Shown here: positions 1 through 38,924 of the stretch, in pieces
Layout of the letters: the number at the start of each line of letters is the position of its first letter
Position numbering within the stretch: position 1 is the stretch's first letter
From: Clostridiales bacterium DTU032
GTDB taxonomy: Bacteria > Bacillota > Clostridia > Saccharofermentanales > DTU023
Length of the DNA: 38,924 nt
Direction of reading: 5' to 3'
Assembly: GCA_001512745.1 (NCBI GenBank)
Contig: LFSM01000109.1
Coordinates: 1,943 to 40,866 of the forward strand
Made by a program: the position numbers and the translations under genes
Notes under the pieces: generated by a model
What the model saw: the letters and a program-made list of their open reading frames with translations, nothing else
Told to the model about the DNA's origin: nothing
Database searches by the model: none

Positions 1-125
1 TAATGCTGGAAGAAGATGCAGGTGCACTTCTGATTTCTATGGACATACCTGAAGAAACAAAACCCAGACTGCGAGAGACGAGCACATGGTTGCTGCTGGA
101 GCAGTGTGGAGGAATAAGGGAATGA
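1..125 (+). CDS. C-terminal fragment of an upstream CDS (product not identifiable), truncated by window edge
   Basis: Open frame ...MLEEDAGALLISMDIPEETKPRLRETSTWLLLEQCGGIRE* ending TGA at 123-125, in an ATGA overlap with the likely relA start at 122. Confidence 0.55.
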   Translation, partial: MLEEDAGALLISMDIPEETKPRLRETSTWLLLEQCGGIRE

Positions 126-2494
126 AAGAAGTCGAAGACAAGGGAAAAATAAGGGATGCAATTCCGCCGTTAGAAGCGGATGCCTACATCGCTCATGCTG
201 ACAAGGAAGTACAGCATATCGTTGAAGTCTGGAAAGAATACACGGGCAGGCAGGATGCTTCGCTGATTTTGCGTGCCTATGAATATGCCAAAAAAGCCCA
301 TGCGCATCAGAAGCGTGCTACAGGTGAACCATACATAACTCATCCGGTTGCAGCAAGCAAAGTATTGCTTGATTTACAACTGGACGACAATACGCTGGCA
401 GCCGCCCTCTTGCATGACACAGTCGAAGATACCGATACTACTCTGGAAGATATCAGGAGAGAATTTGGTCAGGAAGTCATGTATCTGGTTGACGGAGTTA
501 CCAAACTATCCCGAATATCTTATTCTTCACAGGAAGAGGAGCAGGCGCAAAACTTCCGCAAAATGTTCCTTGCTATGGCGAAAGATATTCGTGTGGTTTT
601 AATCAAACTGGCTGACCGTCTGCATAATATGCGTACGATGAAGTACAAAGATCCTGATAAGCAGATTTCCACTGCCAGAGAAACTCTGGATATATATGCC
701 CCTCTAGCTCATCGTTTGGGTATTTATAAAATTAAGTGGGAACTGGAGGATCTAAGTTTACGATACCTTGATCCCGACGCCTACTATGAGTTAGTCGGCA
801 ATATCGCACAGCGTCGTGGAGACCGGGAGAGATACCTGGTGGAAATCGTTGCAGAGCTGCGTGATCGTATTTCTGAAATGGGTATTGAAGCTGATATCGA
901 AGGCCGTCCCAAGCATTTTTACAGCATCTACCGCAAGATGAAGGCGCAGAATAAAGACATAGAAGAAATCTATGATATCTTCGCCACGCGGGTAATAGTT
1001 CCTACAGTGGGGGATTGCTACGCAGTTCTGGGTCTGGTACATGAACTCTATAAGCCTATGCCCGGACGTTTTAAAGATTACATCGCTATGCCCAAAACGA
1101 ACGGCTATCAATCTTTACATACTACTGTTGTCGGCAGCCGGGGTATCCCCTTTGAGGTGCAGATACGTACAGCCGAGATGCATTACACTGCTGAATATGG
1201 AATTGCAGCTCATTGGCGCTATAAGGAAGGCAGGCAGGATCAGAAGGTTACTTCAACTGAAATGCGTCTTAATTGGCTGCGGCAACTGACTGAATGGCAA
1301 AGCGACACACGAGATGCTTCAGAGTTTATGGCAACTCTGAAAGAGGGCCTGATAACAGATGAAGTCTTTGTATTTACGCCTCAGGGCGACGTGATCGATT
1401 TGCCGGCTGGAGCTGTTCCTGTTGATTTTGCTTATCACATCCACAGTGATATTGGAAATTCAATGTACGGGGCTAAAGTCAACGGACGTATGGTTCCTCT
1501 GACCTATGAGCTGCAAAACGGTGATATTGTCGAAATTCTTACTTCAGATAAAGTTCGTGGTCCTTCACGCGATTGGCTTGCCATCATTAAAAGCGGCACG
1601 GCACGCAATAAGATATCAACCTGGTTCAAACGCGAGCGCCGTGAGGAAAATATGGTACGGGGCAGGGAAATACTGGAGCGAGAAATAAAAAATTCAGGTT
1701 TCTCACCTGCAGATTTACTGCAAAAAGATATCATCGCTCCTGCGCTGAAACGCTATTCCTACAGCACTATTGATGACATTTATGCTGCTATAGGTTATGG
1801 CGGCCTCCAGGCCAAGCGTGTTTTACCGCGCTTGCGTGATTCCTATCTGCGCACTCTGCCGGCAGAAGAACTGGCGGAAAGAGGCTACATGACTACCGGC
1901 CGGGGGCAGATCGTCTACAGTCCGGAACAGATTCTGACTGAAGAAAAGCTGTTAAAAGGCGGAGAAGCTACTGTTATCAACAAAACAAAAAAGAAGTCTG
2001 ACAGCGACAAGGAAATTCCTGTAAAAGTACAAGGTTTGGATAATGCTTTGGTCAAGCTGTCAAAATGCTGCAACCCGGTACCGGGAGATGCAATTATCGG
2101 CTTTATAACCAGAGGCCAGGGTGTAGCAGTGCATAGAATGAATTGCACTAATATCCGTCATATTCTGGAAAGATTTGACAGTTCTCAGGAGGATGCAGAG
2201 CGTGCTGCGCGTTTGATAGATGTATCCTGGAACGACAGCAGTTTGCACAGTACTTACCCGGTGGATCTTCAAATTATTGCCCGCGACCGTACCCGTTTAC
2301 TGGCTGAGATTTCAGCTGCAATAGCTGAAGAACATGCATCTGTGCAATCAGCATCCATGTCTTCAGCCAAGGATATCAGCGCCAATATTATGATGACGGT
2401 GAATGTCGAAAATCAACAGCAATTTGACCGGCTGGTAGGCCGGATTAAAGCGATTGACAGTGTGGTCAGAGTTACACGCGGTCACAACTCATAG
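122..2494 (+). CDS. relA: RelA/SpoT-family bifunctional (p)ppGpp synthetase/hydrolase
   Basis: HD domain (HPVAASKVLLDL, LLHDTVEDT), synthetase motif (YSIYRKM...GYQSLHTTV), TGS domain (VFVFTPQGDVIDLPAGAVPVDFAYHIH) and C-terminal ACT region. ORF opens at 86, but ATG 122 has an upstream GGAGG and overlaps the preceding stop. Confidence 0.95.
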   Translation: MKEVEDKGKIRDAIPPLEADAYIAHADKEVQHIVEVWKEYTGRQDASLILRAYEYAKKAHAHQKRATGEPYITHPVAASKVLLDLQLDDNTLAAALLHDTVEDTDTTLEDIRREFGQEVMYLVDGVTKLSRISYSSQEEEQAQNFRKMFLAMAKDIRVVLIKLADRLHNMRTMKYKDPDKQISTARETLDIYAPLAHRLGIYKIKWELEDLSLRYLDPDAYYELVGNIAQRRGDRERYLVEIVAELRDRISEMGIEADIEGRPKHFYSIYRKMKAQNKDIEEIYDIFATRVIVPTVGDCYAVLGLVHELYKPMPGRFKDYIAMPKTNGYQSLHTTVVGSRGIPFEVQIRTAEMHYTAEYGIAAHWRYKEGRQDQKVTSTEMRLNWLRQLTEWQSDTRDASEFMATLKEGLITDEVFVFTPQGDVIDLPAGAVPVDFAYHIHSDIGNSMYGAKVNGRMVPLTYELQNGDIVEILTSDKVRGPSRDWLAIIKSGTARNKISTWFKRERREENMVRGREILEREIKNSGFSPADLLQKDIIAPALKRYSYSTIDDIYAAIGYGGLQAKRVLPRLRDSYLRTLPAEELAERGYMTTGRGQIVYSPEQILTEEKLLKGGEATVINKTKKKSDSDKEIPVKVQGLDNALVKLSKCCNPVPGDAIIGFITRGQGVAVHRMNCTNIRHILERFDSSQEDAERAARLIDVSWNDSSLHSTYPVDLQIIARDRTRLLAEISAAIAEEHASVQSASMSSAKDISANIMMTVNVENQQQFDRLVGRIKAIDSVVRVTRGHNS

Positions 2495-4252
2495 AAGGTT
2501 GATTGAAACAATAACAACCGGACGCCGGCGTGTATATTCAAAGAGCGCTTTTTGTATCTCATTCTTAATGTTTTTCTCAGTTAAGGCGTAAACCAGCGGT
2601 TTTCCTCGTTTTCTCTGCTTATTGCCCATATCATCAAGACGCTCACGGCAAATATCCACAATGTGATGCATCTCACTTGAATAGATGAAGCCTCGGGTTT
2701 GAATATCGACTTGTCCCAGAATTTCATCTTTTTCCTTATCCAGTGTCAGGGCAATAGTTACAACACCGTCATCAGCCAGGAGACGCCGGTCATGTAATAC
2801 ATATTCGTCAATATCTCCCATTCCGGATCCGTCGATGGGGATACCTTCACCTTCAGTAAAACCGGCGAAAGACATGCGGTCGGGATAAAGCTCCAGGATA
2901 TCTCCATTCTTCAAAATAGCTATATTTTCTGAAGCAGTTCCCATATCATTGATCAGCTTGGCATGTGTATAGAGCATGCGGTACTCACCGTGAGCAGGGA
3001 TAAAGAATTGTGGCCGAACCAAACGGTTCATCAGCAGCAGCTCATCGCGGAAGGCGTGACCTGAGGCGTGAACGTCAGCTAAAGCGTGATATATAACGTC
3101 TGCACCTTTTCGGAACAAGGCGTCGATAACCTTATAAATGGCGGTCTCATTTCCGGGAATCATTGAAGACGAAAGAACAACAGTGTCTCCGGTCATTATC
3201 TCAACGCTGCGATGCTCAGAAAAGGCTAATCTGGTCAGAGCGGCCATAGGTTCGCCCTGGCTGCCGGTAGTAAGCAGCACCAGCTGTTCCGGTGTATAGT
3301 TATCCAGTTCATTCAGATTAATGATAGTTTTCGGGTTATAATCCACATATCCCAGTTCAGTAGCAGCATTGAAAGTGTTAAGCATACTGCGTCCAAGGAT
3401 CAGCACCTTACGGTTATACCTTTCCGCTGCAGTGATAACCTGCTGCAGACGCCAGACGTTGGAAGCAAAGGTTGTAATAATTATGCGTCCACTGGCATTG
3501 GCGAATATCTCTGAAAAAGCATCGCCGACTTTGGACTCAGACATGGAGTGGCCTTCACGTTCGATATTTGTACTATCTGAGATCAGAGCCAGTACCCCTT
3601 GGTTACCCAGCTCAGCAAAGGTGCCGAGATCAATCGGATCGCCTTTGATCGGAGTATAATCCACCTTGAAATCACCAGTCACAATTGCAGTTCCTGCAGG
3701 ACAGCTCAGCGCAAGAGAAACTGAGTCAGGTACTGAGTGATTAATGTGGATGAAGCGGACAGAAAATTTCCCCGCATCTACAATATCTCCGGCTTTAACC
3801 TGACGCAAGTCAGCTTTAAGCAAAAGTTTTTTATTGCGGCTTTCCAACTTGTTCTCAATCAGTTTAATAGTCAGGGGTGTGGCGTAAAGCGGAACATCGA
3901 ATTCATCAATGAACCAGGGGATTGCGCCAATGTGATCTTCATGTCCGTGAGTGATAAATAAGCCCTTGATTTTGTGGCGATTTTCACGCAGATAGGTAAA
4001 GTCGGGAATAATTACGTCTACCCCCGGCATATCACTGTCCGGGAAGCCCATGCCACAGTCAACAATGACGATTTCGTCCTCATATTCAAGAACAGTCATA
4101 TTCTTTCCCACTTCATGCATGCCGCCAAGCGGAATAAGGCGGAGTGGGTGATCATTTGATTCTTCAGGCAGATCCGATCCATTACGGTAGGGACGTGTCA
4201 GGTTTTGATCTTTCTTTTTTTTGCGGGAAGATTTTCCCGATGAATTAGTCAT
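2489..4252 (-). CDS. rnj: Ribonuclease J (metallo-beta-lactamase/beta-CASP)
   Basis: LIPLGGMHEVGKNMTVLEYEDEIVIVDCGMGFP, GLFITHGHEDHIGAIPW, TGSQGEPMAALTRLA and HASGHAFRDELLLMNRLVRPQFFIPAHGEYRML. Confidence 0.95.
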   Translation of the reverse strand: MTNSSGKSSRKKKKDQNLTRPYRNGSDLPEESNDHPLRLIPLGGMHEVGKNMTVLEYEDEIVIVDCGMGFPDSDMPGVDVIIPDFTYLRENRHKIKGLFITHGHEDHIGAIPWFIDEFDVPLYATPLTIKLIENKLESRNKKLLLKADLRQVKAGDIVDAGKFSVRFIHINHSVPDSVSLALSCPAGTAIVTGDFKVDYTPIKGDPIDLGTFAELGNQGVLALISDSTNIEREGHSMSESKVGDAFSEIFANASGRIIITTFASNVWRLQQVITAAERYNRKVLILGRSMLNTFNAATELGYVDYNPKTIINLNELDNYTPEQLVLLTTGSQGEPMAALTRLAFSEHRSVEIMTGDTVVLSSSMIPGNETAIYKVIDALFRKGADVIYHALADVHASGHAFRDELLLMNRLVRPQFFIPAHGEYRMLYTHAKLINDMGTASENIAILKNGDILELYPDRMSFAGFTEGEGIPIDGSGMGDIDEYVLHDRRLLADDGVVTIALTLDKEKDEILGQVDIQTRGFIYSSEMHHIVDICRERLDDMGNKQRKRGKPLVYALTEKNIKNEIQKALFEYTRRRPVVIVSINLL

Positions 4253-4319
4253 AAATTCTCCATTTTTCTATTGTTAAAGGGAAGCTGCAAGACTGGCAGG
4301 CCCCGTTTATTAGTTATTA

Positions 4320-4336
4320 ATACCATACTATGGTAT
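4320..4336. promoter_or_regulatory. Perfect 17-nt palindrome ATACCATA-C-TATGGTAT in the rnj/rpsT divergent intergenic region
   Basis: 8-bp arms are exact reverse complements around a single central nucleotide. Confidence 0.5.
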
Positions 4337-4425
4337 ATTTTAAACGCATTTGTCACAAGTGTATCGGGAAAAATTCCGGGATACGAATAGACTTAATTCG
4401 TTTATGGGGAAAAAACAATCAGGAC

Positions 4426-4455
4426 TTGAAACAACTGTGCATATCATGCTAAAAT
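4426..4455 (+). promoter_or_regulatory. Putative sigma-A promoter for rpsT
   Basis: TTGAAA (4426-4431), 18-nt spacer, TAAAAT (4450-4455). Confidence 0.6.
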
Positions 4456-4489
4456 GCACTTTGTTCGCAAAGAAACAGGAGGAATTGCT

Positions 4490-4750
4490 GTGCCTAATAT
4501 TAAATCTTCAGAAAGACGCGTACGCTCTAATGAACGTAAGGCGGAAAATAATAAGAGATTAAGGTCTGAACTTAAAACAGTGGTAAAAAAAGCTATTAAC
4601 GCCCAGGAACAGGATCTCGTCAATAAGGACGATATCGTCAGACAGGCGCAAAAGAAGCTTGACCATGCAGTAAGCAAAGGCATTATTCATAAGAATACAG
4701 CTGCTCGCCGCAAGGCTCGTATTGTACGGACCCAGCCTCTGGCAGACTAG
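4490..4750 (+). CDS. rpsT: 30S ribosomal protein S20
   Basis: GTG start after AGGAGGAATT. Protein (M/V)PNIKSSERRVRSNERKAENNKRLRSELKTVVKKA... is typical S20. Confidence 0.95.
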   Translation: MPNIKSSERRVRSNERKAENNKRLRSELKTVVKKAINAQEQDLVNKDDIVRQAQKKLDHAVSKGIIHKNTAARRKARIVRTQPLAD

Positions 4751-4809
4751 CTCTTTTGCTTTTTTAGTCTTCCGGAAATACCTTCGGATGATTCGACTTG
4801 AAGCGCAAT

Positions 4810-4832
4810 AGACCCTGGTGAGGGTCTTTTTT
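4810..4832 (+). terminator. Rho-independent terminator of rpsT
   Basis: AGACCCT-GGTG-AGGGTCT followed by a T run. Confidence 0.8.
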
Positions 4833-4897
4833 GCGTTATTTACTAAATTTAACATGCTATAATTGCTTCATGTATTAAGATTGGATGGTATAAACGA

Positions 4898-5866
4898 ATG
4901 AAAGTAAGCAAGGGATATATAGTCAGCGGAACACTGCTTGGCTTAGCCCTGTCATTAGTTGTCTTCGTCATGGGATATTCTCTCATAATATTAAATAACG
5001 TTAAATACGAAAATACGGGAGTGACAATACCGATCGAGACCAACCTGCAAACAGTGGAAGCTCCGGATAACATGAAAGAGGGTATGGAAGTACCTGTATT
5101 TGATGAAGAAAAAATATGGAATGTTCTGCTGATCGGATCTGATGCCCGGCCAGGCGACACAAGCTTTGGCCGTTCTGATGCAATGATACTGATGACGGTA
5201 AATGAGAAAACCGGCAAGATTCATTTGACCTCGCTGATGAGGGCGATTTATGTCAGTATTCCGAATGAACCGGATCCCCGTTATATATATAACTACACTC
5301 CCAACTATATGCTTAATGCTGCTCATGCCTGGGGCGGTCCTGAATTATTACTCAAAACTGTTCAAAGGAATTTTCGTGTTGACGTTCCTAATTATATAGC
5401 GGTAGATTTTCAAGGATTTACAGAGGTAATCGATGCTGTCGGCGGGGTTACCATTAACCTGACTGAAGCGGAGGCTTACCATCTCGGTCTGGCTCCTGGA
5501 CCACAGTGGATGAATGGCGCAACTGCACTTGATTATTCCCGTATTCGTAAAATCGACAGTGATTTTAACCGTATGGGCAGGCAGAGAACGGTCATCGCTG
5601 CCCTCATCAACAAAATGCGGACAGTAGATGTTGTTACCTTGGCTAAAACAGCCGAAGCAATTGCACCTTCTCTTACTACTAACTACAGCAAAAACGAATT
5701 ACTTGGCATCATAAGCAAGTCACCCTCCTACCAGAAATATGATATGGACGAGTTGATGCTGCCTTTAGAACAATACGACGCCATGGTTTATATCAATGGC
5801 ATGGAAATGTATGATATTGACTGGGCACGCAACATTGATGCCTTACACGCACATATGAGGAAATAA
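4898..5866 (+). CDS. LytR-CpsA-Psr (LCP) family cell wall protein
   Basis: N-terminal TM, LLIGSDARPGDTSFGRSDAMILMTVNEKTGKIHLTSLMRAIYVSIP, AVDFQGFTEVIDAVGGVTI, DYSRIRKIDSDFNRMGRQR. Confidence 0.9.
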   Translation: MKVSKGYIVSGTLLGLALSLVVFVMGYSLIILNNVKYENTGVTIPIETNLQTVEAPDNMKEGMEVPVFDEEKIWNVLLIGSDARPGDTSFGRSDAMILMTVNEKTGKIHLTSLMRAIYVSIPNEPDPRYIYNYTPNYMLNAAHAWGGPELLLKTVQRNFRVDVPNYIAVDFQGFTEVIDAVGGVTINLTEAEAYHLGLAPGPQWMNGATALDYSRIRKIDSDFNRMGRQRTVIAALINKMRTVDVVTLAKTAEAIAPSLTTNYSKNELLGIISKSPSYQKYDMDELMLPLEQYDAMVYINGMEMYDIDWARNIDALHAHMRK

Positions 5867-5872
5867 CAGCCT

Positions 5873-6382
5873 ATGTTGATTCTTGGAATCGATCCCGGAT
5901 ATGCCATTACGGGTTTTTCCCTGTTGTCGTATGCCAATAATCGCTTTAAAACTATTGACTATGGTGTAGTACGTACAGAGGCGGGTACTCCCTTTCCACA
6001 GCGACTGCTGGCAATAGATCAGGCCATTCAGGCTTTGATTGAGAAGTATAAACCGACTTGTATGGCTGTGGAAGAGGTTTTCTTCAGCCGCAATACTACG
6101 ACTGCCATGGGCACTGCCCATGCGCGGGGAGTGGCTGTCGTTTCCGGCGCCAGAGCAGGAATTCCAGTTTTCGAATACACACCGATCCAGGTGAAAAAAG
6201 CAGTAACAGGATATGGCCGTGCGGATAAAGAACAGGTCCAGTATATGGTGTGTCAGCTTTTGGATTTGCGTCAGATTCCTCAGCCCGACGACGCTGCTGA
6301 TGCGCTAGCCGTAGCTATCTGTCATGCGCACTCTGGTAACCGCACCGACGCTTTAGCTGTAGGAAATCATTTATTTGATTAG
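5873..6382 (+). CDS. ruvC: Crossover junction endodeoxyribonuclease RuvC
   Basis: MLILGIDPGYAITGF, AVEEVFF, YGRADKEQV, PDDAADALAVAICH. Confidence 0.95.
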   Translation: MLILGIDPGYAITGFSLLSYANNRFKTIDYGVVRTEAGTPFPQRLLAIDQAIQALIEKYKPTCMAVEEVFFSRNTTTAMGTAHARGVAVVSGARAGIPVFEYTPIQVKKAVTGYGRADKEQVQYMVCQLLDLRQIPQPDDAADALAVAICHAHSGNRTDALAVGNHLFD

Positions 6383-6394
6383 AAAGTTCAGAAT

Positions 6395-7003
6395 ATGATA
6401 GCTCGAGTTAGTGGCAAATTATTGCAGAGAAAAAATGATTCGGTGGTAATTAATCTGTATGGCCTTGGTCTGCGCATCGAATCTGCGCCGCGTATTATTG
6501 CACAGCTGCCTGCTGCAGGTGAAGAAGTGACACTTTATACGCATTTGCATGTGAGAGAAAATGAACTGACTCTTTTTGGCTTCAATTTGGAAGAAGAGAT
6601 GCACCTCTTTTCGCTTCTGATCACAGTAAGCGGAATCGGCCCGAAAACTGCCTTGCAGATATTGGAAGCACTGGATCCCGGCAGCTTTGCTCTGGCGGTT
6701 TTACAGGGTGATGTCACAAGCCTGACCCAGGCAAAAGGTATCGGTAAGAAAGGTGCTGAGCGAATTATACTTGAGTTAAAAGATAAAGTAGCTAAAAGTG
6801 AGTTCGCAGCTGAGGCTGAATTCCTGGCCAGACCGGATCAGTTTGCCGCCAGCAGTGCTGTTAAGGATGCTGTTAACGCTCTGGTGGTTTTAGGCTATTC
6901 TGCTAAAGAATCTGAAACTGCCATTAAGAGCCTTTCTGTCACCGAGGATGATGATGTCGAAAGTCTCTTGCGCAAAGCATTACGTAAATTGTCCAAGTGG
7001 TAG
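6395..7003 (+). CDS. ruvA: Holliday junction branch migration protein RuvA
   Basis: MIARVSGKLL..., TVSGIGPKTALQIL, KGIGKKGAERIILELKDK, C-terminal domain III. Confidence 0.95.
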   Translation: MIARVSGKLLQRKNDSVVINLYGLGLRIESAPRIIAQLPAAGEEVTLYTHLHVRENELTLFGFNLEEEMHLFSLLITVSGIGPKTALQILEALDPGSFALAVLQGDVTSLTQAKGIGKKGAERIILELKDKVAKSEFAAEAEFLARPDQFAASSAVKDAVNALVVLGYSAKESETAIKSLSVTEDDDVESLLRKALRKLSKW

Positions 7004-7017
7004 ATTGAGGAATTGAT

Positions 7018-8163
7018 ATGTACGAAATTTTTAGTCAGATGGATCAAGGCGACGATTCTTTTGTCGATGAACGCCTGCTTTCACGTAAGACTATCAGCTC
7101 TGACGGGAGAGAAGATGGCCTTCGTCCAACACGTTTCGACGAATATTTCGGCCAGGAAAAAATCAAAGACAATATAAATGTATCGATTGAAGCTGCTCGG
7201 GCCAGAGAAGAGGCCTTGGATCACGTCTTACTTTACGGTCCGCCCGGACTGGGAAAAACCACCCTGGCAGGTATTATTGCCCAGGAAATGAATGTTGAAA
7301 TGCGTATTACATCTGGGCCTGCCATCGAGAGACAGGGTGATCTGGCTGCACTTTTAACTAATCTTCAGGATAAGGATGTTCTCTTTATTGATGAGATTCA
7401 TCGTCTTAACCGTAGTGTGGAAGAGATTCTTTACCCCGCTATGGAAGACTATGCCTTAGATCTTATTATCGGCAAAGGCCCCTCAGCGCGGTCTGTACGT
7501 TTGGATCTGCCACATTTTACTTTGGTTGGTGCAACGACCAAGGCCGGATTGCTTTCTTCACCTTTACGTGACCGCTTTGGCATGGTCTACAGGCTGGACC
7601 TATACAACGAGGATGAGATCGCTCAGATTCTTTTGCGTAATGCTGCCCGGCTTGATGTAGGTATCGATCGGGACGGACTTGAACTGCTATCCAGCCGGTG
7701 CCGCGGCACGCCCCGTGTCGCTATTCGCTTGCTGCGTCGTATGCGGGACTTTGCACAGGTGCGGGGAGATAATGTGATTAACCGGGAAATCTGTCAACTG
7801 GGCCTGCAAGCTCTGGAAGTGGATGAGAGAGGGCTCGACTCTACCGACCGCATGCTGATGCTCACTATGGCGACCATGTACAATGGAGGTCCTGTGGGCC
7901 TTGACACCATGGCAGCTGTAACTGGCGAGGATTCCACAACGATAGAAGACATTTACGAGCCTTATCTGATGCAATTGGGCTTTTTGATCAAAACCCCGCG
8001 TGGACGCGTTTTGACTCAACAGGGATTTGCGCATCTGGGACTTGAGTATCCGAAGAATGGCGTCATGCAGGCAAATGGCAAGCAAGTCTCTTTGCAGGAT
8101 CTGATGAATTGGGAATCTACAGAAGAAATGAAAGAAGATGATGCAGGCGATGACGCGCAATAG
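7018..8163 (+). CDS. ruvB: Holliday junction DNA helicase RuvB
   Basis: [18 protein letters not shown], Walker [12 protein letters not shown], Walker [26 protein letters not shown]-terminal RuvB winged-helix domain. Confidence 0.96.
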
Positions 8164-8731
8164 ATTATTGTTTCATATTTGCTGTGGACCATGTTCGATG
8201 GCTCCGCTCGAGCTCCTGCTGGCTGAAGGACGTGACTGCGAGCTGTTTTTCTTCAATCCAAATATTCACCCAGCTGTAGAATGGCAGCGCCGTCTTGATA
8301 ATGCTGTTACAGCGGCAGAGCATTATCAGCTCTTGCTGCATATTTATCCCGGAAGTGATGAGGCAGCCTGGAGGGAACGGGCTGGAGACGGTAAAGAACG
8401 CTGCGCATTCTGTTACAGGACGCGTATGATGAAAACGGCTGAATTTGCCGCTAATAATGGTTTTGACAGCATAAGCAGCAGCCTTTTGGTCAGTCCCTAT
8501 CAGGACAGGGAAAGCATCATTGAGGCCGGTAAAACTGCTGCCGCTGCTTATGGTCTTGAGTTCGAAGCTCATGATTGGCGGGAACAATACAGGCATGGAC
8601 AGGATCTGGCGCGGGAGCTGGGGCTTTACCGTCAAAAATACTGCGGCTGTATTGTATCTCTGGAAGACTCCAAATTTTACGATAAAGTGTGTGCCGAGCA
8701 TGCTAAGCTGATCGAAGCTGATCTGATCTGA
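8138..8731 (+). CDS. queH: Epoxyqueuosine reductase QueH (DUF208 family)
   Basis: [58 protein letters not shown]. Overlaps ruvB by 26 nt. Confidence 0.9.
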
Positions 8732-8746
8732 GCGGCAAAATCGCTA

Positions 8747-10612
8747 CTATACTTTTTCCAGATTAGCCGGATCGAGCGGGCTGACAAGAATGGTTTGAAA
8801 ATTGTCGTAGAGCACTTGTCCGGGTTTGCCTCCACGAGCTTTCCAGACGTGACGCACTTCACAGTAATCTACGGAACTCCTGCTTCCTCCGGCACGATTA
8901 GTCCCTGCATACCAGGCAGCAAGACCGGCTGCTTCCAGAATAGTCTGTTCAGGAAGCTTCTGACCTTCAGCCATGATTACAACATGCGCCCCGGGGGCGT
9001 TTTTAATATGAAACCAGAGATCATCCTTACGAGCCTGACGCAAAGTAATACGATCATTTTGCTTGTTATTTCTGCCAACGATTATCTTAAAGCCATCGCT
9101 TGATAAAAAACGTCGTGGCAGCAACTCATGCCTGCTAGCCTTTTCTGCCTGCTTATTTACCTTCTGCAACTGTTTATATTGTCCGGACCGGCGACGCTTA
9201 CTGGCCGGTCTGCCAGGCTCCTGCTGCAGGTCTTCGCATTCAAGTTTCTTAGCTGTGGGCCTTGGCTTTTCTTCAGACAGTTCATCTTCAATTGCCAGAA
9301 GGTCATCAAAGTCGGAAGCGCAGCTGAGACTGACTTTGATGGACTCCAGATAAGCCAGCTGCGCCATATCCTCTTCCAGAAGCTTCTCTGCCTGTTCCAG
9401 GCGCCGTTTATTGCGGGCGTATTTTTTAAAATAAAGTCTGGCATTGTCTGCAGCTGAATAGCGCGGATCAAGCACTATTTCAATTTCCTTGTTTTCATCA
9501 TAATAGTTCTGGACAATGACACTCTTGCGCGCATCTTTGAGCCTGTGCAGATTGCTCAGCAACAGCTCGCCGTAAAGTTTGTGCTGTTCAGCTTCCCGGC
9601 CTCTGGCGCTGTCCTCCTCATGCAGTTCACGTTTACGCACTGTCTTTCTGGTCTTTTCTTCCAGCCTGCTGCTTAAACTGTGCTTTTTCGTCTGAAAATC
9701 CCTGACGTTTCTGATTTGAGTGTAATAATCATTTACGGCTTCTAGTGTTGATGTATAAGTCTCAAAGTAGGGGAGATGAGTCAGGCGGATACAGTGAACA
9801 TCAATTATCTGCCGCTCTGAATTGACAGAGGAATCGTCATAATAAAGGGCAGGGAAGAGCTTATTATCATTAATTTCCTGACAGATAGCAAGCAGAGCCC
9901 GGTGCAAGCGACCCTTTTCCGCTTCACTTAAAGCCGTGTAGATGTGCTCGCTATCCAGTCCGGCCCGAAAGGCAGCTTCGCGGCCAAGAGCAGGTGAAAA
10001 ACCGGCAACATTTTTATAAACGGCTTTGGCCAGGTTATCATTGGCATTTTGCTGTTGAAAGATTTCCGCTGCAGATAGTTTGAGCAGGTCATCGGGCAGC
10101 AATTTGTTTTGAGGGGGTGGCGGCACATAGGGGTGTGCCGGCAATATTTCGCGGTAGCGGTTAACAGAGTGATCAACATGCCGTAAGGCTGTATGAATAA
10201 CACCGCTTTGATTTAAGAGTATGGTGTTACCGACGCGACTCATAAATTCAATGATCAGGCGTTTTTCAGTCAGATCACCAAGATCATTCAGGCTTTCAAA
10301 ACTCAAGTCGAGGATTCGTTCAAAAGAAGGAGCATCTACTTTAATCAGTCTGGCACCCAATAAGTATTTACGCAGGGTCAGGACGAAGGCCGGCGGAGGG
10401 TTCAGGCCTTTCAGCTTCAGATTTTCTCCAAAATGAAGTTCCGGCATAGAAGGGTTCATTCCCAGAAGAAGCTGTGTTTTTCGCCCGCGATTGTAGAAAG
10501 AGAGTACAACTGTATGACGGTCACTCATGATAATACGCTCAACTTTGGCTCCTGCCAGTTCGCGGTCAAGCTCGTTACGAATATTTTTTATTACAATCCC
10601 ATCAACGGGCAT
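8747..10612 (-). CDS. rqcH: RqcH/Rqc2 homolog, NFACT (FbpA-like) family
   Basis: MPVDGIVIKNIRNELDRELAGAKVERI start, coiled-coil middle, NFACT-R domain LSSDGFKIIVGRNNKQNDRITLRQARKDDLWFHIKNAPGAHVVI. Confidence 0.93.
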   Translation of the reverse strand: MPVDGIVIKNIRNELDRELAGAKVERIIMSDRHTVVLSFYNRGRKTQLLLGMNPSMPELHFGENLKLKGLNPPPAFVLTLRKYLLGARLIKVDAPSFERILDLSFESLNDLGDLTEKRLIIEFMSRVGNTILLNQSGVIHTALRHVDHSVNRYREILPAHPYVPPPPQNKLLPDDLLKLSAAEIFQQQNANDNLAKAVYKNVAGFSPALGREAAFRAGLDSEHIYTALSEAEKGRLHRALLAICQEINDNKLFPALYYDDSSVNSERQIIDVHCIRLTHLPYFETYTSTLEAVNDYYTQIRNVRDFQTKKHSLSSRLEEKTRKTVRKRELHEEDSARGREAEQHKLYGELLLSNLHRLKDARKSVIVQNYYDENKEIEIVLDPRYSAADNARLYFKKYARNKRRLEQAEKLLEEDMAQLAYLESIKVSLSCASDFDDLLAIEDELSEEKPRPTAKKLECEDLQQEPGRPASKRRRSGQYKQLQKVNKQAEKASRHELLPRRFLSSDGFKIIVGRNNKQNDRITLRQARKDDLWFHIKNAPGAHVVIMAEGQKLPEQTILEAAGLAAWYAGTNRAGGSRSSVDYCEVRHVWKARGGKPGQVLYDNFQTILVSPLDPANLEKV

Positions 10613-10680
10613 AAAATAAAGTCCTCTCTGAAAAACTACGCATTTCAGTGTATCATGAATGAACTAAGGAGCGAGAAACA

Positions 10681-10926
10681 ATGGCGAGTAAATCCGGGAC
10701 AAAAAGATCAAAGGCCAAGAATAGCGGCAGAGAACGTTTTAAGTCATTTATGAGCAGTCCGGCGGGCATCTGGATCGCTGCAATTTTATCAGTTGCCTTG
10801 CTTCTGACCATCAATGCCCTGATAGCCGGTAACAGTCTGGATCTTTTTCTTGGTCTCACTGCATTTGTGATAATTGCAGCAACAGTAGTTGTCTGGGTAA
10901 TCCTCCTGCATCGCCGCACAAAATAA
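10681..10926 (+). CDS. Small hypothetical membrane protein (two predicted TM helices)
   Basis: 81-aa ORF with SD AAGGAGCG. Hydrophobic stretches IWIAAILSVALLLTINALIA and LFLGLTAFVIIAATVVVWVILL. Confidence 0.65.
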   Translation: MASKSGTKRSKAKNSGRERFKSFMSSPAGIWIAAILSVALLLTINALIAGNSLDLFLGLTAFVIIAATVVVWVILLHRRTK

Positions 10927-10927
10927 A

Positions 10928-10953
10928 GAAGCATACGCTGCCGCGTATGCTTC
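10928..10953 (-). terminator. Rho-independent terminator downstream of the PRPP synthetase genes
   Basis: GAAGCATACGC-TGCC-GCGTATGCTTC, perfect 11-bp stem. On the minus strand it is followed by TTTATTTTG. Confidence 0.8.
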
Positions 10954-11002
10954 CCGGTAAGTATTATTTGCGCATGAGTATATCTGATGCGTTTTTTTAT
11001 TA

Positions 11003-12226
11003 CTAACAATCTGTCATACGACGTTTTTCCAGCAGGGCACTGATCTTAGCAGTCGGATCGATAAGAGTGGAAATGGATGCGTTGTGATTCATGGCATCGA
11101 TGAGCAGGGCCACGAATTTTGCCATATTTACATCAATATACCAGGGAGCTGCCAGCAACTCGGGAGAGCGGTAGATCAAGTTAGTACAGAGTACATTGTT
11201 GATAACACCGTCACTGTGTGCTTTGTTGAATTCCTCCAGACCGTCAGTGAAAAGGCCAAAGGTGGCGATGCAGAAGATCTTGTTGGCTCCGCGCTCTTTC
11301 AGTTTTCGTGACAATTCAATCATAGATTCACCCGAGGAGATCATATCATCAATAACCAGCAGATCTTTACCCTCTACGGAATCGCCAAGGAATTCATGAG
11401 CGACAATGGGGTTGCGTCCATTTTTCATTACAGTATAGTCGCGGCGTTTATAGAAAGTTCCCAGAGGCAGGCCCAGAATGGAGGCGTAGTACATGGTTCT
11501 GTATATTGCGCCTTCATCCGGAGAAACAACCATGGTGTGTTCCGGAGTAATAGTGAAATCGGGTAACTTGTTGAACAGGGCTTTCAGCACCTGATAGGTA
11601 ATCGGCACGTTTTCAAAGCCACTGGTAGGAGCAGCGTTGGCGACCCGGTCATCATGGGCGTCAAAGGTGATGAAGTTGCTTACACCCAGATTGGTCAACT
11701 CGATCAGCATGTTGGCGCAGTCCAGTGATTCACGGGCATTACGGCGGTGCTGACGGCCCTCATAGAGATAAGGCATGATAACGTTTATGCGCCTGGCTTT
11801 TCCCGAAGCTGCCAGAATGACACGCTTGAGGTCCTGATAATGATCATCAGGGCTCATGTGGTTGTCGATGCCACGTAGATTATAGGTAGCAGTATAATTT
11901 GTTACATCACAGAGTAAATAGAGATCGTGACCTCTGATGGTGTTTTCTATAACAGCCTTGCCTTCACCCGAAGAAAAACGAAAAGTGTTGACCGGAATGT
12001 GATAATCGTCTCTCAGAAAACCGATACTTTCTTCTGCTTCAGGAGCTGTCTCTAAATATTCAGCGCGACGTTTAACCAGATAACTATTAACCAGATTGGA
12101 AAAATCGCGCGCGCCTTTCAGACCGATGATTCCGATCGGACCAAGAGCCGGCATCGGGTTATTACCATACTGGTCGTATTTGTAGTAATTCTTGTCATTG
12201 CGAGGCCCAAGTTTGTTTAGATTCAT
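11003..12226 (-). CDS. prs: Ribose-phosphate pyrophosphokinase (PRPP synthetase), long clostridial form
   Basis: FSSGEGKAVIENTIRGHDLY, MPYLYEGRQHRR, ITFDAHDDRVANA, VVSPDEGAIYRTMYYA, YKRRDY, GDSVEGKDLLVIDDMISSGES. Catalytic and PRPP-binding motifs retained. ATG at 12226 has better SD spacing than the ORF start at 12235. Confidence 0.9.
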   Translation of the reverse strand: MNLNKLGPRNDKNYYKYDQYGNNPMPALGPIGIIGLKGARDFSNLVNSYLVKRRAEYLETAPEAEESIGFLRDDYHIPVNTFRFSSGEGKAVIENTIRGHDLYLLCDVTNYTATYNLRGIDNHMSPDDHYQDLKRVILAASGKARRINVIMPYLYEGRQHRRNARESLDCANMLIELTNLGVSNFITFDAHDDRVANAAPTSGFENVPITYQVLKALFNKLPDFTITPEHTMVVSPDEGAIYRTMYYASILGLPLGTFYKRRDYTVMKNGRNPIVAHEFLGDSVEGKDLLVIDDMISSGESMIELSRKLKERGANKIFCIATFGLFTDGLEEFNKAHSDGVINNVLCTNLIYRSPELLAAPWYIDVNMAKFVALLIDAMNHNASISTLIDPTAKISALLEKRRMTDC

Positions 12227-12264
12227 TTTATACACCCTTCTCTATGTAAAACTTTTACTGTTTT

Positions 12265-13527
12265 TTATATGTCGTAAAAAGATAATTGTCGCTTATCTAC
12301 TGCAGTCTCAGATCGTTGACACATTTCTTTGTGTTTTCTGATCAGGGATTTGATTTTATCTGCCGGCGCCATGAGCTGCGACAAGGAGGCATCGTGATTA
12401 AGCGCATTGATCAGTAGAGCTGTATCATCAGCCATCGGTACAGGAGTGTACCAGGGGGCTGACACTATGGTGGGGGGAAGATAAGACAAGTCAGTTGAAA
12501 AAACTCGTTCAACGATACCACTTGCCCAGGCCTGATGCATGCGGGAGCTTCCATCAGTGAATTGGGCAAAAGAGGTAAAGCAATAGACACGCTTTGCACC
12601 CTGGGCCTTGAGGTATGACGCACATTCAATCAGCCCGTCTCCATTATCCAGCAGATCACCGATCATCAGGATATCCTTGCCTTCTACTGAATCTCCCAGG
12701 TAAGCCAGAGTCTGATGCTCATGTCTTACTCCATCAATGATGTCAAAACTACGTCTTGTGTGGAAAATTCCCAGTTGCAGCTGCATGGTTGATGCGTAAA
12801 AAATGGAACGGTTGATGTTAACTTCATTTGGTGCTACGATCATCATTTTTGACGGGTCCACAACCAGGTCCGAACATGCTTGCAAGATAGTACGTATACA
12901 CTGAAAGGATGTAGGGAAAGATTCAAAATTGTCGTAGGGGACTGCGTTGGCAACACGGCTGTCCGGGGCATCGAAGGTGATAAAATTATCTATCCCTAAG
13001 CTGAATAGCTGCTGCAGCATTCCGCCACAGTCCAGTGACTCCCGCCGACCACGCCGGAAACGCCTGCCTTGGTAAAGATAAGGCATGATGACATTTACCC
13101 TTAAGGCGGAATCCCTGGTTGCTACAATTAGCCTGGTCAAATCATTATAGTGTTCATCCGGACTCATGGTTACCGGACTGCTGTAACGCTCATAAGTTTT
13201 GCCGTGATAAAGAACATCTGTCAGAATATAAAGATCATGGCCCCGCACTGTATCGCAAACAACAGCCTTGCCTTCTCCGGACTTAAAGCGCGAGAGATCC
13301 ACATCAACCCGGTAATCATCGCGCAAATAGCCCGTAAAATCAGTGATTTCCGGAGCTAGCTCTGCGTAAGCTTCGCGCCGGAGCCGCAGCTGACGATTAA
13401 TTCGCTCAGCCAGATGATCTTCTATCTGGGCGCTTATAATAGCAATAGGTCCAAGCGGGTCAAGCATCGTATCATCTTTTAAGATGTTTCTGGATGAGTC
13501 GCCTGCCGGAAACTTTAGTTCATTCAT
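12265..13527 (-). CDS. PRPP synthetase paralog, probably catalytically inactive
   Basis: Full-length homolog of the adjacent gene (FKSGEGKAVVCDTVRGHDLY, MPYLYQGRRFRR, GDSVEGKDILMIGD), but the key motif residues are substituted (see findings). Confidence 0.85.
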   Translation of the reverse strand: MNELKFPAGDSSRNILKDDTMLDPLGPIAIISAQIEDHLAERINRQLRLRREAYAELAPEITDFTGYLRDDYRVDVDLSRFKSGEGKAVVCDTVRGHDLYILTDVLYHGKTYERYSSPVTMSPDEHYNDLTRLIVATRDSALRVNVIMPYLYQGRRFRRGRRESLDCGGMLQQLFSLGIDNFITFDAPDSRVANAVPYDNFESFPTSFQCIRTILQACSDLVVDPSKMMIVAPNEVNINRSIFYASTMQLQLGIFHTRRSFDIIDGVRHEHQTLAYLGDSVEGKDILMIGDLLDNGDGLIECASYLKAQGAKRVYCFTSFAQFTDGSSRMHQAWASGIVERVFSTDLSYLPPTIVSAPWYTPVPMADDTALLINALNHDASLSQLMAPADKIKSLIRKHKEMCQRSETAVDKRQLSFYDI

Positions 13528-13590
13528 ATAAGTCCCTCCGTATGTGTATGATTATAGCAGAGTAATATTGATGAAAAAAGGAGCAAAAGC

Positions 13591-14211
13591 ATGTCAGTAC
13601 AATTCAATAAGGTTGAATTAACGGCTGTAGCCGCGCAAACAGAGCAGTTCCCACAGCGTTCACTGCCTGAAGTCATTATGGTAGGTCGTTCAAATGTGGG
13701 AAAATCTACCCTCTTGAATGCCCTCTGTCGCAATAAAAATCTGGCCCGGACCAGCCAGACTCCAGGTAAGACTCAGCTGGTGTTCTTTTTTACAGTTGAT
13801 GACAGCTTTTATCTGGTTGATTTGCCCGGATATGGTTTCGCGCAGGCTTCCCGTAAGCAAGAAGAGAATTTTTCTCGTGTAACAGACCAATACTTCAGCC
13901 AGGAGAGGCAACGCGCCGCAGTTTTGCTCTTGCTGGATATCAGGCGAGGCTTTGGTGATCTGGATCTGCAAATGGTTGATTTTCTTGATTATTATCATAT
14001 TCCCTGGCAGATTGTGCTGACTAAAGCGGATAAATTATCCAGATCCAGACAAAACGACGCCCGCTTCAAAATTATAGCTGAACTTAAAAAAAGAAGGGAA
14101 GCACTGGGCCAGGAGAGTTTTCACTTTGATCGCCCGATCATGGTTTCAGCCAATCAGGCCAACGATCCCGGAACTGATGAGTTGCGACGATTTATCGCAT
14201 CAATTGTGTGA
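13591..14211 (+). CDS. ysxC: Ribosome biogenesis GTP-binding protein YsxC/EngB
   Basis: VGRSNVGKSTLLNAL (G1), TPGKTQLVFFF, LVDLPGYGFAQAS (G3), VLTKADKLS (G4). Confidence 0.95.
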   Translation: MSVQFNKVELTAVAAQTEQFPQRSLPEVIMVGRSNVGKSTLLNALCRNKNLARTSQTPGKTQLVFFFTVDDSFYLVDLPGYGFAQASRKQEENFSRVTDQYFSQERQRAAVLLLLDIRRGFGDLDLQMVDFLDYYHIPWQIVLTKADKLSRSRQNDARFKIIAELKKRREALGQESFHFDRPIMVSANQANDPGTDELRRFIASIV

Positions 14212-14296
14212 TAAAAAGTTAAATTTGACCAGCTATGTCTGCAAACTGCAGGCTAATCTGTAAAGCCAGCTGAAGTTATTTTCTTATGCTTTTTGC

Positions 14297-16570
14297 ATGA
14301 TGAAAATAAGAGAAAATATCACAGAGCGTCTGGCCCTCTGTCTGTTTATTGTGATTGCAGCTCTAAGTCTCTTGGGCTCGGAGCTTTCTTTAAAGGCTGC
14401 AAGTATATTTACTGAGTCGGAATCGCTTAAAGTCAGCGGGCGTGTTATAGAAGTTGCCCTGCCGGCTTCAGGCAGCGATGGCTACCGACGTATAAAACTG
14501 CGAATGAACCGGCACACAGTTATAAGTATGGGACTGAACTTGAATCGCCTGCCGGCAGGCTGCTCAGCGGAAGATATTAAGCGGGGTGCAATTATGACTG
14601 TTAGCGGCATCTACAGCAGGGGAAAGGCCGCACAGAATCCCGGAGCTTTTAGTGAAAAAAACTGGTTCCGGTCGGAGGGTATCAGCGCTAAGCTGACAAG
14701 TACGAAACTTCTTGCCCTGGAGCCGGCAGCCCGCTATTATCGTCCTTTGCATAAGCTGGATGGTTTCCGCCTCCGGTCGCTGGAATTGCTTGAGAAAAGT
14801 TTTGCTCCAAAATCTACCGAGACCGGTCCTTCCGCCATCAGTGACTTCCAGATCAGTCAGGCAGGAATTATGCAGGCCTTGCTGATGGGGCATACCGGAG
14901 GCATGACAGCCTATACGAGTAAGGCGCTGAGCGAAGCCGGAGCCTATCATCTCGTTTGCGTCTCGGGTATGCATCTGATGTTTTTTCTGCTGCCCTTTAG
15001 AAAACTTTCAGCCTGGGCTTCTTTGAACTTCAGGCTGAAGCGCCGCCTGCTTTCTGCTGTGGCTTTGATTCCTGCCTTATTGAGCGGTTTCGGCCATGGA
15101 ATCAACCGGGCTACTTTGCTCTTTTTGCTGGCGTCGTTAGACAGCAGACTACAACGCCGTACGGACAAAATAAACTCGCTTGCTCTTGCAGCTTCTTTCT
15201 TGCTGTTGTTACAGCCCTTTGCAGTTCGTCAGAACGGTTTCTGGATGAGCTTCATTGCAGCCGGCAGTCTCAAATATTTGTCTCCCCAAGGCGAAAGCAG
15301 GCTGGTCAACAAACTGATAAGCTCTCTGGGAGTATTTCTTATTCTCCTGCCTTTGACTGCTAGACAACAACAAGGAGCAAATCTTCTGGCACCTTTTGTT
15401 AACATTATTCTTATTCCCATGGCCACTTACCTGACCCTTGCCGGATTTCTTATTCTTTTTCTTAGTTTTGTCTTCCCGTTTTTTAGTACACAAATTAATG
15501 TATTGGCTTCTTTGCTTACTGATACAGTGCTCAGGCTCTGGCTGAAACTGATACAGATGGTAGCAAATTGCCGCAGTACTTTTCTCTGTTACTCCCAGCT
15601 TGTAATGGCAGCACTATTGATCCTCATTGCTATAGCAATCTATCTTCTCTATCGTTCGGCTTATTACAAACTGGCGCTTTCAGCTATGCTGATTTTTCTT
15701 GCCCTGGCCCTGTTCCCCTTGCCAAGTTATCAGAATGATGATCACTTAGACATAATTTTTCTGGACGTTGGGCAGGGAGATGCAACTTTAATACTGTTTC
15801 CACAGGGTCAGACGATTCTGATTGACGGTGGAGACGCCGGCATGGGTTACCAGCGTATTTTGCCGGCTCTTAGGTCACAGGGCCGTGATCATGTGGATCT
15901 GGCCCTGATTACACATGGACATTCGGACCATGCAGTTGGTGTGATTGAACTGATGAGTCTCGGACGGGTTAAATCTCTATTGCTGCCACAACTGCCTGAA
16001 AAAGAGGAAGCTGAGTCTGGCCAAGTTCCGGCCTTGGAAGACAATCCCTTTGATCAGAATGAGTTTGACTGGATGTCTTATATACTGGAATTTGCTGCTA
16101 AAGAGAAAATTGCAGTGCGTCATAGCTTGGCCGGTGAGCAGTTATCACTTGATACAGCACTAATCAGTTTTATTGCACCTAACACAGAAGACCTGCGTCG
16201 CACAGATGATGCCAACAATAGTTCTCTGGTGTTTTATCTTGATTATCACCGGCATAGCATTCTTTTTACGGCTGATATGACAAAAGAAACCGAAGAACGC
16301 CTTGTGCGGTCAGAAGAGCTGCGGCCCGTTGATTATCTGCATGTTGCCCATCATGGTTCAAGGATGACCAGCCAGACAAAGTTTCTAGAGCAAATCAAAG
16401 CAAGATGGGCGATAATTTCTGCAGGTGAAAACAACCTGCATAATCATCCGCATCCGGACACTTTAGACAGGCTGCGTGAACAAGATATCAGTATTGTCAG
16501 ACTGGACCAAAGTGCAGCTTTCTTCTTGCGGCTTTCAAAGGCAGATAGTAGGATAGTCCTATGGCAGTAA
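14297..16570 (+). CDS. comEC: ComEC/Rec2 family DNA uptake channel with C-terminal metallo-beta-lactamase domain
   Basis: DUF4131-like N-terminus, competence TM core (LLMGHTGGM...HLVCVSGMHLMF), MBL domain DIIFLDVGQGDATLILFPQGQTILIDGG...THGHSDHAVG. Confidence 0.93.
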   Translation: MMKIRENITERLALCLFIVIAALSLLGSELSLKAASIFTESESLKVSGRVIEVALPASGSDGYRRIKLRMNRHTVISMGLNLNRLPAGCSAEDIKRGAIMTVSGIYSRGKAAQNPGAFSEKNWFRSEGISAKLTSTKLLALEPAARYYRPLHKLDGFRLRSLELLEKSFAPKSTETGPSAISDFQISQAGIMQALLMGHTGGMTAYTSKALSEAGAYHLVCVSGMHLMFFLLPFRKLSAWASLNFRLKRRLLSAVALIPALLSGFGHGINRATLLFLLASLDSRLQRRTDKINSLALAASFLLLLQPFAVRQNGFWMSFIAAGSLKYLSPQGESRLVNKLISSLGVFLILLPLTARQQQGANLLAPFVNIILIPMATYLTLAGFLILFLSFVFPFFSTQINVLASLLTDTVLRLWLKLIQMVANCRSTFLCYSQLVMAALLILIAIAIYLLYRSAYYKLALSAMLIFLALALFPLPSYQNDDHLDIIFLDVGQGDATLILFPQGQTILIDGGDAGMGYQRILPALRSQGRDHVDLALITHGHSDHAVGVIELMSLGRVKSLLLPQLPEKEEAESGQVPALEDNPFDQNEFDWMSYILEFAAKEKIAVRHSLAGEQLSLDTALISFIAPNTEDLRRTDDANNSSLVFYLDYHRHSILFTADMTKETEERLVRSEELRPVDYLHVAHHGSRMTSQTKFLEQIKARWAIISAGENNLHNHPHPDTLDRLREQDISIVRLDQSAAFFLRLSKADSRIVLWQ

Positions 16571-17628
16571 AGAAAAAAATGACATATGCAGGGCTGACCA
16601 AGGAGCTGGAAACTTTACCTTTGCGCAAACTGTATGTACTTCTGGGACATGAAGACTACCTGATTTCATTTTTGCGAGGAAAAATTTATGGCCAGGCTTT
16701 GACAGCTGGCTGTGAAATGATGGATGCCGTAGTTTATGATCTGGACAAGAAAATGTCCAATCTCAATTGGGAAAATTTACAGGCAGACCTTGCCACTCCT
16801 TCCTTTATGTCACCCTATAAACTGGTACATATCAAGCAATCCGGATTGTTTAACCGCGCTTTAACCAGCGACACACTGGCGGAGTGGAGGGGAATCCTCG
16901 AAAGTGTAGGGGAGGGGACAGTACTTCTTTTTGAAGAGCGGCAGGAAGCAGATGAAAGGGCTGTTCGTCTCGATCATAAACTCCTGCACCTGATTGAAGA
17001 ACTGGATGGAGCAGTGGTTCGCCTTGACCTTCAATCGGAGCAGGAATTACTGAACTGGATTGGTGCTCAATTTAAGTTTAATAAGCTCAATATCACGCAT
17101 GAGGCAGCTTTGTCATTGATATCACGTTATGAATCCTCCATGTCCATGATTCAACAAGCTCTCAATATTATATTTCTTTATGCTCAGAATAAGGAACAGG
17201 AATCGATTGATCTGGACACTGTTGATTTTCTCTGCCGGCAGGATCTCAGCGGAACAATTTTCGACCTGACTGATGCTCTTGCTGCAGGCAATACTGATCG
17301 CGCTTTGGATTATCTGGACCGCTTATTAGATCGCAGAGAAGCTCCCTTAGCTATTCTGGCAATGATCTCAAACTTGTTTCGACGCTTGCTGATGGCCAAG
17401 GAATTAAATAATCCCGGGGCAGTCATAGATAGTGGTATAACCAAGAGCAGTTTTTACGCAAACAAGCTCTTGCGGCAAGCTCGTTCCTTTTCTCTGGAAC
17501 AACTGGAAGAAATAGTTGAAGCCTGCTTTCAGAGTGATCTGCTGATTAAGACAGGTGAAATGAAGGAATACGACGCTTTGGTCGTTCTTTTTATTCAAAT
17601 GAGTAATACTGTGGGTAAGTACAGATAA
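16561..17628 (+). CDS. holA: DNA polymerase III subunit delta
   Basis: LYVLLGHEDYLISFLRGKI, FMSPYKLVHIKQSGLF, DLTDALAAGNTDRALDYLDRLLDRREAPLAILAMISNLFRRLL. Overlaps the comEC stop, a common Firmicutes arrangement. Confidence 0.93.
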   Translation: MAVKKKMTYAGLTKELETLPLRKLYVLLGHEDYLISFLRGKIYGQALTAGCEMMDAVVYDLDKKMSNLNWENLQADLATPSFMSPYKLVHIKQSGLFNRALTSDTLAEWRGILESVGEGTVLLFEERQEADERAVRLDHKLLHLIEELDGAVVRLDLQSEQELLNWIGAQFKFNKLNITHEAALSLISRYESSMSMIQQALNIIFLYAQNKEQESIDLDTVDFLCRQDLSGTIFDLTDALAAGNTDRALDYLDRLLDRREAPLAILAMISNLFRRLLMAKELNNPGAVIDSGITKSSFYANKLLRQARSFSLEQLEEIVEACFQSDLLIKTGEMKEYDALVVLFIQMSNTVGKYR

Positions 17629-17727
17629 AAAGGTTGATACAAATCTAAACTCATCTTTCATCAATTAAATTATAAGTTTAAACAAGCATGTCTAAGGCAT
17701 GCATTTTTGATGAAAGGACTGATGTAT

Positions 17728-18420
17728 ATGAGTAAAAGTGTATTAACGATGAAAGAAATTCCACTAACGGAAAGACCGTATGAGAAGGCCGAAAAACTTG
17801 GTATTTTAGCTTTGAGTGACGCTGAGCTGCTGGCGATTATTTTGCAATCTGGGCAAAAGGGCGTTACGGTTGTGGAATTGTCACACAAGGTATTGCTGGA
17901 AGCAGGCAGTATAGACGGACTATTTGATATGAGCCTGGAGGAGTTGCGATCAATATCCGGAATAGGCAGGGTAAAAGCTCTTAATATTAAAGCAGCTTTG
18001 GAGCTGGGACAGCGGGCAACAGCCAAGCGAGCCGGCCGTAAACGGCATAAAGTACATGGTCCCAATGATCTTTTCGCATATATTGAATCTCAACTGCGTT
18101 TTCAGCCCAGAGAGCAATTTTTCATTATTATGCTGGATACAAGAAATCGAATCATCAGGCATGTATTGATTTCCAGTGGTGGACTGTCATCTTCAGTAAT
18201 CCAGCCGCGCGATATATTTCGGGAGGCAGTGAAGGCCAATGCTGCGGCTATCGTTCTGGTACATAACCATCCGAGCGGAGATGCGATGCCCAGTGAAGCT
18301 GACCGTACATCCACCCAGCGCCTGAGTGAGATGGGACAAATGATGGGGGTACAGGTACTGGATCATATTGTTGTAGGATCTGAAGGCAGTATGAGTTTGC
18401 GCGCCCTTGGACTGATGTAA
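17728..18420 (+). CDS. radC: RadC family protein (JAB/MPN domain)
   Basis: KEIPLTERPYEKAEKLGILALSDAELLAIILQSG, RSISGIGRVKALNIKAALELG, LVHNHPSGDAMPSEAD. ORF opens at 17707; ATG 17722 or 17728 likely the true start. Confidence 0.92.
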   Translation: MSKSVLTMKEIPLTERPYEKAEKLGILALSDAELLAIILQSGQKGVTVVELSHKVLLEAGSIDGLFDMSLEELRSISGIGRVKALNIKAALELGQRATAKRAGRKRHKVHGPNDLFAYIESQLRFQPREQFFIIMLDTRNRIIRHVLISSGGLSSSVIQPRDIFREAVKANAAAIVLVHNHPSGDAMPSEADRTSTQRLSEMGQMMGVQVLDHIVVGSEGSMSLRALGLM

Positions 18421-18536
18421 GTTTGCTTTTGGGCAAGCTTGAAGGTAAGGCAGCTTACATCACTTTGACCTCTGATGTGCTAAACTAATTTGTGTATTTT
18501 CAGATAATAATTACTTAGATTAAGGACGTCGGGACA

Positions 18537-19403
18537 ATGAAAAGAAAAGCTCCGCGTATTTTCATAATTGTTTTAGTCACTGTAGCCATTTTGGCGACCA
18601 TGATTCTTACAGCACTGCCTGGGTCCACACGGACGATTATTACCGATTATTTTGGCCGCGTGTTTGATCCGGTGGTATCATTTTTTCAATCTAGCCTTAA
18701 ATCTGTAGGGAATTTTTTCTCTGCTGTAAGTGAGAACAGGGATCTCAAGGAAGAAGTTGCTAAACTGGAAAAAGAAAATTCTGATTTGCGTCAGAAGGTC
18801 ATTATCAACGAAGAAAAAGTCAAAGCCTATGACGAGCTTGAAGATGCCCTAAATCTAAAAAGCAGATTTAAAGACTATGAGATAGTTGGCGGCAATGTGA
18901 TTAATCGTTCTATTGGTCCTATGTTTGATTTGTTTCGCATAAATCTGGGCCGTGAAGACGGTATCTGGGTAACCAGTGACCGCTCATATCCGGTTCTTGA
19001 TAGTCAGCAGAATTTGGTAGGCAGGCTGTATTCCAGTGAACTGGGATCTTCTCGTGTAGTGCCCTTAATGCATGAGGGCTTTTCTATCAGCGCAAAAGTT
19101 CCAGCTTCAGCCGGTAATAATTTCCGGGTGAGGGGATCAGTTGAGTATAAAAACCGGCGACTTTGTCTGGCGGATCAAATACCTGAAGGCACACCATTAC
19201 AAGTCGGTGATCTGATTGTCAGCTCAGGTGACGGGGGCCTGTATCCGGAGGGGATTGAAATTGGCACAGTAGTTGAGATTATTACTGACAGTCGTTCAAA
19301 TGCCATGCAGGCGTTGATTGAACCTGCTTCACAGCTGGAAGAGCTGAATTATGTCTTCGTCCTGATCGACCATGCGCTTCCGTCAGCTATAGAAGGGAAG
19401 TAA
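18537..19403 (+). CDS. mreC: Rod shape-determining protein MreC
   Basis: Single N-terminal TM, coiled coil (ENRDLKEEVAKLEKENSDLRQKV), MreC beta domains (VINRSIGPMFDLFRINLGREDGI, LIVSSGDGGLYPEGIEIGTV). Confidence 0.92.
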   Translation: MKRKAPRIFIIVLVTVAILATMILTALPGSTRTIITDYFGRVFDPVVSFFQSSLKSVGNFFSAVSENRDLKEEVAKLEKENSDLRQKVIINEEKVKAYDELEDALNLKSRFKDYEIVGGNVINRSIGPMFDLFRINLGREDGIWVTSDRSYPVLDSQQNLVGRLYSSELGSSRVVPLMHEGFSISAKVPASAGNNFRVRGSVEYKNRRLCLADQIPEGTPLQVGDLIVSSGDGGLYPEGIEIGTVVEIITDSRSNAMQALIEPASQLEELNYVFVLIDHALPSAIEGK

Positions 19404-19404
19404 G

Positions 19405-19989
19405 ATGCCCGGTATTTCCAGACCCATCAATATTTGGCAGCGAGTATTGGTCTATGCTGCCTTACTTGTTGTTCTGGCAAGCATTCAGGTTTTCCCGGGA
19501 CAGTGGACACGGATAGCTGCTCCTGATTTTCTTCTCTTCCTGCCCTTGATAATCGGCTTGACCAGAGCTGGCGGAGAGGGCTTTACCATGGGCTTGATTT
19601 CCGGCTTTATGCGTGATTATCTGACCGGCAGGCTTTATGGATTAGGGATGTTTGAAGGCATGATTATAGGTCTGCTTGCCGGCCTATTTTTCAGTGAAAA
19701 TAAAAAAATGTTCTGGAAGCGATTGCTGCTTTTCTGGCCGGCTGTGACTTTAGTACATATTATTTCTATGACTTTACTATCTTATTTTTTTCCGCTTGAT
19801 AGTAATCTTCCTTTGTCACTGGCAATGATATTAAGAGAATCGTTTGCCGGACTTCCGCTGATGCTTGTAGCAAACTTGTTTGCCTGTGTGATAATATTAT
19901 TTTTCTTATGGCTAGGTTTTTATCAGAAAAAAAAGAAGCATAAAAAAACCGACCTTGAGGGCTACGGAGGCTATGACCGTGCACTCTAA
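19405..19989 (+). CDS. mreD: Rod shape-determining protein MreD
   Basis: Five to six TM protein directly after mreC; LIIGLTRAGGEGFTMGLISGFMRDYLTGRLYGLGMFEGMIIGLLAGLF is MreD-like. Confidence 0.85.
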   Translation: MPGISRPINIWQRVLVYAALLVVLASIQVFPGQWTRIAAPDFLLFLPLIIGLTRAGGEGFTMGLISGFMRDYLTGRLYGLGMFEGMIIGLLAGLFFSENKKMFWKRLLLFWPAVTLVHIISMTLLSYFFPLDSNLPLSLAMILRESFAGLPLMLVANLFACVIILFFLWLGFYQKKKKHKKTDLEGYGGYDRAL

Positions 19990-22312
19990 TGCAAGTGAAA
20001 AAAAAGATAAACGCTTTCGCCGCCTGCAGCATTCGCAGCGTCTGAAGAAAGGCTTTCTGCGTCAGATTCTGTCTAATCGCTATGCGCTGCTAATTGTCAT
20101 TCTGCTCCTTGCTTTTGTGCTGATCTTGCTGCGGACAGCAGAGCTGCATCTTTTTGGCCAGTCAACTCATACGGCCCTTGAATCAAGTGGCAGCAGCAGT
20201 GAGTTGAGCTTGTCAGCTCCACGCGGGGATATTGTTGATCGCAACGGTGTTCCTTTGGCGGTAACTGAAAGCATTAATACAATATCCATAGTTAATGTTG
20301 GCCTGGATAATGCAGCTTTTAATCGCATGCTCCTTGATCTGGCAAACTTGTTTGAAGAAAATGATGTTGATTCAGAAAGTGATTTAAGATCATACTTTGA
20401 CATTTCCCAGGCAGATCGCAAGGCTCATGAAGCGGGAGCCCTCAATGAGGTAAATTTTGTTTTTAAACGATCGTGGGAGGAGTTGGAAGCCTTCCAGACA
20501 GATAAAGATACTTTCAACCTCTATACTTCGGAAGAGGCTTCCAATCTTGCCCAGAGGCAAAAACTGGTGAAGCAGACTCCACGTGAGTTTTTTGAATTTT
20601 TACTCTATGATTTCTTTTCTATAGAGCCTGTTGCTGATGAAGGCAACAGACTTTATTCGGATTATGAGGCTTTCCAAATTATGGAATTGCGCTATCTTAT
20701 TTTGAAGAATAACTGGACTTACTATAGTAAAGTGCCGATTTTATTGGCAAATAATGTGCCTGAATCACTTAGCAGTTTGCTCAATGAACAAAACTATCGT
20801 TTTCCGGGCATAACAGCCAGTCAGCGCTACCTGCGCCGCTATACCAGTGACAGCGATATTCTCTCCCATGCTCTCGGCTATGTCGGGCAGATTTCTTCTG
20901 AGGAATATGATGCGCTCAAAGGAGAAGGATATACCGTCAATGATCTTGTGGGAAAAACAGGGGTTGAGCAGGCAGCTGAGCGCTATTTGCGAGGGCTGGA
21001 GGGTGCATACACGGTAGAAACATGGAGGGATTCCGAATCAGGGTCTCCCGTGGCTTACCCGGGATCAATGGGCAAAGCTCCTCAGGCAGGTAGTGAAGTC
21101 CGGCTGACTCTGGACATCAATCTACAGCGTGTAGCCCGGGATAATCTGGAAAGAAAATTGAGGGAGCTGCGTGGTTTTGAACGTGGGGAAAGAGTGATGT
21201 CTGCACCTGCCGGCAGTGTAATTGCTATGGATGCAAAAACCGGGGCTGTTCTGGTAAATGCAAATTATCCGGATTATCTTGTCTCTGATTTTGTTGAACA
21301 ATATACAGATCCTCTGGCAGCGGCCCGCGTGCAAAAGTATCTGTCGGATACAGATGGTTTGCCCCTGCTGAATCGTGGCATTTCGCAGTCGTACGCACCA
21401 GGCTCAACCTTCAAACCGGTCACAGCAATGGCCGCATTTGAAAACGGCACGATCACAGCTAATGATACAATTTACAGGTGCAATGGCCATGAGGAAATCG
21501 GCGGACTGACCTGGAGCTGCCTTCAGGAACCCATCAACGGGCATGGAGAGTTAAATCTGCAATATGGACTGATGACATCCTGCAACCTCTATTTTTATCT
21601 TTTGGGTGTCGATGTAGGTATTGATGCAATAAGTGAAATGGCGCAACGTTTAGGTCTGGGCGAAAGCACCAACCTTGATATTGGGGGCGAGAACATCGGA
21701 GTAAGGCCCAGCCGGGCTCTGAAGCAGGAAATAAATACGAATCCGAGCGACCAAATCTGGTTTATAGCTGATACGGTTCAGACTTCAATCGGGCAGTTTT
21801 ATAACTCTTATACAATGTTACAGATGGCACGCGCAATCGGAGGAATCGCGACCGACTATCTGGTTACTCCGCATTTTATAAAAGAGGTAGTAGCTGAAGA
21901 TGGGACTGTGCAGGTCCCTGAACAAATAGAACGTATTCCCTTGAATCTGGATGCGTCAGGACGCGACCTTATAAGACAGGGTATGACTTCTCTTACAACA
22001 TGGGATCAGGGAAGAACAGCTGATTTGTTCCGCGACTTTCCTGTATCAGTCGCAGCAAAGACGGGTACATCGGAGGTAGTTGGATCTGACGGAGAAATCT
22101 ACACTAATGCGGTTTTCGTCTGCTATGCTCCGGCCAATGATCCTGAAATTGTGATAGCCAGCATTTTGGAAGATGCATCATATGGTGATCAAAGTGCTGA
22201 TATCGCTTATCGCATACTTTGTGAATATTTTGGACACACGCCCACTCACGACTATATGGGCCTGTATGATGATGAATCAGCACGATTAACTGAAGGATTT
22301 GGTAATTATTAG
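19973..22312 (+). CDS. mrdA: Class B penicillin-binding protein 2 (transpeptidase)
   Basis: APRGDIVDRNGVPLA, active-site SYAPGSTFKPVTA, SCNLYFY, AAKTGTSE. ORF opens upstream at a TTG (19955). Confidence 0.93.
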   Translation: MTVHSNASEKKDKRFRRLQHSQRLKKGFLRQILSNRYALLIVILLLAFVLILLRTAELHLFGQSTHTALESSGSSSELSLSAPRGDIVDRNGVPLAVTESINTISIVNVGLDNAAFNRMLLDLANLFEENDVDSESDLRSYFDISQADRKAHEAGALNEVNFVFKRSWEELEAFQTDKDTFNLYTSEEASNLAQRQKLVKQTPREFFEFLLYDFFSIEPVADEGNRLYSDYEAFQIMELRYLILKNNWTYYSKVPILLANNVPESLSSLLNEQNYRFPGITASQRYLRRYTSDSDILSHALGYVGQISSEEYDALKGEGYTVNDLVGKTGVEQAAERYLRGLEGAYTVETWRDSESGSPVAYPGSMGKAPQAGSEVRLTLDINLQRVARDNLERKLRELRGFERGERVMSAPAGSVIAMDAKTGAVLVNANYPDYLVSDFVEQYTDPLAAARVQKYLSDTDGLPLLNRGISQSYAPGSTFKPVTAMAAFENGTITANDTIYRCNGHEEIGGLTWSCLQEPINGHGELNLQYGLMTSCNLYFYLLGVDVGIDAISEMAQRLGLGESTNLDIGGENIGVRPSRALKQEINTNPSDQIWFIADTVQTSIGQFYNSYTMLQMARAIGGIATDYLVTPHFIKEVVAEDGTVQVPEQIERIPLNLDASGRDLIRQGMTSLTTWDQGRTADLFRDFPVSVAAKTGTSEVVGSDGEIYTNAVFVCYAPANDPEIVIASILEDASYGDQSADIAYRILCEYFGHTPTHDYMGLYDDESARLTEGFGNY

Positions 22313-22380
22313 TTGATATTATCTGAATTATGTGAGATAAGTATATGATGAGTGCACAAATATCTGAAACGATAATCTTA

Positions 22381-22409
22381 TTGAGAGCCTGGCTGTCTTC
22401 GTTTATAAT
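22381..22409 (+). promoter_or_regulatory. Putative sigma-A promoter for the methylglyoxal-synthase-like gene
   Basis: TTGAGA (22381-22386), 17-nt spacer, TATAAT (22404-22409). Confidence 0.7.
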
Positions 22410-22440
22410 AATCAGGAGATCTGCGTAAAAATATGGGGAG

Positions 22441-22875
22441 GTGAGGTGTGTTTACATAGTTAGACACGCCGTTTTGAAAAAGAAAATGAAAATTGTATTA
22501 ATGGCCGATATATCACGAACTGAATTACTAGTAAACTTTTGTATTGCTTATCAGCAGATTCTAAATCAGCATGAATTGATTTCACCACTGAATACGGCTC
22601 ATTTAATCAAGGGTGCAACAATTTTGAATGTTACAGCCTACCCGACAGAAGAAACCAGTACCAAGAGTCAACTTGCCGCCAGTGCGCGTTACAATGAAAT
22701 TGACGCTTTGATTTATTTGCGCGATCCTGAAGGCCCTATTACTGAGCCACTAATAGATTTATTCCGTGCCTGTGACACCAACAGCATTCCTTTTGCTACC
22801 AACTCAGCAACAGCTGAAGTTTTAGTTCTGGCTATTAGCAGAGGTGATCTTGACTGGCGCGAGCTGGTTCGCTGA
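22441..22875 (+). CDS. Methylglyoxal-synthase-like domain protein, catalytic residues apparently missing
   Basis: MKIVLMADISRTELLVNF...EIDALIYLRDPEG...ACDTNSIPFATNSATAEVL matches the MgsA fold pattern. Position after PBP2 resembles the clostridial mre-min-rodA-mgsA order. ATG 22486 is an alternative start. Confidence 0.7.
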   Translation: MRCVYIVRHAVLKKKMKIVLMADISRTELLVNFCIAYQQILNQHELISPLNTAHLIKGATILNVTAYPTEETSTKSQLAASARYNEIDALIYLRDPEGPITEPLIDLFRACDTNSIPFATNSATAEVLVLAISRGDLDWRELVR

Positions 22876-22889
22876 GAGGCTGTTTTTCT

Positions 22890-23573
22890 ATGTCCCGATA
22901 CCAAATCACGCCTGAGATAAGGCGTATTCCTGAAGCATTTCGTTATGGTAACGCATATCTTTTAAAAACTGAAAATGGCAGTATTCTTTTTGATCCTGCC
23001 GTCCCGCCGGAAAAAGTTACTGAAGCCGATGATGTCACTCTCCTTATCGCCACGCATGGTCATTATGATCATGTCGCTTCGGTCAGACAATGGACGGAAA
23101 GAAACAAGGCGGTTTTCTGGATTGCAGACCAGGAGCGGGATCTCTTATTAAATGCCAGAGCCAATGCGTCTCTGATGTTTGGTCAACCCACCAGCTATCA
23201 GGAGGCAGATCGTTATCTGCTGGATGGTGAGCTAATTGAGCTGGATTCAGAATTAAGACTGAAAACTTTTAGCACTCCGGGCCACACTAAAGGGTCAATG
23301 TGTTTTTTGATCCTGCGTCTGGGGGCAAGTGAAGAAGCGGAAGCGCTGGCCTTGATTACAGGTGATACGCTATTTGCAGATTCATTTGGCCGGACAGATT
23401 TAGCCAGTGGCGATTCTAATGAAATGTATCAGTCACTGCAATTTTTGCGCGGGCTTTTAATGGAACTGCCGGCATCTTTGCCGGTGTGCTCCGGACATGG
23501 TATGACTGCAAGCGCCGGTGAACTACTGAATTCGCCGGTCTGGATCTTTGCCGAAACTTTAGTAGGGGGATAA
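22890..23573 (+). CDS. MBL-fold metallohydrolase (glyoxalase II/YcbL-like)
   Basis: LLIATHGHYDHVASV, FSTPGHTKGSMCF, LITGDTLFADSFGRTDLASGD, VCSGHGMTASAGEL. Confidence 0.88.
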   Translation: MSRYQITPEIRRIPEAFRYGNAYLLKTENGSILFDPAVPPEKVTEADDVTLLIATHGHYDHVASVRQWTERNKAVFWIADQERDLLLNARANASLMFGQPTSYQEADRYLLDGELIELDSELRLKTFSTPGHTKGSMCFLILRLGASEEAEALALITGDTLFADSFGRTDLASGDSNEMYQSLQFLRGLLMELPASLPVCSGHGMTASAGELLNSPVWIFAETLVGG

Positions 23574-23672
23574 GAAGTAATCAGCCCCTATAGTTAAACA
23601 ATAGTGTCGGTACGGAAAGATGCGGTTCACTCACATTTTACTTCGAGACTGACAAATTGACACTTATTGCAG

Positions 23673-23701
23673 CCCTGCGTCTTCAAGTCGCAGGGTTTTT
23701 T
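23673..23701 (+). terminator. Rho-independent terminator
   Basis: CCCTGCG-TCTTCAAGT-CGCAGGG followed by TTTTTT. Confidence 0.8.
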
Positions 23702-23746
23702 CTATGTCAGGGAGTGATAATTCTATGTAAAAGGAGGTAGAGAGAG

Positions 23747-24028
23747 ATGGCTTTTACTTTGGAATCAGCTGTAGCTGCATCAGCTGGCTTTTACATTCTT
23801 ATTCATTCTCTGGGGCTTTCACTGCCCGTAGCAGATGATGTGCGCTTTAGCGCAGAGATAGTAGGACGAAGCAATACTGCAGTTCAGACAGAAGAAAAAT
23901 TCTATGAATGTAGTTTTTATGAGTATGAGGGTGAATATTTACCCTTGTTGAAAAGCTCGCCGCAACGAATGATCGAACTGGTCTCTCTGGCACACGACTT
24001 GTCGCTTTTCTTCCGTTCAGATGGGTGA
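23747..24028 (+). CDS. Small membrane-anchored protein, possibly TadE/pseudopilin-like
   Basis: SD AAAGGAGG upstream of ATG. N-terminal MAFTLESAVAASAGFYILIHSLGL resembles a pilin/TadE N-terminal segment. First gene of a three-gene unit. Confidence 0.55.
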   Translation: MAFTLESAVAASAGFYILIHSLGLSLPVADDVRFSAEIVGRSNTAVQTEEKFYECSFYEYEGEYLPLLKSSPQRMIELVSLAHDLSLFFRSDG

Positions 24029-24034
24029 ACGATT

Positions 24035-25450
24035 ATGAAAAACCAGTTTAAGTGTAGCAGAAAACAAAAATACAGGCAGCGGGGCAGTCTTACTCTGGCC
24101 TGTTGCCTGATGTTGCCGGCAATAACCCTGCTGATGATTTCTCTCTTGGTCGGCAGTAGCTGGACACGAGAAGATCTGGACGCAATACGTGCTGCAAAGC
24201 AAAGTGCTGATTCTGCACTTGCAGCTTTTGACCGTGGCTTGTATCGGGATTTCGGGCTCTTTGCTCTGACGGATCAGGAAGTAAATCGGACCTCGTCAGA
24301 ATATCTGCTGCCGGATACTTTTTGCCAGAAGATTACGGTTAAGGAGAGTCTCTATGATAATGATCTGCTCATGGGCGCAATCGCACGACATATGAGTGTG
24401 CGCGCAACTGCAGGCCTGGTCGATGAAGCCATCAGCCGTATCCGCGTGATCAGGGACATTCTGCCGGATAAAATGGCGGATTCTGTAAGCTCATTGGTCG
24501 CTGCCGATCCTGATACAATTAGCCCTGATCTAGAAGAGGATGAGTCAAATGAAGAGTGGTTTTCTGAATATTCCAAGTATATAGATCAGGAGTACCGTGA
24601 AGATTATCATGATTCGCTCCTGGCCCTGTCTCCGGTTTATGTCCCGGATGCCAGCGGAAGCGGTACAGTAGAAGATTTCGATCCTTACAAAGTATCAAGT
24701 CTGGAAAAACTGGCACAGGGCCTTGATACAATGATGTTCACTCTGCCTGAGGGATTCACTGATCAGATACTTTTATCAGAATATACGCTGTCCTACTTTG
24801 GTTCACAGGTAAATTCACTTAAACAAAACGGTAGCACAAAACAGTACCGTACTCCGGATGGAAGACTGCATAGCCAGTTTGCAGAATCCAGACAATATGA
24901 ACAGGAAATGATAGCGACCGGCTCTACAGGTGAAAAAGCTGCCCGGAATGTCAAATACTTCCTCACCGGCTTTCGTATATTGGTCAATCTGCTTTCTACT
25001 ATCCTGTCTTCTGATGAACTTGCGCTTTACGATGCAAAAGCAGCAGCTATTTCTGCTAGTGTTGCAGTAATCTCTCTTGGTTTTATCACGATTCCCCCGG
25101 AAGCGATTTCAGCTGTGTTGATAATTTCTGATTCAATAGCAGGTGGAATCAAAGATAAGAACAAATTACTGGATGGAGAGGAAATTAAACTCTGGCCTTC
25201 AGCAGGAGCCGAAGCCTTCAAGGTCAATTATCGTGATCACCTGCGTCTTTTGATTCTGTTTCAGCCAAAAGAAAAGCTTCTGGAACGGATTTCAGCTGCA
25301 ATTAAGCAAAACTACGGGGACGAATATTTTACAGCTGTGTCCTGTGAAGTAACACGTCCTGCTTATGTTGTTGGTAAGTTTTCACGGCGCGACTTTGCAA
25401 TCACGATTGAGCGCAGATACTTTTCTCGCAAAGAAAAAGAGACCCAATAG
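24035..25450 (+). CDS. TadG-like/DUF5702-like membrane-anchored extracellular protein
   Basis: RGSLTLACCLMLPAITLLMISLLVGSSW TM, then SADSALAAFDRGLYRDFGLFALTD; C-terminal VNYRDHLRLLILFQPKE as recalled for clostridial DUF5702 proteins. Confidence 0.65.
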   Translation: MKNQFKCSRKQKYRQRGSLTLACCLMLPAITLLMISLLVGSSWTREDLDAIRAAKQSADSALAAFDRGLYRDFGLFALTDQEVNRTSSEYLLPDTFCQKITVKESLYDNDLLMGAIARHMSVRATAGLVDEAISRIRVIRDILPDKMADSVSSLVAADPDTISPDLEEDESNEEWFSEYSKYIDQEYREDYHDSLLALSPVYVPDASGSGTVEDFDPYKVSSLEKLAQGLDTMMFTLPEGFTDQILLSEYTLSYFGSQVNSLKQNGSTKQYRTPDGRLHSQFAESRQYEQEMIATGSTGEKAARNVKYFLTGFRILVNLLSTILSSDELALYDAKAAAISASVAVISLGFITIPPEAISAVLIISDSIAGGIKDKNKLLDGEEIKLWPSAGAEAFKVNYRDHLRLLILFQPKEKLLERISAAIKQNYGDEYFTAVSCEVTRPAYVVGKFSRRDFAITIERRYFSRKEKETQ

Positions 25451-25471
25451 ACATAGAAACAAGAGGGAAAA

Positions 25472-26464
25472 ATGAATACAGGACGCAGGAGCACAAAACG
25501 GAAAAATAACATCAAAGCATCAATGGCCCTGGAAATGGCAGTCATTTTGCCTATTATTCTATTTATCATTTTCGTATTTTACGGACATGTGCAGGAAATC
25601 GAACAATCCATATCAGCTCGCCATGCTTTGGATCAGCTGGCCAGTGAAATCGAGCTTCTCTATCCGCTTTCTGATCTGATTTCAAGCGGTGAGGAAATCA
25701 GTGATTCACAATTGCTGCAGATTATCGATGATTTAGGTATTAAAGACCATATTATGGATTTCGCAGTTGATATAGTGGCCAGCTTGCTAGCCGGACCGGT
25801 ACTGAACCAGCGATACAATCACTGGCTGGAAGAGATTTGCGCTGCCCGCAGTCAGGATGTACCTCAGGGCGAGCGCCGGTTTTTTGTGGATTATGTTCCA
25901 GAAAGAAATTTGATTTATTTGGGCATGTCATTTAGCCGGACGTCCTTAATGGCATCCGGTGAAGAGTATGTAAAAAGCTCAGTGCCTCTTTGGTCCAGAG
26001 GAAAATACAATTTCAATAATAATTCAAATACGGATGATGAAGAGGAGGCAGACGATATCTGGAATATGTCAAATTTTCAGCGTGGACTGGAGTTTCAAGA
26101 GATGTACGGCGCTAATCTTCCCACTACTTATCCCACGATTGCCCGCTGGAGTTCAGCCACCGCTACATCGATCAAAAGCATGGATCTTACTGCCCCTTCC
26201 TGGCAGACAAGAGGGGCTGCCGAAGGCCGGGTTTACTCTTTTATAGATAACTTGTCAGCTTTTGAGGGTGGCCCTGAACCCGGGCCTGGCATAGGAGAAA
26301 TAAGAAAAAAGCAGTTGATCTTGATCGTACCTCGAAATCATGCCGGCTGGCTGGATGATGAGGTAATCAGTCAATGGACCAGCTACGCCTCGGGATACGG
26401 TGTAGAATTGGAGGTAAGCCGTTATGGTGAAAGTAAGCGTTATCAGCCGGCAGGAGAAAACTGA
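25472..26464 (+). CDS. TadE-like pseudopilin domain protein
   Basis: N-terminal KASMALEMAVILPIILFIIFVFYGHVQEIEQSISARHALDQLASEIELL, TadE-like. Confidence 0.65.
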   Translation: MNTGRRSTKRKNNIKASMALEMAVILPIILFIIFVFYGHVQEIEQSISARHALDQLASEIELLYPLSDLISSGEEISDSQLLQIIDDLGIKDHIMDFAVDIVASLLAGPVLNQRYNHWLEEICAARSQDVPQGERRFFVDYVPERNLIYLGMSFSRTSLMASGEEYVKSSVPLWSRGKYNFNNNSNTDDEEEADDIWNMSNFQRGLEFQEMYGANLPTTYPTIARWSSATATSIKSMDLTAPSWQTRGAAEGRVYSFIDNLSAFEGGPEPGPGIGEIRKKQLILIVPRNHAGWLDDEVISQWTSYASGYGVELEVSRYGESKRYQPAGEN

Positions 26465-26556
26465 GCTTTGATTTGTGCTGACTATAAGATAAAATATTGT
26501 CTGTTAGTTGCGAATTTGCTACAAAAATTGTTTGTACTTACATATAAGGAGTATCA

Positions 26557-29427
26557 ATGTCTTTACTTGAAAAAATATTCGGCACCTATTCGGAGCGTGA
26601 ACTTAAGAAAAATAAAAAAACTGTAGAAAACATTCTCAGACTCGACCATGAATATCAGAAGCTGAGTGAAAGCGAACTGAAAGGGAAAACCAATCAGTTC
26701 AAAGCCAGACTCGCTGCAGGTGAAACTCTGGATGATATTCTGCCGGAGGCTTTTGCTACGGTGCGTGAAGCATCCAGCCGTGTCTTGGGCATGAAGCATT
26801 TCCCCGTACAGATCGAGGGGGGGATTATTCTGCATCAGGGCAGAATAGCTGAAATGAAAACCGGTGAGGGAAAAACTTTGGTAGCGACCTTGCCTGTGTA
26901 TCTAAATGCCCTGAGCGGCAAAGGCGTACACATAGTTACTGTAAACGATTATCTGGCCAAACGTGATAGTGAATGGATGGGAAAGGTCTATCGCTATCTC
27001 GGTCTGAGTGTGGGCCTGGTTGTACATGGCATTGAGAAGGCGGATCGCAAACGCTCCTATGATGCTGATGTTACCTATGGCACTAACAATGAGTTCGGTT
27101 TTGATTATCTGCGTGACAATATGGTAATGAGCCTTGACCACTGTGTGCAACGTGAACTCAGCTTTGCCATTGTCGACGAAGTTGACAGTATTCTGGTAGA
27201 TGAGGCACGTACCCCGCTGATTATCTCCGGACATGGTACAGAATCATCCGAGCTTTACAGCCGGGCCAACAGCTTTGTGCGTGGTTTACGCAAAAAAGTT
27301 ATAGTGCAGAAAGATACTTTGCGTACAGCTGAAGAAATGGAAGAGATTGAAGCTGATGCAGATTATATTGTTGATGAAAAAGCGAAATCTGCTGTTCTGA
27401 CTAAGCGTGGTATTGAAAAGGCTGAAAGATATTTTGCTATAGAGAACCTTTCAGACCAGGAAAACTATGAGATTAATCATCACTTGAACAATGCGCTGAA
27501 AGCTCACGGCAATATGCATATTGATCAGGATTATGTTGTGAAAGATGGCGAAGTTATCATTGTTGATGATTTCACAGGCCGCCTTATGTTTGGCCGCCGC
27601 TACAGCAACGGCCTGCATCAGGCGATAGAGGCAAAAGAGAATGTTGAGATAAATGCAGAGAACAAGACTTTGGCCACTATCACTTTTCAGAATTATTTCC
27701 GCATGTATCAGAAGCTTTCCGGTATGACGGGAACTGCTCTGACGGAAGAAGATGAATTCCGTCAAATCTATAATCTTGACGTTATAACAATACCTACCAA
27801 TATGCCCATGATCCGCAATGACAAAGCAGATGCTGTTTTCAAAACAGAGAATGGCAAGTATATGGCTTTACTGGAGGAAGTTGCACGGGTCCACAGTACA
27901 GGACAGCCTATTCTGGTTGGTACAGTTTCAGTTGAAAAATCTGAGCTGATCTCCCGGCTTTTTAAAAAATCCGGAATTCCTCACAATGTCCTGAATGCCA
28001 AAAACCATGAACGGGAAGCTGAAATCGTGGCACAAGCCGGCCGGCTGAATGCTGTTACTATCGCAACCAACATGGCCGGACGGGGTACGGATATAATGCT
28101 GGGCGGCAACCCTGAATTTATGGCACGCGAGCAAATGCGCAAGCTGGGCTTTGAAGAAGAAATGATAGAGCAGGCCACTGCCTATAATATTACTGAAGAT
28201 GAAGAGATTCTGACCGCCAGAAAAAAATATGCTGAGCTGGAAAATAAATATGAACTGGAAATTAAAGAAGAAAAGCGCGCTGTGTTAGAAGCGGGCGGAC
28301 TTTATATTCTAGGAACAGAAAGGCATGAATCACGCCGTATAGATAATCAGCTGCGAGGACGTGCCGGACGTCAGGGTGACCCCGGAGTCAGCAGCTTTTA
28401 CTTATCATTGAATGACGACCTGATGCGTCTCTTCGGTGGAGACAGACTGGATCGTATTTTTGCTTCACTGGGAGTGGAAGAGGATGTAGAAATCAGCCAC
28501 CCTATGCTATCCAACGTTATTGAAACAGCTCAGAAACGTGTTGAAGCCAGAAACTTCGGAATACGAAAAAATGTACTTGAGTATGACGATGTCATGAACC
28601 AGCAACGCAACCTCATCTACAAACAAAGGCGCGAAGTACTTGAAGGCCGTGACCTGCATAACTACTATCAACGTATTATCTGCAGTGTGATGGAGAATAC
28701 ACTAAGTAACTTTATCGTGGATAAAGAAGAAACAGGGGACTGGGACTATGTTGGAATCAAAAGCCGCGTAAGTGATATATACGGCGACCTGCCCCTTCTT
28801 TTTGATCTGGAAGAAAAATTGCCCCAGCTGGACAGCACAGAATTTGGAGAAATATTGGCTGATCAGGCCCTGGATCGTTTGGAAGCCAGAGCAAAGGAAC
28901 TGGGTTCAGATGAGCTTTTACGTGAAGCCGAACGTGTGGTTCTTTTGCAAACAGTTGACCGGCATTGGATGGATCATATCGATGCTATGGATGATTTGCG
29001 TGACAGTATAGGGATGCGCAGTTATGCACAGCATGACCCGGTGGTCGAATACAAGCGTGAAGGCTTTGAAATGTTTGAAGATATGACAGAGGGCATTCAG
29101 GAAGATTCAGTTCGCTTGATTATGCGTGCACGCCTTATCGCCACACCGGTAGAACGTAAAGAACCGCAGATTACCAGAGAGGGCAGGGGATCAGAAGGCT
29201 ATTCGGCACAGGCAGTTGCAGCCGGAGCGGAAGCTGCGCCACCTGTTTCACGAGATGTCAGACGCAAACGTGGTAATATGGAGCCTGTCGCCGGCGGTGG
29301 TTTGCAACAAAAACCCGTAACCCGCACTGTAAAACCGGGACGAAATGATCCGTGTTGGTGTGGCAGCGGTAAAAAATATAAAAATTGCCATTTAATAGAA
29401 GATGAGCAAAATGATATAGGAGGCTAG
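26557..29427 (+). CDS. secA: Preprotein translocase ATPase SecA
   Basis: [60 protein letters not shown]-terminal SEC-C motif [16 protein letters not shown]. Confidence 0.97.
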
Positions 29428-29429
29428 TA

Positions 29430-31415
29430 ATGTTTAACGAACAAAAGATGCAGGAAAGAGCTATTGCTGCTGTAAGAGCTTTGTCAGTAGCTGGTGTGGA
29501 AAAGGCGAAATCAGGTCATCCGGGCTTGCCTTTAGGAGTTGCGCCAATGGCGGTCGAACTTTGGTCAAATCACATGAAACATAATCCTGCTAATCCGGAC
29601 TGGTTTAACCGGGACCGTTTTATTTTATCCGGAGGGCATGGATCCATGCTCATTTATTCTTTGCTCCACCTCTATGGATATGGATTAAAAAAAGAAGATC
29701 TGGAAGAGTTTCGTCAGTGGGGCAGTAAAACACCCGGACATCCGGAATTTGGTCACACCCTTGGTGTTGAAGCAACAACCGGTCCTCTAGGTCAGGGCAT
29801 TACTATGGCTGTAGGAATGGCTATGGCTGAAAACCATCTGGCAGCGCGTTTCAATACTGAGGAACATAAGCTTATTGATCACCATACCTATGTTATCGCT
29901 GGTGACGGAGACTTAATGGAAGGTGTTTCTTCTGAAGCAGCTTCTCTGGCAGGAACATTGAAGCTGGGCAAACTGATAGTACTCTATGACGATAACAGTA
30001 TTACTATAGAAGGTTCAACAGATTTAGCCTTTACCGAGGACGTCGGCAAACGCTTTGAAGCCTACGGCTGGCATGTACTGGAAGTGACTGATGGTAATGA
30101 CTGCAGCGCTATCAGCCGGGCACTTGATGAGGCAAAAGCCCGTGAAGACCGTCCTTCACTGATTAAGGTTAAGACCATTATAGGTTATGGTTCTCCTAAA
30201 GCTAATACCGCCGGAGTGCATGGAGCTCCTCTGGGACCGGATGGTGCTAAAGAAACCTATGAATTCCTTAACTGGGATTCTTCAGATCCTTTCGCTGTAG
30301 CTGAAGATTTAACTGAATGGTTCCAGAAAAAAAAGTCGGACCTGGGCGAATCAGAGAAGGAATGGCTGGAAGTTTACAAAGCCTGGCAGCTGGCCAACCC
30401 TGATTTGGCAAAAGAACTGGCTATGCGATTAGAGCGCAACTATCCGGAAATTGATGTTGATGAGCTCTCTGATGCAGTAAGTAAAGATATCGCTACCCGC
30501 TCAGCTTCCGGAATTATTCTTAACGCTTTATATAAAAAAGGCATCCCTCTCTTTGGCGGCAGTGCTGACCTGGCACCTTCCAACATGACGATGATTGACG
30601 ATCAGGGATCATATAGCTCGGCCAGCCCGGAATGCGCAAATATTCATTTTGGCGTGCGTGAGTTTGCCATGGCCTCTATCTGCAACGGTATGGCTTTACA
30701 TGGGGGAGTACTGCCTTACAGCGCTACCTTCCTGGTTTTTTCCGACTACATGAAGGGGGCAATCCGCCTCAGTGCTTTAATGGAAATTCCGCAAGTCTTT
30801 ATTTTTACTCATGATAGTATCGGGCTGGGTGAAGACGGACCTACCCATCAGCCGGTAGAACATTTGACCATGCTGCGCTCAATTCCCGGTCTCAAGGTTT
30901 TACGCCCGGCAGGCCGTCTGGAAACAGCTGCCGCCTGGAAATATGCTGTTGAAAGCAATAAGCCCAGTGCGCTCATTCTTACCCGCCAGACTGTAGCTTC
31001 AGCCGAAACAAATGCTAAACGTTCCCTGCGCGGTGCTTATGTCGTACGTGATGTTAAGGACTATGAGGCGATTATTATGGCTTCAGGTTCAGAACTTGAA
31101 CTGGCTCTGGCAGCAGCTGATCTCCTGGAAGCTGAAGGCCACCCGGTGAGAGTTGTCTCCATGATGTCCTTTGAGCTTTTTGAAGAGCAGGATGCTGCTT
31201 ATAAGGAGCGGGTGCTGCCGGCAGCAATGCGCAAGCGCCTTGCAGTTGAAGCTGCAGCTGACATGTCCTGGTACAAGTATGTTGGTTTAGACGGCGATGT
31301 CATAGGCCTGAATCACTTTGGTGCCTCTGCTCCGGCGAATATCCTCTTCGAAAAGTTTGGCTTTACAGCAGAGAATGTTGCCCAACGTTGTTTGAAACTG
31401 ATAGAAAAAGACTAA
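29430..31415 (+). CDS. tkt: Transketolase (single-chain)
   Basis: [65 protein letters not shown]. Confidence 0.95.
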
Positions 31416-31442
31416 GGCTCAAGAAATATAATTGATAAAAAA

Positions 31443-31480
31443 TGAACAGCACTCCGTTAATAAGACGGGGTGCTGTTTTT
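31443..31480 (+). terminator. Rho-independent terminator of tkt
   Basis: AACAGCACTCCGT-TAATAAG-ACGGGGTGCTGTT plus T run. Confidence 0.85.
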
Positions 31481-31555
31481 TGGAGCCGAAGGTGGGAGTC
31501 GAACCCACGACCTATTCATTACGAGTGAATTGCTCTACCACTGAGCCACTTCGGC
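31481..31555 (-). tRNA. tRNA-Thr (anticodon CGT)
   Basis: Reverse complement GCCGAAGTGGCTCAGTGGTAGAGCAATTCACTCGTAATGAATAGGTCGTGGGTTCGACTCCCACCTTCGGCTCCA. Cloverleaf complete, anticodon loop CTCGTAA, encoded CCA. Confidence 0.95.
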
Positions 31556-31565
31556 AAGCCATATT

Positions 31566-31594
31566 ATCTTAGCCGCGGCACTTTGCCTTGTCAA
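31566..31594 (-). promoter_or_regulatory. Putative promoter for tRNA-Thr
   Basis: Minus strand TTGACA, 17-nt spacer, TAAGAT. Confidence 0.65.
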
Positions 31595-31601
31595 GCAAAA
31601 A

Positions 31602-31634
31602 GAATAACCCCGCCTTTCGCAAGCGGGGTTATTC
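31602..31634 (-). terminator. Rho-independent terminator of ferritin gene
   Basis: GAATAACCCCGC-9nt-GCGGGGTTATTC, perfect 12-bp stem, TTTTTGC following on the minus strand. Confidence 0.88.
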
Positions 31635-31681
31635 CTACGGGACTGCTAATGTCAGTCCTGTGCTTCGAGGAGACGTATATG

Positions 31682-32203
31682 TTAGGAGAGCAGGGGAACT
31701 TCTTCTCCTGACCACTCACGCTTAGCTTTCCGGTCATCAAAGGCGAGCAGGCCTGCAATGTGTCCTTGTGTGCGTTCTACACCCATAACATTATCGTTAG
31801 CGTTCACTTCTTCTTCAACCTGTTCATTTATATACCATTGGAGGAATAAATGGGCTGCTCTGTCGCCATCTTTCTCGGCTTGTTCATCCATTTTGTTAAT
31901 GCTTTTAGTTATGTACTCTTCATGTTTAAGAGCTGCCTGGAACAAATCTAAGATGGAATTCCATTCTTTGGGCGCTTCGGCTAACTGTAAAAGCTCTACT
32001 GGTTCACCTCTCATAGTGAGGTAGCGTACAAAACCTTCGGCATGGGCCAGCTCTTCTTTGTATTGAATTTCCATCCAATGTCCGGCACCTACCCAGTTGT
32101 TCTGATTTAACCATTCGCTCATAGCGAGATAGATAAAAGCAGAATCATATTCAAGTTTGATCTGTTGATTAAATAATTTGTTAAGTTCCTTTGTCATTTT
32201 CAT
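31682..32203 (-). CDS. ftnA: Ferritin
   Basis: LNKLFNQQIKLEYDSAFIYLAMSEWLNQNNWVGAGHWMEIQYKEELAHAEGFVRYLTMRGEPVEL, YINEQVEEE. Bacterial ferritin four-helix motifs. Confidence 0.93.
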   Translation of the reverse strand: MKMTKELNKLFNQQIKLEYDSAFIYLAMSEWLNQNNWVGAGHWMEIQYKEELAHAEGFVRYLTMRGEPVELLQLAEAPKEWNSILDLFQAALKHEEYITKSINKMDEQAEKDGDRAAHLFLQWYINEQVEEEVNANDNVMGVERTQGHIAGLLAFDDRKAKREWSGEEVPLLS

Positions 32204-32399
32204 GTGACGAATCTCCTTCTGCTAAGTAAAAATATAAATCCTGAATTTGAATATACCTTAAGTTCTATTCATGTATAAGCTCTGTTACTTGAGTTACATG
32301 ACAAAACACTGATATAGTTGAAAAAATGACTCGAGGGGCTTGGAAATATCCTACTTGTGTTAGAGTTATTATGATAGTGCTGAGAGGTGGATCAGACAC

Positions 32400-34820
32400 A
32401 TGAGGATGATGGAAATTCGTTGCACGGATCCCTTCGGAAAAGCGGGAGCTGCAGGCAGCGGGGATAGAATAATTCTAGCTAAACGTGGAACGGCTATCCT
32501 TTATTTTGATGCGGCAAATTTGGCTTTACCACCCAATGTATCCATACAGGCAGCACTGTGTGCGCGCAACGCGGCCTTGTCTGATCCCGGAAAAAAGAAG
32601 TTTTTCCAGGCATTTTACGAGGATGAAATTCCTTCTCTGCCCAATTCATTTGAAAAAAAGATTGCTGCCATTACAGCAGTGCCCGGTTTGTCTTTTCTTT
32701 TTGCCAATGACATTACACAAAAGCTGCTGCGCGGTGTAATCAGCGATGAAGATAAAGGCTTATTAATACTTCCCGGAGCGGTGGGAGCAGAAGCCAATAT
32801 TCTGGCTCAGCGTCTGGACTGGAATCTTTTGTTAGACGACTCTGCCGATGTAGTCAGCCAACGCAATCACATTTTGCAATTAAAAGAACGCCTTGACTTT
32901 AGCAGGAGTCAACTAGCGGAAACTGCTCAGGGAAAACTCTACCTTACACGGTCTGAATTGATATCTGTCCTGCAGGATCCTGCACTTAAAGGAGGTGTTC
33001 CAACTGACCTGGTATCTGCTGCGGAAGAGATACGACAGCTGGAGCGCCAGCTCCAAAAGCTCAGGGAGAAGGATGAAGAATTGCGTGACGAACAGCGCAG
33101 CTTAATTCTTTTATCGATTAAAAACGACTATGAGAGTCTTCTGAAACTTAGACAGGATCTGGAGGACCTGGAAAGCAATGCATCACACTATGCGCGGAGC
33201 ATCACAGGGCAGGGTCAGGATATCACGGTACATGAGTTAACACAGCTCATAGCCTTATATCAGGATTACCGGGAAAGAGAAACGAAAAAAGAAGCCCAGC
33301 GCGAGGAAGTTGAAAAAATACAGAAAGACCGTTATCAATGGGAACAGAAACGCATTCTATCAGAGTATAAAGTCAAACAATTACAGGAAAAAGTGGCTGC
33401 ATTCAATATTGAACAGGAAAAATTAATCTCTGAGGCAGAAGAGAAAAACGAAAGAGAAAGAAGCAGAGAAAACACAGGACCTTCTGAAGAAAAGGCTATA
33501 GGGGCAAAACACCTTCTTTTATTAGCTGGTCTGGCTCTAATTTTCCTTGCCTTAATGCTTTTCAAGAGTAGGCAGATTATAGCGATTATCTGCTTTGTAC
33601 TGGCCGGACTTGTCCTGACCAGATCTGCTTTTCTCTTCGCCCGCCCCATTTTCAAGAGGAAGACTGAGTTGAGCGGGAGTTTGGCGGACAGCTTGCGTCA
33701 TCCACTGAAAGCTGAGCTTGATAATCGGCTGACAGAACAGCTGGCAGAGCAAACAGCACTATGGCGTACAGCATTAGCTGAAGCCGACCGCCTGGCAGCA
33801 AATCTTAAGCGGAATCAGATTGCCCTGCATTCTCTTGAAGAAAGCCAGATGCAGGCAGCGAATGAGTTCCTGGGACAATTATCTCTATATGCTGATATCG
33901 ATAATATAAATGATGCGGAATATGTGCTGGATGCTCTCCGTGATCAAAGGCAGTCAGAAAGTTCTTACGATAAGTCAGTTTCAGAACTTTTGCGCCAGAT
34001 AGCAGATGTGCGTAAAGGACGAACTGATTCAGATATGCTGCGTGAATACGAACATGCCTGTGAAGAGCTTTATGGCACCATGCTAACAGGAGACAGCAGC
34101 GAAAACCAGAACATTAACCAGCGTTCACAGGCTTTAAATTATGATAAAAACCGGGCCAGAAGAATTGAAATCGAGCGTGTTGAGTTATCACAGGACATTT
34201 CCCGCCATAAACAGCAGCTGAAAGAGAAGAAAGAGTCTTTAAAAGAGGAAGAAGAGTTTTTGGCCCAGACTCCAAAACTCACCCGCAGACGGGATTTTCT
34301 GGAACAGAGTTTATGGCAAGAGATCGAGGACATCGAGCTGCTGGACCTGGCGATAACAGTGCTCGACTTCCTTTATCTTCAATGGGGAGCATTTCCGCTG
34401 GAACATGTCCGCACTCTGACTTTGAATTACAGCAGACGCCTTCAGGGTATGCAATCTGTTGAGCAGGAAAGAGATGATTGCTTAATTGAGGAGCAGCGGG
34501 GAATCAGAAGGGGAGAGCTGGATATTTTTAAAGCTGTAAAAACCAGGGAAAGAGAACTCTCACTGATCAACAATTCTCCTTCAGATGTTGTTTACCTTGC
34601 CTTTCGGATGGCTTTGCTGGATTGGAAAGGAAGAGACCAGCTTACACCCTTGTTAATTTTTGATTTGCCATTATTTAATACTGCCACCCGAATCAACGAG
34701 TTACTTAATCTGCTGGATGAACGTATGTTGGATCTATCAGCACAGTCGATCTTTTTTACATCAAATAATCTTCTGGCAGAAGCCGCCCGTGAACGCCGGA
34801 TTCCGGTACATAGTTTTTAA
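32400..34820 (+). CDS. YhaN/Rad50-like coiled-coil protein with internal TM hairpin, ATPase motifs degenerate
   Basis: Long coiled coils flanking LLLLAGLALIFLALMLF/IIAIICFVLAGLVLT. C-terminal VVYLAFRMALLDWKGRDQLTPLLIFDLPLFNTATRINELLNLLDERMLDLSAQSIFFTSNNLL mirrors the YhaN C-terminal ATPase half. Confidence 0.65.
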   Translation: MRMMEIRCTDPFGKAGAAGSGDRIILAKRGTAILYFDAANLALPPNVSIQAALCARNAALSDPGKKKFFQAFYEDEIPSLPNSFEKKIAAITAVPGLSFLFANDITQKLLRGVISDEDKGLLILPGAVGAEANILAQRLDWNLLLDDSADVVSQRNHILQLKERLDFSRSQLAETAQGKLYLTRSELISVLQDPALKGGVPTDLVSAAEEIRQLERQLQKLREKDEELRDEQRSLILLSIKNDYESLLKLRQDLEDLESNASHYARSITGQGQDITVHELTQLIALYQDYRERETKKEAQREEVEKIQKDRYQWEQKRILSEYKVKQLQEKVAAFNIEQEKLISEAEEKNERERSRENTGPSEEKAIGAKHLLLLAGLALIFLALMLFKSRQIIAIICFVLAGLVLTRSAFLFARPIFKRKTELSGSLADSLRHPLKAELDNRLTEQLAEQTALWRTALAEADRLAANLKRNQIALHSLEESQMQAANEFLGQLSLYADIDNINDAEYVLDALRDQRQSESSYDKSVSELLRQIADVRKGRTDSDMLREYEHACEELYGTMLTGDSSENQNINQRSQALNYDKNRARRIEIERVELSQDISRHKQQLKEKKESLKEEEEFLAQTPKLTRRRDFLEQSLWQEIEDIELLDLAITVLDFLYLQWGAFPLEHVRTLTLNYSRRLQGMQSVEQERDDCLIEEQRGIRRGELDIFKAVKTRERELSLINNSPSDVVYLAFRMALLDWKGRDQLTPLLIFDLPLFNTATRINELLNLLDERMLDLSAQSIFFTSNNLLAEAARERRIPVHSF

Positions 34821-34863
34821 TCAGCCAACTTGATTACTTAATGCTTTACTATCCAGAATTAAG

Positions 34864-34892
34864 TTCAAAATCTACAAAAAAAGTCATATAAT
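34864..34892 (+). promoter_or_regulatory. Putative promoter of tdh-kbl
   Basis: TTCAAA, 17-nt spacer, TATAAT. Confidence 0.6.
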
Positions 34893-34937
34893 GTATTTAA
34901 AGAAGCAGCAATACGCTTAATGTTGAGGAGGAATGTA

Positions 34938-35990
34938 ATGAGTGAATCAATGTATGCTCTGGTTAAGCCGGAGCGTAAAGAGGGACTTGAGCTCAGCAGG
35001 GTAGCTATACCTGAATGCACGGCTATTGATGTAAAAATAGAGATTTTGAAAACTGCAATCTGTGGTACCGATCTCCATATTTACAACTGGGATGAGTGGT
35101 CACAAACTAATATTAAGCCACCTCTGGTGATTGGTCATGAGTATGTGGGAAGAGTTGTTGAAACAGGATCAATGGTTTCAACGATCGAAGTAGGGGATCT
35201 TGTGTCAGGAGAAGGCCATATAGTCTGCGGAGTTTGCCGGAATTGCCGCGCCGGTCGCCGTGTCTTGTGCCCAAACACGAAGGGTGTTGGTGTGAACCGC
35301 AATGGTGCTTTTGCGGAGTACCTTGTCATTCCTGAACAAAACGTTGTGAAGATCCTGCCCGGTGTTCCCGAAGATATCGTGGCACTATTTGACCCCTTTG
35401 GCAACGCCGTTTATACAGCACTCATGTTTCCGCTGGTCGGTGAAGATGTTTTAGTAACTGGAGCCGGACCGATCGGAATCATGGCAGCGGCAGTAGCTCG
35501 TTTTTGTGGAGCCAGGAATGTTGTTCTGACAGACATCATGCCTGAACGCCTCGAACTGGCACATACCGTCGTTCCTGACATTCGCACTGTGGATACGACT
35601 AAAGAAAAACTACGGGATTTGATGCCTGAACTCAAGATGACAGAAGGCTTTGATATCGGTTTGGAAATGTCAGGTTCCGCTTTAGCGCTGAACGAGATGA
35701 TAAATAGTATGATTACAGGCGGGAAAATTTCCATGCTGGGCTTCCAAAAACCAGGTACAGTAATTGATTGGAATAAAATAGTTATGGGAAGTTTGACACT
35801 ACGTGGAGTTTACGGACGAGACATGTTCGAAACCTGGTATAAGATGCAGGCTTTGGTCCAGGCTGGTCTGGATCTGTCTCCGCTGATCACACATCGTTTT
35901 GACTTCCGCGATTTTGAAAAAGGTTTTGCTGCCATGAATAGTGGTAAGTCCGGCAAGGTTTTGCTGGATTGGACCACTGCCAGAGATTAA
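34938..35990 (+). CDS. tdh: L-threonine 3-dehydrogenase (zinc-dependent MDR)
   Basis: [75 protein letters not shown] before ATG 34938. Confidence 0.93.
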
Positions 35991-36003
35991 GAAAGGGTCT
36001 GAT

Positions 36004-37191
36004 ATGAAAAAGGGACTGAAAATTATCCAGAACAATTTAGATGAGCTGAAAAAATCCGGTCTATATAGCGAGGAACGCATTTTAACAGTGCCTCAGGGAA
36101 GCACGATCGATACTACGGAAACCGAGGGCGTTATCAATATGTGTGCTAACAACTATCTTGGCTTGGCAAACAGCCCGGAGCTGATAGCAGCAGCCAAGGC
36201 CAGCTATGACCGCTGGGGTTATGGCATGTCATCGGTACGTTTTATTTGCGGCACACAAGCACAACATAAGGAATTGGAAAGGGAACTGGCTAAATTCTTC
36301 GGCTTTGAAGACGCTATTCTCTATTCTTCCTGTTTTGACGCTAATGGGGGCCTCTTTGAAACTCTGCTGACTGAGGAGGACGCAATTATCTCGGATGAGC
36401 TCAATCACGCCAGCATAATTGATGGTATCAGGTTGTCCAAAGCTAAGCGTTATCGCTATAACAATAACGATATGGCCCACTTGGAGCAGTGTCTGAAAGA
36501 AGCTGATGCAGACGGAGCCCGCATTAAATTGATCGCCACGGATGGCGTCTTTTCCATGGATGGCATTATCGCTGATCTCAAGTCGATTTGTGATCTAGCT
36601 GATAAATATGATGCTTTAGTGATGGTTGATGATTCCCACGCTTCCGGATTTGTCGGGAAAAAAGGTAAGGGAACACCTGAATATTGCGATGTTATGGGGC
36701 GGGTCGACATTATGACCAGCACTTTGGGCAAGGCTATGGGCGGAGCCTCAGGTGGTTTTACTCTGGCAAATAAGGATATCGTAGCCTGGCTCAGGCAGAA
36801 AAGCCGGCCTTATCTTTTTTCTAACACTCTAGCACCTGCAATCGTTGCTACATCGCTGAAAGTTCTGGATATGCTTGTGCGCGACAGTTATCTGATTGAT
36901 CGGGTTAATGCCAATACCCTATATTTCCGCAAGGAAATTGAAGAACTTGGTCTGGAGATTATTCCGGGTACCCACCCGATTGTGCCGGTTATGGTCTACG
37001 ATGCGAAAAAAGCTCTGGATGTCGCAGATTTCATGCTGAAGAAGGGAATTTATGTTGTAGCCTTCAAATTCCCTGTAGTGCCCCAAGGCCTGGCGCGTAT
37101 ACGCTGTCAGATTTCAGCTGCCCACACCAAGGAAGAATTAGATGCTGCCTTGACGGCTTTTGCTGAAGCTAAGAAAGAATTTGACCTCTAA
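36004..37191 (+). CDS. kbl: Glycine C-acetyltransferase (2-amino-3-ketobutyrate CoA ligase)
   Basis: [69 protein letters not shown] opens at 35941 inside tdh; ATG 36004 follows AAAGGG. Confidence 0.95.
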
Positions 37192-37219
37192 AAAGCTGTA
37201 TTAAGCATTTCTGGCAAGA

Positions 37220-37256
37220 AAAAAGCTCCTGATCAAATGTAGTCAGGAGCTTTTTT
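37220..37256 (+). terminator. Bidirectional Rho-independent terminator between kbl and rubrerythrin
   Basis: AAAAAGCTCCTGA-loop-TCAGGAGCTTTTTT; A/T tracts on both sides. Confidence 0.85.
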
Positions 37257-37273
37257 AAGCGGGAAATTCAGCT

Positions 37274-37774
37274 TTAGTACTTAATGAATTTATCGCCGGG
37301 GACGCCGCAGATTTTGCATTTGTCCGGCACGAACTTCTCTATATTTCCGCAGACAGGGCAGAGATAGTAGAAGATTTCTTCGGCATCTGAATCTAAATTG
37401 TCGAGAGCTTCCTGATATAGGCCGGCGTGTACTTCTTCGGCTTTCAGGGCATAAGTGAATGATCTTACGGCCTGGGAATTGCCTTCGGCTTCAGCCTGCT
37501 CGACAAAAGGCGGATACATGCTTGTATATTCGTAGGTTTCACCTTCGACACCATCTTTTAGATTTTCAGCAGTGGTGCCGACCTTGCCTGCAACCTTAAA
37601 GTGGCTGATGGCGTGAATAGTCTCAGCATCAGCAGCAGCTCTGAACAGTTTTGCGGCATTGGTGAAACCATCTTTTTCAGCCTTCTCGGCATATGCTGTG
37701 TACTTTCTGTTTGCTTCTGATTCACCTGTAAAGGCTGTCATCAGATTGTCATAAGTTGTTGTTTTTTCACTCAT
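37274..37774 (-). CDS. rbr: Rubrerythrin
   Basis: MSEKTTTYDNLMTAFTGESEANRKYTAYAEKAEKDG... diiron domain and C-terminal rubredoxin-like YLCPVCGNIEKFVPDKCKICGVPGDKF. SD AGGAGGAAAAATTAATG at internal start 37774. The open frame continues to 38008. Confidence 0.9.
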   Translation of the reverse strand: MSEKTTTYDNLMTAFTGESEANRKYTAYAEKAEKDGFTNAAKLFRAAADAETIHAISHFKVAGKVGTTAENLKDGVEGETYEYTSMYPPFVEQAEAEGNSQAVRSFTYALKAEEVHAGLYQEALDNLDSDAEEIFYYLCPVCGNIEKFVPDKCKICGVPGDKFIKY

Positions 37775-38018
37775 TAATTTTTCCTCCTGAGATTTTTCAT
37801 ATTTTCCTAAAAGCATTTCTACAGTTTCGCGAGGGAAGCCTTGAAGCTGATCCTTTTCTAGCAGAGACAGTAGAAATTGCTTTGAGTTTTCTGTCTGGGG
37901 CAAAAGAAATCCTGATTCGCGCAGAAGTTCCTCTGCCATGATATGGTTTGATTTCTCTATGGCGACAGCAAGCTTGCCGGGTAACGTAGCCGCAAATTTT
38001 ACATACATACTTCGCCAT
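37775..38018 (-). pseudogene. Putative frameshifted small ORF/N-terminal extension upstream of rubrerythrin (MAKYVCKICGYV...//...KLAVAIEKSNHIMAEELLRESGF...)
   Basis: Good SD AGGAGATATTTTAATG at 38018 starts MAKYVCKICGYVT. Plausible protein continues in the +1 frame through the rubrerythrin start. Confidence 0.45.
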
Positions 38019-38034
38019 TAAAATATCTCCTATA

Positions 38035-38472
38035 TTATTTTTCAGATTCTTCTTGATCGGCTTTCAAGCAGTCCGGGCAAAGTCCTCTGAAATATACATC
38101 TCTTTCCTCTATCATAAAATCTGCAAGATCTGTTGATTCAATCTCTTGCATATTCAGGCGAAAGTCGAAAAGTTTCTTGCAGGATGTGCATTTGAAGTGT
38201 CCATGGCTTTCGGTGATTATTTCATAACGGCTTTCACTGTCTTCAATTGATAAAGCATTGACCAGACCGGCCTCTTGCAGCAGATGTAATGTGTTATACA
38301 CAGTAGCCTTGGAGAGACTGGGCAGCTCCTTTTGTAAGTCTAAATAAATCTCATCTGCGCTGGGATGTGTTTTATTTTGGACGAGATATTCCAGCAGCTT
38401 CAGTCTCTGATGTGACAAGCGAATGTTTATTGTTTGAAGTATTTCTTTTAGATTATCAATATTATCAATCAT
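38035..38472 (-). CDS. perR: Fur-family transcriptional regulator, PerR-like
   Basis: RLSHQRLKLLEYLVQNKTHPSADEIYLDLQKELPSLSKATVYNTLHLLQEAGLV, SHGHFKCTSCKKLFDF, LCPDCLK. Located upstream of rubrerythrin. Confidence 0.88.
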   Translation of the reverse strand: MIDNIDNLKEILQTINIRLSHQRLKLLEYLVQNKTHPSADEIYLDLQKELPSLSKATVYNTLHLLQEAGLVNALSIEDSESRYEIITESHGHFKCTSCKKLFDFRLNMQEIESTDLADFMIEERDVYFRGLCPDCLKADQEESEK

Positions 38473-38494
38473 AAGGTATTATGTGTATTTAAAT

Positions 38495-38509
38495 TTATAA
38501 GCATTCTAA
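38495..38509 (-). promoter_or_regulatory. Putative Per box upstream of perR-rbr
   Basis: TTATAAGCATTCTAA matches recalled PerR consensus TTATAATNATTATAA at 12 of 14 defined positions. Confidence 0.5.
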
Positions 38510-38680
38510 AAATGTAATAATTCCAGATAACTATATACCAGTAAATATGCTGATTCAAGAGCGGATATTGAAAATACTAATTAAGTGCTTGTAAATGCCG
38601 ATATTTCCCCTGGGAGATAAAGAACTTCCAGGGGGAGATGTTAGTACTGGCCTAAGTAATAAGATCGTTTAAACGCAAAA

Positions 38681-38718
38681 CCCCCGCAGACTTGCTGATG
38701 CCATGTCCACGGGGGCTT
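38681..38718 (-). terminator. Terminator downstream of tRNA-Lys
   Basis: Minus strand CCCCCG...GAC-loop-GTC..CGGGGG followed by TTTTG. Confidence 0.65.
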
Positions 38719-38725
38719 TCTCCTC

Positions 38726-38801
38726 TGGTACACCATCAGGGATTCGAACCCTGGACCTACTGATTAAGAGTCAGTTGCTCTACCGACTGAGCTAATGGTG
38801 C
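38726..38801 (-). tRNA. tRNA-Lys (anticodon CTT)
   Basis: Reverse complement GCACCATTAGCTCAGTCGGTAGAGCAACTGACTCTTAATCAGTAGGTCCAGGGTTCGAATCCCTGATGGTGTACCA. Cloverleaf, loop CTCTTAA, encoded CCA. Confidence 0.95.
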
Positions 38802-38817
38802 GTATGAGTACCAAGTG

Positions 38818-38847
38818 ATTATAAGAGCAAAATAATGTATTTGTCAA
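38818..38847 (-). promoter_or_regulatory. Consensus sigma-A promoter for tRNA-Lys
   Basis: Minus strand TTGACA, 18-nt spacer, TATAAT. Confidence 0.8.
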
Positions 38848-38924
38848 ACGGAGTTTGCAAGCTGACGGCGTTCCAAAATTGGAGGCGAAAAAACAACAGC
38901 TCCCATTCTGTGCTAAATTTGGAT

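Follow-up and report, generated by a model that had tools for sequence, protein, structure and literature searches.

A catalytically degenerate PRPP synthetase paralog kept beside the canonical enzyme suggests a two-part enzyme in Clostridia

PRPP synthetase is an essential nucleotide-precursor enzyme, and its bacterial form is usually described as a single homo-hexamer. The window analyzed here, a stretch of 38,924 nucleotides from Clostridiales bacterium DTU032 (contig LFSM01000109.1), raises the question of why a bacterium should keep, next to a canonical copy of this enzyme, a second full-length copy that has lost much of its catalytic apparatus. A survey of 29,322 bacterial sequences counted 37 origins of PRPS pseudoenzymes, all of them eukaryotic, and described the catalytic residues as retained throughout the prokaryotic classes (PMC13252144, a 2026 preprint); by this account, regulatory pseudo-subunits of PRPP synthetase are so far eukaryotic only. 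In the open-access literature, we found no reported bacterial counterpart of a PRPSAP-like partner and nothing relevant on heteromeric Prs in bacteria or on two prs genes in Clostridium.

In class I PRPP synthetases, one active site is formed by the FLAG segment of one subunit together with the regulatory flexible (RF), PPi, catalytic flexible (CF) and R5P loops of its neighbor (PMC6332680, PMC12238573). Within FLAG, Phe35 and Glu39 hold the ATP adenine, and the allosteric site of the E. coli enzyme (Arg49, Ser308, Ser310) sits where three chains meet (PMC6332680).

The two copies and their locus

Two intact minus-strand open reading frames occupy the locus (Table 1), in agreement with the initial annotation, which had described two full-length adjacent paralogs. 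Copy B lies upstream of copy A, and 38 bases separate them. Copy A can be read from a GTG (11003–12235) or from an ATG (11003–12226), of which the ATG is preferred because the GTG falls within the GAAGGG Shine-Dalgarno sequence. No terminator-like site was found on the minus strand between the copies, and together they look like a single two-gene operon, closed by the terminator after copy A. That terminator is overlapped by a 118-aa reading frame with a TTG start (10653–11009, minus strand), which is probably no gene. Elsewhere in the window (24035–26464, plus strand) lie two adjoining reading frames, of which one matches DUF5702 weakly and the other has no Pfam match.

Table 1. Features of the PRPP synthetase pair, in window coordinates. 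Residue numbers refer to E. coli Prs, except for the ranges given within copy B.
Feature	Position	Strand	Basis
Copy B, catalytically degenerate PRPP synthetase paralog, 420 aa	12265..13527	-	ORF list, NF005299 score, AlphaFold2 model
Copy B, Shine-Dalgarno GGAGGG, strong	13534..13539	-	sequence
TATAAT, -10-like hexamer before copy B	13556-13551	-	sequence; promoter role inferred
Copy B, FLAG half-site RFKSGE, residues 80-85, retained (Phe/Tyr35, Glu39)	13273..13290	-	invariant in genus
Copy B, DTVRGHD, residues 92-98, allosteric-site Arg49 retained	13234..13254	-	alignment
Copy B, RF loop QGRRFRR, Gln97 to Arg	13051..13071	-	alignment
Copy B, FDAPDS, catalytic His131 to Pro	12958..12975	-	alignment
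Copy B, PPi loop IVAPNEVNINR, Asp170 to Asn	12808..12840	-	alignment
Copy B, CF loop FHTRRS..., Lys194 to Thr, entire loop diverged	12700..12765	-	alignment, genus variation
Copy B, R5P loop MIGDLLDNGDG, Asp220 to Gly, T225 to Asn, T228 to Gly	12634..12666	-	alignment
Copy B, C-terminal NHDASLS, allosteric-site Ser308/Ser310 retained	12379..12399	-	alignment
Copy A, canonical PRPP synthetase, NF005299/PRK06827 type	11003..12226 (ATG)	-	NF005299 score, all catalytic residues present, Shine-Dalgarno
Copy A, Shine-Dalgarno GAAGGG	12240-12235	-	sequence
Copy A, FLAG half-site RFSSGE, intact in window's genome	11963..11980	-	alignment
Copy A, CF loop FYKRRD...RNPIVAHE, intact	11393..11455	-	alignment
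Copy A, R5P (PRPP) loop VIDDMISSGES, intact	11324..11356	-	alignment
Intrinsic terminator, 13-bp stem and T-rich tail, directly after copy A	10926..10955	-	sequence

Both proteins score above the cut-off of 327 bits for NF005299 (NCBIfam), copy A with 524 bits and copy B with 373, and are members of the NF005299/PRK06827 type, whereas on TIGR01251 (ribose-phosphate diphosphokinase, cut-off 113) copy A passes at 154.8 bits and copy B fails at 93.3. The frame of copy B is intact, as had been proposed; the high overall similarity claimed along with it comes down to 45% identity to copy A over 376 residues, aligned without gaps. A single-chain AlphaFold2 model of copy B (pLDDT 86, pTM 0.85) matches Prs structures across both domains, with TM scores of about 0.83–0.88 by target length and E-values down to 7e-22; the best fold match in the PDB is E. 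coli Prs (6asv), and human PRPSAP1 gives a TM score of 0.83.

The catalytic residues were compared by alignment to E. coli Prs, whose numbering is used throughout. Copy A has every one of them (R96, Q97, H131, D170, K194, R196, D220, D221, S225, G226, S228), and all 11 positions are canonical, as the initial reading of its motifs had indicated. The corresponding residues of copy B are R96, R97, P131, N170, T194, R196, G220, D221, N225, G226 and G228; the substitutions that had been claimed for it are all borne out, seven of the 11 catalytic-half residues being changed (Q97R, H131P, D170N, K194T, D220G, T225N, T228G) and R96, R196, D221 and G226 being left. Of the residues that define class I competence (H131, D170, K194, R196, D220/D221, T225 and T228, or equivalents), copy B lacks H131, D170, K194, D220, T225 and T228 and copy A has all, and alignment found no intact catalytic residues elsewhere in copy B. 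The same substitutions are carried by both of the nearest named relatives, 'Mageeibacillus sp.' UBA5439 and UBA5442 (class Clostridia), whose B copies are 93% and 86% identical to that of the window, so that a sequencing error can be set aside.

Selection on the pair and its spread through the order

Purifying selection on copy B is equal to that on copy A. For genomes G000 and G002, between which synonymous sites are unsaturated, copy B has a dN/dS of 0.054 and copy A one of 0.062; another 12 measurable comparisons within the order give a range of 0.016–0.091 over both copies and of 0.018–0.091 for B alone. The protein encoded by copy B is therefore being maintained, as the initial annotation had supposed from its intact frame.

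On the alignments, the loss of residues in copy B is selective: the PPi, CF and R5P loops are hit, and the FLAG half-site and the allosteric Arg49 are spared. Within the window's genus, none of the 9 sites of the FLAG segment of B is variable, nor any of the 7 around Arg49 or of the 11 in the C-terminal Ser308/Ser310 segment; in the CF loop, 10 of 22 sites vary in B, compared with one of 22 in A. The R5P loop of B has acquired a new sequence, GDLLDNGDG, that is fixed in the genus. Across the order, B copies keep the consensus of A at a frequency of 0.86 in FLAG (0.92 in A itself) and 0.89 around Arg49 (0.95 in A), whereas the corresponding values for the CF, R5P and PPi loops are 0.31, 0.53 and 0.56. 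Among 128 positions that are invariant in A, residues of the RF, CF and PPi loops are those least kept in B. Arg49 is present in 51 of 51 B copies of the order, Ser308 in 49 of 51, and F/Y35 and E39 in all.

Degenerate copies under purifying selection recur in close relatives, so that their presence extends well beyond the window. PRPP synthetase matches were obtained in 56 of 59 related genomes, nearly all as two adjacent copies of the NF005299 type, and a search of these genomes with the N-terminal Prs domain found no PRPP synthetase besides copies of that type. Likewise, none was found beyond the B/A pair in the window's own genome, which is 88% complete. The pair is thus the sole PRPP synthetase in this genome and in nearly all relatives in the order, and the idea that a second canonical Prs elsewhere makes it dispensable was discarded, as there is none in the genome or the order; a catalytically damaged partner has been kept across a bacterial order within the cells' only PRPP synthetase.

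Across the four families (f1–f4), EngB flanks the pair in almost every genome, with A downstream of B in f1–f3 and upstream of B in f4. In every pair of the four families, one copy is canonical throughout the catalytic half and the other is degenerate, which rules out a change confined to the window's genus. The degenerate copies have lost the flexible-loop Lys194, most often to Arg, with the exception of G057, in which Lys is kept and Arg196 lost. Those of the window's family have also lost Gln97, and the deepest loss is in the window's genus. The replacements vary by genus (D220 to A, S or G; K194 to H, L, T, S, M, R or N), and many B copies of other genera have just one or two changes, such as K194R or Q97R, G041 and G057 being among the least changed. 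In one f3 genome (G051, locus L137), the EngB-Prs-NFACT neighborhood holds copy A alone with both half-sites intact, B having been lost naturally or never gained; the B copy of genome G053 (L139) aligns with a CF-loop gap at its YRK motif.

Among 292 genomes of Clostridia, the NF005299-type enzyme is present in 103, with two full-length copies only in the window's order and in family f27, and with one partial two-copy case in family f37. A search within f27 itself recovered the enzyme from 149 of 150 genomes, frequently in two copies. This family probably corresponds to Lachnospiraceae, in view of named Lachnospiraceae loci with similar pairs of unlinked copies. A single clade of all B copies in the order is compatible with the data (p-AU 0.38). 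The Lachnospiraceae pairs form a clade of their own, which therefore implies at least two duplications overall, rules out one duplication behind all pairs, and gives Lachnospiraceae a second, independent origin. One member of that family, Butyrivibrio sp. NC2002 (G065), has a third Prs copy (L179) that is long-branched and complete.

Reciprocal loss of half-sites

Some canonical copies of family f4 lack the FLAG Phe (RLDTGE, RLETGE, RLPTGE, REQTGE) and have partners that keep RF..GE, as in genome G044, where a RLDTGE copy A goes with a copy B reading YRQRK; at loci L128, L130, L136, L138 and L140, the Phe has gone from A in about three or four lineages. Loss of FLAG in A beside a partner that keeps it suggested complementary half-sites, and the expectation was set beforehand that canonical Lachnospiraceae copies deficient in the FLAG Phe would have a FLAG-keeping partner paralog elsewhere in the genome. 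Such partners were found: a RAHTGE copy goes with a partner reading EGRMN/YRRKD, a RCMTGE copy with one reading ESRQN/YRRRD, and in Sarcina sp. DSM 11001 a canonical RSPTGE copy goes with a partner reading ESIQS. The unlinked complementary pairs of Lachnospiraceae (L163/L180, L164/L181, L158/L182, L241/L250) stem from the separate duplication. Four other partners in this family (L160, L240, L242, L243) have Arg96 to Leu as their sole catalytic-half change (e.g., ESLQS), which may represent early decay of the same type or an altered nucleotide recognition.

Taking all paired proteins together, FLAG is kept in 59 of the 59 that have lost at least one catalytic-half residue. Conversely, the nine paired copies without the FLAG Phe, from nine genomes, are each intact in the catalytic half, and each has a partner that is catalytically deficient but retains FLAG; a tenth flagged copy (L183), on a truncated contig, is left out of this count. 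No protein lacking both halves was found among the paired copies examined. In 20 genomes of other Clostridia, the single copy always keeps both FLAG and the catalytic half, save for one mild T225A, and general drift was rejected as the cause of FLAG loss, which is absent from these 20 as well as from 10 single-copy Lachnospiraceae. The tree implies about 6–7 independent FLAG losses. For the Lachnospiraceae pairs, a hypergeometric test that counts related genomes as independent gives p = 0.012; a phylogenetically corrected paired test, underpowered at about seven FLAG losses, gives a median sign-test p of 0.5 and never the opposite direction. The strongest argument that an active site is shared between the copies lies in these reciprocal losses, where the active copy lacks precisely the half-site retained by its partner.

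A two-part enzyme and competing explanations

Since copy B has dropped the catalytic half and kept FLAG, the fold and Arg49/Ser308/Ser310, we consider it likely that it is a non-catalytic subunit (pseudoenzyme) of PRPP synthetase that donates FLAG, and is probably regulatory, in a heteromer with copy A. Such a heteromer might be an A3B3 hexamer, in which the FLAG segment of B would complete the active site of A and the loops of A would do the chemistry, the partner position occupied by B remaining silent. B would also set how many sites are active and how these respond allosterically, and it would contribute to the phosphate/ADP site formed by Arg49, Ser308 and Ser310. Against this reading, copy A of the window keeps both halves and could work alone, and a relative (G051) has A only at the same locus. 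As A of this lineage has its own FLAG, B may be stimulatory or regulatory here and not strictly required, which fits the A-only relative. Moreover, conserved surfaces are no proof of pairing, as PRPSAP1 hardly binds PRPS1 in the absence of other partners even though the interfaces are conserved (PMC12238573). A and B would depend on each other in f4 and in some Lachnospiraceae. For several Clostridia, the balance tips slightly towards an obligate two-half enzyme as the sole PRPP synthetase, with A lacking FLAG, B lacking the catalytic half, neither working alone and all sites lying across the A–B interface; the window's pair, with only B degenerate, would then represent an earlier stage.

Alternatively, copy B could be a neofunctionalized enzyme that binds nucleotide and sugar phosphate and performs a different chemistry independently of A. 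The intact, strongly selected fold, the retention of D221 and G226 and the new, genus-fixed R5P loop are compatible with this, but the losses at D220 and K194 differ from genus to genus in a manner that resembles relaxed constraint rather than new conserved chemistry, what B has kept is the trans-acting FLAG half and an allosteric Arg, and B shares a tandem operon with A, so that we regard it as unlikely. A free regulatory protein, or a nucleotide/phosphate sensor outside the PRPP synthetase oligomer, is quite improbable: it would agree with the conserved residues of the allosteric site, yet that site spans three chains (PMC6332680), so its retention argues for assembly, and the reciprocal loss of FLAG would be left unexplained. 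We give very little credence to the two copies being isozymes, with B partly active through compensating residues such as Arg for Lys194. The many B copies of other genera with one or two changes speak for it, and it may apply to the least changed among them (e.g., G041, G057), but not to the window's, whose genus has lost H131, D170, K194, D220, T225 and T228. Decay of B into a pseudogene, or an artefact of assembly, as the loss of seven catalytic-half residues might hint, is barely credible and was dismissed in view of the open frame, Shine-Dalgarno sequence and dN/dS of about 0.05 of B, the identical substitutions in its congeners and the fact that almost every relative has a degenerate copy.

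Copy B was compared with the mammalian PRPP synthetase-associated proteins PRPSAP1 and PRPSAP2 (PAP39/PAP41), as the initial annotation had done. According to PMC12238573, these have lost the equivalents of D171, K194, R196 and T225 but retain the FLAG region and form assemblies with the active enzyme; the authors of that paper propose that the conserved FLAG allows a working PRPSAP–PRPS dimer. Copy B resembles them, by the definition given there, as a class I paralog with its catalytic loops lost and FLAG retained. The annotation's suggestion of a comparable subunit gains support from the selective retention of FLAG in B and its reciprocal loss in several partners, which favors a heteromer over an altered stand-alone enzyme. 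In contrast to PRPSAP, B copies score as NF005299 and branch among bacterial NF005299 proteins (in trees built without any PRPSAP sequence), the pair sits in a tandem operon, and copy B, gap-free against A, lacks the long CF-loop insert; a sequence search with copy B recovered PRPSAP1 as a weak match only (E = 5.7e-6). Some bacterial lineages also differ in that the partner enzyme has lost its own FLAG, for which no parallel in PRPSAP was found in the available part of PMC12238573. By sequence, B is a bacterial NF005299 member, not a PRPSAP by descent, and it would work like one. A PRPSAP-like partner subunit of independent bacterial origin appears to be the best explanation, and the order-wide pair points to a two-part enzyme such as has hitherto been described in eukaryotes. 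The suggested PRPSAP-like role, the lending of FLAG to a neighbor's active site, becomes directly testable in the bacterial pairs with two small proteins.

Like the 37 eukaryotic PRPS pseudoenzymes, copy B is a catalytically disrupted duplicate kept beside an active copy (PMC13252144). By score, A and B belong to the NF005299/PRK06827 enzymes of Clostridia, whose single-copy members are complete by sequence; unlike these, B lacks catalytic residues and some paired members split the half-sites. In trypanosomatids, a dead paralog likewise completes or activates its sister enzyme in principle, as for AdoMetDC with prozyme and for deoxyhypusine synthase, although those pairs belong to eukaryotic parasites and have folds unrelated to that of copy B (PMC5201418, PMC3663545).
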